Part shown: piece after piece, positions 1 through 64,000 of the stretch | Layout: the number at the start of each line of letters is the position of its first letter | Position numbering within the stretch: the stretch's first letter is position 1 | Assembly: GCA_015039365.1 (NCBI GenBank) | Contig: WION01000087.1 | Span: 114,723-178,722 of the forward strand | Direction of reading: 5' to 3' | Length of the DNA stretch: 64,000 nucleotides | Source: Amanita rubescens | Taxonomy: Eukaryota; Basidiomycota; Agaricomycetes; Agaricales; Amanitaceae | Notes under the pieces: generated by a model | Database searches by the model: none | Seen by the model: only the letters and a program-made list of their open reading frames with translations | Told to the model about the DNA's origin: nothing | Made by a program: the position numbers and the translations under genes

Positions 1-3000
1 GGAATGTTGTGGCGACAATAAGGGAAACTCATTTATTGTTTGCGAAGCTGCGGACCGTGCGGAATCCCGATGCACCATACTTGCGAATTGGAGTGAAGAT
101 GCTAATTGATTCCAATTTATTTGCAGGCAGGATGGCTAAGTGGTTGGGAGCGGATTCGGGTGCTGGAAATGTCTGGTTTGGCTTGTCGAGATGTTCGAAT
201 CCCGCACGTGCTGCCTCATTTTTTCCGACGTGCGTTATACAAGCGAAACAGCTACCCCACGCATAGTGCAAGTTGCTATAACCAAAAGGTTACGCCGACA
301 GATCCGGATTAATGCTTCAAATGCCGCTACAAAAGCTTGCTCCCTACCTGACCGAATTAAGTACTCTGCTCGCGACGACGACGTGGAGCGTATTCTTCAA
401 TGTTTGCGAAGGGGCGGTGGCGGTGGAAAGCTTTAGAGTGCTTAACCAGGCCGTCCAAGGAAGGTTCCCGCGAGAGTTCTCTGAAGGATACGGTATCAGA
501 TTCTCGCCCAGTTTAGGTCACAGCGCCACACGGAAGTGTTCGCGAAAGTTATTAGTATTACCTCTCATTGCGACTATTGATTGGGATTCCGCATTGCGCA
601 AACGATTACCTAGACTTGGACATAGTAACTGGAGTGTAGTGGACCTTGAAGCGAATCTGAACCCTGGAACGGCTTTATCGGCCACAAGAAAGTTATATAA
701 TTAGGATATAGATAACGATCTTTTCAACCAATGCCCAGCGATGAGGACGCAATCAAAAGCACCAAAAGAAAGCTATAGCATCCAACATCTACGATGACAT
801 TCAGTTTGCTAAGCTCTCGCTCAGATTGATTCACCACAAGTCGTCTGAGCAGAAATTGGGGGCGATAAAATATCCGGGCAGAGGATTCAAACCATTCGTC
901 CCGATAGCACTACGCTGGAAGCGTCAACAGCTGCTTGCACAACGGTTCCGGCATAGTCATCGCCAAGTGTTTTGACCTTGATGTTACTGCGAATGCTCCC
1001 CGGTTGCCCCCTGACCCACCCGAGTTGGTTATGGAAGCGGCCGCGACGAAGGTGGAGAAGGCAGAAATGGAATAACTAGGGATTTGCCAGAGGTCATGTT
1101 TGAAGAGAGAATGCTGCACCGGAATGTTACAATTACGAGCCGGGCCCGTCCGATGGACACTTGATTCCGTGTGGCGTTGATTACGGGAATCTGATCGCTT
1201 GAGACTGTCAAATTGCTTGGAACGTCCGGGTCCCGGCGTTCATGTCGTCATTTTTATTGTTTCGATACCGTTGCTTAAGGACCTTATAGGTGACGAAGGT
1301 TTATATCGAGAATAGTAGCGCCCAAAGGTGCAGGACTGCGGCTCTCCCTCGGCGCGAGGACCGAGCTGCTGGTGAATGGGGTAAAATGGAATTTATCCGC
1401 TGCTGATCCCGGGACGTTGGAGCTTTAGCCAAAACGGTGGGATTGTGCACAATTTCCACTACACTGTGTCGTTCAGAATTGCAAATTTATGATATTCCAG
1501 TGTAGGGAGGTAATCAACCTGTACGACAATGAATTAGGCGAAAACGAAGCAGTAAATTGAGACGAGGCTCCATGCTCGTGGATGGATGCGGTGATTGTGA
1601 GATTCCTTTGCATTTCGGGCTTTACCGGTTATCCTCTCAGGCGATAAGTTCCGAGACGCGCAAAAATTGGCACTGCTGTATTATTACTATCAAGGAGTGG
1701 AGAGACGAAACGGACAACATTAATGGGTACCTTATTATGTCGGCACCGAAAGGTTGAGGGTGATAATAAATCGTTTTTCGTAACATCGCCCGTTGAAACA
1801 ATTTCAAGGCCTGTTAGAGTTATTCGTCTCCAAGGAGTATTCAAAACAATTTAGGGTTGGGGAAAGTAGGAAGGCCGTATCCATTAGATTGATAATGGTT
1901 ACCAAACAGTTATGACCTAAGAACAGGAAACGCTACACATCCCTTGGCGGGCTAAGCGCGCGTAACTCCATTTGTCGTTCATCCTCCTGCTCTGCCTGTC
2001 GCGAACTGTTTCTCGGACTATCGTCATCTGTCGTAGAGAGCTGAATTCTGATCGAAAAGGTTTGATGCCATGTTGGGGTACTCCCTTGCTGGTGCGCAGC
2101 GAACACGCGAAGATGTAAAATGAGTCTGTATGTCTACAACATGAACATCAAGTTAGATTTGGAATGCAGGCATAAAAAAGACGGAACGAACTGAGACTGA
2201 GTACATGGCTATCATCCATCTACATAAAATGAAACAGTTAGATTCAATAACTTGTAAGATTTAGGAGCACTTACGGGCTGGATAATAGCGCAAGAGGACC
2301 TTGTACGCGAAGTGCTAAAACCAAGACAATGGTCAATGTAACTGGCGCGTTTGCGTGAACAAGAAATTCGTTTGTCGCTGGTAACAATTAGTACTAACCC
2401 ACGAGCCTGGTTTAATATATTAACTTCAACAGGTCTCATAGAACGAAAAATCTTACATGAAGAAATGCATAGTTCCATCCTCTACGAAAGCGCAGAGAAG
2501 CGGCGGGACGTGCCAGGCCCTCGGAGATCTTCTCAGAGAGATAACGTGGAAATATTCCTGTGCTGACTTGATAAAGTTCCATAATGTCAAGAAGAAAAAA
2601 AGGACTAAAGGCGATCCGAATCAAATCTAGCCAGGAAGTAATGTAGCTTACTGGTTGTGGATAGGTTAGGAACCCTGTTAATAACGATTAAATCAACTTT
2701 GCAACAGTAGACGTTGGGTTATTGCCCACCATGCGATTAATGTATAATCCGCATGATAATCCCAGACCGGGCAACCAGGCCAATGAAGACCCGAGGGCAA
2801 AGGAGTATATTTTATTGTCGAATGTATTCTCACTGTAGTATATAGCACTGTCTATTTCATTTTAGATATTAGTACATCAGAATTGGAGATACGAACGGCA
2901 AATTGGCCTGGAACGATCTATAACTTAGCATGCAGCAAGGGTATCAACGAACGCACCTATCAGTACAAGCACGAGGAACACCAGAACTGTAGAAAAATCA

Positions 3001-4300
3001 TTGCATGCTTGAGCCGTCTGCTAATGTCTGCTTACGATGACGATTTCGATTATAAAGTGCATGCACCCGTAACATCAGTATCGAGTTCGAAAGTGTCGTA
3101 AATATCATAGGTCCTCCACTATCTGTCATTAGATATTAACGCACAATAGGGCCGCATGGTAACATACAAGGTCAACCACGTATAGTACCGTCGACATCTT
3201 CATGGACATTAATTATGGAGGTCGCCATAAACTCCTCGAACTCACGTCTAATAAGGAGATTGTGTTAGATCACGTCAAACAATTACATATCAAGACATAC
3301 GTCATACGAGTTGTTCTCCCTTAGAGAGACTGTCAAATCTATTAGTCACGGCCTCCATAGAGGCAGTCATGACTCGCAAATTGTTATGGTTCTGCGGCAG
3401 TAGTCAATATTGTCAACTGAGTAACAGCGTCCACGGCTTACGCAATATAGACTAAGCCATAGTATCGAACGCAAAAGTATGCGACTTTCGGGAAGGACCA
3501 CCTCTCACTACAACAAGTTGAATTGAATCATTACGTCACGGCAGCATTCGGTCATTCACCTCCACATATAGGTTATCTGTGGGACTCAGTCAATGCCTGG
3601 GTATGAACCGGTTGATATTTCAATTCACCTCACGACCGAGGGTCAAAAAGACATCGTAGGTGAGAAAGGCAAATGATGCCACTGAGAGATATAAGTGTGG
3701 AAAACATGGAACTAAAGAAACACACGACACCGATCCCATAATTTACTGCCTGAACTAAAAGATATTCGTCGACGAGGCTTTGTTCCAGAGAATTGACCGG
3801 CATAGCAGTGGGAAGCAGTGTATCCAGGTTTATGTACGTTTGCTGTATCCGTTTCAGCTATGAAAATACCGCTAATCACCCCTTTGGATACCATTTATGA
3901 AGATACGATCGAGGTACATAGTCACGTATATCAGTGACTAGCACCTTCAAATGGAGAGCAACGATGACCTCACGGTAAATTTGGAAACGGTATAACGGGG
4001 CCATCCATACACGATAAGCAGGGAGTTTCAATAAACATTGCGGAGGCGTCGGTGTCCCGCGGTCTGGATTTAGCGTGGGTCAAGCGGAGTCAGCGGGAGT
4101 CGTAGTTTGTATAATCGGTGGAATCCAACCTGGTTGTAGAATCTCCGCCAGGGCCCATTACGTCCCCAGGAAAAATGTACCCGTCCATAACGCTGAAACT
4201 ATTCGTACAGCTGCGGTTCGTGGACCGGCACTTTTGCTGTTTGGGGTGATGGTAGTACTCGGCTTCAAAAGTGCGACAAACAAACAATATGTGTCATCAT
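1..4300. other. gene-poor stretch, no recognisable coding gene
   Basis: Only short overlapping reading frames occur on both strands. None shows family motifs, plausible splice-linked continuations or a consistent codon pattern. The only structure I could name is the tRNA-like sequence at 126-215. For a compact fungal genome over 4 kb without a gene is long. It ends at a GTPase pseudogene, so it may be decayed sequence. Confidence 0.5.
126..215 (+). pseudogene. degenerate tRNA-like (Ser/Leu-type) sequence
   Basis: The ends GGCAG (126-130) and CTGCC (211-215) pair. An A-box-like TGGCTAAGTGG lies at 133-143 and a B-box-like GTTCGAATCC at 193-202. A run of six T at 219-224 looks like an RNA polymerase III terminator. 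Length (90 nt) and A/B-box spacing fit a class II tRNA with a long variable arm. The D stem pairs (GCT/AGC), but the anticodon stem and the T stem do not pair well and one acceptor pair is G-G. It therefore reads as a decayed tRNA or tRNA-derived repeat rather than a working gene. Confidence 0.35.
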
Positions 4301-4301
4301 C

Positions 4302-4985
4302 ATGCCATTCGGCGAAGTCGTCTGGATCGCCAGGCTCGTGGGAAGCACCAACTTTTTAATGCACTAACCGGCCCATATCGATCGCCAACCTCGACCCTGC
4401 CAACGAAAACATACGCCATGGACACTTATGGCCTTGGGCCCAACGGTGGCATGCTGTATTGTATGGAGTATCTGGACGCAAATTTTCATTGGTTGGAGGA
4501 ATTGGGCCTGACGCACATGTGCTGTTTGACCTCCCCGGCCAAGTCGAGCTAAGCACAAGCCATGACGGTGTCAAGAATATTGTAAATAAATTGACGAAGA
4601 TTGGTTTTTGAGTGAGTACGTGGTCCAATGGAAGTTTCGAAGAATGCCTTACTCACGACGGATCGCCGCAGTCACAGTGCATCTCTACGACGCACATTAT
4701 GTTATGTGCCTCAAAACACGTGTCACTCAGGGCGATGCTTCTTTTTTTTTTTTTTTTTTTGGGGCGATGCTTCATCTTGAGCTCCCCCACATCAACGTCC
4801 TTTCGAAGATGGATCTTATCACGCAGTACGGGGATCTAGGTGCGTCGACTCTTGACCCTCCACTTGATTCTTGACTTAGTAACTCCTTTGCAGATTTCAA
4901 TCTAGAATACTATACAAGACCTTTCCTACCTCGAAAACGCGCTATCTGCCTCCCTCCCTAAATTCGCCGCGCCCAACATGTCACT
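4302..4985 (+). pseudogene. GPN2-like GPN-loop GTPase pseudogene
   Basis: GPN-loop GTPases help assemble and import RNA polymerase II. All parts of the family are visible but in different frames. The start MPFGEVV is at 4302. A broken P-loop (GSPGS then a frame change) follows, then LDPANEN, then the diagnostic [19 protein letters not shown] around 4430-4490. Next come [15 protein letters not shown] (G3 region), VHLYDAH, LELPHINVLSKMDL (G4-like) and DFNLEYYT / DLSYLENAL near the end. At least four frame changes plus a 32-bp insertion at 4742-4773 separate these pieces. An intron-like gap (about 4840-4890) before DFNLEYYT is still recognisable, so this is a decayed genomic copy, not a processed one. 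Confidence 0.8.
4730..4773 (-). mobile_element. poly(A)-only retro-insertion with 12-bp target-site duplication
   Basis: The 12-mer GGGCGATGCTTC occurs at 4730-4741 and again at 4762-4773. Between them are 19 T residues and one or two G. Read on the minus strand this is a poly(A) tail flanked by a target-site duplication, the footprint of target-primed reverse transcription that inserted almost nothing but the tail. It interrupts the codons for SLRAML-HLELPH in the GTPase pseudogene and shifts the frame. Confidence 0.75.
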
Positions 4986-5274
4986 TATATCTTGATTGAT
5001 GCATTGTGAGAGAAAGCCGTAACCAGAGGAATGGTGTTGGAGAACCAGGTCTAGGAAAGCTGTGGGCGGGGGGAGACGGACACGACCGTTTGGAAAAACA
5101 TGTCATCACGTGCTGCGGGAACGAGCGTCTATTGCAGCTTTTGGGCGGGAGTACATGTCTGTTACGAGCGTCCTGCCCCAGTCCGCGGAAACTGCCACCG
5201 CAGTTTTTGACCTTCAAGCTTCAAGGCTTCAGCGAACCCAAATCCCTGATAATCAGACGTCTGTCTCAACACAC

Positions 5275-6735
5275 ATGCAATTCGTACAATGCGAGTTTAA
5301 TGCCGTCGCGGGAAACTACAATCGGTACACAAATCAGCTACCCGATGACGGTAAGTATAGACTTTTGTCACGTTCCGGCTTCTTACCCACGTCTCGATGC
5401 CGAACAGTCCTGAAAGATCTTTGCGACAAAGACTCTGAGGATCGCGCAGAATTTGGAAGAGTGAAGGATGACACAGTTGCGTATCCGGACGCCGGACAGT
5501 GGATTCTCCAACGCCAAGAGTATAAAATGTGGAAGCAGGGTCAATTGCGAATGCTTTGGTTAAAGGGTATACGTGGGTGTCAGGTCCTTGTACATTCCAC
5601 AATTGCTTAATCGTAGCTGAACAGCCGGTGCAGGAAAAACAGTCCTCACGTAAGGCATAACTACTTGACTCATCATGGTCATACGATCCATCCTTCACAC
5701 AGCTCTGTTGTTATCGAGGATGTTAAGGGAGCTCTGGGATGTCAATATATCTACGGTTATTGTGACCAGTTAAACGGCAAAAAACGTAAATCAACAAATC
5801 TCCTTTGCAGTCTGCTCGGACAGCTCTTGAAACGAGATCCAGAGGCCTTAAGCATACTGCACAATCAGTGCGAGATAAAGTCCCTGTTCCAGATTGGTGA
5901 CCTTACGAACCTCATCATGCAGTTATCACGGGCGACTGAGAAGACTTTTGTGGTAATTGATGGGTTAGATAAATGCGATTCTCTCGACATATTGCTGCCC
6001 CATCTCTTGGAACTGGCAAAGGAGCTATATGTCTTCGTCAGCAGTCGGGATCATCCCGACATTCGACATCATTTCCAAGATCAGACCCATTACATGATCA
6101 GCGCGGATGATATCAGGCACGACGTGCAGCAATTTGTGAAGATGGAGGTCGAAAAGATCAGCAGAATCAAACCAGATGTTGTTGATTTTATTGTCGATAG
6201 CTTGACATCGGGGGCTGAAGGAACGTAAGTAAGAGTGCGACTGTACTGCCTACTACCGCTTAAATCATTCAGTTTTCTTTGGCCGCTTTACCATATTGAA
6301 GAACTCAAAAACAATTCGCTTACAGCCGCTGAGATTAAAAGGTCACCGGAAGGGTTGCCACAAAGCTTCGAAAATATGGTTAAAAGGGAATTTGAAGCGA
6401 TTCATGATCGTTTTCATCTCGTTCTCAAACTAGTCCTATGCGCGAAGAGGCCTCTTACCATCCTCGAGTTGGCTGAAGGCGTTGCGACCGATAAGATGGA
6501 ACGCGTATGGAACGCGTCAAACGTAGTCGAGAATCCCATGCTGCTCGTCGACCGCTGCGCAAATCCCCTTGTTTGTTTTCCTCACCCAGAGCGAGATATG
6601 TTGCAAATCGTTGCTCCCTTCCACGAGTCCGTTAAAAAATCCCTGCTGGCGGGCCGTGATGAACCTAAGAGAAGCAAAACATTTTATCGGCCAGATGTGC
6701 ATATCCAGCTCGCCAGGCTATGCCTTACAACATAA
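5275..6735 (+). CDS. NACHT-domain NLR-like protein, truncated
   Basis: STAND NTPase of the basidiomycete NLR type. The N-terminus carries the short FNAVAGNYN-like motif often seen before NACHT in these proteins. After intron removal (about 5350-5406, 5567-5624, 5650-5702, 6225-6272) the order is VLKDLCDKDSEDRAEF, then P-loop KAGAGKTVLT created by joining across 5567-5624, Walker B TFVVIDGLDKC, then FVSSRDHPDIR. FLWPLYHIEEL follows, and a winged-helix-like KRPLTILELAEGVA. The stop at 6733 falls right after ARLCLTT, where relatives continue into repeats, so the sensor domain is missing. The start at 5275 is my choice; an upstream in-frame start at 5062 is possible. Clean splice sites argue for a short expressed gene or a recent truncation. 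Confidence 0.7.
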
Positions 6736-7002
6736 TCACAACATCGACTCCACACGCACCAGTCATTGCACATATATTACAAAGTGTACACTACAGCAAC
6801 CAGCGCCTCGGGGCCTAAACGAGTATTTTTTAAAAGAAGAAAGAAAAAGGGAATCACCGTCTTTGGAAAGACCCAGATTCCACACTCTTTAACAGCAGAG
6901 TAGGCCAACAATTGTCGGCGGTTCATTACTACGCAAACATAGGAAAGGGCTCCACTATCATTTGATCAGCGGTAATCACGAAAATCAACAAGCAAAGACA
7001 GA
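6736..7002. other. convergent intergenic spacer
   Basis: Short gap between the ends of two NACHT genes that point towards each other. I see no gene or repeat in it. Confidence 0.4.
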
Positions 7003-10000
7003 CTAACCATCGCAGTCCTCCACCGGATGGAATTTTTCCTTGCGTATGTCGAGATTACCCATCGAACGCCCCTGGGGAACCGAGGTGCCCCCTGCTCGAA
7101 TCCACCCCCCTATGTCCTCTGCCCGTAATATTGCCCCAATGGAAGGTGCAAAAGTCCGCCTCTCAGAGGTTTCATCCAGCACCAAAGCAGCCTTCACCCG
7201 TGACTCGCTTCCGATGACGACCATGGATGCCCCGTTGGGATCATCGGATAGTGGGACAAAATACACGTCCCGGCGCGCGGCGCTATCGGGTAGGAGCATT
7301 TTATTCATTGGCACCAAGACATTTTGCTCTGATAGACAACCGTCGCCGGTGCACTTGCTGAAGAGCTGGATCCGGAAGACTTCGAGGCTGGTTTCTCGCC
7401 CCGATAGGAAGAGGTGACGCGGTGTCCAGGTGAATATGAACGGGAGTTGCGAAAGGCTCAGACCTTCATGCTTTCCCAGGTCGGCCCTCGCGCAATGTAT
7501 GAGAACCGGTGGGCTACGCGTGGGTTTTCTGGTCGAAAGGCGGTATATGAACACAAGCATATAGAGATGGAGTGGATGGTGGATAAAACAGCGCTTATTC
7601 TTGCGGAGCTGATCACCTTCGACTACTGTAAGGCGGACTTCGACCGAAGCCACGTGAAGGAAGAGACCGCAAGGCGAGAACTGGGTCTTTACTGAAATCT
7701 GTCGGGCTAGGGCAAAATGAAATGTTAAATGATGGTTTTTGAGGAGCAGTCGTTTACTCACCGTGCGAAGCAGACGGACGCAGTTGACGCGTAAAGTACG
7801 TCTTGGCGGTAACGTCTGCGAATAACAAATCGCCGCTGCCCAATGGCCAGACGACCAGCGACTCCTGGGGATGAACAGCCGGCGGAGAGTCATACAACAT
7901 GAACCATAAGGGGCACGAATACTCAAACAACTTGGTTGGTGTTGAGTTGTCGTCGTATTGAAGAGCGGTAAGCAGGACGGTGGGTTCGCGTGCGCTGGAT
8001 GACCGCATATCATCGTAGGTTTGGCCTAGTGGACGGCCGTGGAACATGGCACCAAGTCGAGCGTCAATTTTTCTGCCCCATGATTCTTCCTCGGTGTCGC
8101 TATCTTGAGATCCGCCCAGACTCGGGAACGCAGATCGAGACAGCACGTCAGCTCCTACGAGATTGATCTGCCGCCGGAGGAACCAGAAATTGAACCCTCT
8201 TCTGTCTCGGCCTCTGACCCCGTATCTGAAGTCGACTGCTCGGAGACTTCTGATTCTGAAGAAGAGTTTGAGGAAAGATAGCCCTCTTCGTCTGTTGATG
8301 CATCGCTCCATGACTCGTACGCCTCCATTTCGACGTCGGATGAATCAGACGATACTTCCGAGAGCCATTCATCGTCACTTTCATCGGAGATGGTGCAAGG
8401 GTCATCCTTTGTATCGCTAGGGTTCTCCAACCGTTCGAGATGAGTGAAATCCTTGCCCAACCTTTCAAAAAGGCGATAAGGCTCCTGGAGTTGCGCGGCA
8501 AGGGTATGTGACCTGCTCCCAATAACAACCAGCGCTCCACGACCAGAAACCTCTTCAAAATATGCCGGGGCGTCTCCACCAGAGGCTACTACACGGTACT
8601 CGTTGTCCTCGTCTTTCCTGAATAACTGTGCACCTAAGCGCAAAATCTGAGCATTGCCGCTTAGAGCCGTTGGGCTGGCCACTAAACGCTTCAGACCTTC
8701 AGGGGGAGGTTTGGCGTATAATAACCAATTCGTCGCCGCTTCAGTCGTCGTGATAATCTGTTTCTTCCCCAGACTCGGTGCGGAAACATGGTCGGACAAC
8801 GTCCAATGCTCGCAAACGAATTGTAAAGAACCGTCTTCGCGTTTCCAATTCCTGGATTGAAGTTAGTGACAAATTCTCGGGGTTTTACGCTCACTTACTT
8901 GAGCCGAACTGCGACAATCTGCTCTTTGGATACACTAAGAGCTTCAAAGCGTTCTGAGCATGTTCTCTCGGAGAGCCTGAAGGATCTGTACCGGCTTTGG
9001 AAATCGGAGAAGAGGTGATCGGGCCCAAAGGTCGTCCACCAAATACGATCCGACTCTCCTCTGAGTGTGAGGTAGGAACAGTATGAGTCGGAATCACGGC
9101 AGCCCCCACAGCTGAGGAGCTTCCGCCAGTCGTGGATTAGTTCCTGATAGTCTGATCGATACCTCGTGGTAATTAGACGCTTGCTATCTGATAAACGGCG
9201 AGTCCGGGTAAGCAACTCCGGCATACCGCGCGGGAGGGCGCGAGGGAGGCTCCGTTGACCTTGAACGGCGTACACGTCGAACCAGCCCTGTACCCAGATG
9301 GACTGGATCTGCATGCAGGTCTGGAAGCTGTTGGACGACACAAAGGCCTCCACACGCCCGCGGATCTTGTCCTGCTCCTCCTCCTCGAGGTCATCTAAAT
9401 GTCGTACCCAGTACTTGGCAGCATACTGGGAAAAAACCTGCTTGTAGACTGTCTCCCCAGTGCTGTCAACCCAGGTGTAGGTCCCATCCGGTTCACTCTG
9501 TTTCTGCAACACTTTGGTATAAGCTGGACGAGTCAGATATATGAGGCAGGCGTTGGCAAGAGCGAAGGGGCTGAAATGTAGCTGGTGGTCCTTCGAGTCC
9601 TTGGCCAGTGTCGCAGGGTTGTTCTTAAGGAACTCAAGGACGCTGAAATGGACGAGACGGCATGTGTCTGTTGGATTGGGATCCGAGGTGTTCCCATCAA
9701 GCTCGACAAGAGTAGTATACATTGCCAGAAAGGTTTTCAGTGGCAGGGTCCTGATCGAGTGAGCAGCATCCGATGCTGCCTTCTTTTTCTTTCTGTGACT
9801 GGCCAGTACAGCAGCAGCCTCTTGTAGTTCTTCGAGGCGCAGCTGACGGCGTGCAAAGGCTACAAGAGACATTACATTGCTGTGTGAATGTTAGCACGTT
9901 TCTTTACCAAGGTCATCGACCGCGTACATTGCAATTCTCTTATCCTCTCGATCCCAACGCCCGAAGCGGTCGAAGTAGCTCTTGTAGAGGTCGACCAACT

Positions 10001-11957
10001 CCTTTGGCGCATCGCTGAGAATGTGGAGTACGTCCTCCACCCTGTTTACCTCGTCGAAACGCTGAGTCATGAGCCGCGCCCACAAGAAGTTTCCCTGGGC
10101 ATGTGACATCAAGTAGTTTTCTGCCCGCTGGAAATGCTTCCTATCCGTCTCGTCCAAGTCATCCTGCTGTGGACAGAATCGCTGCTTGAGGTCGTGCAGT
10201 TTCGCCGTTAGAAACCGCACAACGTCAGCGTTAGTGTGGTTGACAAGCTCAAGAGTAAGGCCTAGATCAGGTTGAATATGCTTCTCAAAGTACTCGACAA
10301 CCTGAGCTTGTCGTCGCTTGGTCACCCAGAGGCCAACCTTTAAGCAAGTTTGAGCCTAGATACAGTTTCGCTAATCGTCAACAACGAACCTTCTCAGTCG
10401 CCTGTTCCTTGAGCAAGTTATTCAAGAACTCGAGCACGGAGGATATGCCGGCCGGTATTGCTTCGTCGAGCCCGTCAATGAAGAAGTAGACTCCACCTTC
10501 AGAAAGCAACTTGGAGACGAGGTCATTGATGCGATCCTGGACATCCTCCGGTTTGCGGCTCCGGAGCATGCAATGAGCGAATTCCTGATCAAGGGGTAAA
10601 TGGCGTGAAAAGTAGACATCAAAGAGCTGGAGCGCAAGTAGACGTAATATTTCAATGGGGTATTCGCATGGCTGAGAGAACTGGCAGAAATAGTACGCCA
10701 CAGCTGCACCCTTGGACTCCAGGTCACGAATGGCGAACGAGGTGAGCATAGATTTTCCGCAGCCTAGGGGGCCGCTGAGACAGAAGAGACGGCGAGCCTC
10801 TGATCTAGGGCCACACCAGGTGGTATAACAGCTTTCTTGTATCAACCACTGGCAGGTTTCCGGCTGTAGGTATCGCACATTTTCATCATGACGGCGCGAG
10901 TTTGGGCGAGCGACAGTGTTATATGGGGGGGTGAGATGATCTCGGATCTGCTTGTAGAGGCCGACTATGTTTCACTCAGTGGTCAGAACAAATTTGAACA
11001 GGCAAGGAATGGTCCTCACAATAGTTGAAATCGCTCTGCTTCTGGTGCCACTCACTCTGAAGTTCACGCGCGGTGTGAGCTTCAGCGTATTCCTGTTTGT
11101 CCTTCTGACCTTGGCAAAGTAAAGCTTGCTTAGAGATACTTTCGGAAACGGATTGGATTTCAGAAATAATCGAGTTCATCTTCTTCAGGGCAGACGTGGT
11201 CATAGCCCGGCCGAACGTGGCGAGACCTGCACACCGTCAATACTAAAGGCCATAAGCCAACTGAGTAAAGTACCTTTGCGCTTGCACTCCTTGTGTACAC
11301 GGTACCAGAAACGGATTATGTGGGTGTATGAATTGAATAAGAGATCCTGCATCTCCTCTGAATCACCATACAGATCCTCGTACACCGTTATGCATTGCAA
11401 ATGACCCACGAGTGATCGGAGCTCCTTCTGCATGCTCTCAAACATGCTTTCGCACCGGTTTAAAGACTATGGAAAAAGTCAGTGCCACTTACACGGAAAA
11501 TGCAAGGGGAAAAATTACCTCAATGACGACCTTGAAAGCTCCCCAGATGATCGCGCATGGAACGGGGTGAAAGGAAACTATGTGCCGTAGTATGTTAGTA
11601 CAACTTTGGATGATAGAATGGGTCATGCGCACCCAGTGGACCGATAACCTCGCTGTAATCCATCAAAGCATTCATAATTCGACTGAATATTCTCTGTATG
11701 GGTCCACTGGGCGCCCGTTGAGTCGCTTTGCCCTGAAAAAGTTCGTTGATGGTTTGTGGTGTAACGTTGTTACCGGAAGCATGACAAAGCTCAAAGAATT
11801 TGGATCGCTTCGTGTCCTCGGGTAAATCAGCAAGATATTTCTGGAAGGCGCGGTTGAACGTAGAGAACGAAGGCTCCGCAGATGTCTCTGGCGTAGGCTC
11901 TGCGGGACTGGGATGGGCTTCATCCATGATCTGGGGCATTTGCGGTCGGTATTCCAA
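7003..11957 (-). CDS. large NACHT NLR-like protein (DUF7708-like N-terminus)
   Basis: Multi-exon STAND protein of roughly 1,400 residues. The N-terminus (STFNRAFQKYLADLPEDT, then FHPVPCAIIWGAFKVVIE after an intron at 11578-11632) resembles the DUF7708 region that precedes fungal NACHT domains. The NACHT domain lies at 10878-9900: P-loop GPLGCGKSMLT, Walker B VYFFIDGLDEA, then HAQGNFLWARLM. A helical region covers 9872-8895 with LVHFSVLEFL. An acidic, Ser-rich low-complexity linker lies around 8430-8160. The C-terminal part (8107-7003) has segments such as VKTQFSPCGLFLHVAS that look like WD40-type strands. Introns are near 11578, 8846-8895, 8110-8155 and 7700-7760. The start at 11957 is the first Met before the N-terminal domain. 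It is likely an intracellular receptor; its ligand is unknown. Confidence 0.75.
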
Positions 11958-12621
11958 TCCTTGTTTGGGGTAGATGTAGCTACGAAAAGTATGTTGTATC
12001 GGAAGACAAGGTGCGCTGAGTTCAGTACAAGTCTAGCGAGGAGCACCCAACCTTCCTCTTCTATTATGATTGGAATCAGGTTCAAGCGCCCGTACCCTAA
12101 CCTGTGAATGATGGGAGACCATGTGCTGCGGATGTTTCTCTCGGGAGAACACACTCACCGCCAAAATAAAAGTGCTCTGAATGGCAGTTTCCAGAGCGTG
12201 AGAGGCAGAAGCTGTCCCAGTTCCCAAGCGAGAGCGGCCAAAGCGTTACGGTGAGATTACCCTCTTCGGAACGTCCAATAGCCTCTATGATACTCCACAG
12301 CACAAACTCCACAGATTCTAAAGGCGTACATTGAGGCTATGTTGCAACTTCCATTCCAGAAGCCACATGATTCAGCGCTTCAGCCACCACGCCAGTGACG
12401 CCACCAGATTTGAACATGGAATCTTCACGCACGTGACATGATATGTCCCACCTCTATTGCGAGCGGCGAGCGGCGAGCGGGTGCGCCACGGACACATGTC
12501 ATAGAACCTTCAATCTTTTCGCATAGCCCAGCGAAAATGACTCAACTCGGCGACATTGTGCTCATAGTCTCTTCAAAGCCTGCTGGCGAGATGGCTAAAC
12601 TCACCTCTCCACTCAGACAAC

Positions 12622-15008
12622 ATGACCGAACCTTCTGATAGTACTGCTCCTGAGCTGAAGACAGCGCTGCCCGACAAGCCTTTCAAGAAACGCGTCGCGC
12701 AGCTCGACGAGTAGTTCGTCATCTCTGCTTGGAGCTGCTTGGCCGTATCTGACCACTTCCAACAGTTATGATGTGTGAGTGCTCGCGCTCGCTCGTTTTT
12801 CTCGCCGTCATACTAATGTGGACCCAGTCGCACGTTTTCCACAAAGCTTCGCAAATCGGTCAAGAAACAGAAGGAGCGGGAGCACAAATACGCCATCGTT
12901 ACCAGGCGGCTGATTGATGACCGAGGTCGACACTATGACACCGTCATCGACATCAAAAGCGCGCGTCTTTGCAATGTCCTGCTTGACATCAACAAAGGAG
13001 TGGAGGACCTCGCACTCAGCCGGAAGGAACCAGAGGTATGTGCTTTGCGCACCCCACTGAACGTAGCTGATTGTTGAATTGGTTACCAGGCTACGGAAGA
13101 GCTCATGTACTACTCGTACCCTGGACTTCTTGCGCATCTTGCCGTAGAACAGGATCAGGAGGAGAGGGATGAACTGCTGATCTGTGACATTCAGACCGGG
13201 ATATTCTACATCAACGAATATCTGGGGAACACAATGAAGGACGTGGAGCAGATGGTCTCTCAACGCGAGATCTCCTTCGACGTAGTCTGGGCTTTATTCT
13301 TCCCGAATTCCCTCGTTTACAGTCATCACACCAACGCAGATCAGGATACAGTGCTCATTGTTCGTCGTTCTGGATACAACGAACGCCGGAGGGAGATCAC
13401 GATAGACGGCTCAAGCCTGTTCGAGAAGACGAAATACCTGGAGGTTGTGTGCGATATTATCCACCACGACGGGCAAGAATTTGGCTTTGCGAGGCGTATC
13501 TTCGAGATCGACATGTATCTTGGCACCCGACCCATCGCGACTCTCCCTGTCTACCCCCTGCAATACCATGACGATAACGATGGAGTTTACTCACGGGCCA
13601 TGAAGCTTGGGAAACGCTTGGTGCAAATGCCTACCCATTGCTTCCGCGAAATCAGGGGTCGAGCCTCTCGTCGGGTTGATCGCCGTGAAACGGAACCGAG
13701 ATCTGTTCGTATTTTCTTTGCAATCCGCTCCTGCTCCTGTCCTAACGAAAGCCAAAGGTTGGCGCCTCTCATCGGGTTGATCGCGGTGAAACTGAACCGT
13801 TTTTTGTTCGTCTTTTCTTTGCAATCCGCTCCTACTCCTGTCCTAACGAAAGAAGGTGAACGGCCGTGTTATGATCAGTCCATTAGCATACGCGCGGTTT
13901 CACTCGACAATATCTCCAACGGTTCATCTGGCCATCAAGAAGGACAGTCTTACGGACGACCAGTATGCCATATGTTCGCCCATTCTGATGGGGTTTGCCT
14001 TTGACCGCAAGATCTGGGGTACACTATTCAACGTGTTTACGCTTTTTGTGTCTAATATTTTACAGGCGAATTTGCTCTGACGCACGCGCGCGACGTGGAT
14101 TGGAACGACGCAGCCTTTGATGCCCTTGTCCTCGGTAAGGAGCAGAAGAAGCTTATCCACTCCTTGGTGCGCCAGCATGCTAAAAAGGAAACCAACTTCG
14201 ACGACATTATCAAAGGCAAAGGACAAGGTCTCATTGGTCTGCTTTCTGGGACTCCGGGCTGCGGTAAAACGCTGACAGCCGAAGCTGTGGCGGAAGTCAC
14301 TCACAAGCCTCTGTACATTCTCAGCGCTGGTGAACTCGGCATAACGCCGACTTCCTTGGAGAGCACGCTAGTGAGCGTCCTTGAACTTGCCCAGATGTGG
14401 GATGCAGTGCTTCTGCTCGACGAGGCCGAGGTCTTTCTCATGCGGCGGAAATATTCAGACCTAGAGCGCAACGCTCTCGTGTCCATCTTCCTCCGTCGAC
14501 TTGAATACTACCAAGTAAGCTCTCGCCCGGTTCATCAACCGCATATCTGAAGCCTTCTAACCTAGGGCATCCTTTTCCTTACCACGAACATGCTGGAGTG
14601 CTGTGATCATGCTTTCGAAAGTGCGTAGTCCAGTCAAGATCATGGTAACTTATACATCATGAAGGTCGCATCCACTTTTTCATCAACTACCCCGAGCTTG
14701 ATGTCGGCTCGCGCAAGATCATTTGGGCCACGTTTTTCAAGCGGAGCTCCACTGATATTTCGGATGAGGATCTCTGTCGCCTTGCCTCTTACCACATCAA
14801 TGGTCGTCAAGTATGCTTTCCACATTCCAATTCACTACATCTCTAATTCCTCATCCAGATCAAGAATTCCTTCAGCAGCGCGCTCACCATTGCTCGTGCA
14901 GATGGCTCGCCTCCTGGAGCCGTTCTAAAGGATATAGATCTTGTGCTCAGGGTCAATGGTTTGGGAAAAGTGACGCGCCGTGGACCAGTTGAGGGGGATA
15001 CCCCGTAG
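12622..15008 (+). CDS. AAA+ ATPase with DUF7025-type N-terminal region
   Basis: Fungal AAA+ ATPase of the P-loop family often annotated as ATPase AAA-type core. The N-terminal half has the DUF7025 signature (DIIHHDGQEFGFARRIFEI, then VYPLQYHDD). The ATPase core after 14095 shows Walker A GTPGCGKTLTAEAVAE, Walker B AVLLLDEAEVFL, sensor-like FLTTNMLECCD and the second-region RIHFFINYPELD. Exons are separated by ~50-60 nt introns (for example 13030-13090, 14018-14067, 14515-14565). One longer intron (about 13658-13850) contains a tandem duplication. The start ATG at 12622 gives MTEPSDSTAPELKT; the stop is TAG at 15006. All catalytic motifs are intact. It lies next to NLR-like genes, but no functional link is shown. 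Confidence 0.8.
13664..13851 (+). repeat. ~101-bp tandem duplication inside an intron
   Basis: The sequence starting CCTCTCGTCGGGTTGATC at 13664 recurs at 13765 (CCTCTCATCGGGTTGATC) with a period of 101 bp and few differences. Both copies end CCTAACGAAAG, a plausible branch site plus 3' splice site. The reading exon resumes after the second copy with KVNGRVMI. The duplication makes this intron about three times longer than its neighbours. Confidence 0.75.
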
Positions 15009-15895
15009 CATTTCATAGATGGTAGTTTCTTACGGCGTATGCCGAATGCCAAATATATGTCATACACTACGTCACGTTTCTCCTGTCGTCTTTCTTCTCT
15101 TTCCTTAACCTCATCAATTCCTCGTCGCAGGCCGCTCCCATTCCCCACAACTTCCTCTCTAACATTGGCCTGGATTCTTGGTCCCATCAGTACTACCAGC
15201 CCGGGGAATTAGGCTGCGGAGGTTTTTCCTGCGGCCTTACCACGCATGATCATGCCATTTGGCCCACCTTCGCAAGATTAGGCCGTAAGGAAGTTACGAA
15301 GTGAGGCGAAGTTCGGTCTTGTAACCGAATTTTCGCCTGCAGCACGGTTATATCCCAGGTATTTAAGTAGCCGACTCTAGCCACCATGCAGGTCTGCCAT
15401 GCTGGACCAAACATCAACACAGCCATGTCAGAACGACAGTTGACTGGCCTGCTTACTATGATTGTGACTTGAGAGGGTAGTGATGTCAGTGAAGTGACTT
15501 ATCAGTGAGCAAAGTTTTGAGAACAACATAATTGGAATAAGTTGTACACTTGCTATTGGACAAGGCATATCCAAATATATATACATTTATCATACACTGT
15601 GGTATTGAAAAAAAACAAATGTGAATTCTGACATACTACTCAACACTTCAGTTTTCTCCATATGTATTTGAATTCCTTAATGAACTTATTCCCAGGTTGC
15701 ATTGCAATGTGTTCAAGATGTTCAAGTTCACCAGAACTGGAATGCTACATCACAGGATAGGTCAGAAGTAATGTAGGAGTTGATGTGCAATGATAGAATA
15801 CCATGGGCATTGCATCTTGACTCTGTTCCTGCACCTGATGTGAAACATCTTTGAAATGGTCATGGGTCCTGGAGATCTATACAAGAATAGTAGAT
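15009..15895. other. intergenic, left edge of AT-rich island
   Basis: No gene seen. From about 15480 the base composition drops to AT-rich and CpG becomes rare, the same character as the NLR gene that follows. The part before 15400 is of ordinary composition. Confidence 0.4.
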
Positions 15896-18800
15896 CTAGT
15901 ATGAAAACCAATCAATGAGCTTTACCTTTGTCTTTCTTGCACTCATCACATCCATCTCAAGTCTCTCTGCCTTATCCCAGCTTTCCTGCTTCCTGTATGT
16001 TGATGCCAAATTGGCCATGATGATGAGAGTGGATGGGTGGTCTGATCCAAGTGTTGTTTTGTATGCATTCATCACATCCATCTGAAGCCTTTCTGCCTCA
16101 CCCCACCTTCCCTGATACCAGTATGTTGATGCCAAAATGCCCATGATGTTGAGAGTGTCTGGGTGGTCTGATCCAAACTTTGACTTTAATCCATTCATCA
16201 CATCCATCTGAAGCTTCACTGCCTCATCCAACCTTCCCTGATGTCTGTATGTGGATGCCAGGTTTCCCATGCTGATGAGAGTGTCTGTGTGGTCTAATCC
16301 AAGCTTTGCTTTTAATGCATTCATTACATCTGTCTGAAGCTTCTCTGCCTCATCCCACCTTTCCTGATTCCAGTATGTTGTTGCCAAATTGGCCATGCTA
16401 GTGAGAGTGTCTTGGTGATCTGGTCCAAGGTTTGTTTCATATGTGTTCATCACATCCATCTGAAGCTTCTCTGCCTCATCCCACCTTCCCTGATTCCCAT
16501 ATGTCAATGCCAAATTGGCCATGCTCATGAGAGTGTCTGGGTGGTCTGGTCCAAGTTTTTTCTTTTTTGCATTCATGACATCCACCTCAAGCTTCTCTGC
16601 CTCATCCCACCTTCCTTGATTCCAGTATGTTGATGCCAAACCATCTATGATGGCAAGAGTGTCTGGGTGGTCTGATCCAAGCTTTGTTCTCCTTGCATTC
16701 ATCACATCTATCTGGAGCTTCTCTGCCTCATCCCACCTTCCCTGATTCCTGTATGTTGATGCCAGGTTATCCATGCTGATGAGAGTGGATGGGTGGTCTG
16801 GTCCAAGCTTTGCACTCCTTGCCTTCATTACCTCCAACCCAAGCTTCTCTGCCTCATCCCACCTTTCCTGTCTCCCATATGTTGATGCCAAATTAGCCAT
16901 GCTGGTGAGTGTGTGTGGGTGGTCTGATCCAAGCTTTGTGTTGAATGCATTCATCACATCTATGTCAAGCTTTTCTGCCTCATCCCACCTTCCCTGATTC
17001 CTATATGTTGTTGCCAAATTGGCCATGCTGGTGAGAGTGTCTGGGTGGTCTGATCCAAGCTTTGTTTTGAATATGTTCATGACATCCATCTGAAGCTTCT
17101 CTGCCTCACTCCACCTTTTCTGATTTGAGTATGTTGATGCCAAATTGGCCATGGTACTGAGAGTAGATGGATGGTCTGATCCAAGCTTTGTTTTGAATGC
17201 AGTCATTACATCCATCTCAAGCTTCTCTGCCTCATCCCACCTTCCCTGATTCCTGTATGTTGATGCCAAATTGGCCATGCTGGTGAGAGTGTCTGGGTGG
17301 TCTGAGCCAAGCTTTGTTTTTCTTGCATTCATGACATCCATCTGAAGCTTCTCTGCCTCATCCCACCTTCCCTGATTCCAGTATGTTGATGCCAAACTAT
17401 CCATGCTGGCAAGAGTGTCTGGGTGGTCTGATCCAAGCTTTCCTTTGAATCCATTCATTACATCCATCTCAAGCTTCTCTGCCTCACCCCACCTTCCCTG
17501 ATTCCTGTATGTTGATGCCAGATTAGCCATGCTGGTGAGAGTGTCTGGGTGGCCTGATCCAAGCTTTGTTTTTCTTGCACTCATCACATGCATCTGAAGC
17601 TTCTCTGCCTCATCCCACCTTCCCTGATTCCAGTATGTAGATGCCAAACTGGCTATGCTGGTGAGAGTGTCTGGGTGATCTGATCCAAGCTTTATTTTGA
17701 ATGCATTCATCACATTCATCTCAAGCTTCTCTGCCTCATCCCACCTTCCCTGATTCTCATATGTTAATGCCAAATTAGCCATACTGGTGAGAGTGTCTGG
17801 GTGGTCTGATCCAAGCTTTGTGTTGAATGTATTCATCACATCCATCTCAAGCTTTTCTGCCTCATCCCACTTTCCCTGATTCCTGTATGTTGAAGCCAAA
17901 TTGCCCATGCTGGTGAGAGTGGATGGGTGGTCTGATCCAAGCTTTGTTTTGAAAGCATTCATCACATCCATCTGCAGTGTCTCTGCCTCATCCCACCTTC
18001 CCTGATTCCAATATGTTGCTGCCAAGTTGGCCATGCTGGTGAGAGTGTCTGGGTGGTCTGATCCAAGCTTTATTTTGGATACATTCATAACATCTATCTC
18101 AAGCTTCTCTGCCTCATCCCACCTTCCCTGATTCCAGTATGTTGAAGCCAAATTGGCCATGCTGGTGAGAGTGTCCGGGTGGTCTAGTCCAAGCTTTATT
18201 TTGAGTGCATTCATCACATTCATGTCAAGCCTCTCTGCCTCATCCCACCTTCCCTGATTCCTGTATGATGATGCCAAATTGCCCATACTGGTGATACTGG
18301 ATAGGTCATCTGATCCCAGCCCCATTTGGAGTCCATTCACCACATCCATGTCAAGCTTTTCTGCCTTATCCCACTTTCCCTGATTCCTATATGTTGATGC
18401 CAGATGGGACATAGTGGTGAGAGTGTCTTTGTGGTCTGATCCAAGCTTTGATTTTCTTGCATTCATGACATCCATCTGAAGCTTCTCTGCCTCATCCCAC
18501 CTCCCCTGATTCCAGTATGCCATTGCCAAATTGGCCATGCTGGTGAGAGTGTCTGGGTGGTCTGATCCAAGCTTTGTTTTTCTTTGATGAACTACAACAT
18601 GTAACAATTGTTCCCCCTCATCCCAGCTTGCAGCACGATCAAATACAAATGTAAATCTTGCATGTTCATCATCATAATACCTGCTGTTCAATTTTAATCC
18701 CAATCCATGCAAAATATTTGACCTAATGTGTGGTGCAAGTGATTGACAGAATTCATAATTATCAGAATACCAGTCAGGAGCTATTGAACAGGATAACAGT

Positions 18801-20187
18801 GCTCTTGCTCTGTAAAAGTGATCAGTTACTTCTGCTTTTGGTATGCAGTTCCTACTCCAAGCATTTACTAGTAGGTGCATGGAATACAGGTGATTATGAC
18901 TTCTGACAAGAGAGAATGAGAGTAAAACCTGGATGCCCTGCAGAAACTTTAATTTATCCCACTCCCCATTCCCTATGAACACAGTTTCATCATCCAGCAA
19001 ACTCAATGATGATGAAAGATAGACATATTCCTCAATATGTCTTTTCACATAGTTCTCAGCAGCATTTTTGAATAATTCTTGTGGTATATTAGTATGATCT
19101 AAGAAAGCAAAGATCCTCAAGAGCTTGATGGCACTTTGTGCTCCAACAGATTCCTGCAAATTATCCTTTGCAGCTATATCCTCCATCTTTTTCATGGAAA
19201 TGTCCCATGTCCCATATGTAGATGTCCCATAATCTGAAGCACCTTCAAATCCTGGAGCACTCTGCATTAACTTGTCCTTGTATCTTGTGTACAATTCCAA
19301 ATAACCATTAATGCTGCCACCACAGAAATGCATGTATGCTCCTGCTTGGTCAATGGCAAGAGGGATTCCATCCAATTGTGACACAAGCTGCTGGGCCAGA
19401 TTATATATATCATCATCTGTGCCATCAAGCATGGCTGACTTCAAAAGCAAGGAAATAGCATCTTCATCTTCCATGCCATGAACCTCCATTGAGTTCTTGC
19501 TCAATACAAACTTCTTCAATGCAATATTCCTAGATGTTATCATAACATTTCCTCCATTTCCTGGTGGGAGGAACTTCTCAACTACTGAGTAATGTCCATC
19601 TAATCCATCATACACCATAAAGAAGTTGGGCCTCTGAGAAATCCAATCAAGAGCAGATCTGGCTGAGGGTCTACCATCTGGTGAAGTGCTGTAGGTTGAG
19701 GATATTTGTGTGAGTACAAATTCAACACTTTTCTCTGAGGAAGCATCAATCCAGAAGACATCAGAGAACCTTAAATAAGTCAGTTATTTTGAATTACTAT
19801 ACCAATTTGTAAACTTACAAATCAGGATTTTCTTCAATGAATTTAAGGCAAATCTGAGTCTTGCCAATACCACCTAAACCATGCAAAAGGAAAAAAGATC
19901 TTTGGCCTTCAATATTGGAGGTAAAGTGATCCCTCAGCTTCTGCAAGTACTCATCTTGGCCTGTAAAGAAAGTACTGGAACGTTTAATAGGAGGTAAAGG
20001 AGGAAGATCAATGTTGGAAGGATCTGCACAATAATAGTTGATCTATGAGTGTTCATTATTGACAAGATCCAGGTGAAAGAATGCTGAAATGCAATACCTC
20101 TATGAATTGGCTATTTACAGCAATAATATTCTGGTATCCAGCAAAGATACTAGTAGTATTCAACACCTGGGGTGGATCTGCTGACAT
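15896..20187 (-). CDS. NB-ARC / TPR (kinesin light chain-type) NLR
   Basis: Fungal NLR of about 1,400 residues. Exon 1 (20187-20098) gives MSADPPQVLNTTSIFAGYQ, with the short N-terminal motif seen in other basidiomycete NLRs and no separate effector domain. Exon 2 (from 20023) has P-loop FLLHGLGGIGKTQICLKF. An intron near 19770-19818 leads to VFWIDASSE, kinase-2 FFMVYDGLDG, VMITSRN and the GLPL-like GIPLAIDQAGAYM. A helical spacer follows, then 21 TPR units of 42 residues, ending KVKLIDWFSY. The large exon 15896-19760 is one open frame. Such proteins act as intracellular receptors that oligomerise on ligand binding. Ligand and partners are unknown. A conserved element lies about 100 bp upstream of the start. 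Confidence 0.9.
15931..18577 (-). repeat. 21 tandem 126-bp TPR-coding repeats
   Basis: Twenty-one consecutive 42-residue units with consensus KLGSDHPDTLTSMANLASTY followed by xNQGRWDEAEKL and xxDVMNAxKT. Scaffold residues are nearly invariant. Variation concentrates at fixed positions: the residue before NQ (W, R, S, E, G), the pair after EKL (QM, EM, DI, GL) and the residues after MN. No frame break occurs in about 2.65 kb. Confidence 0.95.
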
Positions 20188-20288
20188 GGTGATCACAGTC
20201 TGTATATGGAATTGAGACTTATGCTCAGAATAGACCAAAATGAGATTACCTGTGTCGTTCAATGATGGTGGTCAAGAAGAAAGGAATT

Positions 20289-20313
20289 GATGTAACGTGT
20301 CACATGTCACATG
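20289..20313 (-). promoter_or_regulatory. shared upstream element of island genes (copy 1)
   Basis: The stretch TGTAAC-GT-GTCAC-A-TGTCACA (plus-strand reading, from 20291) matches 42078-42098 (TGTAAC-AC-GTCAC-G-TGTCACA) with three differences, all transitions. It contains E-box-like CACATG and lies ~100 bp upstream of the NLR start, at the border where CpG content returns to normal. Confidence 0.5.
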
Positions 20314-20895
20314 GCGGATGATCGCATACGAAAAGGAATCTGAAGTGCTGCTGTGAGCGAGTTAGGGTGGCAGCGTTTTCCGAGGTCAGGAACGAAGACC
20401 TCGGTCTTATATATAGCATCTTATAGCAAAATGGGGGGCTCGGAATCGCGGGTCTTGTAAGGCGTCAAATATGTCATAATATTAACAATCACCCCGAGCC
20501 TTCCTGCTCTCTCATAGGGTCATTTCTTACACCCGCTCAGTAACAATGCTCACCATATTGCACCTCGTCATGATTTGCAGCGCGCTGAAGAAGGACCGTA
20601 TATGAGTTGACCGTGGGAACTCCTGCTACTCAACCGAATTGAAAATGAATAGCGTTTGGATTACGTTGAAGCCCTCCGAATGACCGACTCGGTACGTAAC
20701 CTGGTCGTGTGCCTCTCCATGGCTGTTGACCATCCCATAGACAGGAACGGCGCTGCCACGCGTGTCAGCGCAATAGCCTCAGCCTTACGTCGGGATTAGG
20801 ATACAGAAGAGAGACGATACTCGTGCTCGTTTGCCATTCTCCATCTCCGATACACAACTCGCTTTCTACGTGGACAGCCTCAATGTTGATTGACG

Positions 20896-22699
20896 ATGCC
20901 AACTCTTCATGTGCATCCACCGCAACAACTTCCACTGAATCAGTTCCATGAGCCATCATTCTATCTCAAGCGCATCTACCACCAGATGTGGTTCAGCAAG
21001 CGTTGGATATCCCGCCTCCACCCCCATTGCCGTCTGCCACCTTGCCTGTCGTCGCTGACGAAGACATGGCAGGTATTGAAGCAAAGGACAAAGTAGCAGC
21101 AGTGGTTGAAGAGGAAAAGCAAGAAGAAAACGAAAACGAGACTGAATGCGAAAACGGCCTTCGCAGGTTGCGGCTGCTGCGGCAGACTCATCAACTGTTC
21201 CTTCTTCAGCTACCACTGTTGTACACAATTCAACGTCTTCCACAATACCTGGGTCCCCGGCAACCTCTACTACTTCTGTCTCTCTACCCGCCGTGGTTGG
21301 TAATGGTACGATACCACCCAAAAGGGACGAAGGGGTTCTGGACGAAAAATCGGCAACCACGACCGAGGAGGCTGGCACTGCGTTGACTACCTCCGCCTCT
21401 ACTACCTCCGCCTCTACCACCTCCGCCTCTACCACCTCCACTGCCACCGCCCCTACACCTACTTCAACGACCGTCACTTCGCCTTCCTCCGCCCCACCCA
21501 AAAAATCATGGGTGTCCCTCCTTAAATCTTCCGACTCTTACGTCGTCCGCCTCTGGATCAGGAAGGAGCGCCCTCCCGACATCAAATGTCGTAAGGATAT
21601 CTATCCCTGCATCTACTCCTAATCACGAGTGCGCCTTCGGCGAGCCGTCTTTGTCGGGTATCGCGCACGAGAAAGACAAGGTCAATTTGATCGCTCTTTT
21701 GACAGTGGCAGGAGTTTGACCGCTGCGGCTGCAACAACAACAACCGCTACTACAACCGCTACTACACAACAATACGACGGGATTGGTCAAGAGCGGCAAC
21801 ATGTGGTTTGCCAATGTCGTTGGTTTACACTCCGCCGTTATTCGTCAAGCTTGGGAAGTCGAAGGGGACCAAGGACGACAAGGAGAAGAAGAGTAGTGAT
21901 AGGACGCCCCTGCGTATGTGTACGATGCGTTGAAGGAGAAGAAGAGGTTTAACAATATGCGGGTAAGTGTGCCTGGGCGGTGGATTATTGGAATGGTTTG
22001 CTCATTTCGGTTCTGTAGGGTGGTCAACAAGAAGATGCGGAAGAGTTTTTAGGCTTCCTGTTAGAGACGCTAGAAGAGGTGGTGGTGCTGTTGCGAGAAG
22101 AGGTGACTGGTCACCGGCATATGCCTCAAGCTCCCTCTGGGTTGGCCAGAAGTTGGGAAGCGGAATCGGACGGTCGTCACGCGGACAGTGAGTCGTCGTT
22201 CCTTCATGGTATGTTTGGGGCTCGTGTACTTAACGGATGCATAGATACAAAGCACCGAGACGCCGATATCGAAAATGTTTGGTGGCAAGTTTAAGACAAC
22301 GTTGAGGGTTCCCTACGCGAAAAAGGATTCGGTCATTGTTGAAGCTTTGAAGATTGATGGTCTGTTCGATTAGTCATCCAGGTCCGTTTCTTTTGGTTTC
22401 CTCCTTGCTTCTGTTAATACTCATGGATTCTTTTGGCAGCGCGACCAAATACAAACACAGTCCAGGACACTCTATCTTACATATCTCATCCTGTTCAAGT
22501 CACTCATCCTGGTCGCCAGGGTACGACATTGGAAGCACAGCAACAGGTCCACATCGATGCTCTACCGCCTATATTGGTTCTCCATATGAAACGATTTTGT
22601 TACGACGCGAACGCGGGCGGTGTTGGCAAAGTTGGGAAACAAGTTCGTTTTGGGCCCAGTCGGATATCGCGAACGGCGCGTTTCCCACTCTCGCTCTGA
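20896..22699 (+). pseudogene. USP10/Ubp3-like ubiquitin hydrolase pseudogene
   Basis: Ubiquitin-specific protease parts are present in order but in several frames. They are: a low-complexity Ser/Thr-rich N-terminus with APPKKSWVSLLKSS (about 21490-21530); the Cys-box region GNMWFANVV (about 21797); KEKKRFNNM; GGQQEDAEEFLGFLLETLEE (after 22020); MFGGKFKTTLRVPYAKKDS (about 22275); and DALPPILVLHMKRFCYDANA (about 22555-22615). The catalytic Cys of the usual NMCFAN is Trp here. The region expected to hold the catalytic His (YHHGxSASGGHY in relatives) is not recognisable after 22665. Stops and frame shifts occur between most blocks. One intron (about 21964-22018) still has good splice sites. An inactive relic. 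Confidence 0.75.
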
Positions 22700-22889
22700 G
22701 AGGGAAGGAACTGATTGGCGTACACGTTGTGTCATCCATGTCATCATATGATGTCGGATTACTTTCCTGCGTATTTCGGAATATACAAATTGGACGAGAA
22801 GTGGTGGTATGGATGTACGACTCATTCTAACTTTTGTTATTGGTTTTCACTCAAGAAAGAAAACGTCGGAGAATCATAGTCGTGTTGAT

Positions 22890-23473
22890 AGTGCAGCAAC
22901 CCAGCGGCGGGAACAGAGGCTTGAGCCTTTGTTGATTTTTATATAGAGAATGCTCACAGGCGTAAACCACGGTGGGCTAGCCCGACCAAAAGACATTGTA
23001 GCTGGTTGTGATAGCTCGGCCATGACCAGGTGAAACTCGTTCGTATCCTAAGAGCGCCTCAAACGCCGGACGGTGTTCGTGCTTGCCTTTCCCTCTTCAT
23101 ATAGAACGATGTACATAAGACCCGCCGCAAACGCCGGAGATAAATGTTTCATCCCAGTCCGCGTTGGGGACCTACGGATTTGGTACCATAAACGTCAACC
23201 CTATCCTCGTCGAGGACCCTAGTACTCTAGTATGTAATTCCTATGTACGACATACTGCGTCGCGTAAACGCGACGCTCCCTTTATGAAAAAGAAGAAGAA
23301 GAAAAACTGGCAAGCGGCTCGTACCTTACTTCAACACCGTTTCCAACACTGTTCCCGAATCCTCTCTAAAATCCAAATCTTCTCCGACTCCCCACTAGCA
23401 AACAACGGTCCCTCGTCTCCCAACCACGCCTATTTCGAAATATCACCATCCTGACACCCTCTATCCTGATTCA
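22890..23473 (+). repeat. direct duplication, copy A (K+ channel 3' end plus flank)
   Basis: Nearly the same as 25156-25786. Shared blocks include the GTAGCTGGTTGT region, the AAACGCCGGACGGTGTT region, a stretch around 23155-23285, and the last ~60 codons of the K+ channel read on the minus strand (23390-23460, with GDISK and an early end). It is a truncated copy of the channel tail with its 3' flank, so the copied coding part is a pseudogene fragment. Confidence 0.9.
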
Positions 23474-23596
23474 CTGTTTTGTAACATTTGTAACATTCCG
23501 CATCCAGTATGATGATGTATCGCGCGCACGAGCCATGTACAAACCCGTTCATGTCTTGTCTAGAAAATCCACTCGACAACATCGCAACGTCTTCAT

Positions 23597-24761
23597 ATGG
23601 TGCACCGAATCGCACAGCCTGGCCTTAGGTTAGTTAAATCTTCAAAGTCATCCTCAAACCCATATCCAGGCTGGCATGTCGATAAGGACTCACCAATCAC
23701 TGTTTCGACAGCATATCGTTGGATAACTGATGCAGTTCTGAGTCAAGCCCGGTCTCATACTTGGGAGGAAGCCGAGAGGTATACTCTCTTCCCTGTAGAG
23801 GTTCGACCTAGTATGGTGTTGACGTATTCTGTCCACAAAAATGGCGCTGGTTTGTCCCGAGAATCCCAAGACACTATTGCTCCTGGAGACTATGGGTTAT
23901 ATACTATAGGTACAGGAGACCCCGCACTTTACTTTCTCTTCCATCCAGTTCAGCCATTTTCGATTATGGAGGAAGTAGTGAAAGAGAATAGCCCGCTACT
24001 CTCCGTCAAGGTACTTCATGTTGTAGGATGTGCTTTACTCTATCTGATGCTTAGCAGGCGTCCTTGACTCCTTGTATCATTCAACAAGCTCTTGATAGAG
24101 ATCGTCAATGCATTTTTTCTGGTGTCGTGCCAAACTGCTGTGACTTTGATGCTCTGGTAGCGACATGGGTATTTCCCCCATTCATGGGCTATAAAGCAAG
24201 TGTGCAATATTTCGAACCATCACATCTATGTTGATATCCTACTAATAAGCTGTCTCATGACCCATGGCTAGAGTCCAAGTACTATCAAGATCCCGACGCA
24301 TGCGACCTAAGTGAATTGATGGTGGTCGAAAATATTGTATCAGGTCGTAAGGACGTTGTCACCCTCTTTTGGGAGAACAAACTCGGCATCGATGTTGAGG
24401 TGCGTATTCTCCCTTTCAAATAGTTGGCTGTAGTATTCATGGCATACAGGATCATTATCGCATCATCTTGTTCGAGGGATCAGAAAGCTTAAATAATGGG
24501 ACACCATTGAAAAGCCATCTCACCCTTCTCGATGGGCCCTATCGACCTAGCGACCGGTTTCTCCGTCTGCATTTTAGCCGATGCCTTGCTGTCAGTGTCT
24601 GCCGCGGCGACGTCATGGAAGATTACAAAGAACAGGAGATTGAGAATTTAATGGAAGAACTTGGTGTTTACGATGGCGAGATAGTAAATACTGGTGATCC
24701 AAGATGGTCGACCCCGCTCGGTTCACATGTCCATGCTTACCTCATAAGGCAGGAAGAATAG
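23597..24761 (+). CDS. HNH-endonuclease-like fungal protein
   Basis: Related to the basidiomycete proteins with an N-terminal variable part and an HNH_2-like core. Exons read PGWHVDKDSPITVS...LLSVK, then ALDRDRQCIFSG...LVATWVFPPFMGYK, then SKYYQDPDACDLSELMVVEN, then DHYRIILFEGSES to the stop at 24761. The RDRQC and LVATWVFPP segments fit the metal-binding half of this family, but the usual AHI histidines are not obvious, so nuclease activity is doubtful. One intron appears to start GCAAGT near 24198 (GC-AG type) with branch-like TACTAATA. The start is uncertain: 23597 is the first ATG in the open frame, and an ATG at 23551 lies in another frame. It sits between two copies of the K+ channel tail. 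Confidence 0.6.
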
Positions 24762-25155
24762 TCAGTCATCCTTTGTATTTTCGTCCAAGAAACATGCTAC
24801 TGAAGGAGCACCATCGGTAGCGGAATGTGCCAAAGCAACTACCGTATATAGTACGCACTGTCCTGCCAAACTACGTATATGCAAGGCCAGTACTGATTTA
24901 GGCACCGATTTTGGGGTTGAGGGATTGCGATGTGCCTGAGATGCTGCCTCCGCCTGGTACCGAGTGCAGATTAACACGGCGTATGATCGTGCTCGAGTTG
25001 GTGTTGGATGCCTTGTTGAACATCACAATGCGACGACATCGTTTTCTTTCATAGCGTTATCAGCACTGAGCATTGTTTGCATCGACGCACTTTACAACAC
25101 AAAGCTCCACCTCATGTTATGAGCGTAACCAGACGCTCTACTAAAGGGATGTCGG

Positions 25156-25786
25156 CAGTGCAGCAACCTGGCGCCAGGAACAATAGATCTTCGAAGGGCT
25201 TGAGCCTTGGTTATGTTTTTTAGAGAGGATGCTCGTGGGCGTAGGACTAGCCCAACCAAAAGGTACTATATTGTAGCTGGTTGTCATAGACCGGCCATCA
25301 CCAGGTAAAACTCGTTCGTATCCGAGAACGCCTCAAACGCCGGACGGTGTTAGACGGTGTTCATGATTGTCTTTCCCTCTTCATATAGAACGATGTACAT
25401 AACGCCCGCCGCAAACGCCGGAGATAAACGACTTGTTTCATCCCAGTCCGCGTTGGGGACCTACGGATTTGGTACCATAAACGTCAATTCTATCCTCGTC
25501 GAGGACCCTAGTACTCTAGTATGTATTTCCTATGTACGACATACTGCGTCGCGTAAACGCGACGCTCCCTTTATAAAAAATAAGAGAAAAAAAAAAGATA
25601 GCTGGCAAGCGGCTTCGTACCCAGCAGCTTACTTCAACATCGCTTCCAACTTTGAATCCAACTGTTCCCGAATCCTCTCTAAAATCCAAATCTTCTCCGA
25701 CTCCCCACTAGCAAACAACGGCCCCTCATCTCCCAACCACGTCCATTTCGAAATATCACCATCCTCACACCCTCTATCCCGATTCA
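25156..25786 (+). repeat. direct duplication, copy B (source copy)
   Basis: Contains the 3' flank and the last ~50 codons of the intact K+ channel gene; matches 22890-23473. Because the channel reading frame continues intact beyond this copy, B is the source and A the duplicate. Confidence 0.9.
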
Positions 25787-27611
25787 ACTCCAACAGCTTG
25801 ATAATCTCTTGCCACTCTTCCCAGGTATACCTTTTACTTTCATCGTCTTGAATGATTTGTCGAACGCCCCTAACGAGCCTCATAGCCCTCATCACTTCAT
25901 CTCTATAACCTCTTTCCTTTTCGGACATATTCGGATCCGGCTTTTGGGGGACGACGGGCGCGGACACGGCAGACGCTATAATCGCCGTCCGGTGTTTTTT
26001 TTCTAACTGGCCACCGCTTGCGACTGACTCGCCGTCTTCGCTTTGTTGTTCGTCGTCTCGGTATATGTCGACCGTCCCGATCAGCCATTTGCCGAGGACG
26101 CCTTCAACGGGACCTTCTGTAACCCATTTTGCTAGGGTATCGCCAATGTCGGAGATGAGGAGCGTCATGGCGGGGATCGCGGCGATGGACCAAGCTACGA
26201 AGAGAGGTCGAGCGGCGCGAGAACGAGGTATGACGTCTCCGTACCCGATGGTTAAGAGGGAGACGTAGGTAAAGTAGAGGGAGAGGGGGTATGTGTATGT
26301 TCCCGCTTCTTGTTCTTCGTGCTGTGCGGACCCCAAGTCGGTGTCAAAAGTTATACAAGGGGCTTTTTCTTTGGACAACTCACCCGTTCTGCTATCCAAA
26401 ATAAGAGCGCGCCTCCGAACCAGATGACCACGAACAACGTAAACGTTGACAAGAGAGATAAATACTTCCTCTTATCATCCGCACTCTTCTTCACGTACCT
26501 CATCACCTCCCATTCATCCCTACTCCATTTTATTGGCGTTTGCAGTGTCGGAATCCTCGATCTAATCTTTCTCGGATTCCGATTCAAAGACAAGAGACGG
26601 AGGAATATAGATTTCTTTTCGTAGCCCCGAGCTTGGACGCGGAACCACATTCTACGTTGGGTTTTCATGACTTCCTTTCCCCATACCACTCGCTCTCTAA
26701 TCCGCGCTACGAATAGCGCGCGGATACTGGTCACGACGAGACCCAACACGAATATGCCTATCGCGGTATAGGGTATCACTATAATCTTGGACACCGAACT
26801 CGAAGGTACGAAATCGGAACCAAAACCGATCGTAAGCAACGAATAGTTTGTCCAGTATATCCCATCGAGGAACGTCCAGTTTTCGATGGAGGAGAATATT
26901 CCCGCGCCTAGAGCGAGGTAGAGTGTGAATATGATGGTTTGGAACATGAGGGTGCGTTGGGGAGCTGTGAGGAGAACTTGGGGACGGTATATAGGGAATT
27001 TGTCCCGGAAGATGGGCCAGCGGAGGGTGGGTAGGACGGAGGTGAGGAGCATGGTTGCGTTGAAGAGGTGCATGGAGCAGGAGATGAGGGCGTAGTAGTA
27101 GGCTTGGGTGAAAATCTTGTCAACGCCCACCTTGGTGGAGCTGAGTGCGACGACGTGGGCTGTACCAGAGACGTACCTGTTGGGAGGTTAGGTAGGTGGC
27201 AAGACGTGGAGGAAGGAGACTTGCCAGAGGAAGATTGTGACTGGTTGGGATATGAAGTACCGGATCCTACGAGCGAAGTTCATGATAAGGAGAATGTTGG
27301 CGGATACCGCTGTTCCAAGGGCTACCGAGTTGAGAGCGTAGACTCTGTAAAGCCGTGTTGTGACAGGTGGTTTATCGAACAGTAGTTGAGGGTGGAAGAA
27401 CTCACAACGTCGTATCGTGGGCTGCCTGTCCTGGGATGGGTTGGGTGAAAACGACCCATGGTTCGAAAAATGCGAGAACTGCAAATAGATTGGCTAAGGG
27501 GGCTGTTGCAGCGCAGATAAGAGGGAGAACGGCGGAAATGAACCACCAACGTCTGTTGAGAGCCTTATGATGCGAGGCTTGGACCTGTACTTGGTGCTTG
27601 TAAGTCTCCAT
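25629..27611 (-). CDS. TOK-type two-pore-domain K+ channel
   Basis: Plasma-membrane outward-rectifier K+ channel of the fungal TOK1 type. The start METYKHQVQVQ is at 27611. Hydrophobic segments run through residues ~20-330 (for example ISAVLPLICAATAPLANLF and ISCSMHLFNATMLLTSVLP). There are two selectivity filters: TIGFGSDF (about 26820) and TIGYGDV (about 26240), each preceded by a pore helix. This is the diagnostic arrangement of eight transmembrane segments and two pores. Introns are near 27340-27400, 27179-27220 and 26322-26383. The C-terminal cytoplasmic tail (after WLIGTVDIYRDDEQQ) is charged. Its last part is duplicated 2.3 kb away at 22890-23473. Confidence 0.9.
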
Positions 27612-28090
27612 GTCATGTGGGGCTCGCAATGGAGTGAGTTTTGTAGGATCGGATCATGAGCCCGGTATTTTGAATTTTTAGTTGTGCATGACATGAGACA
27701 TCAATTGACCAAATAATACCATTAGCGTAATATAAATACACAACAAAGGAAGACGGAAAGTCGCTTTGACGATATAGATAACTGATACAAGTGAACGGTC
27801 GTGTCGGTGCGACAGATATATATGGAAGATGGTAAGCAAGGAAGGTGGCAGTGTATGTTGTAATGATGTGTGATGCAGTCCCATCGAAGTCTACAAAGTC
27901 CATTACAGAAATGAAAAATAAATAAAAAAGAAAAGAAAATGGGATTTGATGACATCATCACGATGACATTGGCCAGCAAAGAGGCACAGGGGCAATTGAA
28001 TAGTCTATGTAGTCGGCTAGCCGGATCTCAACGATGAACGCGGTGTACGTTATATTGTACGTATACGAGATGGCTGGTGGTAGGTTTCGC

Positions 28091-28697
28091 TCAGGAAGTG
28101 AAACGCCGGGTAACAGTGGGTCTGCGCCATGCGGCTTCCCAGTCTTGTAGAGCTTTGACGAAGCCTGGGTTGGGTTTGATGCACGCCCGCTTACGTTTGA
28201 CTAAATCGTAAGCGTTATCGTACGACATGCCTTTGTTCCTGATCAGGTATGCAATGACGACGGCCGCGCTGCGCGATACGCCCTATCGCGTCCAGAATTA
28301 GAAAACTTGGGACGAAGGTGAAAATCTGAGACTGTACCTGTTGGCAGTGGACGAGGACGCTTTGACCGCTTTTGAGGGCTTTGTCGATGTGGTTGCAGAC
28401 TGCTTCTAGATGAGGACGGAGGTCTGCGGAGGAGTGGTCGAGGATGTCGATACGGTAGCATGTGAAGCCATTTTTTTCACTTTGTGGGAGCCAGGGAACG
28501 TCGAGGACTTGGACGAGGTGAGTGATGCGATGTTCGCGGAGGAGGTCAATATCATTGACGGCTGAGAGAGAGCCGAGGTAGAGTGCGCCAGAAGTGACGG
28601 CGGTGGTTCCAGGGAGGATAGAAGATTCGAGGACGAGATGCATTGGAGTACACATGGCTTGGACGACTTCAGGTGGGAGACTGTCGAAGCGAATCAT
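28091..28697 (-). CDS. dual-specificity protein phosphatase
   Basis: Small DSP-type phosphatase of about 180 residues. The start MIRFDSLPPEVVQ is at 28697. SGALYLGSLSAV and THLVQVLDVPWLP mark the N-terminal half of the fold. The active-site loop is split by an intron (28283-28337) inside codons for VHCQQ|GVSRSAA, giving the HCx5R signature. The general-acid region is DILDHSSADL. The C-terminal exon reads VVIAYLIRNKGMSYDNAYDLV and ends at 28091. No kinase-interaction or other extra domain is seen, so the substrate is unknown. It is transcribed away from the NDUFV1 gene. Confidence 0.88.
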
Positions 28698-29263
28698 GGC
28701 GCGCACTGGCAGTTAGGAACATTCAAAGGCGGATTATATAGCACGAAAATTATCAATAGGAGGCCGCGTTCTTTTCTTTTCTTTGTGTTACGGTGGCCAA
28801 AGTCTCGGCTTTGAAGCCGCGAAACTAGAATCACAGCCTGCGAAAGTACAATCAGAAAGTCCGCCCTGCTAGCTCCACCGCTAGAGATTCTTTCAAAAGT
28901 CGCGACCCAACGCTCGTCATCCAACCTGAGTTCCTGGGGTAGCGACGATCCTCTTGGCGTTCCAGGCGTGCCATTGTACATAATATAATAACATATTCAT
29001 TTCTGACCTCTCGATGTTCTCTATCTATAGCCTCCGCCGACTTACGACCATGGGGTGCCGCTGTATCCACCCCCGTTTTCTGACATTGGGTACGGCTCAC
29101 GCACCCATTTATTTAAAACCACATACGACGTATCCAGTGCTATGCGGACGGTCCGCAACTTGCGGGTTATGCTTGGCAAGAGCTTGACCGGAGCAACTCG
29201 GAACACCGGCATCTGCCGTTTTTTCCAAGCTCCGCTCAGCGCCGGCCACGACGAGCAACCATC

Positions 29264-31012
29264 ATGTTGTCCTCGTCGTCGAGTACGATGCTCAAAGCTT
29301 CTGTGCAATCCAGTCGCGTAGGGAGATCACGGCTACAGCACCAGCTCACTCGTACTCTCGCTACAGTTGCTGACCCACCCGTTCGACGGTACGGCGGACT
29401 GAAAGACCAAGACAGAATATTCACAAATGCCTTCTTGAAGCACGATTTCGGCCTCAAAGGCGCCCTAGTACGTTTTTTTCCTCTCTCCGAGACAAAAAAG
29501 AGTTGAAACTCTGACCAAAAGTCCCGCGGAGACTGGCACAAAACAAAAGAAATCATTCTAAAGGGAGACTCATGGATCATTCAAACCATGAAAGATTCCG
29601 GTCTACGTGGACGAGGCGGAGCAGGTTTCCCCAGCGGTCTCAAATGGAGCTTCATGAACAAGCCCGGCTGGGAAAAAGACCCTCGACCACGCTACCTCGT
29701 CGTCAACGCTGACGAAGGTGAACCCGGTACCTGCAAAGACCGCGAAATCCTACGCGGAGACCCACACAAACTCGTCGAAGGTTGCCTCATCGCCGGACGA
29801 GCTATGAACGCCAGCGCAGCTTACATCTACATTCGCGGCGAATTCTACCAGGAAGCGATGCACCTCCAACAAGCCATCGACGAGGCTTACAAAGCCGGTC
29901 TGATCGGTAAGAACGCGTGCGGGTCCGGGTACGACTTTGACGTGTACGTCCACCGCGGGGCGGGCGCTTACATTTGTGGGGAGGAAACGGCCCTTATTGA
30001 GAGTCTGGAAGGGAAACAGGGTAAACCGAGATTGAAACCTCCGTTCCCGGCGGATGTGGGGTTGTTTGGGTGTCCGACGACCGTGGCTAATGTGGAGACT
30101 GTCGCGGTTGCGCCGACGATTTGTAGACGCGGTGGGTCGTGGTTTGCCGGGTTTGGAAGGGAGAGGAATCAAGGAACCAAGTTGTTTTGTATCAGTGGAC
30201 ATGTGAACAATCCGTGTGTGGTTGAGGAAGAGATGAGTATACCCCTCAAGGATTTGATCGAGAAGCATTGTGGAGGTGTTATAGGTGGTTGGGATAATTT
30301 GTTGGGCATTATTCCAGGTGGGAGCTCGGTTCCTGTGCTTCCCAAACATATATGCGAGGAAGTCTTGTGAGTTTTGGCTTGATCCAAAGTATGCCTACTT
30401 ACTCATGGTTGTATTCGACAGGATGGACTTTGATTCGTTGAAAGACGCTCAATCTGGACTTGGTACCGGAGCTGTTATCGTCATGGACAAGAGCACCGAC
30501 ATTGTCTCGGCCATCGCTCGTTTCTCTCACGTACGTTCTTTGTTCGAAACTTGCGCATACATGTCCTCATTTATGCTAGTTTTACAAACATGAATCTTGC
30601 GGGCAATGTACGCCGTGCAGAGAAGGCACAACATGGATGATGAAAATGATGGATCGGATGGTAGAAGGCCGGGCGCACCGTCGGGAGATTGACATGCTCC
30701 TGGAGCTTACGTACGTTCCGCTCCTGTGACTCACGAGGAGAGAAGATATTTAACTCCGCTTGCAGGAAACAAGTCGAAGGTCGCACCATTTGTGCTTTGG
30801 GCGATGCCGCTGCGTGGCCTATTCAGGGCTTGATGCGACATTTCCGTCCAGAGGTCGAGCGCCGGATCGACGCTTTCCGCGCTGCCCATGAAGCAGTTGG
30901 ATTTGGTGGACATCTTGCGAGCGAGATTGATGATACCCTTGCCGTACCGGACAATCTCGGGCTTCGTCTACCTGCTTTAGAGCCATCGCAGCAACAACAA
31001 CCGAGTGCATGA
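29264..31012 (+). CDS. NDUFV1: NADH:ubiquinone oxidoreductase 51 kDa subunit (NDUFV1/NuoF)
   Basis: Peripheral-arm subunit of mitochondrial complex I that binds NADH, FMN and one 4Fe-4S cluster. The N-terminus [20 protein letters not shown] is Arg/Ser-rich like a mitochondrial presequence. [14 protein letters not shown] opens the mature part. The FMN/NADH region is [33 protein letters not shown] and [16 protein letters not shown] follow. The cluster ligands are in [11 protein letters not shown] plus the Cys of [11 protein letters not shown]. Introns: 29468-29521, about 30368-30420, 30531-30580 and 30712-30765. Length (~490 residues) is normal. The C-terminus ends in a poly-Gln tail ([10 protein letters not shown]), unlike most orthologues. 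It is a housekeeping gene, convergent with the deaminase-like gene downstream. Confidence 0.96.
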
Positions 31013-31171
31013 TAGATGAACCATCTATTTGTAAGTAGCGCGTACGGTGGTATTATACATATATATATTATTCAAAACACAAGAAGTTTTTTTACAAAAT
31101 ACAAAAGATCATCGCAACGATGGAGATGCTGGTGCTACAATTAGTTATAAACACATACGGTCAGATTCGGA

Positions 31172-32779
31172 TCACTTGGATGAAACGTCAAGAAAAGGAA
31201 GTCTCGACTCGTCCGAGTCACTCGACGAAGATTCGTCGCTCGCCGGGCTGATTCCTCGAGTGCTGAGCGTCTTGGATAGACTACCCAACGCTTGTTTCAA
31301 TTCCTCTCGAATCAAATTGACAACAGAGAGGCCAAAAGAATCAGCAGGAACAAGCCATTCATAATTCGCCTTATTCGATGTTCCAAGAATAGACCACGGC
31401 TCTGCTGCCTCCGCTCGTTTCTTATTCACCTGCTCGATATAAGCGCGACAAGCCCAGCACGACAACTTGCTGGTGCCGATATAATTCCTATGTACCGGCG
31501 TCTCGTGCTGTTCGAAAAATTTGATGAGCTGGATTTCGCAGTGTAGGTGTGGAACGGCTCCTCCGGGTGGCCAGAGATTGCGCACGCTGTCGGCAAATTC
31601 TTGGTGAAAGGGATTGGTCTCGTCCAGGTCCAGACTTGGATATCCGTATTTTTCGAGGGTGTTTTGGAGGAGTGGTAAGGGAGGTTCGGGGAGAGGGTAG
31701 GGGCAGCCGTGGTTTCGGGGTAGGATGGAGGATTGGCCAGAGGCGACCCAGGTAATGTGAATGTTCCCTCCGTCGTGCAGGAATTCGGCATAACTTTGTT
31801 CGCCCAGGGCTTCTTGGATGAATTGGAATCCGTACGTGGCGAAACTCCACGCGTCGACTCGGTATCGTGCAACGCGCCATAGTCTTCGCCAGAGTTTGAG
31901 AATCCAATCCAAGTCGGCGGAGGTGCCGTACCACTTTGAGCCCTTGGCCGAGGGTTTCTCGGTTTCAAATTGCGCGAAAAAGTTGGAGTAGACGAGTATC
32001 AAGGCGCAGCGACAATAACTGTGTGCCCACGCTTGTTTGTCCCTTCCGCTGGAGAGGTAATCGAGGCCTTTTTCGATCAAATCGACGAGTCTCCCGAATA
32101 CCAGTTTGAGCACGGTAGCGCCGGAAGATTCGGTGGCAATTATTCGAAGCTCGCGAGCAAAGTTGAGGAGGCACGTATCATTCTCCACTCCGCCGGAAGC
32201 AACCCACCGATCGACGATAGTGTTGAACCTCTCCACCACTTTCGATGATCCACCTCTGGCTAAAGGCTCCATCCTCGCAATAGCCCCGACTTTACTCGCG
32301 AATCGGCGGTGAGAAATTGATATAGTGGTCTTGAACAAGGTGTCGGTGGCCGACCCTGGATCTTTTTGTGCCATAGCTCGACGGAGAGCAAACAAAAACT
32401 CCCGGCCGTTTTCGATGTCCCTCTCGTCAGGTAAACCTTGCGTTCGGGCAAGGTAGAGCATGATGGTGCCTGAGCGAACGGACAAGGCAGCGGCAACGGC
32501 GTCGCCCTGAGGATCCCGTACGAGACAGATGGCGATCCAGCTTAAGATGGACACCATCCTGCTGGGAAGATCATCCTCGGCTTCGACTGGGTCCTGGTTC
32601 TCTTGAGGCAGGGAGTAGAATAGAGTCGGTGGGACACGTGAGACATATCTTTGGTTTAGGTTAATGAAGGCTAGGGAGGTCATAGCTTCAAGTTGTTCTT
32701 CCATGGAATGCTTTGCGACCCAGTGGTTTGTCAGTGGCAGGAGGTGCAGGACAGGTTTACATACCTGCCATTGGTCCAT
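31172..32779 (-). CDS. OTT_1508-like deaminase-fold protein
   Basis: Fungal protein of about 520 residues with a long helical N-terminal region and a C-terminal cytidine-deaminase-like zinc site. HLHCEIQLIKFF supplies the H-x-E motif and YIGTSKLSCWACRAYIEQVN the C-x2-C motif, the arrangement of the OTT_1508-like nucleic acid/nucleotide deaminase family common in fungi. An intron probably removes GTATGT...CAAAG right after MDQWQ. The tail (ISPASDESSSSDSDESRLP) is acidic and Ser-rich. The substrate is unknown; members are often proposed to act in conflict or RNA/DNA editing. All predicted zinc ligands are present. Confidence 0.75.
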   Translation of the reverse strand: MDQWQVCKPVLHLLPLTNHWVAKHSMEEQLEAMTSLAFINLNQRYVSRVPPTLFYSLPQENQDPVEAEDDLPSRMVSILSWIAICLVRDPQGDAVAAALSVRSGTIMLYLARTQGLPDERDIENGREFLFALRRAMAQKDPGSATDTLFKTTISISHRRFASKVGAIARMEPLARGGSSKVVERFNTIVDRWVASGGVENDTCLLNFARELRIIATESSGATVLKLVFGRLVDLIEKGLDYLSSGRDKQAWAHSYCRCALILVYSNFFAQFETEKPSAKGSKWYGTSADLDWILKLWRRLWRVARYRVDAWSFATYGFQFIQEALGEQSYAEFLHDGGNIHITWVASGQSSILPRNHGCPYPLPEPPLPLLQNTLEKYGYPSLDLDETNPFHQEFADSVRNLWPPGGAVPHLHCEIQLIKFFEQHETPVHRNYIGTSKLSCWACRAYIEQVNKKRAEAAEPWSILGTSNKANYEWLVPADSFGLSVVNLIREELKQALGSLSKTLSTRGISPASDESSSSDSDESRLPFLDVSSK

Positions 32780-32819
32780 TTTGCTGAGCGGCGGTCGTCC
32801 CTAGGAAGATGTCTGCTTT

Positions 32820-33796
32820 AGCACGTTTCATATCTCAATCAATGGTAGTACGTACTTAGTTCATGTATAAGAAAGAAAGCAAACGTGATAGTTCGACGCT
32901 GAGCGCGTCAATTGAACAGTTGGAGCGGAGGATTAGTAAGACCTGGCACTATTCGGAAGGCAGTGACATAATGCACGCGTGACCTCTAGACGTCCCAGGG
33001 ATAATCGATAATCGATAGCAACTGTAGTTACAGAGTTTGGGCGCGATAGTGGGGATGATTATAACTTGTGGGTCAGTCTGCCAATCGCAGGAAAGATGGC
33101 AGCCTCACCTTCGTAAGTGTAACGACTGTCTGGACATCCTGTATCTTGCCATTGTGGCATATATTCCAGCTTGGGATCACGGTGATGACCGGAGTGGAGC
33201 GTTGGCGATGAATTGCCCTACTTAGGTAGGAGACGCAAGTGGCAAGCCCAGATTGCCTAATGGAGAAGTATCCAAACATGTACGACTGGGCAATGATCAG
33301 TTTCGGGGGTCACTATTGTGCCACGCCGCCCTCTCGCTTCTTTGACCAAACCCACCATTTTCTCCCACTCACTGTCCGAGTCCTGCACGCTCTCAACTCC
33401 GATTGACCAAACACAAGTATTTGTTATCTGTCGTACTCGGCTAGTCACAACGGTCACACGTGATTGCCTGGACTACTGCTCGAGCCCGCTTATTGCCTTG
33501 CTGGTATGTTGAGCTATACAAACTGACATTGCATTTATGCCAGTATTCTTATTGATCCTGGACAACCATTCATTACCTTAGAGATAATTGCTTTAGCACT
33601 CTGCTTGATTCAGGATTCTCAAGTCACACTCTAGTACTCTAGTGGTACAGCCTGTACAGGTACTCCGACTTTCTCTGTCTCACATCCTTTTCTCCTGAGC
33701 TCAGCATGATCATCAGTCTTGCCTTGCTCCATAATCAACCACTTCATTACTAGTAATGGCAGACACCACCAGTGGACTTTCATTGAGTGATCCAAT
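32820..33796. other. intergenic, left edge of AT-rich island 2
   Basis: No gene recognised. Around 33450-33475 a GTCAC-rich segment with CACGTG (GGTCACACGTGATTG) resembles, loosely, the upstream element of the NLR and HNH genes. After about 33500 the sequence becomes AT-rich and CpG-poor. Confidence 0.35.
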
Positions 33797-36700
33797 ATGA
33801 CTGTGTTGGCATCCTCATTATCTGACTGGTACATATTAGGTACAGATGAGACACATGTTAAAATGCTCAGGGAACAATACCTATGCCAACATTTTCGCAT
33901 CATTGTCATAGGGAGGGCTAATGCAGGCAAGACAACCATCCTTGAGAAGGTTTGTGGTGTAGCAAAGGGGACAAAGCCCATGATATATGACAAGGATGGT
34001 AAGTCAGGCTGAACATTGTGCTTCTATGTATTCAATTCCATGTAGGTGAAGAACTGGATGCATCTGCAACTCATTTGATGGCATCAATTCAGGTGCACTT
34101 AATGACAATGTATGAATGTGCCTACTCATACTATGCATTAATAACAGAGAGGCCTACATGATATTGAACATCAGATTACATACCCTGGGTGTAACTTTAT
34201 CTTCCATGACTCTCAGGGATTTGAATCTGGTTCTACTGATGAGTTGGAGCTTGCTTGGAATTTTATTGAGAAGAGGTCTGCAGAAACTGAGCTACAAAAT
34301 CAGTTGCATGCAATTTGGTATCTTGATTTCTCCATTTACATGACTATCTGACTAGGCTCCTGATAGGTACTGCATACCCATGGACAGTCCTCGTCCCATT
34401 CTACCTGCAGAACTTGAATTTTTCAATAAAGGGACAGGCAGTGGTAAGTCCTAATAAATTCATTTCTCATCTTGTTTGTTTTACAGAGATTATTTACCTT
34501 GACTATTGTTCTTCCCCCCTTTCCATTGGCTGAATTACTAAGCACTAATCCATAGTGTACTGACTAGTAAATTACAGTTCCTTTGGTGGTTATATTTACC
34601 AAGTTTGATGGTCAAATAGCCTGTGAATTTGTCAATTTGACTGATGCAAACTTGAAGGATGAAGATAAGTGGGAGACAGCCAGGGAGATTGCTGAAATCA
34701 CTTTTCAGAAAGTTTATCTTCCTAAAGTTTTGGATGCTAAATATCCTCCCAAGGCATATGTGCAATTGGAAGGTGAGAATGATAATTTTTAAATGAAAAC
34801 AGTGTAGCATTGTTTCATAGACATGGATCTACCAGAGAACAATTGTGTTGATTTAACTCAGCAAACTGCTGATGCAATAAATGATGACACTATGCATCAG
34901 CTGTTTGTTTCAACACAGATGAATAACCTTGACCTTTGTGTTACATCTGCACTTGAGTGAGGGCCACATTCAAAATGTCACTCACTACCATTGACATTGT
35001 TCAGTCATGTTCTTAGATTTACTGGCTGTTGGACATGGGATGATGTCATTCTCACAGTTTTTTCAAAATTTCCACATTTCTGGGTAGGCATTTTTGTCAA
35101 ACGGCACATCAGTATAGAAATAATGAATGGCAATAGGTGGACAGGGGGGTAGGTGGCCTTCATATGGAATGATAAATGCTTGCAAAATTGATCAGGAGGT
35201 AAGTGACACTCCAATGCCTTTACAAGAAAACAAGATCAGTCATGCCTCAGATGGCCAATGAACAACTAAGTGAAACACAGGTTAGTTATCATTACATTCT
35301 TGGTGGCAGGATCTGATATCATTGATCTCAGTGGGTGAGTGACATTGAACAAGCATAAATCTGATATATTGTCTCATGACAACAGTTTGTGAGTAATGCT
35401 TTGGTTTTCTGATCAGCAGTCTTGACCCATAATCTACAGGAAGTGAGTGACATTAATTTTGATTTTTATTATCTCATGATGCATGATATGATCAACAGCA
35501 AGTGAGTAAATCTATCATTGTGAGCAGACTTGTCAATCCAGTCTCTTGTGGACAGGGAGTGAGTAATACAATGCTGCCTCACACCACATCTGACCTGCTT
35601 AAAGAAAGTAAGCAACATTGATAGTTTTGCAGTTTATCAGACATATGTAACTCAATGAACAACAGAATGTTGGTGACATACTTTTATATAAAAGAGTCTC
35701 AACAAATTTCATTGGATTAATATGTAATAGCAAGTAAGTGACATTTCCTTTCTGTCTTCTTACAAACAACACTATGTCTTGTCTCAAAACAACATTGAAC
35801 AGGCAGTAAATATTTCTCCTTTTCAAAACCTCTTCACAAGCTACTGCAAAACAAACAGGGTGTATGTGATACTTTTGATATGCAAATTTATGATATGAAA
35901 TACTAAGGAGAAAAGAGAGTTAGTGGCATTGTTCTCTTTCTTCCCAATTCATTACACTAATTTCATTCTAAAAGGAAGTGAGTGTGCTGACCACTGCTGC
36001 AAGATGATTTGGACAATGCTTTTTTTTGTTCTACAGCTTGTGAGTGATGTTCTATTTTTTGTGAAAAGCAGTGAAATCACATCTTTTCCTCTACACATAG
36101 GAGGTTAGCATCATATCATGCTGGTTTAGTGGTTCAAAAGATGTCCTTATCAAAATTTTGCATATGGCTAACAGTTTGTGAGTAACATTACAAACATTTC
36201 TGGAAATCTGCTCCATGTATTTTTCTCCTATAACAACAGTATGTGAGTGACATTGAAGGTTTTTGTGATATCTTTTCCTATGTCCAACAGGGAGTGAGTG
36301 ACATTGTGCATTTTGTGAATGGTAATCTCATCACATCCTTTCCTATGACCAATAGGTTGTGAGCAACATCATGCACTTAGTGAAAGGCAGTCTGATCATG
36401 TCTTTTCCTATGACCAACAGAATGTGAGTGATATTCACATTTTGTGAAAGGCACTCTCTTCACATCCTTTCTTATGACCAACAGGGAGTGTGTGACATTC
36501 CACATATTGTGAAAAACAGCCACATGACTAACTTTTCCATTTACCAACAGGGAGTGCGTGACATTCCACATTTTTTGAAAGACTGTCTCATCACATCTTT
36601 TCCTATGACCAACTGTCAGGGTGTGAGTAACATTCCACATTGTGTGGAAGGCAGTCTCATCACATATTTTTCTATGACCAACAGGGAGTAAGTGACATTG

Positions 36701-38482
36701 CACATTGTGTAACAGACAGTCTCATCACATCGTTTCCTATGACCAACAGCATGTAAGTGATATTGCACATTTTGTGTAAGGCAGTTAGTTTCATCACATC
36801 CTCAGTCTGTGAGTGACATTGCACATATTTGTGAAAGGCAGTCTCAGTATGATGAACAGCTTGTGAGTGACATTGACACTGTGAAATGCATCTCATCACA
36901 TCTTTTCCTATGACCAACAGGGAGTGAGTGACATTGAACCTTGGTGAAAGGCATCTTTTCCTATGACCTACAGAAAGTAAGTACATTGCACATTTTGTGA
37001 CAGGTAGTCTTATCACATCTATGATCAACAGCGAGTTGGTGACATTGCACATCCTGTGAAAGGCAGTCTCATCACATCTTTTCCTGACAAACAGCTTGTG
37101 AGTGACATTCCACATTTTGTGAAGGCAGTCTCATCACATCTTTTCCTATGACCAACAGGAAGTGAGTAACTTGAACATTTGTGAAAGGCAGCCTTATTAC
37201 ATCTTTTCCCATGACTAACAGTCTGTGAGAGTGACATTGCACATGTTATGAAAGGGAGTTTCATCACAACTTTTCCTATGCCCAACAGCTTATGCCTAAC
37301 TTTGCACATCCTGTGAAAGGCATCTCATCACAACCTTTCCATGACCAACACTGGGGAGTGAGTGACATTGCTCATTTTGTGAAGGGTAGTCACAACTCAC
37401 ATCTTTCATATGACCAACAGATTGTGGGTGACATTCCACATTTTGTGAAAGGCCATCTCATTACATCTTTTTTTATGTATAACTAGCAGAAAGTGAGTGA
37501 CATTGCTCATTTTGTGAAGGGTAGTCACAACTCACATCTTTCATATGACCAAAACAGATTGTAGGTGACATTCCACATTTTGTGAAAGGCCATCTCATTA
37601 CATCTTTTTTTATGTATAACTAGCAGCAAGTGAGTGACATTGTGAAATGCTGTGTCATCACATCTTTTTTATGACCAACAGGGGGTGAGTGACATTGCAA
37701 GTATTTGTGACAGGCACTCTCATCACATCTTTTCCTATGACCAACAGCTTGTGCGTGACATTGCAAACTTCCTGACCTGCATTCTCAGCATACCTCAATT
37801 TACATTACATCCTATGTATATCTCAGAAAGTGAGCATGTTTTCCATGTCTTTTGTTTACATTTTACTTAACATTATAGATTGTAAAATTTCATTTCAGTT
37901 CCCACATATGATTGTTTCTCTTACTTATGACATTCTTTATTTTCCAGGTGAGTGATCCTTGTTCATGAGGCATTGATTTTCACCTCAATTTGCATGCTAG
38001 TGTGTAGGCCTGGTGACATTAGATATTTTACTCCTTCTCATAAGCAGCATGAACTTTTCTCCATGTTTGGGGGGACACAGGCAAAGTTTGCAGGCAAGGT
38101 ATTTTTGTCCCTTTTTGGGGGGGATAGTGCATAACTCATGTCATTGCAACAAGCTTACTGATTGCCAAGTCTTAGTTTGTAAATTATTCCTTTTCATTGC
38201 ATGCATTGATGCTTAAACTTTGAAGCAATTGTTATCATTGCCAAGCTATCCTTTTGGATCAATAAACCATTTCTACCATCAGTCACAGAAGCCTTGGATC
38301 AATACAAGCAAAAGGGCTATGTTCAGAAACTCAAGACCAACATTCAAGTTATTCCTGACTTTATGGACTCTGATGTTGATGAAGATGTTATCACATTACT
38401 CTATAGGCAGGTGACTTGCATTGATGGTTTGTCTTTGTTTAGTCATGCACTACTAGCTTATGAACAATTTAAGGCAGGGTGA
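33797..38482 (+). CDS. P-loop GTPase with a central array of single-codon exons
   Basis: Fungal G-domain protein; G1 GRANAGKTT, G3 DSQGFE and G4 TKFDG are clear. Exons: 33797-33998, 34046-34092, 34148-34317, 34367-34443, 34578-34772, 34821-34956, 35017-35083, 35145-35198, 35251-35280. All junctions keep frame and exon 9 ends in phase 0. Then follows the array of 40 three-nucleotide exons and one 69-nt exon (35332-37881). A further exon, 38048-38098 (HELFSMFGGTQAKFAGK), and the last, 38246-38482 (LSFWINKPFLPSVTEALDQY to the stop), are also in phase 0. The array-derived segment would be about 63 residues in a protein of about 480. Alternative: the whole 35281-38047 region is one very long intron. 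A third option is two separate genes, but the shared phase speaks against that. No biological role for the variable segment can be read from sequence. Confidence 0.7.
35281..37878 (+). repeat. tandem array of 41 intron-like units separated by 3-nt spacers
   Basis: Every unit starts with a 5' splice site (mostly GTGAGT, also GTAAGT, GTTAGT, GTGCGT, GTTGGT) and ends in YAG (mostly CCAACAG). The next unit begins exactly three nucleotides later. Spacer starts: 35332, 35386, 35440, 35499, 35556, 35605, 35666, 35731, 35813, 35859, 35916, 35975, 36037, 36101, 36175, 36240, 36291, 36356, 36421, 36485, 36551, 36620, 36685, 36750, 36806, 36860, 36921, 36974, 37032, 37095, 37159, 37222, then 37421, 37490, 37558, 37627, 37682, 37748, 37827, 37879. 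Unit lengths run from 43 to 79 nt and vary freely modulo 3. Spacers: GGA most often, then CTT, AAA, GAA, CAA and others. None is a stop codon. Units after ~36243 share the core GTGAGTGACATT...CATCACATCTTTTCC; earlier ones are diverged inside but keep both ends. Confidence 0.9.
37289..37357 (+). other. exonised array unit (69-nt in-frame exon)
   Basis: Here the unit has lost its donor (ATGCCT at 37292 instead of GTGAGT) and its acceptor (CACTGG before 37355 instead of CAACAG). The acceptor at 37288 and the donor at 37358 remain, so the expected exon is 69 nt, 23 codons. It is open in phase 0 (LMPNFAHPVKGISSQPF...HWG) and has a stop in phase +1. This independently supports phase 0 for the array. 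Confidence 0.6.
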
Positions 38483-39237
38483 AGCACATATCCAGGTGAT
38501 TTATTGGCTGCATTGCCTTTGCATTCAGATCATATTTATTTTTACAGATCACTTTTCATACATATGCATTCCCTTGGTTGTTCAAGCATCTGTCTCAAAA
38601 TTTCTTTCCAATGTGGACATATACATATGTACAGGGATGGGTCAGAAGTAAAAGTCATCCATAGAATTGTAGCTACTTCATGAAATAGCTTCCCCCTGCA
38701 AGTGTAGTGATGTTGCCACTTGTTGACTTGCAAGAAGCCTGTGATGCCTGATCAGTGTCACAATAGATTATATACTCCCTCTCCCCCTTCAAGCACCTTA
38801 ATGTACACTTCACAGCCATCTGATTGTAAGGTTTTAAAATATTAATCTTATAAAGATTTTATCTTTCCTGGGATGTTATGGGGTCAATCAAAAGGTATTA
38901 GTATCACATACATACCACTTACCAACCCTGCAATAGCTAGGAAATCAGAGGTCCAATTTTTTGAGATATTGAATCTTTAATATTGGCCAGTTGTGATACA
39001 TGTTGTGACTTTGGTATGGGTTACAGCATGGGACCACCTGTTAAGCCCTATTTGACCTTTAATTCTGAAAAACCTCAGGTCTGCTGCTAATTCCATCACT
39101 TTACCCTCCCCACACTTCCTTGGGGAATCCAGGCAGACTCCATGGAGTCCTGAGGATTCCACATGGATTCCAGGCAAAATGTCCCAAAACAGAAATTTTC
39201 ACCTCACAAACTGTTACATTCATTCCCACACTGTTAA

Positions 39238-39753
39238 CATCAGCAACCCTGCAAAAAAACTTATGAACTTGTGTAAGAGAATAAGGTGACCCAGGTCAGG
39301 GATATAGATGATCACCAGATATTTGGGCAAGTAGATCAGGGGTATTTAAGTATATCAGATGCTAGGAACAGTGGGTTAGGGGTGTTGAAGAATGTCAGAT
39401 GTCAAGACATAGTAAGTGTCAACTAGACATGGTCAGTAAAATATAATGTAAATCTGTAAGTCTAGAAGTTGCATCCAGGTAATCATCATGATTATCCTTG
39501 TAATTGATTTCAAGTTCATTTCAGTCATCATAAGTCATCATCAGACAATGGGTTTACAATTACAAATGTGCTCAAGATTAACATTGCAATTGTTGTTTAG
39601 TTTACATAAGTTGATAAGATGCCATAAGTTTGATTGCAGATAAGTTGATAAGTTTACAATTACCAAATTTACCATAAGTTTGATGGCAGATAAGTCAATA
39701 AGTTCACAAGACTGCACAAGTTATGCACAAGTTTTTTTGCAGGGTTGCTGATG
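39238..39753. mobile_element. MITE-like element with perfect 25-bp terminal inverted repeats
   Basis: The left end begins CATCAGCAACCCTGC (39238-39262). The right end (39729-39753) is its exact reverse complement over 25 bp. The repeats continue imperfectly inwards (ACTTGTG on both sides after a short indel). The 516-bp interior is non-coding. I could not define a clear target-site duplication. A weaker inverted pair, CACCTGTTARGC, lies outside at about 39036 and 39764, so the element may be nested in a larger one. Confidence 0.6.
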
Positions 39754-40234
39754 AATTCAAGCCTAACAGGTGCCATATGTAGGTTCCTCAAGGGTGTCCA
39801 GCACTTAAGCACAAACAAAGTATGAGGGGTGTTATTGGATAAGTCCTCAAGGGATCTAGATGATAATGAAACAGTTTGACTGTTAAAACTAGACTGAGGT
39901 CTAGTCATATATTTGTGTGGTTTTTATAGTACAAGTTACATACACAAATATAGTAAGTAAGAAGCATTTGAAAATGATAACATGTGATAATGGTTTATAT
40001 GTGAATATTGTAGGCATGTGAAAATGGTTTACATGTGATAAATGCACCATAGAACATATGAGAATGTTTGAGTAGAGGCCATAAAGTGAGCTAGATAAAT
40101 AAAGGTATAGAGAGTGTAAAGAGAGCAAGAAACAAGAACAAAGAGAATGACAAAGAGAGCCTGGTGGCTGTGTTAGGGCATGGGAAAAATAACAGGGAAA
40201 AGTCCAGGCTGTAACTCAATTGTAACACAAACAG

Positions 40235-40267
40235 CCTGGATTCCATGGAGTCCATATGGAATCCAGG
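40235..40267. repeat. perfect 12-bp-arm hairpin
   Basis: CCTGGATTCCAT (40235-40246) and ATGGAATCCAGG (40256-40267) are exact reverse complements around a 9-nt loop. Related motifs occur at 39120-39175, which suggests two arms of one larger element. Confidence 0.6.
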
Positions 40268-40634
40268 TTCAGTCCATGAAGAGTCCAAGAAGAGGGTAGA
40301 GCTTGTAAATTGTAATGATTAACTGCATGGAATCCATGTAAATTGCCAAAGTTTCACAAAGGAAAGCAAAAACAATCATTCAGCCTGTGATTATAGCCTC
40401 CAGGTAATCATTGTCTTAGTGTTATGTACATACATAGTCTATGTCACCTTATATATGTCATTGAGAGCAAAAGCACTGTCTTTTTCCTTGAATCAGTCAA
40501 CCTGGGTATAACAGAAAGTAAGTATTTCAGTGTACCCTTGCTTAACATTTGATTGTGCTCATGCAGTTTCAGAGGGTCAGGTTCACCCTATCAGGCAAAC
40601 AGAATTTACAGGAAGGACAACATATCATTTGAAA

Positions 40635-42018
40635 CTACTGTACAATAGCCTGGGTCATGTGAAAATTCAAATCAAGAACAGAAAATATCAATGCAAGATG
40701 ATCCAGGTCTTGGAACTCATTGTCCCCCAGTGCCCTCAAATCAGGGAAAGAGTATTTCCACCTAAATATGTAATAGATAAACCATAGTGCACCACTTTTT
40801 TGCATTATATTAGCAATGGAAGCATGAATTTCCAAAAGCTCTGGATCAGGTAATGCCACAACTGGCAATGTGGTTGGCTGTTTGAGTTGTTGCCTGGCAG
40901 AAGATGGATGTTGAATTTTTGGATGCTTGTAAGAATGGTCCTCAAATTTGATGATATCAGACCCAGAGTTGAAATAAGAAAATGTGTCTGGAAATTTTAC
41001 AACCTTATATGTGTTTGGCTGGGGGCTATCCTTATGCTACAAGGAAATCAATCAGCTTTCCTAGCATATGTGATAAGAACTTACATAAGGCACAAGGGAC
41101 AAAAAAAAGCCATGAAATGCATTCTCAACTCCTTTAGATAGTGTTATCCAATTTGCAGGTGTGTCCCATAGATTGTTCAACTTCATAGCTGCATTTGGGA
41201 AAAGATGCAAGAGGATGTCAAATAATGACACAGAGTTATTGTCCTTTGAATCAGTCATTAGAGTAATAGTAATTAAAGAGTAGATCATTATGCTGACAGT
41301 TTGACCTTCATGAGTTCCAGCTCCTCTCTTGAGAATGTGGGCACATGTCAGATCCCCAGCTACAGGGCAAGTTCTCCAGTACCCAATATCAAATATTCCA
41401 GAGATGGCACATTTATGATCATCTCGAGCAGCTACCTGAATCATTGATTAAAATATGAAATCTTGACCAGAGAGACTGCATACATTATATTTCATATCAT
41501 AAACCTTCTGATCCTGATCAATTGCAGGTGTCATCTCTGTAGTGATATCCAGAGAAGCATCACGTTCAGTTGGTCGAACTAATAAGTTCACTAAGCATAA
41601 AAGTAGTATAATATGGGAATAAACTTGGCACACATTGCCAAAGGAAGAGACCAAACCAAGTATTAGCCAGGCGAATGTATCGGCTTAACTCTTCTTGACA
41701 AGAGACAATAGCAGCTGCAACATAGTGCTGTGGACCACCCAAACTTGCACATTCAAGCATTGTTTCTAATAACTGGAAAGAATCAATGTGGGATACTTCT
41801 TCTGCAGTTCCAAATGGTGCTGGCAGTAAGCGGTCTGAGCGATCCCAGTGAGACAAAGTTGATAAGCTTTGCTTTGCCAGCTCGAGAAGAGAATCTGATC
41901 CATTCTTGTCAGCTAGGAGCTTTTGGATGGTTTTTTGCTGCTCTGGCTGGATGATATCCCTAATTGACACAACAGGCTCAGTAGTAGAGGGTGCAGCATT
42001 ACTGGAATTACGTCGCAT
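40635..42018 (-). CDS. HNH endonuclease-like fungal protein (HNH_2 type)
   Basis: The start MRRNSSNAAPSTTEPVVSIR is at 42018. The helical N-terminal region reads SLLELAKQSLSTLSHWDRSD and LETMLECASLGGPQHYVAAA. After short introns (about 41613-41647, 41480-41520) comes the HNH core VAARDDHKCAISGIFD, LTCAHILKRGAG, then NLWDTPANWITLSKGVENAF and HGFFLSLVPY. The C-terminal exon has DPELLEIHASIANIMQKSGA. The Cys of DDHKC, the His of AHI, the Asn of NWITL and the His of FHGFF match the conserved pattern, so the nuclease site may be intact, unlike the second HNH gene at 23.6 kb. The 3' end is uncertain; 40635 is the end of the last open frame. It lies in CpG-poor DNA and shares an upstream element with the NLR gene. 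Confidence 0.65.
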
Positions 42019-42077
42019 GGTGCCAAGCGCGTTGCTGAGACTTTGCCAAGTAATGATGTAAGCGAGTAGGTTTGCAT

Positions 42078-42098
42078 GTAACACGTCACGTGTCACAC
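42078..42098 (-). promoter_or_regulatory. shared upstream element of island genes (copy 2)
   Basis: TGTAAC-AC-GTCAC-G-TGTCACA, 60 bp upstream of the HNH gene start; see the copy at 20289-20313. It contains CACGTG. Confidence 0.5.
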
Positions 42099-42099
42099 T

Positions 42100-43453
42100 T
42101 CATTTGTCGCTTAAAGGGACCGATGCCACTGCTTCTGAGTTTGCCTGGGTGAGAGCCTTAGGGGTTATGTGGCGAAAGAGGGCGAAGAAGCAATACAAGG
42201 GTATGTTGCGCGAAGATGGACAAAAGCTGAATTTCATCTAAAATTCTCATCGGCCACATGTGAAAATGCTTGGAAAATGCGTGGCCATGCGTTAATTATT
42301 TTCTCTCTTTTTTTTCATCCGTCGTTACCATGCATGATAATTAACCCATCCAAATCCCCGCAACCTGAAAGGTGAAGGGTTTTAGGAAGCAGCCTCCGCC
42401 AGGCAAAAATCATCGAGCACGTGCCGGCCTGTGATCTTTGTGACGTCCGTTCCTTAGCTAAGCCAGTAGACCGTAGCACGTCAAGCGAAATGTATCGAGC
42501 ACGTGCCGCCGCGCCATGTCACGCCCACTACTAGCAGTGCTGAGCCATATCCGAGTTCCGTTTCGTCTACTAATGCTCATAATCTGCAACTCCGACGCGA
42601 GTGAATTAGGGTCTTACTCGTACTATCCGGTGCACGGCCTTTAGGAATCAGTGCCTCGAGCACCGCCCGCCCCTTGAACCATAACCGAGTCACGCCGTTT
42701 CGTCCACTAAAGCGCATATAGCCAATGCATGTCTATCCGTCACTCTCATAAGCTTTGTCCACTGGACTTTGGAACCACTCGGTGATGGCGCAATCCACGC
42801 GTCCATTTCCATTGACGATTCCACCACTTCAATTTGGGTTTCAGCAGATATCTCCCTCACAAAAACAGGAATGGTCCGCGAGACGACGTGAGGTGAACTC
42901 GTCTGTGACAATGTCGAAGGGAGACATGATCAGTATAATGTTTTGCAATGCAAAACTGTATTTGGGGGAGAGATCGCAATGATTGGAACGATTCAAACAG
43001 CAAGTGCCATGTTTACAACCAACATCGTCGTTTACGACCACGTACCAATTATCCGCCGAAGACTTGAAGAGGCTTTGCGGCGCGAAGGCGATGCAGACCC
43101 TGTATGAATTCATTGTCACACTTTGATAGGATGTTGAAGTCGATCATGTAGCATGCGTTTCGTACAGGCATACTGTTTTACAATGGCCTGAAGTCTGCAT
43201 TAACCGTACCAGTACTCCTCAAACGATTTTCAAACGACACGCCAGTCGACGTCGGTGATTCCTTTTGGGATGTCGAGTCGTGGATAGCACCGCCAGCCAC
43301 AAGCGATGTCCCCCTCGTTCTCTGGACCAAGAGCAACAATTAACTCACGACGTCAGCACAGTATAGTCTAAACGGCAGCCCATAGAATTATGGACCACCG
43401 CCATTTTTATTTTAAACAGTAGCGTGAAAAGAAACAATCGAAGAGTGTCCATG
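42100..43453. other. intergenic, no gene recognised
   Basis: Normal-CpG sequence with only short open frames. The motif ATCGAGCACGTGCCG occurs twice, about 42410 and 42495, within an otherwise unremarkable stretch, and a related TCGAGCACCG lies near 42656. These may be diverged duplicates. Confidence 0.4.
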
Positions 43454-44020
43454 TCAAACGAGATTCATGTTATCCGTATCACGTTTCTTCCCGGCTTTCT
43501 TTGCCGAGGTCTTGGCCTGTTTGACGGGGGATGCCGGTGCCGTGCTACTAAAGGCAGAGGACATGGACGACTGCGAAAGGAATGGTGAGCAAAAGCAGGT
43601 GAACTAGACAAGATGTCCTTACCGCTGCATTATTTTGTACATCAGCGACAGGCATGACAGTGGCAAAAGCTCTTAAGCAATCATTGTCGCTGTTGGATTC
43701 TTCGTTACTAGTGTAGTCGTCGATCGAGACACGTATAGAACGGCGATTGATCGGTTCCTCCGCATGCATGATTACTTTGACTATGTCGGCGTAAATCTGA
43801 TAGATCTGAGAGGGATCAATGGTCGTCAGGTCATCGGAAACGGAATAAGTACCTTTTTCTGTGTGTAACTTTGAGGAATAGAATATGTACGCAACGAGAT
43901 CCTCATTAGAACGACGGTTCCGGTGCGCAGTTTATCGTACTCAAGCCAAGGAGCCGTCAGATTATCATCTTTGTCGACAATGTTCCTTTGGACCAGTTTA
44001 GCCTGGTTATGATTGAGCAA
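43454..44020 (-). CDS. hypothetical protein with basic Ala/Lys-rich C-terminus
   Basis: Three exons on the minus strand. The first (from MLNHNQAKLVQRNIVDKDDN at 44020) carries APWLEYDKLRTGTVVLMRISL. The second reads IYQIYADIVKVIMHAEEP then SIDDYTSNEESNSDNDCLRAF. The third ends KQAKTSAKKAGKKRDTDNMN at 43454. About 140 residues in total. I do not recognise the family. The last exon looks like a nuclear-type basic tail. Splice sites (near 43852/43807 and 43622/43572) are reasonable but unproven. Confidence 0.5.
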
Positions 44021-45400
44021 TGGTCACCACAGTCCGGAAGAAGACGAGGATCGTAATGGGCGCCCGTTTTAATTTCGGCACCCCCGAGAAACCTCTGTTT
44101 TTCACGCGGCACGTCTCCAACTCACGTTTCATCAACCAAAGATGAAGCAATTCTTAGCCTGCCCCGAGTGGTTTGTTTAATGACACGAACGGAAAGATGT
44201 ACTAGGACGTACCACGATGAACAACCCTAACCCAATCGAATTCCTCCACCATCCCATCCGGCAACGTCTCCAAACAATCAATACCAGAAAACAAAAACAA
44301 AAAAGGAAAATGGTTCGTAATAAGAATGAGTAGAAAAAAAATTTATAACGTAGAAAAACGTAAAAAAAAAACCCTCTCTTTGGACTATTATTCTTTCTAT
44401 GGCTTCATTGGCATGCCGCATAATGTATTCCTTTCTGTACAGCTTGACAAATCTGATTATGGAAAAGGCGTTGCGGGTACTGCCGCGCAGGCGGGCGTAA
44501 GACTTAATGACTTACGCATGATCATTCATCTACTTTTCATGCATGCATCAGAAAACTCGTGGGCGCGCCTTCCACGTTTGGAAGTTTGTGACGGGCTGTG
44601 ACACGGTGGAGATTCAAGCTCGACGGTGAAAGGCGCACTTGAATAGGGCGGGGGCTCAGAGTCATTGTGGGAGTGCTTACACTTATGTACATGGTCTGAG
44701 CAAATTTGAATTCGAGCAGTTAAGTAAGAGGATCTGTTCGAATTCGTGTCGGTATTCGCGTGACTTTCCAAATTCGGAAGTTGTGATGCGCTTGCAGACC
44801 CACACTGGTCCCTACCTCACGCCCACGGCCCCACGCACTCGCACTCACACCCGCAGCATCCGTTCAAGGGCTAGGGAGTGAGCCGGGGAGGAAAATGGGG
44901 TCAAGGTGGGCCTCTTAACATGCCCCGGCCCAAATCCGTTATCGACTCAGGTATGTGGCCTTCCCAGCGTCTGCGAAGCGCCTCTCGCTGACCCAATCGA
45001 TGTAGTGCATGGCCACTCGCCCATTCGCGTCCTCATCATGGCACCAGTACAATCTTTTGCTCGCCCAGGAGAAACATTGGCCATGACTAACACCTTCACA
45101 AATACCTGTTCACCCGACTATATGCCTGCCTGAGCTAGCCTTGGGCCGCATTTTGTCCGATACGGACCGTCACAAGGTTGTCGTTGGTGACAGTATTTTC
45201 GCGGCTTGCGGCTTGCGGCGGCTTGGAGAGTTTTCATGTTGGGGATTCGGAGTGGCTCCGAGTCGGGGCACAGGGTCGATATTGTGGTCAAGCTAGCAGC
45301 ATTTTTACCCCTGTTGGCCTGGCGGCGGCGACGTCGTTGGACCTTGATCCAATGATTACTTCCATCGGATCGTCTGCGGAGTCATCTTACCAACCCGCGC
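44021..45400. other. intergenic, no gene recognised
   Basis: Short A-rich stretch near 44330-44370 (runs of eight and nine A), then ordinary sequence. A 91-codon open frame at 44326-44601 shows no family features. The region ends at a TATA box. Confidence 0.4.
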
Positions 45401-45407
45401 TATAAAA
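45401..45407 (+). promoter_or_regulatory. TATA box
   Basis: TATAAAA, ~160 bp upstream of the ATG at 45564 of the secreted-peptide ORF. Confidence 0.55.
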
Positions 45408-45563
45408 GTGGACGTGGTTCCTCACCATCCCACTGTGCTGTGCATCCTAACATCTATCCTCATGTAAGAAGCCCCGACTACTCCTATGCGTCCTCCACTC
45501 TGACATTGTACCCACAATAGACAGGGCTGGTCCCGTATCCCCACACAAACTAACTCCAACGCA

Positions 45564-45752
45564 ATGCGTCTTTCAGTCCCCATCTCCATTATCCTCGTCC
45601 TGGCTGCTAGCATGTTAACTTATGCCGCGCCTTTTGGAGCCTCCCGAACATTCCCTGATATTGAACAACGCAGTCCAGCACCATTATTTGAACCTCGAGC
45701 TGAACGGGCGCAACTTCTTCAATCACGTAGCGATGCCAGTAGCGCTCTCTGA
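45564..45752 (+). CDS. small secreted peptide or first exon of a secreted protein
   Basis: MRLSVPISIILVLAASMLTY followed by AAPFGASRTFPDIEQRS is a clear signal peptide with an Ala-rich cleavage region and dibasic-poor mature part of about 40 residues. A TATA box lies upstream. Either the 62-residue frame is a complete small secreted protein, or a donor near 45727 (GTAGCG) splices it to the LRAT-like exons downstream. I could not find a junction that keeps frame, so I list the two separately. Confidence 0.5.
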   Translation: MRLSVPISIILVLAASMLTYAAPFGASRTFPDIEQRSPAPLFEPRAERAQLLQSRSDASSAL

Positions 45753-45825
45753 AACTACGATACACAACTCATGCTTAACGTCTATTTTTAAAAGCCTCAT
45801 CCTCCTCCAGTCCCACATCCACAAC

Positions 45826-46386
45826 ATGTCACTGGCACTTCCGGGACTAGGAATGATTGGTAGGTTCCCCGGTATTATACAGTTTAATGAGTTTATCGAC
45901 GATCGGTTAACCCAGCAATCCACTAAGTACTAGGTCGTTAAGAGAAGAACGCCAAGTCCATATTATTACTCGTCCACTTGAAGATAGTGGTGGAAGTTTC
46001 CTTCCATGGCTCACCCACTGGGCAGTCCTGGTTGGGAGCCATTATTACGAGATAATCCCAATAGACAACAATATTCCTAACGCCTGCAGTGGTAGTCTCC
46101 ATGGGTCACATATTAGGTTGAATGTTGGCTCCGTGCCCCTGGATAGAACTTGGACATTCATGGAACCAAGGGGTTTGACGGCTTTCTCTGATGCGGAGAT
46201 TCATAGCGCAGGTGTGTTTGCACTCATAATAATGACAGGCTCTAGTAACCCCTCCATCAAGCTCAAGCGGTGGTCGATGAAATGGCCGCTCACGATTATA
46301 ATATTTTCACGAACAACTGCCAAGGTTTCGCCACAAGGCTTGTAGACCGCCTCAATAGGCGTACGCGACCCTGTATGATATACTAG
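45826..46386 (+). CDS. LRAT-like (H...NC) papain-fold protein
   Basis: Exon frame SLREERQVHIITRPLEDSGG leads to THWAVLVGSHYYEIIP, the His-containing H-box of NlpC/P60-LRAT-type proteins. After an intron (46212-46267) the frame VVDEMAAHDYNIFTNNCQGF continues to the stop at 46386. NNCQGFA corresponds to the NCExF Cys box. His and Cys nucleophile are both present, so acyltransferase, lipase-like or peptidase activity is possible. The 5' end is unresolved: MSLALPGLGMIG at 45826 is one candidate, the signal-peptide exon at 45564 another. Confidence 0.5.
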
Positions 46387-46927
46387 TGCTATCCAAGTAG
46401 TATCATACATAACTGCTCAGGGAATATGATCTTTGTTTGAAGCTGTTCGGTTTCATGTTCAATTGGGTATGACAGTCAAACGTCGCGGTGGGCACGTCTC
46501 TTTTCAACGAAAACATACCCTATGTCGCTTTGCGTTTTTTTACCAATCATCTTGTATATCGCACCGTCCGTGCCTCCTACCTCAAGGCCTCACTCTCCAC
46601 GGCCGTCACTAGGTACGCGCGCTCTTTGCTAGGTAGGCGTCGCCTAGCGCCAGGAGTAAAGAAAAGGCGCCGGATGCATGTGACAGCTGTGTGACCACAT
46701 GATTCCGGCAAACTCTTTGCCGGCCAGCACATTTGCCCAGCGGACCTCAGTCCAATCCTCATCTATATAGACGCACCCGGAGGAGCCTTCTGGTCCTTCC
46801 CGCAGCCGCATTTTCTAATGCTTAGACATATCGTCGGCTCAAGTCGGATTGTACGTTCCCTTCGGTATCCAGCAAAGAACTGATATTCGACTCCGTACAG
46901 AAACGTACATTACATTCCACTGCAATA

Positions 46928-49177
46928 ATGCCTCGCCGCGCAAGTTCATCGACGACAACAACTGTTCCGCCAGGATATGCTGTCGACTCTTCAGCGCCTC
47001 CCATGCTCCGCTACCAAGCATCTCTGCCCAAGTTACCTATTCCCTCTCTTCAATCCACCGCTGCAAAGTATCTCGAAACGGTCCGACCACTAGTAACGGC
47101 TTCCGCTTATGCCCGTACAGAATCGGCTGTGAAGGACTTCATAGCATCTCCTCAGGCTGCTGAGCTCCAGCGGCGCCTAGAGGAGCGAAGGTCAATAGAC
47201 GGCATGAAGAACTGGCTCAGCGAGTGGTGGAATGACGCGGCATATATGGGATATAGAGATCCCGTCGTCGTGTTCGTCAGCTATTTCTACGTTCATGTGG
47301 ACGACAGACTCCGCAAGGAGCCTGCACAGCGAGCGGCGAGTCTTGTGAAAGCAATGTTGCCGTTTAGAGAAATGGTAGAGAGGTGCGTGCTTGTGTCGTG
47401 ACGCGCGGTACGACAACTGATGATTGGAAACGTGTAGCGGGCAGTTAGAGCCCGAAAAGGCACGCGGAACACCGATGTGCATGGAGTCGTACAAGTGGTT
47501 GTTCCATGCTTCGCGTTACCCACAAAAACCCTCCGACACGGCCTTCAAGTTCGACCCTAAAGCTAACAACCACGTCATTGCCATACGGAGAAACAAATTC
47601 TATGTCGTCCCCTTGGCGGATGCGTCCGGTCGCGAACTCTCCGCCGCCGAACTCGAAGTGTACACCTCCGTCTCCTACCCTAGTCTGACTCGTTGATTGA
47701 CTTGCGTCCTTTCTTTTCTTCCTCTTTCCTTTTGGAAATTCATACAGGCAATTCGAACGGATAATTGTACGCGCGGCTGATTCGCCTGCGGGCTTGCCGA
47801 TCGGAGCGCTCACATCGGACAACCGTGACTTGTGGACGGATGCCCGCGCCGCCCTGATCGCAGCCTCTCCCTCGCACAACGCGACACTGCTCAGGCAGAT
47901 CGAATCAGCCATGATTATCGTCGTGCTTGATGAGACTAAGCCTGTCACGCGTGAGGATATCAGTTGGAACACGTGGGCTGGGAATGCAGGGAACCGGTGG
48001 TTTGACAAACACCAGCGTGCGTTCCGTTTTTCCGGTGCCTCCCGTCTTGTGCTAATTATAGGTTATCTAGTTGTGGTGTATGATAACGGTCGCTCTGGGT
48101 TCCTCGGTGAACATTCGTGTATGGATGGGACACCTACGCTGCGAATGAACGAGTATATCCTGGCCACTATTGCCCTTGGTAGGGCTGATCTTGGTCCTGA
48201 ACGGAACGCGGAGACGGGAAAAGACTTGGCGCGACCTGAAGAGTTAGTATTTGAGGTGAACGGAAAAGTCGAAGAACTCGTCAAAGGTGCGGAGCAACGG
48301 TATGATGAGTTGCTTGCTCAACACGATATGCAAGTACGTTGCTCCCAGACTCTTGTTTATCAGTGAGAATGACTTGACACCACGTATCGCTGAAAGGTCG
48401 TGCATTACGAGGGCTATGGCAAAGAGTTTATCAAACAATTCAAGCTCTCCCCTGACGCGTGGACACAGCTAGTGAAACAGCTAGCGTTCCAGAAGATGTT
48501 CGGCAGGCCAGGCATAACGTACGAAAGTGCCCAAACGAGGAAATACCAACTCGGGAGGACCGAAGTGATCAGAAGTGCGAGTAATGAAAGCAAAGAGTGG
48601 GCAGAGGCGATGTCAAGTAGCGTGCCCAAGGTGATACTGTCTAGTTATCACGAAATCACGATCAACTAACGTTCGAGTTCATCTGGCATAGGACCCTCTT
48701 TATCTCAGGGACCTCTTCCGCAAGGCTGTCACGCGCCATATGCAATATTCATCATGGGCCGCCGATGCGCAGGGTGTCGATCGACACTTGTTTGGGCTAA
48801 AGAGGTGTCTGAAGGAAGGCGAGCCGGTACCAGAGATCTACAACGACGAGTCTTTTGCAAAGAGTAATCATTGGGAGTTATCGACTAGTCAGTTAAGCAG
48901 TCCCTACCTCGACGGATGGGGATACGGCGAAGGTGGGTTAAATTGCGATTCCATTAGTCATATCTCACGGCTTACTCTTCTTCTCACTGTAGTCGTCCCG
49001 GATGGTTATGGGTTGTCGTATTCGATCGGAGATAATTATATTCGCTGGACGATCACGAGTTTGAAGAGGCATACGGCGGAGTTGGGGCATTATTTAGCGG
49101 AGGCTGCGACGGAGGTGAAACGTATGATGGAGAGCGCGGACAAGGTGGAGAAGAAAAAGTTGGAAGCGAAGTTGTAG
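46928..49177 (+). CDS. carnitine O-acetyltransferase, peroxisomal/mitochondrial type
   Basis: Choline/carnitine acyltransferase family; transfers acetyl groups between CoA and carnitine for export from peroxisomes and mitochondria. The N-terminus has PPMLRYQASLPKLPIPSLQS typical of the family. GMKNWLSEWWNDAAYMGYRD follows, then EKARGTPMCMESYKWLF. The catalytic His is in GFLGEHSCMDGTPTLRMNEY. GRPGITYESAQTRKYQLGRT and DGYGLSYSIGDNYIRWTITS complete the fold. The C-terminus KKKLEAKL ends in AKL, a peroxisomal targeting signal (PTS1-type). Introns near 47384-47437, 47690-47747, 48004-48060, 48335-48397, 48630-48691 and 48930-48991. Length about 620 residues, normal. All motifs are intact. No partner gene is adjacent. 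Confidence 0.93.
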
Positions 49178-52100
49178 ATAGGGATGAGAGAGAACCTGGA
49201 TGGGGGTGGTTGTGATTAACCGCTCGTGTGATTTTCAGAGTTGTACTTTGACGGAATCCAGATGTGAGTATGTGAGGGCGTGAAGTCCAAGTAATAGCCG
49301 GGGATACATCTGAAGTATCATATATAAACCTGAGCTCGTAGGGTTGTATACTATCACCGTGGTGCGGCTCTCTGTCTTAGATGACTTCAAGCTACACTTC
49401 GCTGCCCATTCCTCCTGCGCATAGGCACGGCGATCAGCGATGTGGTAAGTCCCTGGCGACAAGAAAGGAAACAAGACGATAGGAGGCTGTGAATATACGG
49501 TATCGACCCCCCTCCATCTCGACCAGCGTAAACAGGTGGCTTCGGGAGAAATTAAAAACTGCATGCTCCTGCAATGGCAAAACTATCTTCTTTTTATAAC
49601 GCATAGGAAGGCCCTTTTGGATCAGGCACGAACCCATTATAAACCATTCACCGAGAATGAGCATGCTCTTAAAATCAAGGAGCAGTTAGCCATAAACAGT
49701 GATGCCGAATTCTTTACGGTTTCGGGAGCATATAGTATGTGAGTAAGGTAAAAGTACTTGATTGATTCACGGCTGTCAGTAGCTGACTATAGACACAAAG
49801 AAGGCCTCTAGACTTTTATAATGCTATGCCGAATTCCAATCATGATAGCGTGAATAATGTTGAAAAAGTGCTCGTCATGACCCATGTAACAGCTGGTGAT
49901 GCCAATTGTATGTGTTAGCGTCTGCAGTCGCTTACTTAGATTATTTAAGTGCGATGTTGAAAACAGGCGAAGGGCGCAAGCGCTAGAGGTGGGGGCAATG
50001 CCTGTTGTAGATATGTTCTTGCTTGCACCTATTGTTGTCACTCGAAACGGTGATGTCGAGATCTGTGGTCGGAACTGCCACTGTTAAGGATACGTTGATG
50101 ACGGTGGTAGGAGAGGGTGTGGAGGAATGCGGGTGCGGGTGCCTGAGTGTGGACTGCGGCGATACTTGTCGCTGACGTAGGCCGTGATCGAGGTGGGTTC
50201 CGTGTAGCTGGCGTAAATTTTCCAACTCGAATGAAGGGAGAAGCACTCCCATTCTGCTTTCCAACTCCTTGCTAGCCCTATTCCTCGAACGGTGCAAAGA
50301 AGGTGGAGAAGAAATAGGAAGGGAACCGATTGTACCTCAGGCGGAATCGAGTAAACTTGTGCGCTTTGGCCTTCTGGAATCGTCAATTTAATTTGATGGT
50401 GCACTGGGGAGATATTATGAAGGACTTCGATACTCACGATCCTGTCGTCATAATACCATGGTTCCATTATTTATAATCGCTTAAAGTGATATCGAGAATT
50501 GCACGTCCACGTCATCGAGAGTTGTGAGTAAGTGAGGAAGTGAAGTCTAAATTGCTGGACTGCGGAGCTGCGCGCCTGTCAAGCGCAAGTGAGCGTTTTA
50601 GTGCATCTCGGGTCTGGGATGAAGCATTTGTGTCTGACGTGTGCCACATGTTGGCTCCGCAGGTCCCAGGAGGAACTGGTTAAGTAGCGACCGTTGTGCC
50701 GCTCCACACTTTCAAACTCAGGCTCGCTTTATGGGTCGTAGTCTGGCGGGATCGTAGACGGATAGTGACAGGGCAAGACCTGGCAAGGCGAAATGGAATT
50801 GGGATAATTGTATTTCCTGTGATGGTTCCTGGGAGCATAAGTGAGCTGGGAACACATGCAAACTGATAGCGGTCAATTGGCGTTCGTACATATGTGGGTG
50901 TAAGTATATCAATTTTCACGTGCCTATATGCAGTTTGGCAGATCGGGAATCAAGCTTAGAATGGAGATCATGTGGTGGTAGCTGTGAGGATTTGCGGAGA
51001 GTACTTAACTAGGTCGCTGGCCGGGGCCTGAGCTAGCGTGTGTGTGTATGCAAGACGCCGCTGCTGTGCAGCAATGTACATATGTAGTTTGGTGTCGGGA
51101 CGAGAGCCGTGGCGGATCATGACGTCGTGAGGGGCTCAAGCCGTGCGTTGAGATTCCGGGGATATATACGCCATATGGATGGATTTAGAGTTAAGTGTTC
51201 GCCTCATGGCCTTGTACATGAGATCACCGCACAAGCCACTGCAGATCGTCGTCACCGCGACTTATTGCAAAAAATCATCGCGATGGTGATATTGTATCCA
51301 CTGCGGTGTACTTGGCGGCTGAAAAGGGGCGGGACAATAAGATGGACCCTCCCTCCATAATGAGAAACAAACCCGCCCAGGATCGTTTATATTGACACTT
51401 CCATTTTATGTCGTAACGACATCAATCAGTGGCATGGATCGGTAATGAAGCAGGTATCCGATTCCAAACGCAATCAGTAGATCCACAATGTCATTCGTGG
51501 CGCTTGAAGGCTTCATGAGACATTGAATACATGCCACTGCTCAGTTTGCATACCTTGGTGCTTTCAGATGCAAGACATGGTCAAAGTAGGAACTTTGATG
51601 AGTGGACGTCAGCGGTTGCCAACAACGTCACTGTGAAGGGTAAAAGTGTATATGTCCGTGAGAACCGGAAGATTCCATTTATGATCGTAACGCTGACGTT
51701 GCTGAGTACAAAAGTGGTTAGTCCAGATTGTGTTGGAGCCTTTGGTGTCTCCAGGGCCATATGCGACAGTGTACGACCCTTGCAGTGTTCAGAGGGACCG
51801 AAAACCATTGAGCGCGGGCGGCTCCCAAGCCTCCTAGGCGGGGGTGCAGTCTCCGGGCGTTTCGGGAATTGAGCCGCTCTTTTGCCTAGGATTTCGGAGA
51901 ACGCATTCATTGATTGCTTCTGTTGCTGTCCGAACAGGAGCATTACGTTCATGTCGTCGGCTGGGGCGCCGAGAGCGCAAAAAAATGGGATTTAATGCGG
52001 GGGGGTTAGTGGTACCGAAGAGGGGTCAATGATACGGGTGTCACCTGTTGTCTGTCCCCGGTCAGGTCGCTTGCGACAATCGTTTAGTGCATCGGGGATG

Positions 52101-52776
52101 TTTCCTTTAGATGGGAAGGTGTGTGGAGTATACACAGGCATTACAATCCCGCGGCCATATTTTTATCTGTCAGTGTCAGTAGACTGTCAGTTGGTACCTC
52201 CGGCTGCTATGGCGAAGTTATGCTCTCACAATGTCGTCGCGTGGGACGGATTCTCAGAGCTCAATGAGTCATAGCTTTATCCCGACAGCTGCAGCATCCA
52301 GGAAGGCCAAAGATGGAAGGGTAATATCCCAAAGAGGAAGGAGATGGATGACCACGTGGCGGATCGGACCGAGTTGGTTTGCTTCTCATCAAGTCATTCA
52401 AAACTCCGGTGAACATGGAAACACGTTGGTGCTGTGCGTACAGATGCGAATGGAGTGATGACCGGTGATAGGCAGGACAGAGTGCAAGAAGACTGGCAGA
52501 GTGGTACCATCAGTGTCAAGTTGAGGTGATGGGAACAAAATGTGAAACTTATAAGGACAAGCTGTTATGTCAGAGTCTGACTGGGACGGGTGAGCCAGAG
52601 CCACGGAACTTCTCGGTCACACTCTGAATGATGCTAATTAAGTAGCCTTTCCCATTCGCTAACGGGTCAGTCGCGAGGTATGTATATGTGCCTTGTATTC
52701 TTAATCGTGTTTGCTCCCACTGGCTATTCACCTACCACCTTCAGCCTCCCTCCGAATTGAACGCACCAGCGCTTCA
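49178..52776. other. 3.6-kb stretch of short minus-strand reading frames, no recognised gene
   Basis: Several minus-strand segments of 60-130 codons (about 49235-49664, 50084-50467, 50680-50919, 51581-51952, 52398-52604) show strand-like alternation of hydrophobic residues, such as TTVIVYNPTSSGLY and TIIPIPFRLARSCPVTIRLR. They could be exons or relics of related small genes. I could not join them into a model or name a family. Confidence 0.35.
50084..50467 (-). CDS. hypothetical short protein, low confidence
   Basis: MEPWYYDDRIVSIEVLHNIS followed by KLTIPEGQSAQVYSIPPE, then, across a possible intron with GTACAATC and GAATAG ends (about 50280-50338), SLHSSWKIYASYTEPTSITA and YVSDKY to a Pro/Ser-rich end at 50084. 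It looks beta-rich. Not recognised. Confidence 0.3.
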   Translation of the reverse strand: MEPWYYDDRIVSIEVLHNISPVHHQIKLTIPEGQSAQVYSIPPEVQSVPFLFLLHLLCTVRGIGLARSWKAEWECFSLHSSWKIYASYTEPTSITAYVSDKYRRSPHSGTRTRIPPHPLLPPSSTYP

Positions 52777-55700
52777 ATGACACCTCCTGTGGCGGAGTCC
52801 TCTTACGATGACGCCCAACATGACCCTCGCCCCACAAAACGTGCTCGCAAATCATCCACTAAATCCAGGGATAGCAATGATAACCATAACCATAACACCT
52901 TCAACACCCCTCCCGCCCCAGTCGACCACATCTTCATCACAGACGGTATCATAACGAAGAAGCCTGGAGGAAAGAAGGTAAATTTCACTTTATTCTCCTT
53001 ATCTCCACCGCTAAGCGCCATCCCAGGCTCCATTGTCTTGTTGCGAATGTAGAAGGTGTGCCTTTTCCCCGAATGTCCTAGCCTACTCAATTGACGACCG
53101 TTTTAGACTCAAGTTGAAGGTTCGCCTTTCTTGTCATGCGCTTTCCCGAGTCTGGCTTCACTATGTGCGGGTTTAGTGCGATAGAAGCTTTCCTTGCGCC
53201 TCATGCAAGGTACGTTCCTTCCTTTCGACTAACCTCGCGGTATTTTGGTGGCGCAAAAGCCGCGAAGGTTGGGGCTGTTCAGTCTTACTAACGTACGCTG
53301 CAGAAGCGGGGGTGCTCAGAAATATGTCCAGATGGTTCGTGTCCTCGGGTTTTTTGCATGTATATTGCTAACCTGTGCAAAGGCGTTCTGGTATCGGGAA
53401 AGGGAACACGTTTTATACTCGCCAATACGGAGCAACTGCATGCAAAAATACGTGATATGAGCGAGCGGATACGTTGTCTAGAAGAAGCGCTGGAGTCTGT
53501 GCAATCGCAAGTTTCAGAAGAATCACATCCTCTCATGGCTCCGCAGTTGTTGGGTGTCAAGAGCACTATGGGCTTGTATAACACTTCGCAGCCAAGCTAC
53601 GACAATAGTCAACAAGCGAGCGGGTCCTCGTCAACTCAGAAAAATTCTCCACAATCCGTCCGTGGCTCAAGCGAGGAAACTTTCGCGGCAGCTGTGCAGG
53701 ATGTTAACCCCAAGCTTGAGAACTCGGATCACCTTGCTAGTGAGGTTCTGAGGCTAAGTCATAGTTTCCCGATGTCAGACAAGGTGTCGCCCGAACAAAA
53801 TTTGCCTCTGCGGCAATACTTACGAGGCATGCTTCCATCTCGGGCAGAAGCTCAATACCTGTGGGATCAGGCGAGCCAAAATGCTCTCTGGCAGTGCGTT
53901 TTTTCCGTTGACGCGACTACTAGAGCCGCCCCACTAACCCTTTTATAGATATAACCCTCACCCTAGCATAACCTTCTTCCCTACTCTCCTACATCACTGC
54001 TATGAGAGCCCAATACAAGACTTGTGTCCTCGCCGGCTGGCTGTGATGTTTATGATAATAGCCGTCGGCTGTCAGGTGGACACGAATCGTCCCGCCGACA
54101 CACCTGATGCAGAGAGGTATCACCAGTTTGCTCGTGCCTCGCTGTGTGAAATTCCAGTGATGGAAGAGACCACGGTGGAGACCATATTAGCACTCTTCTA
54201 TGAGATATGGTATCTTCTCGTGTTTTCTGATAAGAAAAAGGCAGCTGGGTACGCTTGGGGACTGATGGGACTTACAGCGAAGCTGGCGCAGAGTGTGAGT
54301 TATTCTTATCTATGCGACATATGATTTCTTCTCCCCTTCCTTTGTTCTGGTTCCCCTTGATGGCTTTGCTAACAACCGTTCCTTTGTTTCTTAACATAGA
54401 TCGGACTACGTGAGTAACTCCGCAAAGCCGTTCGTCTCGCACGCTGCGGTGCTGACTGTACGAACAGATCGCAACGGGAATAAGGCAAAGGTGATCCCAG
54501 AAGAGGTTGAGAAAAGGAGGTCGTTATTTTGGGAATTGCTTTACCTGGATGGGCGACTAGTGAGTGGTGTTGACGTTTGGATCCGTGGGGGGCCTTGCTG
54601 ATGATCCTAGTCGCTATCTTTGGGAAGGCCGCCTTCGTTAAGCATCAACTATACTGATTGCCCTCGGCCTTCTTACACCCCGAGCGAAGGATGTGATCCA
54701 ACCGAGAGCCTTCATTATTGTACGTCTCACGCCGTGCCGTGACGTTGACGTTGGCTGACTCGCCACACTAGACCAAGAGTGGAAGCACTCCTGTTACGTC
54801 CAGTGCCTGGCGCCTGTGCTTGAAGCAATATCGAACCCCTCGCTGGATTATGCCGTGGTTTTAGAATTGGATAAACGGATACGGGACTTTTCCATGCCTA
54901 TGCCATTACGGAAAGGTCAGTCGAGGGCGTTGTTCCTACAAAAGGGATCGTTATCTGCTGCATTAGAGGCAGGTGAGTGCACGTGTACAATTCCAAGCGA
55001 GCGGTATTGAAATGCTCGATAGTCTTGCTGCAACTTCACAGAACATTCTTCATTCGCGCACTGAGCGGTCCTGAAGAAGCGTTTAATCGACGGCACAAGT
55101 ATGCACCGTCGGTTGTTGCCGTTTTCCTTAGTGCTTCACGTATGGTCGCGACGATTCAAGACTTGTTCCAGCGTGAACCGCAGCTCACGGCGAGGCTATT
55201 AGGGTATTGGTCCAACGCATTCTCGTCGGCTGTGAGTACTCGTGCATTATGCACCAACGGAGTTTAATTGCCTAAATAGGTTGCGCTGTGTCTACTAGTA
55301 TCTCGGGCACCTTTTACGTGTTTGTCACCGGCGGCACTGCAAGAATTACAGCGTGCGAGGATTCTTTTTACCAAAGCGGCAGATAGTTGCCTTCGTGCGT
55401 CTGAGGTTAAGGTGCGGACGGCGATTCTGTCTGCACATCGTTCTCTAAGCTGATGACCGGATCTTAGCCCATATTGGACGTTATGATTGACAAGACCAAC
55501 CATATCTATAACCGATGGTCTCAGGGACAGGACATACCCACCGTCGTGCTGAAGCATACAATGGACGAATCAGAGTTCGAGGACAGTTATTATCACCAGA
55601 GTTACCAACAGCAGCAGCATCGAACTGATTCGTTCGCGTACGCTCATCCGAGTCTGGTACAGTGCATCGTAGAGGTGCACGAAAGGGCGAGAGTGATGTT

Positions 55701-56007
55701 CCCCATGCGTAAGCCCTGTCAATGCTCGGCGGCAACGGCAAAGTCATGTCCGCCTTCTCATTCGTGGAGTCCGCCGCCCAAGGTGCCATCTGCTTCTCCG
55801 GTGCTTCCTGGCTTGACATCACCCGTTTTGGCACATGCGAGTTTGTACCCAACCCCGGGTTCGACCACGGGAACAGTGCTCCCTGGTGACGTGCCAATTG
55901 TTCCCTCACCATTGTCACCTACTTCAAGGTCGCTGGTCAATCCACTTAACATCGAGATTGGTGCTATCAGTATCAGCAACGACCAAGGACTGATGTCGTT
56001 TTTTTAG
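52777..56007 (+). CDS. Zn2Cys6 fungal transcription factor, paralogue 1
   Basis: Nuclear regulator of the Zn(II)2Cys6 class. MTPPVAESSYDD starts at 52777, followed by a basic patch PTKRARKSS. Four introns interrupt the zinc cluster. After splicing it reads APLSCCECRR, LKLK, CDRSFPCASCK and KRGCSEICPDG, the six-Cys pattern C-x2-C-x6-C-x5-C-x2-C-x8-C. A coiled-coil linker RFILANTEQLHAKIRDMSER follows. The middle homology region includes PRRLAVMFMIIAVGCQVDTN, YAWGLMGLTAKLAQS and KRRSLFWELLYLDGRL. The C-terminal tail is Pro/Ser-rich and ends at 56007. It is tandem with a second paralogue, in which the zinc-cluster introns are at matching places. DNA targets unknown. Confidence 0.88.
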
Positions 56008-56427
56008 ATTTGGCTTGTTTGATCGGAGTGATGCTACTTTTAATTACCCGGTATGTTCGGGATATAGGGTCGATATGTATCAGATAACACGGTACCATTT
56101 TGCATTGAATTTGTTTCAAGTATGTTAGAGAGTCTAGGAATATTGACACTATTAATACTGAACTCAGCTGATGTGGCGGGTGTGTTGATTAGAGATCCGG
56201 GGTAAGGAAGACGTCGCGATGAGTCAAAGCCGCCGAATGAAAGTGATCCACTGAAGTAGCGGTGGATCAAATCAGTTAGAATTTCAGGAAGCGCCTTCCC
56301 TGAGCCTGGCATTGCCGTTTCCGTTTTATATCTCCGGATTCACCGGGTCCGCCGGCTTACCTTACCTTAAGCTACTTCTTCGCTCTCCTCATCCAGCCCC
56401 GAGTTTTTGACATTTTCAGGTGAAAAA

Positions 56428-59400
56428 ATGCTTAGCAGTAGCGCACACGAGCCCATGGATAGCGACACTGCTCGACCGCTTAAGAGGCCGCGTCATACGG
56501 GGCAGTCATTTTCAAATTCCGTGTACATCGGATCCGCCGAGGAACAACAGCAACGTAGCGGAGGCCCGTCGGTTAGTCCCCAAGACAGCGAGAAAAATGT
56601 TCGCCAGGAGCAGCCTCCACAGCTTGCCCCTCAGAGAGGTCGACCAGAAGAAAAGCACCGCAAGCTTTCGTGCAAGGAGTGTCGAAGGTGAGTATTACTC
56701 AGGCTTATATCGTACCGAAGTAACCATGTTCCGCCCTGCCCTCGGTCGTCTCCCCGCTGCATCTTGCGATTTATCCCGTATTTTATCGAAATTATCGCGA
56801 TGTCCTTTCTTGCAGGTTGAAGCTCAAGGTGAGGATCCTTTATCTGGAGTCGGATGTTCTGCTCTCGCTGATTCCTCGTCTTGATCCACAGTGTGATCGT
56901 GTCTTTCCATGCCAGGTTAGGGGCCTTTTTCGAATGCAATTCTTTGCGGGCGCCTATATATGCTCAACGGCCTTCTTTTCTAGTCGTGCGTCAAGAGAGG
57001 ATGTAGTAGCCTCTGTCCAGAAGGTACGAATATTCCCATCGTTATCATGATATGATTTCCACGCATCCCAATTCTCTCATTCTAGGTGCTCTAACATCTG
57101 GGCGTGGTAGTCGGTGAGTTAACGTCCTACCGTTCTCCCGAATCTAATTGTATCGCATTACTCTTGCTGATCTACCGATGTAGTTTCATTCTCGCCAACA
57201 CAGAGCAATTGCACGACAAGATTTTTCAACTGAGTGACCGGGTGCGGCAGTTGGAAGATGCATTGGAAGCGTCATGTTCTAATCAGCAACATCCTTTGTT
57301 GGCGCCTGAGCTGCGGACCATCAAAACGTCACAGGATTTGTATACCTCTCAGAGCGCCCAGCAGATGGTCCCGGCCAATAATAACATCCCGAGAGAAGAA
57401 CCTATCAGAAAGTTAGTATCCATGACGTCCCTGAACTTAGGACTTTCTGACGTCGTTCGTATTCTTTTTCCCCTGGCACAGCGTTCCTAGCGTTCTTCCC
57501 CGGAACGCTGATTCGAAACAATCGTCACGATCGCTATCTGTACCACCAGACGTCCCTCCTGATATTCTTCAATTGAGCACTTCATTCCCATTCCCCTGGT
57601 CGATGGATCTCAGCATTCGGAAGCGTATACGAGATGCATTGCCTCCTCGGGCTGAGGCACAAGCGACCTGCGAAGAAGCCAGGCGTAATGCTCTTTGGCA
57701 GTGAGTTTATTAATCGCCCGACGGAGTTTACCTTGTTGCCAACTCTCTTTCTTTCACTCAATTTGCTGTGTACAAGGTACAATGTGGATGCTTCGGAAAC
57801 CTTTTTGCCCAATCTTCTTCATTACTGCTATATGACCCCCGTGGAAGATCTAAGTCCTCGACGCCTCGCACTCTTGTTGATGGTTCTCTCGATTGGCTCT
57901 CTCGTAGATCTCAATAAACCACTGGGGAACCTGTACGGAGAAGCTTATCATCATCTTGCCCGTGCGGCGGTTTGTGAAATACCGTTGATGGAGGAACCTG
58001 ATTTTGACGTGTTACATACATTGGTAGGCATGCCTATTTGTGTCAAGTATGATCTAATGCGAAAGATTCAGTTCTTCATGATCTGGTACCACTTGATATT
58101 TTCAGACAATAAGAAAGCCGTGGGTTATGCTTGGAATCTTATGGGCTTCGTCGCTAAGTTGGCACAAGGGGTTCGTATATTGACTCTTCCGCTCTTTTCT
58201 TGTTATCTCAGCGTATATTTGACAGCTTGGACTTCGTGCGTAACGAATATTTCAGGCCATGTGCCATGTATTCAAAAAAAGACACAAATCAGATCGTGAT
58301 GGGTCTCGGGTGAAACGTATTCCTGAAGAGTTTGAGAAGCGAAGCACGATCTTCTGGGAATTACTGAATTTGGATTGTCGAATGGTAAAGGGTTCCTGAT
58401 ATACAATCACCGTGCTAATCGCCATCCAGAGTCTCTCGCTTGGCAGACCGCCATCGATATGCCTCGCTCACGTCGATACAAAGCCGCCTACTTATGACGG
58501 TCCAGGGTTATATGTACCGAGGGAAGAAATTATCTGTACGTTCCCTTCACCTTGGACATTGTACCCGCGTTAACATTTAATGGAGATCATCAATGGAAGA
58601 ATTCGTTTTTCATCAACTGCCTAACGCCCATCTTGCAAACTATGGTTGCTGTGACTCCTCCCGACTATCCTCATATCCTGTCCCTGGACAGCAAAGTTCG
58701 GGACTTTGATACGCCCAAGTTACTCGGAGCCTAGCGAGGGTTCGACGGCTACCCCACGATTTTTGAACATGCAAAGGGCTCTGTCTAGCATGGGTCGCGA
58801 TCTAGGTAAGGATATGTTCCTCGTGCTGATTGATAAGGACGCTGAACGTTTTGGAGCGTTATTGCAACTGCATCGTCGTTATTTCACTCAGGCCATGAAC
58901 GGTCCAGAGTCAGTTTGATCTGCATCATCAACATTCTCCTTCTGTTCTCGCGACGTATCTTGGCGCATCCTCGCTGATCAAAGCTGTGCAAGCCCTCTTC
59001 GACCAGGAACCCGATCTGAGCACTCGGTTTCTGCACTTCTGGTTCAATGCGTTTTCTGCGGCTGTGAGTCATTATGAACGGCTCCTGCGTGGAGTAAGAT
59101 AATTGAGTCGTTCTTAGGTAACTCTTGGGCTTTTCATATCACGGGCGCCATCGACCCCGCTGGCCTCCTACGCGTTGCAGGACTTGGAAGCCATACTCCG
59201 CCTTTTCATGAAAGCGGGAAAGATGCTTCCATTTAGTGCCAAGGCCTTGGTGAGCTACGGTTCGCGGGATCAGGGACTTACGTTGATCTAACCTCGAATT
59301 AGCCCATTATTGAGAAGCTTGTGGACAAATGCCGACGTAGTTACCGACATCATCAAAGTAGCAGTACCAATACTGGTCAGTTTCTGCCCTTGCGAATGAA

Positions 59401-59756
59401 TATCATGTTGACCATGTCTTGCAGAGCGACAATTCGAGCTGCTTCCATCCTTCCAAAATGTGCATCCTGCGCTTGTACAGTTTGCTGAACAGATCAAGTA
59501 CACATCGCCACCGATACCATCGTTGAGAGGCGGACAGGACTCGAATACACATCCCGCATCGGATGCATGGTTGCCTGATATTTATCAGTTTTCAAGCGTT
59601 GGATTGGGGACAGAGGAACGGTACACATTTGCCTCTGCGCAGCCTACGCCGTTTATCCCCTCCTTACCGAGGGTTGGGCAGAATGAGAGCTTTAACTTCG
59701 ATCATGGGGCGCTAACTGCAGACTTGGAGGAAACAAGCTATATGGCGTGGTTCTAA
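56428..59756 (+). CDS. Zn2Cys6 fungal transcription factor, paralogue 2
   Basis: Second copy of the class, 420 bp downstream of paralogue 1 and on the same strand. MLSSSAHEPMDSDTARPLKR starts at 56428. The spliced zinc cluster is KLSCKECRR, LKLK, CDRVFPCQ, SCVKRGCSSLCPEG. The linker RFILANTEQLHDKIFQLSDR matches paralogue 1 closely. The middle region has PRRLALLLMVLSIGSLVDLN, YAWNLMGFVAKLAQG and FEKRSTIFWELLNLDCRM, then SLSLGRPPS. The C-terminus, WLPDIYQFSSVGLGTEERYT to ETSYMAWF, differs from paralogue 1. Introns are many and short. The regulators' tails have diverged more than their DNA-binding parts. Confidence 0.88.
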
Positions 59757-59925
59757 ATTTGAAGGGCAACGATTTGTATATTGTATTTATTGGGAATTGC
59801 GAGGAGGGACACGTCATGCGAAAACGGCTGCTTATGTAATCAGATGCGATCCAACCTTGTGCTCTTTGCATCTTGTCACCTATCTCTTCGCGTAACTCGA
59901 CGCAACGCCAGCGAGCCGCACAGGA

Positions 59926-61225
59926 ATGTCGCGGATACGAGAAGTATGGGCGCAAAACCTGGAAAGGGAGATGCGCATAATTCGGGAAGTTGTTGAGGAC
60001 TTTCCATACATCGCAATGGTCGTATTGTTCCTGCCACCAAAATGATTCTTCAAACTTACGCCAGCCCAGGATACAGAATTCCCCGGAGTCGTCGCTCGCC
60101 CAATTGGAACGTTCAAGACGTCCGCGGATTACCATTATCAAACAATGCGGTGTAACGTTGACTTGTTGAAAATCATTCAAGTCGGGATCACGCTTGCGGA
60201 TGAGAATGGGGAGTTACCGGAGCCATGTTGTACGTGGCAGTTTAATTTCAGATTTAGCCCCAGGTGAGTCTATCCGTTTGTCTCTCATGGATAAGCGTAT
60301 ACTATGGTTGGAGCACTTTGATGGACGCTGACGAGAGTTCGCTCAGCGACGACATGTATGCGCCTGAATCCATTGAACTACTGCAAAAATCCGGCATTGA
60401 TTTTGAACGGCATGAGAAGTACGGCATTCAGCCTAACGATTTTGCAGAGTTGATGATTACGTCGGGGCTGGTCCTAACGCCGGATACGAAATGGATATCT
60501 TTTCACAGGTGAGTTATCTTGAAATCAGGTATCAGGTCCCGCCAATCGGTACCCTGATGGTGCTGGATTTGACCAGACAGAATGACTGATGGCTTCATAG
60601 TGGTTACGACTTTGGATACTTTGTCAAGCTTTTGACAGCAGAATCGTTATCAACAAGCGAAGACAATTTTTTCACGTTGCTGCGGGCGTGGTTCCCAACT
60701 GTCTATGACATAAAATTCATGTTACGAGCTACCAAAGTTCTAAAGGGCGGACTACAGGACGTGGCAGATGATCTTGGGGTGCGTTCTATTCGCCTTCCTT
60801 CTATTATGGTCCCACCGAATTGCCAGGTCGCTCGCACGGGCCCACCACACCAAGCTGGTTCAGATTCGCTCCTCACTGCCTCAGTGTTCTTCAAAATGCG
60901 CGAACTTTACTTCAGCAACCAAATAGACGACTCGGAGTATTCTGGGAAACTTTACGGGCTTGGGCAGACGTTCAATCTCGCCAATGGATACGCAGATCCG
61001 TCACGGGGAGGCGCAACCATTGCAGAAAAGGATGACCGAGCTTCGTTAAGGGAACGAAGTCAAACACCAGGACTTAACGGCGTGCAGTCCAGCCAAGCTG
61101 TGAGCTTGGGAATGGGCGTGCTGCAGACGGGAACGCTGCCAACGCCATTGTCCTCTACCACGTTTGGGCCTATGACGGCTAACGGGCCGTATCTGCGGAC
61201 GTCGCTGGTTGGGGGTGGGCGATGA
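59926..61225 (+). CDS. CAF1: CAF1/POP2-type CCR4-NOT deadenylase
   Basis: DEDD-family 3'-5' poly(A) exonuclease of the CCR4-NOT complex. [20 protein letters not shown] starts at 59926. An intron (60019-60069) leads to [20 protein letters not shown], which carries the first catalytic Asp and Glu. [20 protein letters not shown] follows. A second intron ends just before [38 protein letters not shown] holds the third acidic residue, [19 protein letters not shown] the fourth. An intron near 60780-60825 joins [11 protein letters not shown] to [15 protein letters not shown]. The C-terminal ~80 residues after [10 protein letters not shown] are an Ala/Ser/Gly/Thr-rich extension typical of fungi. Complete. 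Confidence 0.95.
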
Positions 61226-62692
61226 TCGATGACTAGCGCTGTTCGTATTTTATTGCATTCTGGCACTACTGCATGGGCTCGTGTGTGTGTACTTGATATA
61301 TTATTTTTCTTGTTTGTTTTACGTATTTTGTATGGTGGATGATAGGCATTGTTGTACTGATAACAAACGGTGTTCCGTCCCGCTTTTGTTCTGCCAGATG
61401 TTGAGGCTCGTTGACAAGTGGCGTCCCTGGATTCGTTACCCCATCAGCGGGGGATATCAATTAACGTATTCCTTCAAGTCCTCGGCTTTGGTGATCTCGG
61501 CGGCTGCCGTCTGAGTTGAGAGTCATTACTAATTGTTGAGTAACACCAGTAACCCGTTTTATAGCGATTTATAGCTCCCTCTAAGTGTTGCTCGCCTTTC
61601 CCAATTTTGATGGCACCCTGAGTGTGTGGACAAGTTACACACCGATTATGGGTATCTTGTCCCTGGATCCGCGAAGAACCCGGAAGGGGAAGAAATCAGG
61701 AGTTACCACTGGATTTGTGGGAAGTGCGCACACGAGGAAGAGGTCCACATCCAATAGAATCCTGACTCTTTGCCTTGGCGAAATGATTGAATCATTCGTT
61801 CACTCTAGAGCAAATACCAAAAGAAGAAGGTGGTGCTAGCCAATATCATAGTAGCAGGCACTCATTCAGTAGCAGACATCCCCGATCCACAGAGAACACG
61901 CGGGAAAGGAGGGTGTCGATCGAATCGGACGTCTGGTTGATTGGCATGATGTTCAATTCTGCGATGGTGAGTATAGAGAGTGACAAACTGTGTACTGGTG
62001 CCCCACGGCTGCCGGTGTCAAAGTTCCCCACGATTCTTGCTCCACTGCGTTTGACGGCGTGGAGCGGCTGTCCTGAAGATTAGCAAGAATAATTCAAGGT
62101 TGGTTATCATAGAAAAGCGTGCTGCGCTTGAAGGTGACCCGAGTAATGGCGATATGGGCTCGACGACACTCGCTTGATCCTGAAGCTGAACAGCATCTCC
62201 CGGAATGATGAAGACGGCGGTCAGGCCACAACACCGCAGGTGCCATGTCCCTGGATCGTAGCTGTGAGGTCCAAATTCTCTTAATAACGCTTCGGATGAT
62301 AAAGTTTATGGATATGCATTGAAACACATAACACGTGCTGTGTCATACGCAGACTAGAAGCGCGATGCCATCATACTAGAGCGTTGTCAGTAAGTTGACT
62401 ATTTCCGATAACGCAAGCTGAGCGCTGAGCGCTGAGCAGTCGATATCGTACCAGGTGAGCTGCAGCTACTTTACGGCCGAGAAAGGAATCGCCGTTAACG
62501 GAGTGATGGGACAGGGTTTATCAAAGGGTATCCCAAGAAAGAATAGGCTGTCCTTTTCTTTTTGCGAATGAATTGAATCGAAAGTGGTAGGGGCACGGAA
62601 TGCTTCTAGGGCCGTGTTCCTGTGCATCCGCCAAATGACAGCTGTCATTTAGATGCGCCCACATGTTTATGAGCTAAATTATAAGCGTTCGA
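61226..62692. other. intergenic, no gene recognised
   Basis: Only short open frames on both strands. A minus-strand fragment FIIPGDAVQLQDQ near 62200 resembles the P-type ATPase actuator region, but no continuation is found. The segment ends at the chitinase promoter. Confidence 0.4.
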
Positions 62693-62700
62693 CTATATAA
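62693..62700 (+). promoter_or_regulatory. TATA box of the chitinase gene
   Basis: CTATATAA, about 45 bp upstream of the ATG at 62740. Confidence 0.5.
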
Positions 62701-62739
62701 TGGCGTACCTCGAGATAGAGATAACCGGCACGCTACGCA

Positions 62740-64000
62740 ATGACACTTAGCGATCCCTCCAAGAGCACAGCTCCCAAGCCTCCGCATTTCGTGGCGTATT
62801 CTGATACATGGGTTGGGACTCAACCTCCAAACCCTTCGTCCCTGAAGGTAAATCCTTTGCCCATTTCGTGACTTGATGGTAACATCAGCTATTTCAAGGG
62901 ATTCAACGTCCTGTACGGTCTTTAGTATCGATGACGTTCATCCTCTTAATTATTCACTTTGCAGCAACCTGAGCTTCCTGCTGCTAGCGGGCGCCTGGGA
63001 CAATGTAGGCAACACGCTTGATTTAGTCCGCATTGGAATCTGATGGCCGTCGAGGCGAAAGCGTGGGAAACCCTCACCGATGCTGATCGTTCAACGATCA
63101 AGGCCAAGTATAAAGCCGCAGGAATCAAATTGATGGTTTCCGCCTTTGGATCTACGGATGTACCAACAACATCCAAAGCGGATCCAGTTTCAACCGCAAA
63201 TACCATGGCAGAATGGGTAAAGAAACACCAGCTTGATGGGATCGATATCGACTATGAAGATTTTGATGCTATTAATGCGGGAGACGGTAGCGCCGAGGTA
63301 GGTTTCCACTTCTTGACACCAATTGGATGGGTCGTGATTTACTCTATAGAATTGGTTGATCACTTTCACTAAGGAGTTACGGAAGAAACTTCCTGTGGGA
63401 CAATATTTTGTTACGCATGCACGTAAGCATTTCTGGTGTCCTGCGTGTAACAATACTCACGGGAGAAGCGGTTGCACCATGGTATTGGTTACTCGCCTGC
63501 CAAAGTCAGATGACTGATCTTGTCAAAGGTTTTCACCGAAGAGATGGGGTGGCGGAGGGTACCTCAAAGTAAACTCCGAAGTTGGAAATCTGATCGACTG
63601 GTACAATATTCAATTCTACAATCGTAAGTCAGAAAATTATTGTTCGAGTCCAATTTGATGTATTCCTATGCGCTTCAGAGGGACAGAACGAGTATACCAC
63701 TCCACATGGCCTTTTGACGACTTCATCAAGCACATGGCCTGATACAGCTGTTTTCCAGATCCATGCCAGCGGCGTGCCCTTGCACAAAATTGTAATAGGA
63801 AAGCCTGGTACGCCGGGTGACGCTGCAACTGGCTATATGGACCCTAGTCTACTCGCTTCGTGCTTGGCACAGGCAAAGAAGTCTAAATGGAGTAAGTACA
63901 GGAGCTAATTTACTGCAAGATGTTAACTTGATGATCGCTCTAAAGGTGCAGGCGTTATGGTATGGCAGGTAAGGTTTTTGTGAATGCTCTGCCCTGAGTA
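62740..64000 (+). CDS. GH18 chitinase, 3' end beyond the window
   Basis: Glycoside hydrolase family 18 enzyme; hydrolyses chitin by substrate-assisted catalysis. MTLSDPSKSTAPKPPHFVAY starts at 62740 and has no signal peptide, unlike secreted chitinases. After introns the frame gives FVAYSDTWVGTQPPN, LSFLLLAGAWDN, YKAAGIKLMVSAFGSTDVPT, then the catalytic DGIDIDYEDFDAINAGDGSA (Glu codon at 63256). NWLITFTKELRKKLPVGQYF, THAPVAPW, FSPKRWGGGYLKVNSEVG and DWYNIQFYN follow. TWPDTAVFQIHASGVPLHKI, VIGKPGTPGDAATGYMD and GVMVWQ run to the edge. All joints keep frame, so the visible part is intact. The last exon(s) lie outside. Confidence 0.9.

Follow-up and report, generated by a model that had tools for sequence, protein, structure and literature searches.

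Structure of the window gene and its array

The window, a 64,000-nt stretch of Amanita rubescens contig WION01000087.1, contains a predicted GTPase gene whose central part is an array of introns separated by single codons (Table 1). The GTPase exons (33840..34956) form a single open frame that includes the P-loop GRANAGKTTI. The best named matches of the window GTPase are A. rubescens proteins, and a Pfam scan of the 302-residue N-terminal part returned weak matches to MMR_HSR1 and Arf, below the curated cut-offs, as well as a weak match to DUF2326. Relative to its paralogs, the exon that follows the GTPase exons carries an insertion of 3 nt (alignment of 14 loci).

Table 1. Predicted features of the array-containing gene, in window coordinates.
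Feature	Position	Strand	Remarks
GTPase domain	33840-33998, 34046-34092, 34148-34317, 34367-34443, 34578-34772, 34821-34956	+	Predicted; 33840 not set as start codon
Exon ending FTGCWTWDDVILTVFSKFPHFW	35005..35083	+	Predicted
12-nt exon VDRG	35137..35148	+	Predicted
Single-codon exon GAG, upstream of main array	35196..35198	+	Predicted
30-nt exon MANEQLSETQ	35251..35280	+	Predicted
Main array	35281..37881	+	Predicted reading WFEQGKNQAGRELEFYGVNGGGGHSLGKRLES(LMPNFAHPVKGISSQPFHDQHWG)IKIQGLKI
69-nt open exon	37289..37357	+	One unit without its former inner splice sites
51-nt exon HELFSMFGGTQAKFAGK, after array	38048..38098	+	Predicted; homologous to DELFSMFG... of P0121
25-nt exon LTDCQVLV	38154..38178	+	Predicted; homology to PTDCQVLV of JGI proteins
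C-terminal exon IVIIAKLSFWINKPFLPSVTEALDQYKQKGY...	38226..38426	+	Predicted; 3' end uncertain

The first-pass annotation had described 41 intron-like units of 43–79 nt at 35281–37878, joined by exactly 3 nt with one 69-nt exon as the sole exception. The array was reproduced with its 41 introns, although the lengths measured here are 46–76 nt, and 40 of the 41 exons that follow an intron are 3 nt long. All 41 introns start with GT, and they end in CAG (34), TAG (4) or AAG (3). Intron lengths leave remainders of 0, 1 and 2 modulo 3 in 16, 11 and 14 cases, so that only the spacer is under a length constraint, as had been proposed. TRF classes the array as a tandem repeat. Its units are strongly unlike each other, and the 3-nt spacing is kept nonetheless. 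The triplets of the window locus read WFEQGKNQAGRELEFYG....

The longest chain of intron-like units with a 3-nt spacer numbers 32, compared with at most 2 for spacers of 1, 2 or 4–9 nt. The longest chain in the rest of the window (bases 1–33000 and 43001–64000, both strands) is 2, and 300 dinucleotide shuffles of the region gave a mean longest chain of 1.15 and a maximum of 4. A chance origin of the window array is excluded.

Reading frame, splice grammar and evidence for removal of the introns

The GTPase frame, open upstream of the array, puts the window codons in phase 0, and none of the array triplets is a stop codon. Across the array loci described below, 1,646 parsed triplets include no TAA, no TAG and 15 TGA calls, 12 of which are artefacts where the spacer is not 3 nt, leaving three real ones (L009, L025 and L036). 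However, stop avoidance is weaker proof of phase 0 than is apparent: when the triplets of the non-redundant loci are joined in frame 1, even fewer stops are found (4/1,572, against 178/1,572 in frame 2), and the stop test therefore does not pick phase 0. The phase assignment is taken from the upstream frame.

The triplets also follow a splice grammar. Triplets introducing a cryptic AG or GT at a junction occur 48 times among 980, whereas 411 would be expected if the same amino acids followed ordinary-exon codon usage, by a rule that was set up only after the codon list had been seen. The ordinary-exon reference combined the 302 window GTPase codons with one C-terminal exon from 24 loci, and its sites are therefore not independent; with the window codons alone, the expectation is 397. 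This count covers the 28 of 34 loci that remain after removal of allelic copies, and TGA triplets and the first 15 and last 2 triplets of each locus were left out.

Removal of the introns was assessed through JGI proteins of sister loci. P0121 (156 residues, on a contig of 2,135 nt) and P0130 sit on contigs too short to hold the array introns. P0121 follows the array of locus L041 in order along 58 genomic exons, 57 of them 3 nt long, and agrees with it at 59 of 65 residues; the match takes in the one 6-nt exon (GAGTGG, read EW), and its longest identical run is 28 residues. The score of 247 compares with a maximum of 88 in 500 shuffles of the L041 codon order. In the C-terminal exon, identity between P0121 and L041 is about 90%, so P0121 derives from another allele or a close relative. 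P0130 reads QLQSHL/EA/G/DQQ/E/L/SEIFSIFG, which by eye is the end of the L026 and L031 arrays; an acceptor, TAG/GACCAACAG, that both genomic introns contain accounts for its DQQ. P0130 shows one alternative acceptor and one retained intron end. At the other side of the array, the GTPase of P0001 is joined to WFEKGKKESDREIEYDG and that of P0011 to WFEHGKKDTDKQIVYDG, with peptides near-identical to MANEQLSETQ that continue into array codons. The tail of P0001 after DG matches none of the arrays read, and neither do the first six residues of P0130.

Together, these four joined proteins cover both array ends; no single frame spanning the GTPase, a long array and the C-terminus was seen among them. 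P0011 and P0125 are separate frames on contigs that are both 1,903 nt long. P0134 and P0135 were set aside as splicing evidence, as they match no array read and reach no more than 74% and 67% identity, respectively, in their best C-terminal matches in the genome.

From their uninterrupted frames, we infer that the JGI contigs represent RNA. The array introns have the GT donor and YAG acceptor of spliceosomal introns, and the intron-free P0121 and P0130 suggest that they are removed from RNA; as far as intron-free frames show, the codons appear to be joined at two sister loci. The earlier proposal of a GTPase gene with about 40 single-codon central exons is supported by the GTPase frame that is open into the array, by the homology between the exons downstream of the array and the tail regions of spliced JGI proteins, and by sister-locus proteins that hold the codons joined in genomic order. 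A transcript joining the 30-nt exon straight past the triplets, named beforehand as the outcome that would count against that proposal, is contradicted at L041 by P0121.

These data also bear on whether the array is a satellite with splice-like ends, excised as a whole, whose triplets are not exons. The TRF call and the near-identity of units in young arrays are what such a satellite would show. However, P0121 and P0130 contain triplets translated in order, which contradicts this reading for L041; stops and junction-damaging triplets are rare; and scored spacers are 3 nt in 989 of 1,059 cases, a spacing kept in the window array despite its strongly differing units. An unspliced satellite was rejected on P0121 and P0130, and we consider excision of the array as one piece extremely improbable.

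It is unlikely, though less so, that the window copy is a decaying or silent paralog in a family that uses single-codon exons. The protein records matched include no transcript product of the window copy itself, one of its units has turned into the 69-nt exon, and its allele-like copy, L009, has one TGA triplet and a parse that starts only at the third conserved codon. Decay is clear at other loci, such as L018, where 17 of 45 spacers are not 3 nt. Against this, the upstream frame continues without interruption through all 40 window triplets and the 69-nt exon, and the 69-nt exon is open in L009 as well, where 3-nt indels keep the frame (L009 by eye).

We thus interpret the locus, very probably, as a GTPase gene of A. 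rubescens whose middle is an array of single-codon exons, with codons likely spliced singly into mRNA. The array would encode a linker that connects the GTPase domain with a predicted helical domain at the C-terminus. The encoded segment has no helical or amphipathic periodicity in the non-redundant loci (mean z of 0.06 at 100 degrees).

A family of arrays with variable codons and uniform introns

Single-codon-exon arrays are present in all 33 further loci fetched, alleles included, bringing the total to 34 loci with 1,802 triplets and a longest unbroken run of 86 single codons. The conserved block or the P-loop is present in 31 of the 33, and the family's C-terminal exon in the remaining two. 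The window gene is one member of a large GTPase family. Non-redundant counts leave out the allelic copies L015, L016, L019, L021, L022 and L032. Family introns are mostly about 62 nt long; among 1,327 parsed introns (six allelic copies and L041 left out), donors are GTGAGT in 956 and GTAAGT in 85 and acceptors CAG in 1,106, TAG in 133 and AAG in 88, with a parser that demanded GT or GC and AG. P0045, P0048 and P0051, known as JGI proteins alone, have a different linker. A non-exhaustive DNA search for an intronless retrocopy in the same genome with a spliced 81-nt query gave five matches, all to the 30-nt exon only, and a tail search with the L014 composite gave 356 candidates, none at an E of 0.01 or better.

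An identical 62-mer accounts for 322 of 1,572 parsed introns, as expected of recent intron multiplication, and introner-like elements, in which many similar spliceosomal introns have multiplied in one genome, are known in fungi (PMC4457414). Repeated insertion of identical introns into a normal coding segment would nevertheless leave unexplained both the exact one-codon spacing, dozens of times over, and the codon changes within the 18-unit duplication of L020 described below. Unlike introner-like elements, the Amanita introns are in tandem, one codon apart, and in one gene family among the loci fetched. We regard this explanation as very unlikely.

In young arrays, the introns are nearly identical and the codons hypervariable. 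Triplet columns hold 1.35–1.78 bits, compared with 0.02–0.43 bits for intron columns, in 651 units picked for their likeness to the consensus intron (L001–L008, which overlap fetched loci, left out). Within the L020 duplication, 11 of 54 codon bases have changed, compared with 3 of 1,119 intron bases, and three of the five changed triplets differ at all three bases while nearby marker introns are kept. Apart from this one in L020, which recurs in the copy L021, no internal duplication with at least three shared marker introns was found. With L033 left out, conservation of the 5' block exceeds that of its introns by a modest margin only (0.105 vs 0.125 differences per site); the values are 0.144 and 0.135 with L033 included, and 0.180 and 0.146 for pairs with the window (six allelic copies and L041 left out).

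Two processes could account for this pattern. Because a unit consists of an intron plus one phase-0 codon, its gain, loss or skipping keeps the frame. Recombination or short-tract gene conversion between the near-identical 62-nt introns of young arrays may move codons from unit to unit, and selection for clean splicing and against stops would filter them. The alternative is a targeted mutator that changes codons at the junctions rather than copying them between units. The fully altered triplets beside preserved marker introns in L020 fit a mutator, as does L013, whose 47 introns show 6 substitutions and no indels, yet 3 of its 45 spacers are of the wrong length. In addition, shared triplet runs exceed those of 60 shuffles only in related pairs of loci and in two short cases, L018/L025 (6) and L016/L029 (4). 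On the other hand, every new codon of the L020 duplication occurs elsewhere in the L020 array, and codons changed about no faster than introns in five pairs of older loci (codon/intron ratios of 0.6, 0.8, 0.9, 1.1 and 1.6), as would be expected if the process depends on sequence identity, as recombination does. Linkage between intron variants and flanking triplets is mixed, with few pairs at p≤0.05 among many tested. We consider the mutator rather doubtful. The array layout likely lets the linker be rewritten codon by codon, and the GTPases would in this way have a hypervariable stretch that may serve non-self recognition.

Relation to known systems and implications

A search of open-licence PubMed Central papers found no report of arrays of one-codon exons, and its matches for the genome or introns of A. 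rubescens concerned mitogenomes or another fungus. The micro-exon genes (MEGs) of schistosomes and tapeworms contain runs of very small exons, each a multiple of three in length, so that one can be skipped without loss of frame, and are hard for gene finders (PMC7653826, PMC10526429). The Amanita array resembles them in having a run of tiny exons divisible by three and neutral in frame to skipping. An operational rule defines MEGs by at least 7 exons, at least half of them micro-exons (<70 nt, divisible by three), with at least 4 consecutive (PMC7653826); the window gene, with 40 single-codon exons and a 69-nt exon in one run, falls under it. Those of S. mansoni have 10–20 short exons, mostly of 15 bp; their introns range from 100 to nearly 5,000 bp, and their products are secreted (PMC10526429). 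The introns of the window array are shorter than that range, and no N-terminal signal peptide was seen by eye in a product that opens with the GTPase domain; the annotated family proteins P0002 and P0008 begin MAATTGAP without a hydrophobic leader (by eye). The Amanita arrays also differ from MEGs in having up to 86 one-codon exons unbroken, introns of about 62 nt that form a tandem repeat, a mushroom host and a GTPase product. The Drosophila homothorax gene shares a one-codon exon, an alternatively spliced 3-nt micro-exon (PMC7392893), but it is one exon and not an array.

Immunity-related GTPases (IRG: Irga6, Irgb6, Irgb10 and GM4951) count among the closest known systems. Fungal NLRs with high internal conservation, such as the WD40 proteins of Podospora het-d and het-e, have tandem repeats that concerted evolution keeps alike, with some hypervariable sites (PMC12222747). 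The Amanita arrays are alike in combining repeats kept similar with hypervariable codon positions, although the part kept similar is here intronic: the het-d/het-e repeat is a coding WD40, whereas only the single codon between copies is coding in Amanita. A WD40 or other repeat domain beside a NOD-type domain was not seen in the Pfam scan of the 302-residue N-terminal part, and the coding content of a unit is one codon.

We give about an even chance to a broader reading, a system of codon-by-codon diversification in an immune-like GTPase family, whose minisatellite would have an intron as its repeat and one codon as its payload. Intron homology would permit codons to be swapped, added or removed as cassettes, splicing would build them into a hypervariable recognition segment, and exon skipping without effect on the frame could give huge numbers of isoforms per locus.

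Three-nucleotide exons are known as single oddities. In the Amanita arrays, the spliceosome would handle dozens of them consecutively, which bears on the use of splice sites 3 nt apart. Because P0002, from the contig of L011, and P0008, from the contig that carries L016 and L017, were annotated to stop before the array, similar arrays may lie unseen in other genomes. The arrays suggest that proteins may also diversify through recombination on a non-coding repeat, with single codons as the units exchanged. The effect would be comparable to that of repeat-based recognition proteins, except that the repeat is in the introns.

The array and its predicted gene in the window

The first-pass annotation had described a run of intron-like segments spaced one codon apart, with a single 69-nt exception, and this arrangement was reproduced. 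The longest chain with 3-nt spacers in the array contains 32 links, compared to at most 4 in 300 dinucleotide shuffles and 2 outside the array region on either strand of the window. Spacers of other lengths (1 to 9 nt), used as a control on the array itself, give chains of at most 2 links. The proposal that a GTPase gene contains the array is also supported: ten predicted exons upstream together encode a P-loop GTPase in a single open frame, which the array codons continue in phase 0, and further predicted exons lie downstream. Paralogous versions of the three downstream exons read HEFFSMFG..., PTDCQVLV and SIIIIAKLSFWINKPF..., respectively.

Features of the window
Feature	Position	Description
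Array	35281-37878	41 introns of 46-76 nt each, with 40 single codons and one 69-nt exon as spacers
Intron after last array codon	37882-38047	TTTCCAG immediately followed by GTGAGTG
Predicted downstream exon	starts 38048	continuation of gene 3' of array
Predicted downstream exon	starts 38154	continuation of gene 3' of array
Predicted downstream exon	starts 38226	continuation of gene 3' of array
Tandem repeat	15938-18580	126-nt unit, 21 copies, 83% match

The motif in the intron after the last array codon could represent a zero-length exon or a recursive splice site; CAG/GTGAGTG is found at the equivalent position in L040 and L041, two family loci that are near copies of each other. The minus-strand reading of the tandem repeat presumably resembles TPR or kinesin-light-chain repeats, and may represent the sensor of an NLR of the fungal type whose repeats show high internal conservation.

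A gene family and its probable splicing

The A. rubescens genome (75.7 Mb, 786 contigs) contains 249 matches to the unit DNA (an intron plus one codon). The best named matches to the window GTPase are A. rubescens proteins; homologues are also listed for A. brunnescens, A. polypyramis and A. muscaria. The C-terminal exon has at least 150 scored places among 219-226 candidates; many of these could be relatives that lack an array of this kind. We fetched 33 loci (L009-L041, alleles counted), most picked for carrying the unit and six (L035-L039 and L041) for carrying the C-terminal exon; the array is present in all 33. Together with the window, these yield 1,802 parsed triplets, with a longest unbroken single-codon run of 86 (L020). 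The P-loop, the conserved block (first fifteen array codons) and the C-terminal exon are all found in 21 of the 34 stretches, while 13 are without one or two of them, some stretches ending early. The window array is a member of a family and no isolated curiosity. In the long old arrays of L029 and L030 (contigs C190 and C229), the one-codon exons are interspersed with 6-nt exons of two codons, for example CAATCT and CAATAT.

Among 1,646 triplets, TAA and TAG are absent and TGA was called 15 times, 12 of these calls being artefacts of non-3-nt spacers; 7.2% of the one-step neighbours of observed triplets would be stops. When the triplets are joined in frame 2, stops number 178/1,572, but in frame 1 they are rarer still than in phase 0 (4/1,572), so phase 0 is assigned from the upstream frame. 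Triplets that would damage the junction by creating a cryptic acceptor or donor (AGN, NAG, NCA or NTA before the donor G, and NGT; a rule formulated after the codon list had been inspected) number 48/980, compared to 411 expected for the same amino acids with ordinary-exon codon usage, or 397 when the reference is restricted to the 302 GTPase codons of the window. Arginine is encoded by CGA in 123 of 134 array codons (0 of 9 in the window's ordinary exons), and glycine by GGA in 100 of 107 (1 of 14). The scarcity of both stops and junction-damaging triplets appears to provide independent signs of coding and splicing.

Searching with the tails of the gene retrieved JGI proteins from short contigs, apparently of sister loci. 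One of these, P0121, reads LSFQFQPPPVSIRSLRQVELESRLEWLFRGEVVTEKQQSLSDMMEVSQKLQQVGEQQFQQFCLKI, then CDELFSMFG..., and is identical at 59/65 residues to the L041 array read one codon per exon. The alignment passes 58 genomic exons, 57 of 3 nt and one of 6 nt (GAGTGG, EW), in an array that spans 5,021 nt, more than twice the entire P0121 contig (2,135 nt). It scores 247 with L041, 218 with L040 and 50 with the next array; shuffling the L041 codon order gives at most 88. P0130, compared by eye, agrees codon by codon with the final part of the L026 and L031 arrays. A TAG acceptor that lies 9 nt before the usual one in both genomic introns would account for its extra DQQ, and SHHIFSYDQQ is what the 3' end of a retained intron gives in translation; neither locus matches the six residues that precede it. 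P0001 and P0011 show the opposite junction, from GTPase to array. From their intron-free frames we infer that these contigs, whose source is given as JGI only, represent RNA. As far as such frames can show, the triplets are real exons, and the joining of single-codon exons, as had been proposed for the window, is seen at sister loci.

Conserved introns and variable codons

In 651 units picked by ≤12 mismatches to the consensus intron, with codon columns not part of the selection, intron columns carry 0.02-0.43 bits, compared to 1.35-1.78 bits for the three codon columns. One identical 62-mer accounts for 322 of 1,572 introns, and within-array codon diversity stays at 0.31-0.73 per site, irrespective of whether divergence among the 62-nt introns is 0.0% or 23%. 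Among 16 aligned locus pairs, the per-site codon difference is 20 to 67 times that of introns in five, 4 to 12 times in three, and 0.6 to 1.6 times in five older pairs; three near-identical pairs show zero codon change. An internal duplication in L020 (units 39-56 and 57-74), recognised by common unusual introns, has since changed at 5/18 codons (11/54 nt), three of them at all three bases, compared to 3/1,119 intron bases (Fisher p 2e-13, sites treated as independent). A scan for internal duplications of this kind found no second block.

The L020 codon changes are unlikely to stem from point mutation at the rate of the introns. New codons could come from other units by short-tract gene conversion, or from a mutator that targets the junctions. 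Recombination, which needs identity, is favoured by the observation that the codons of older arrays diversify no faster than their introns; it is not favoured by the near absence of codon runs common to unrelated loci.

The conserved block is recognisably common to the loci; in the 19 where it is complete, the commonest reading is W F E Q G K K E T D R E I K Y. Overall, with L033 left out, it is only slightly more conserved than its introns (0.105 vs 0.125 differences per site). It is clearly more conserved among 91 pairs of close paralogs (0.051 vs 0.111), but not when the window is one member of the pair (0.180 vs 0.146). In L033 (contig C295), hypervariable codons begin directly after the fifth conserved codon (WFEQG), so that most of the block seems to have given way to the variable array.

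Some copies are on their way out, since L013 (C13) and L018 (C749) have spacers of 0, 1, 2 or 4 nt instead of 3 (3/45 and 17/45, respectively) and L009, the allele-like copy of the window, has one true TGA triplet. The same is perhaps true of the window copy itself. The introns of L013 are almost untouched, and therefore this copy breaks at the junction rather than in the intron.

Relation to known systems

No report of single-codon-exon arrays was found in searches of the open-licence literature of PubMed Central. The nearest kind is the micro-exon genes (MEGs) of flatworms, whose operational rule would include the window gene. MEGs differ in their greater exon length, their long introns and the secretion of their products. 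The repeats of Podospora het-d and het-e are nearest in evolutionary behaviour. If the MEG rule alone is taken as defining the kind, the array would be a variant of MEGs. Otherwise the architecture would stand as a kind of its own, because two MEG features that were tested are absent, and because what stays alike from repeat to repeat is an intron, with one codon as the payload.
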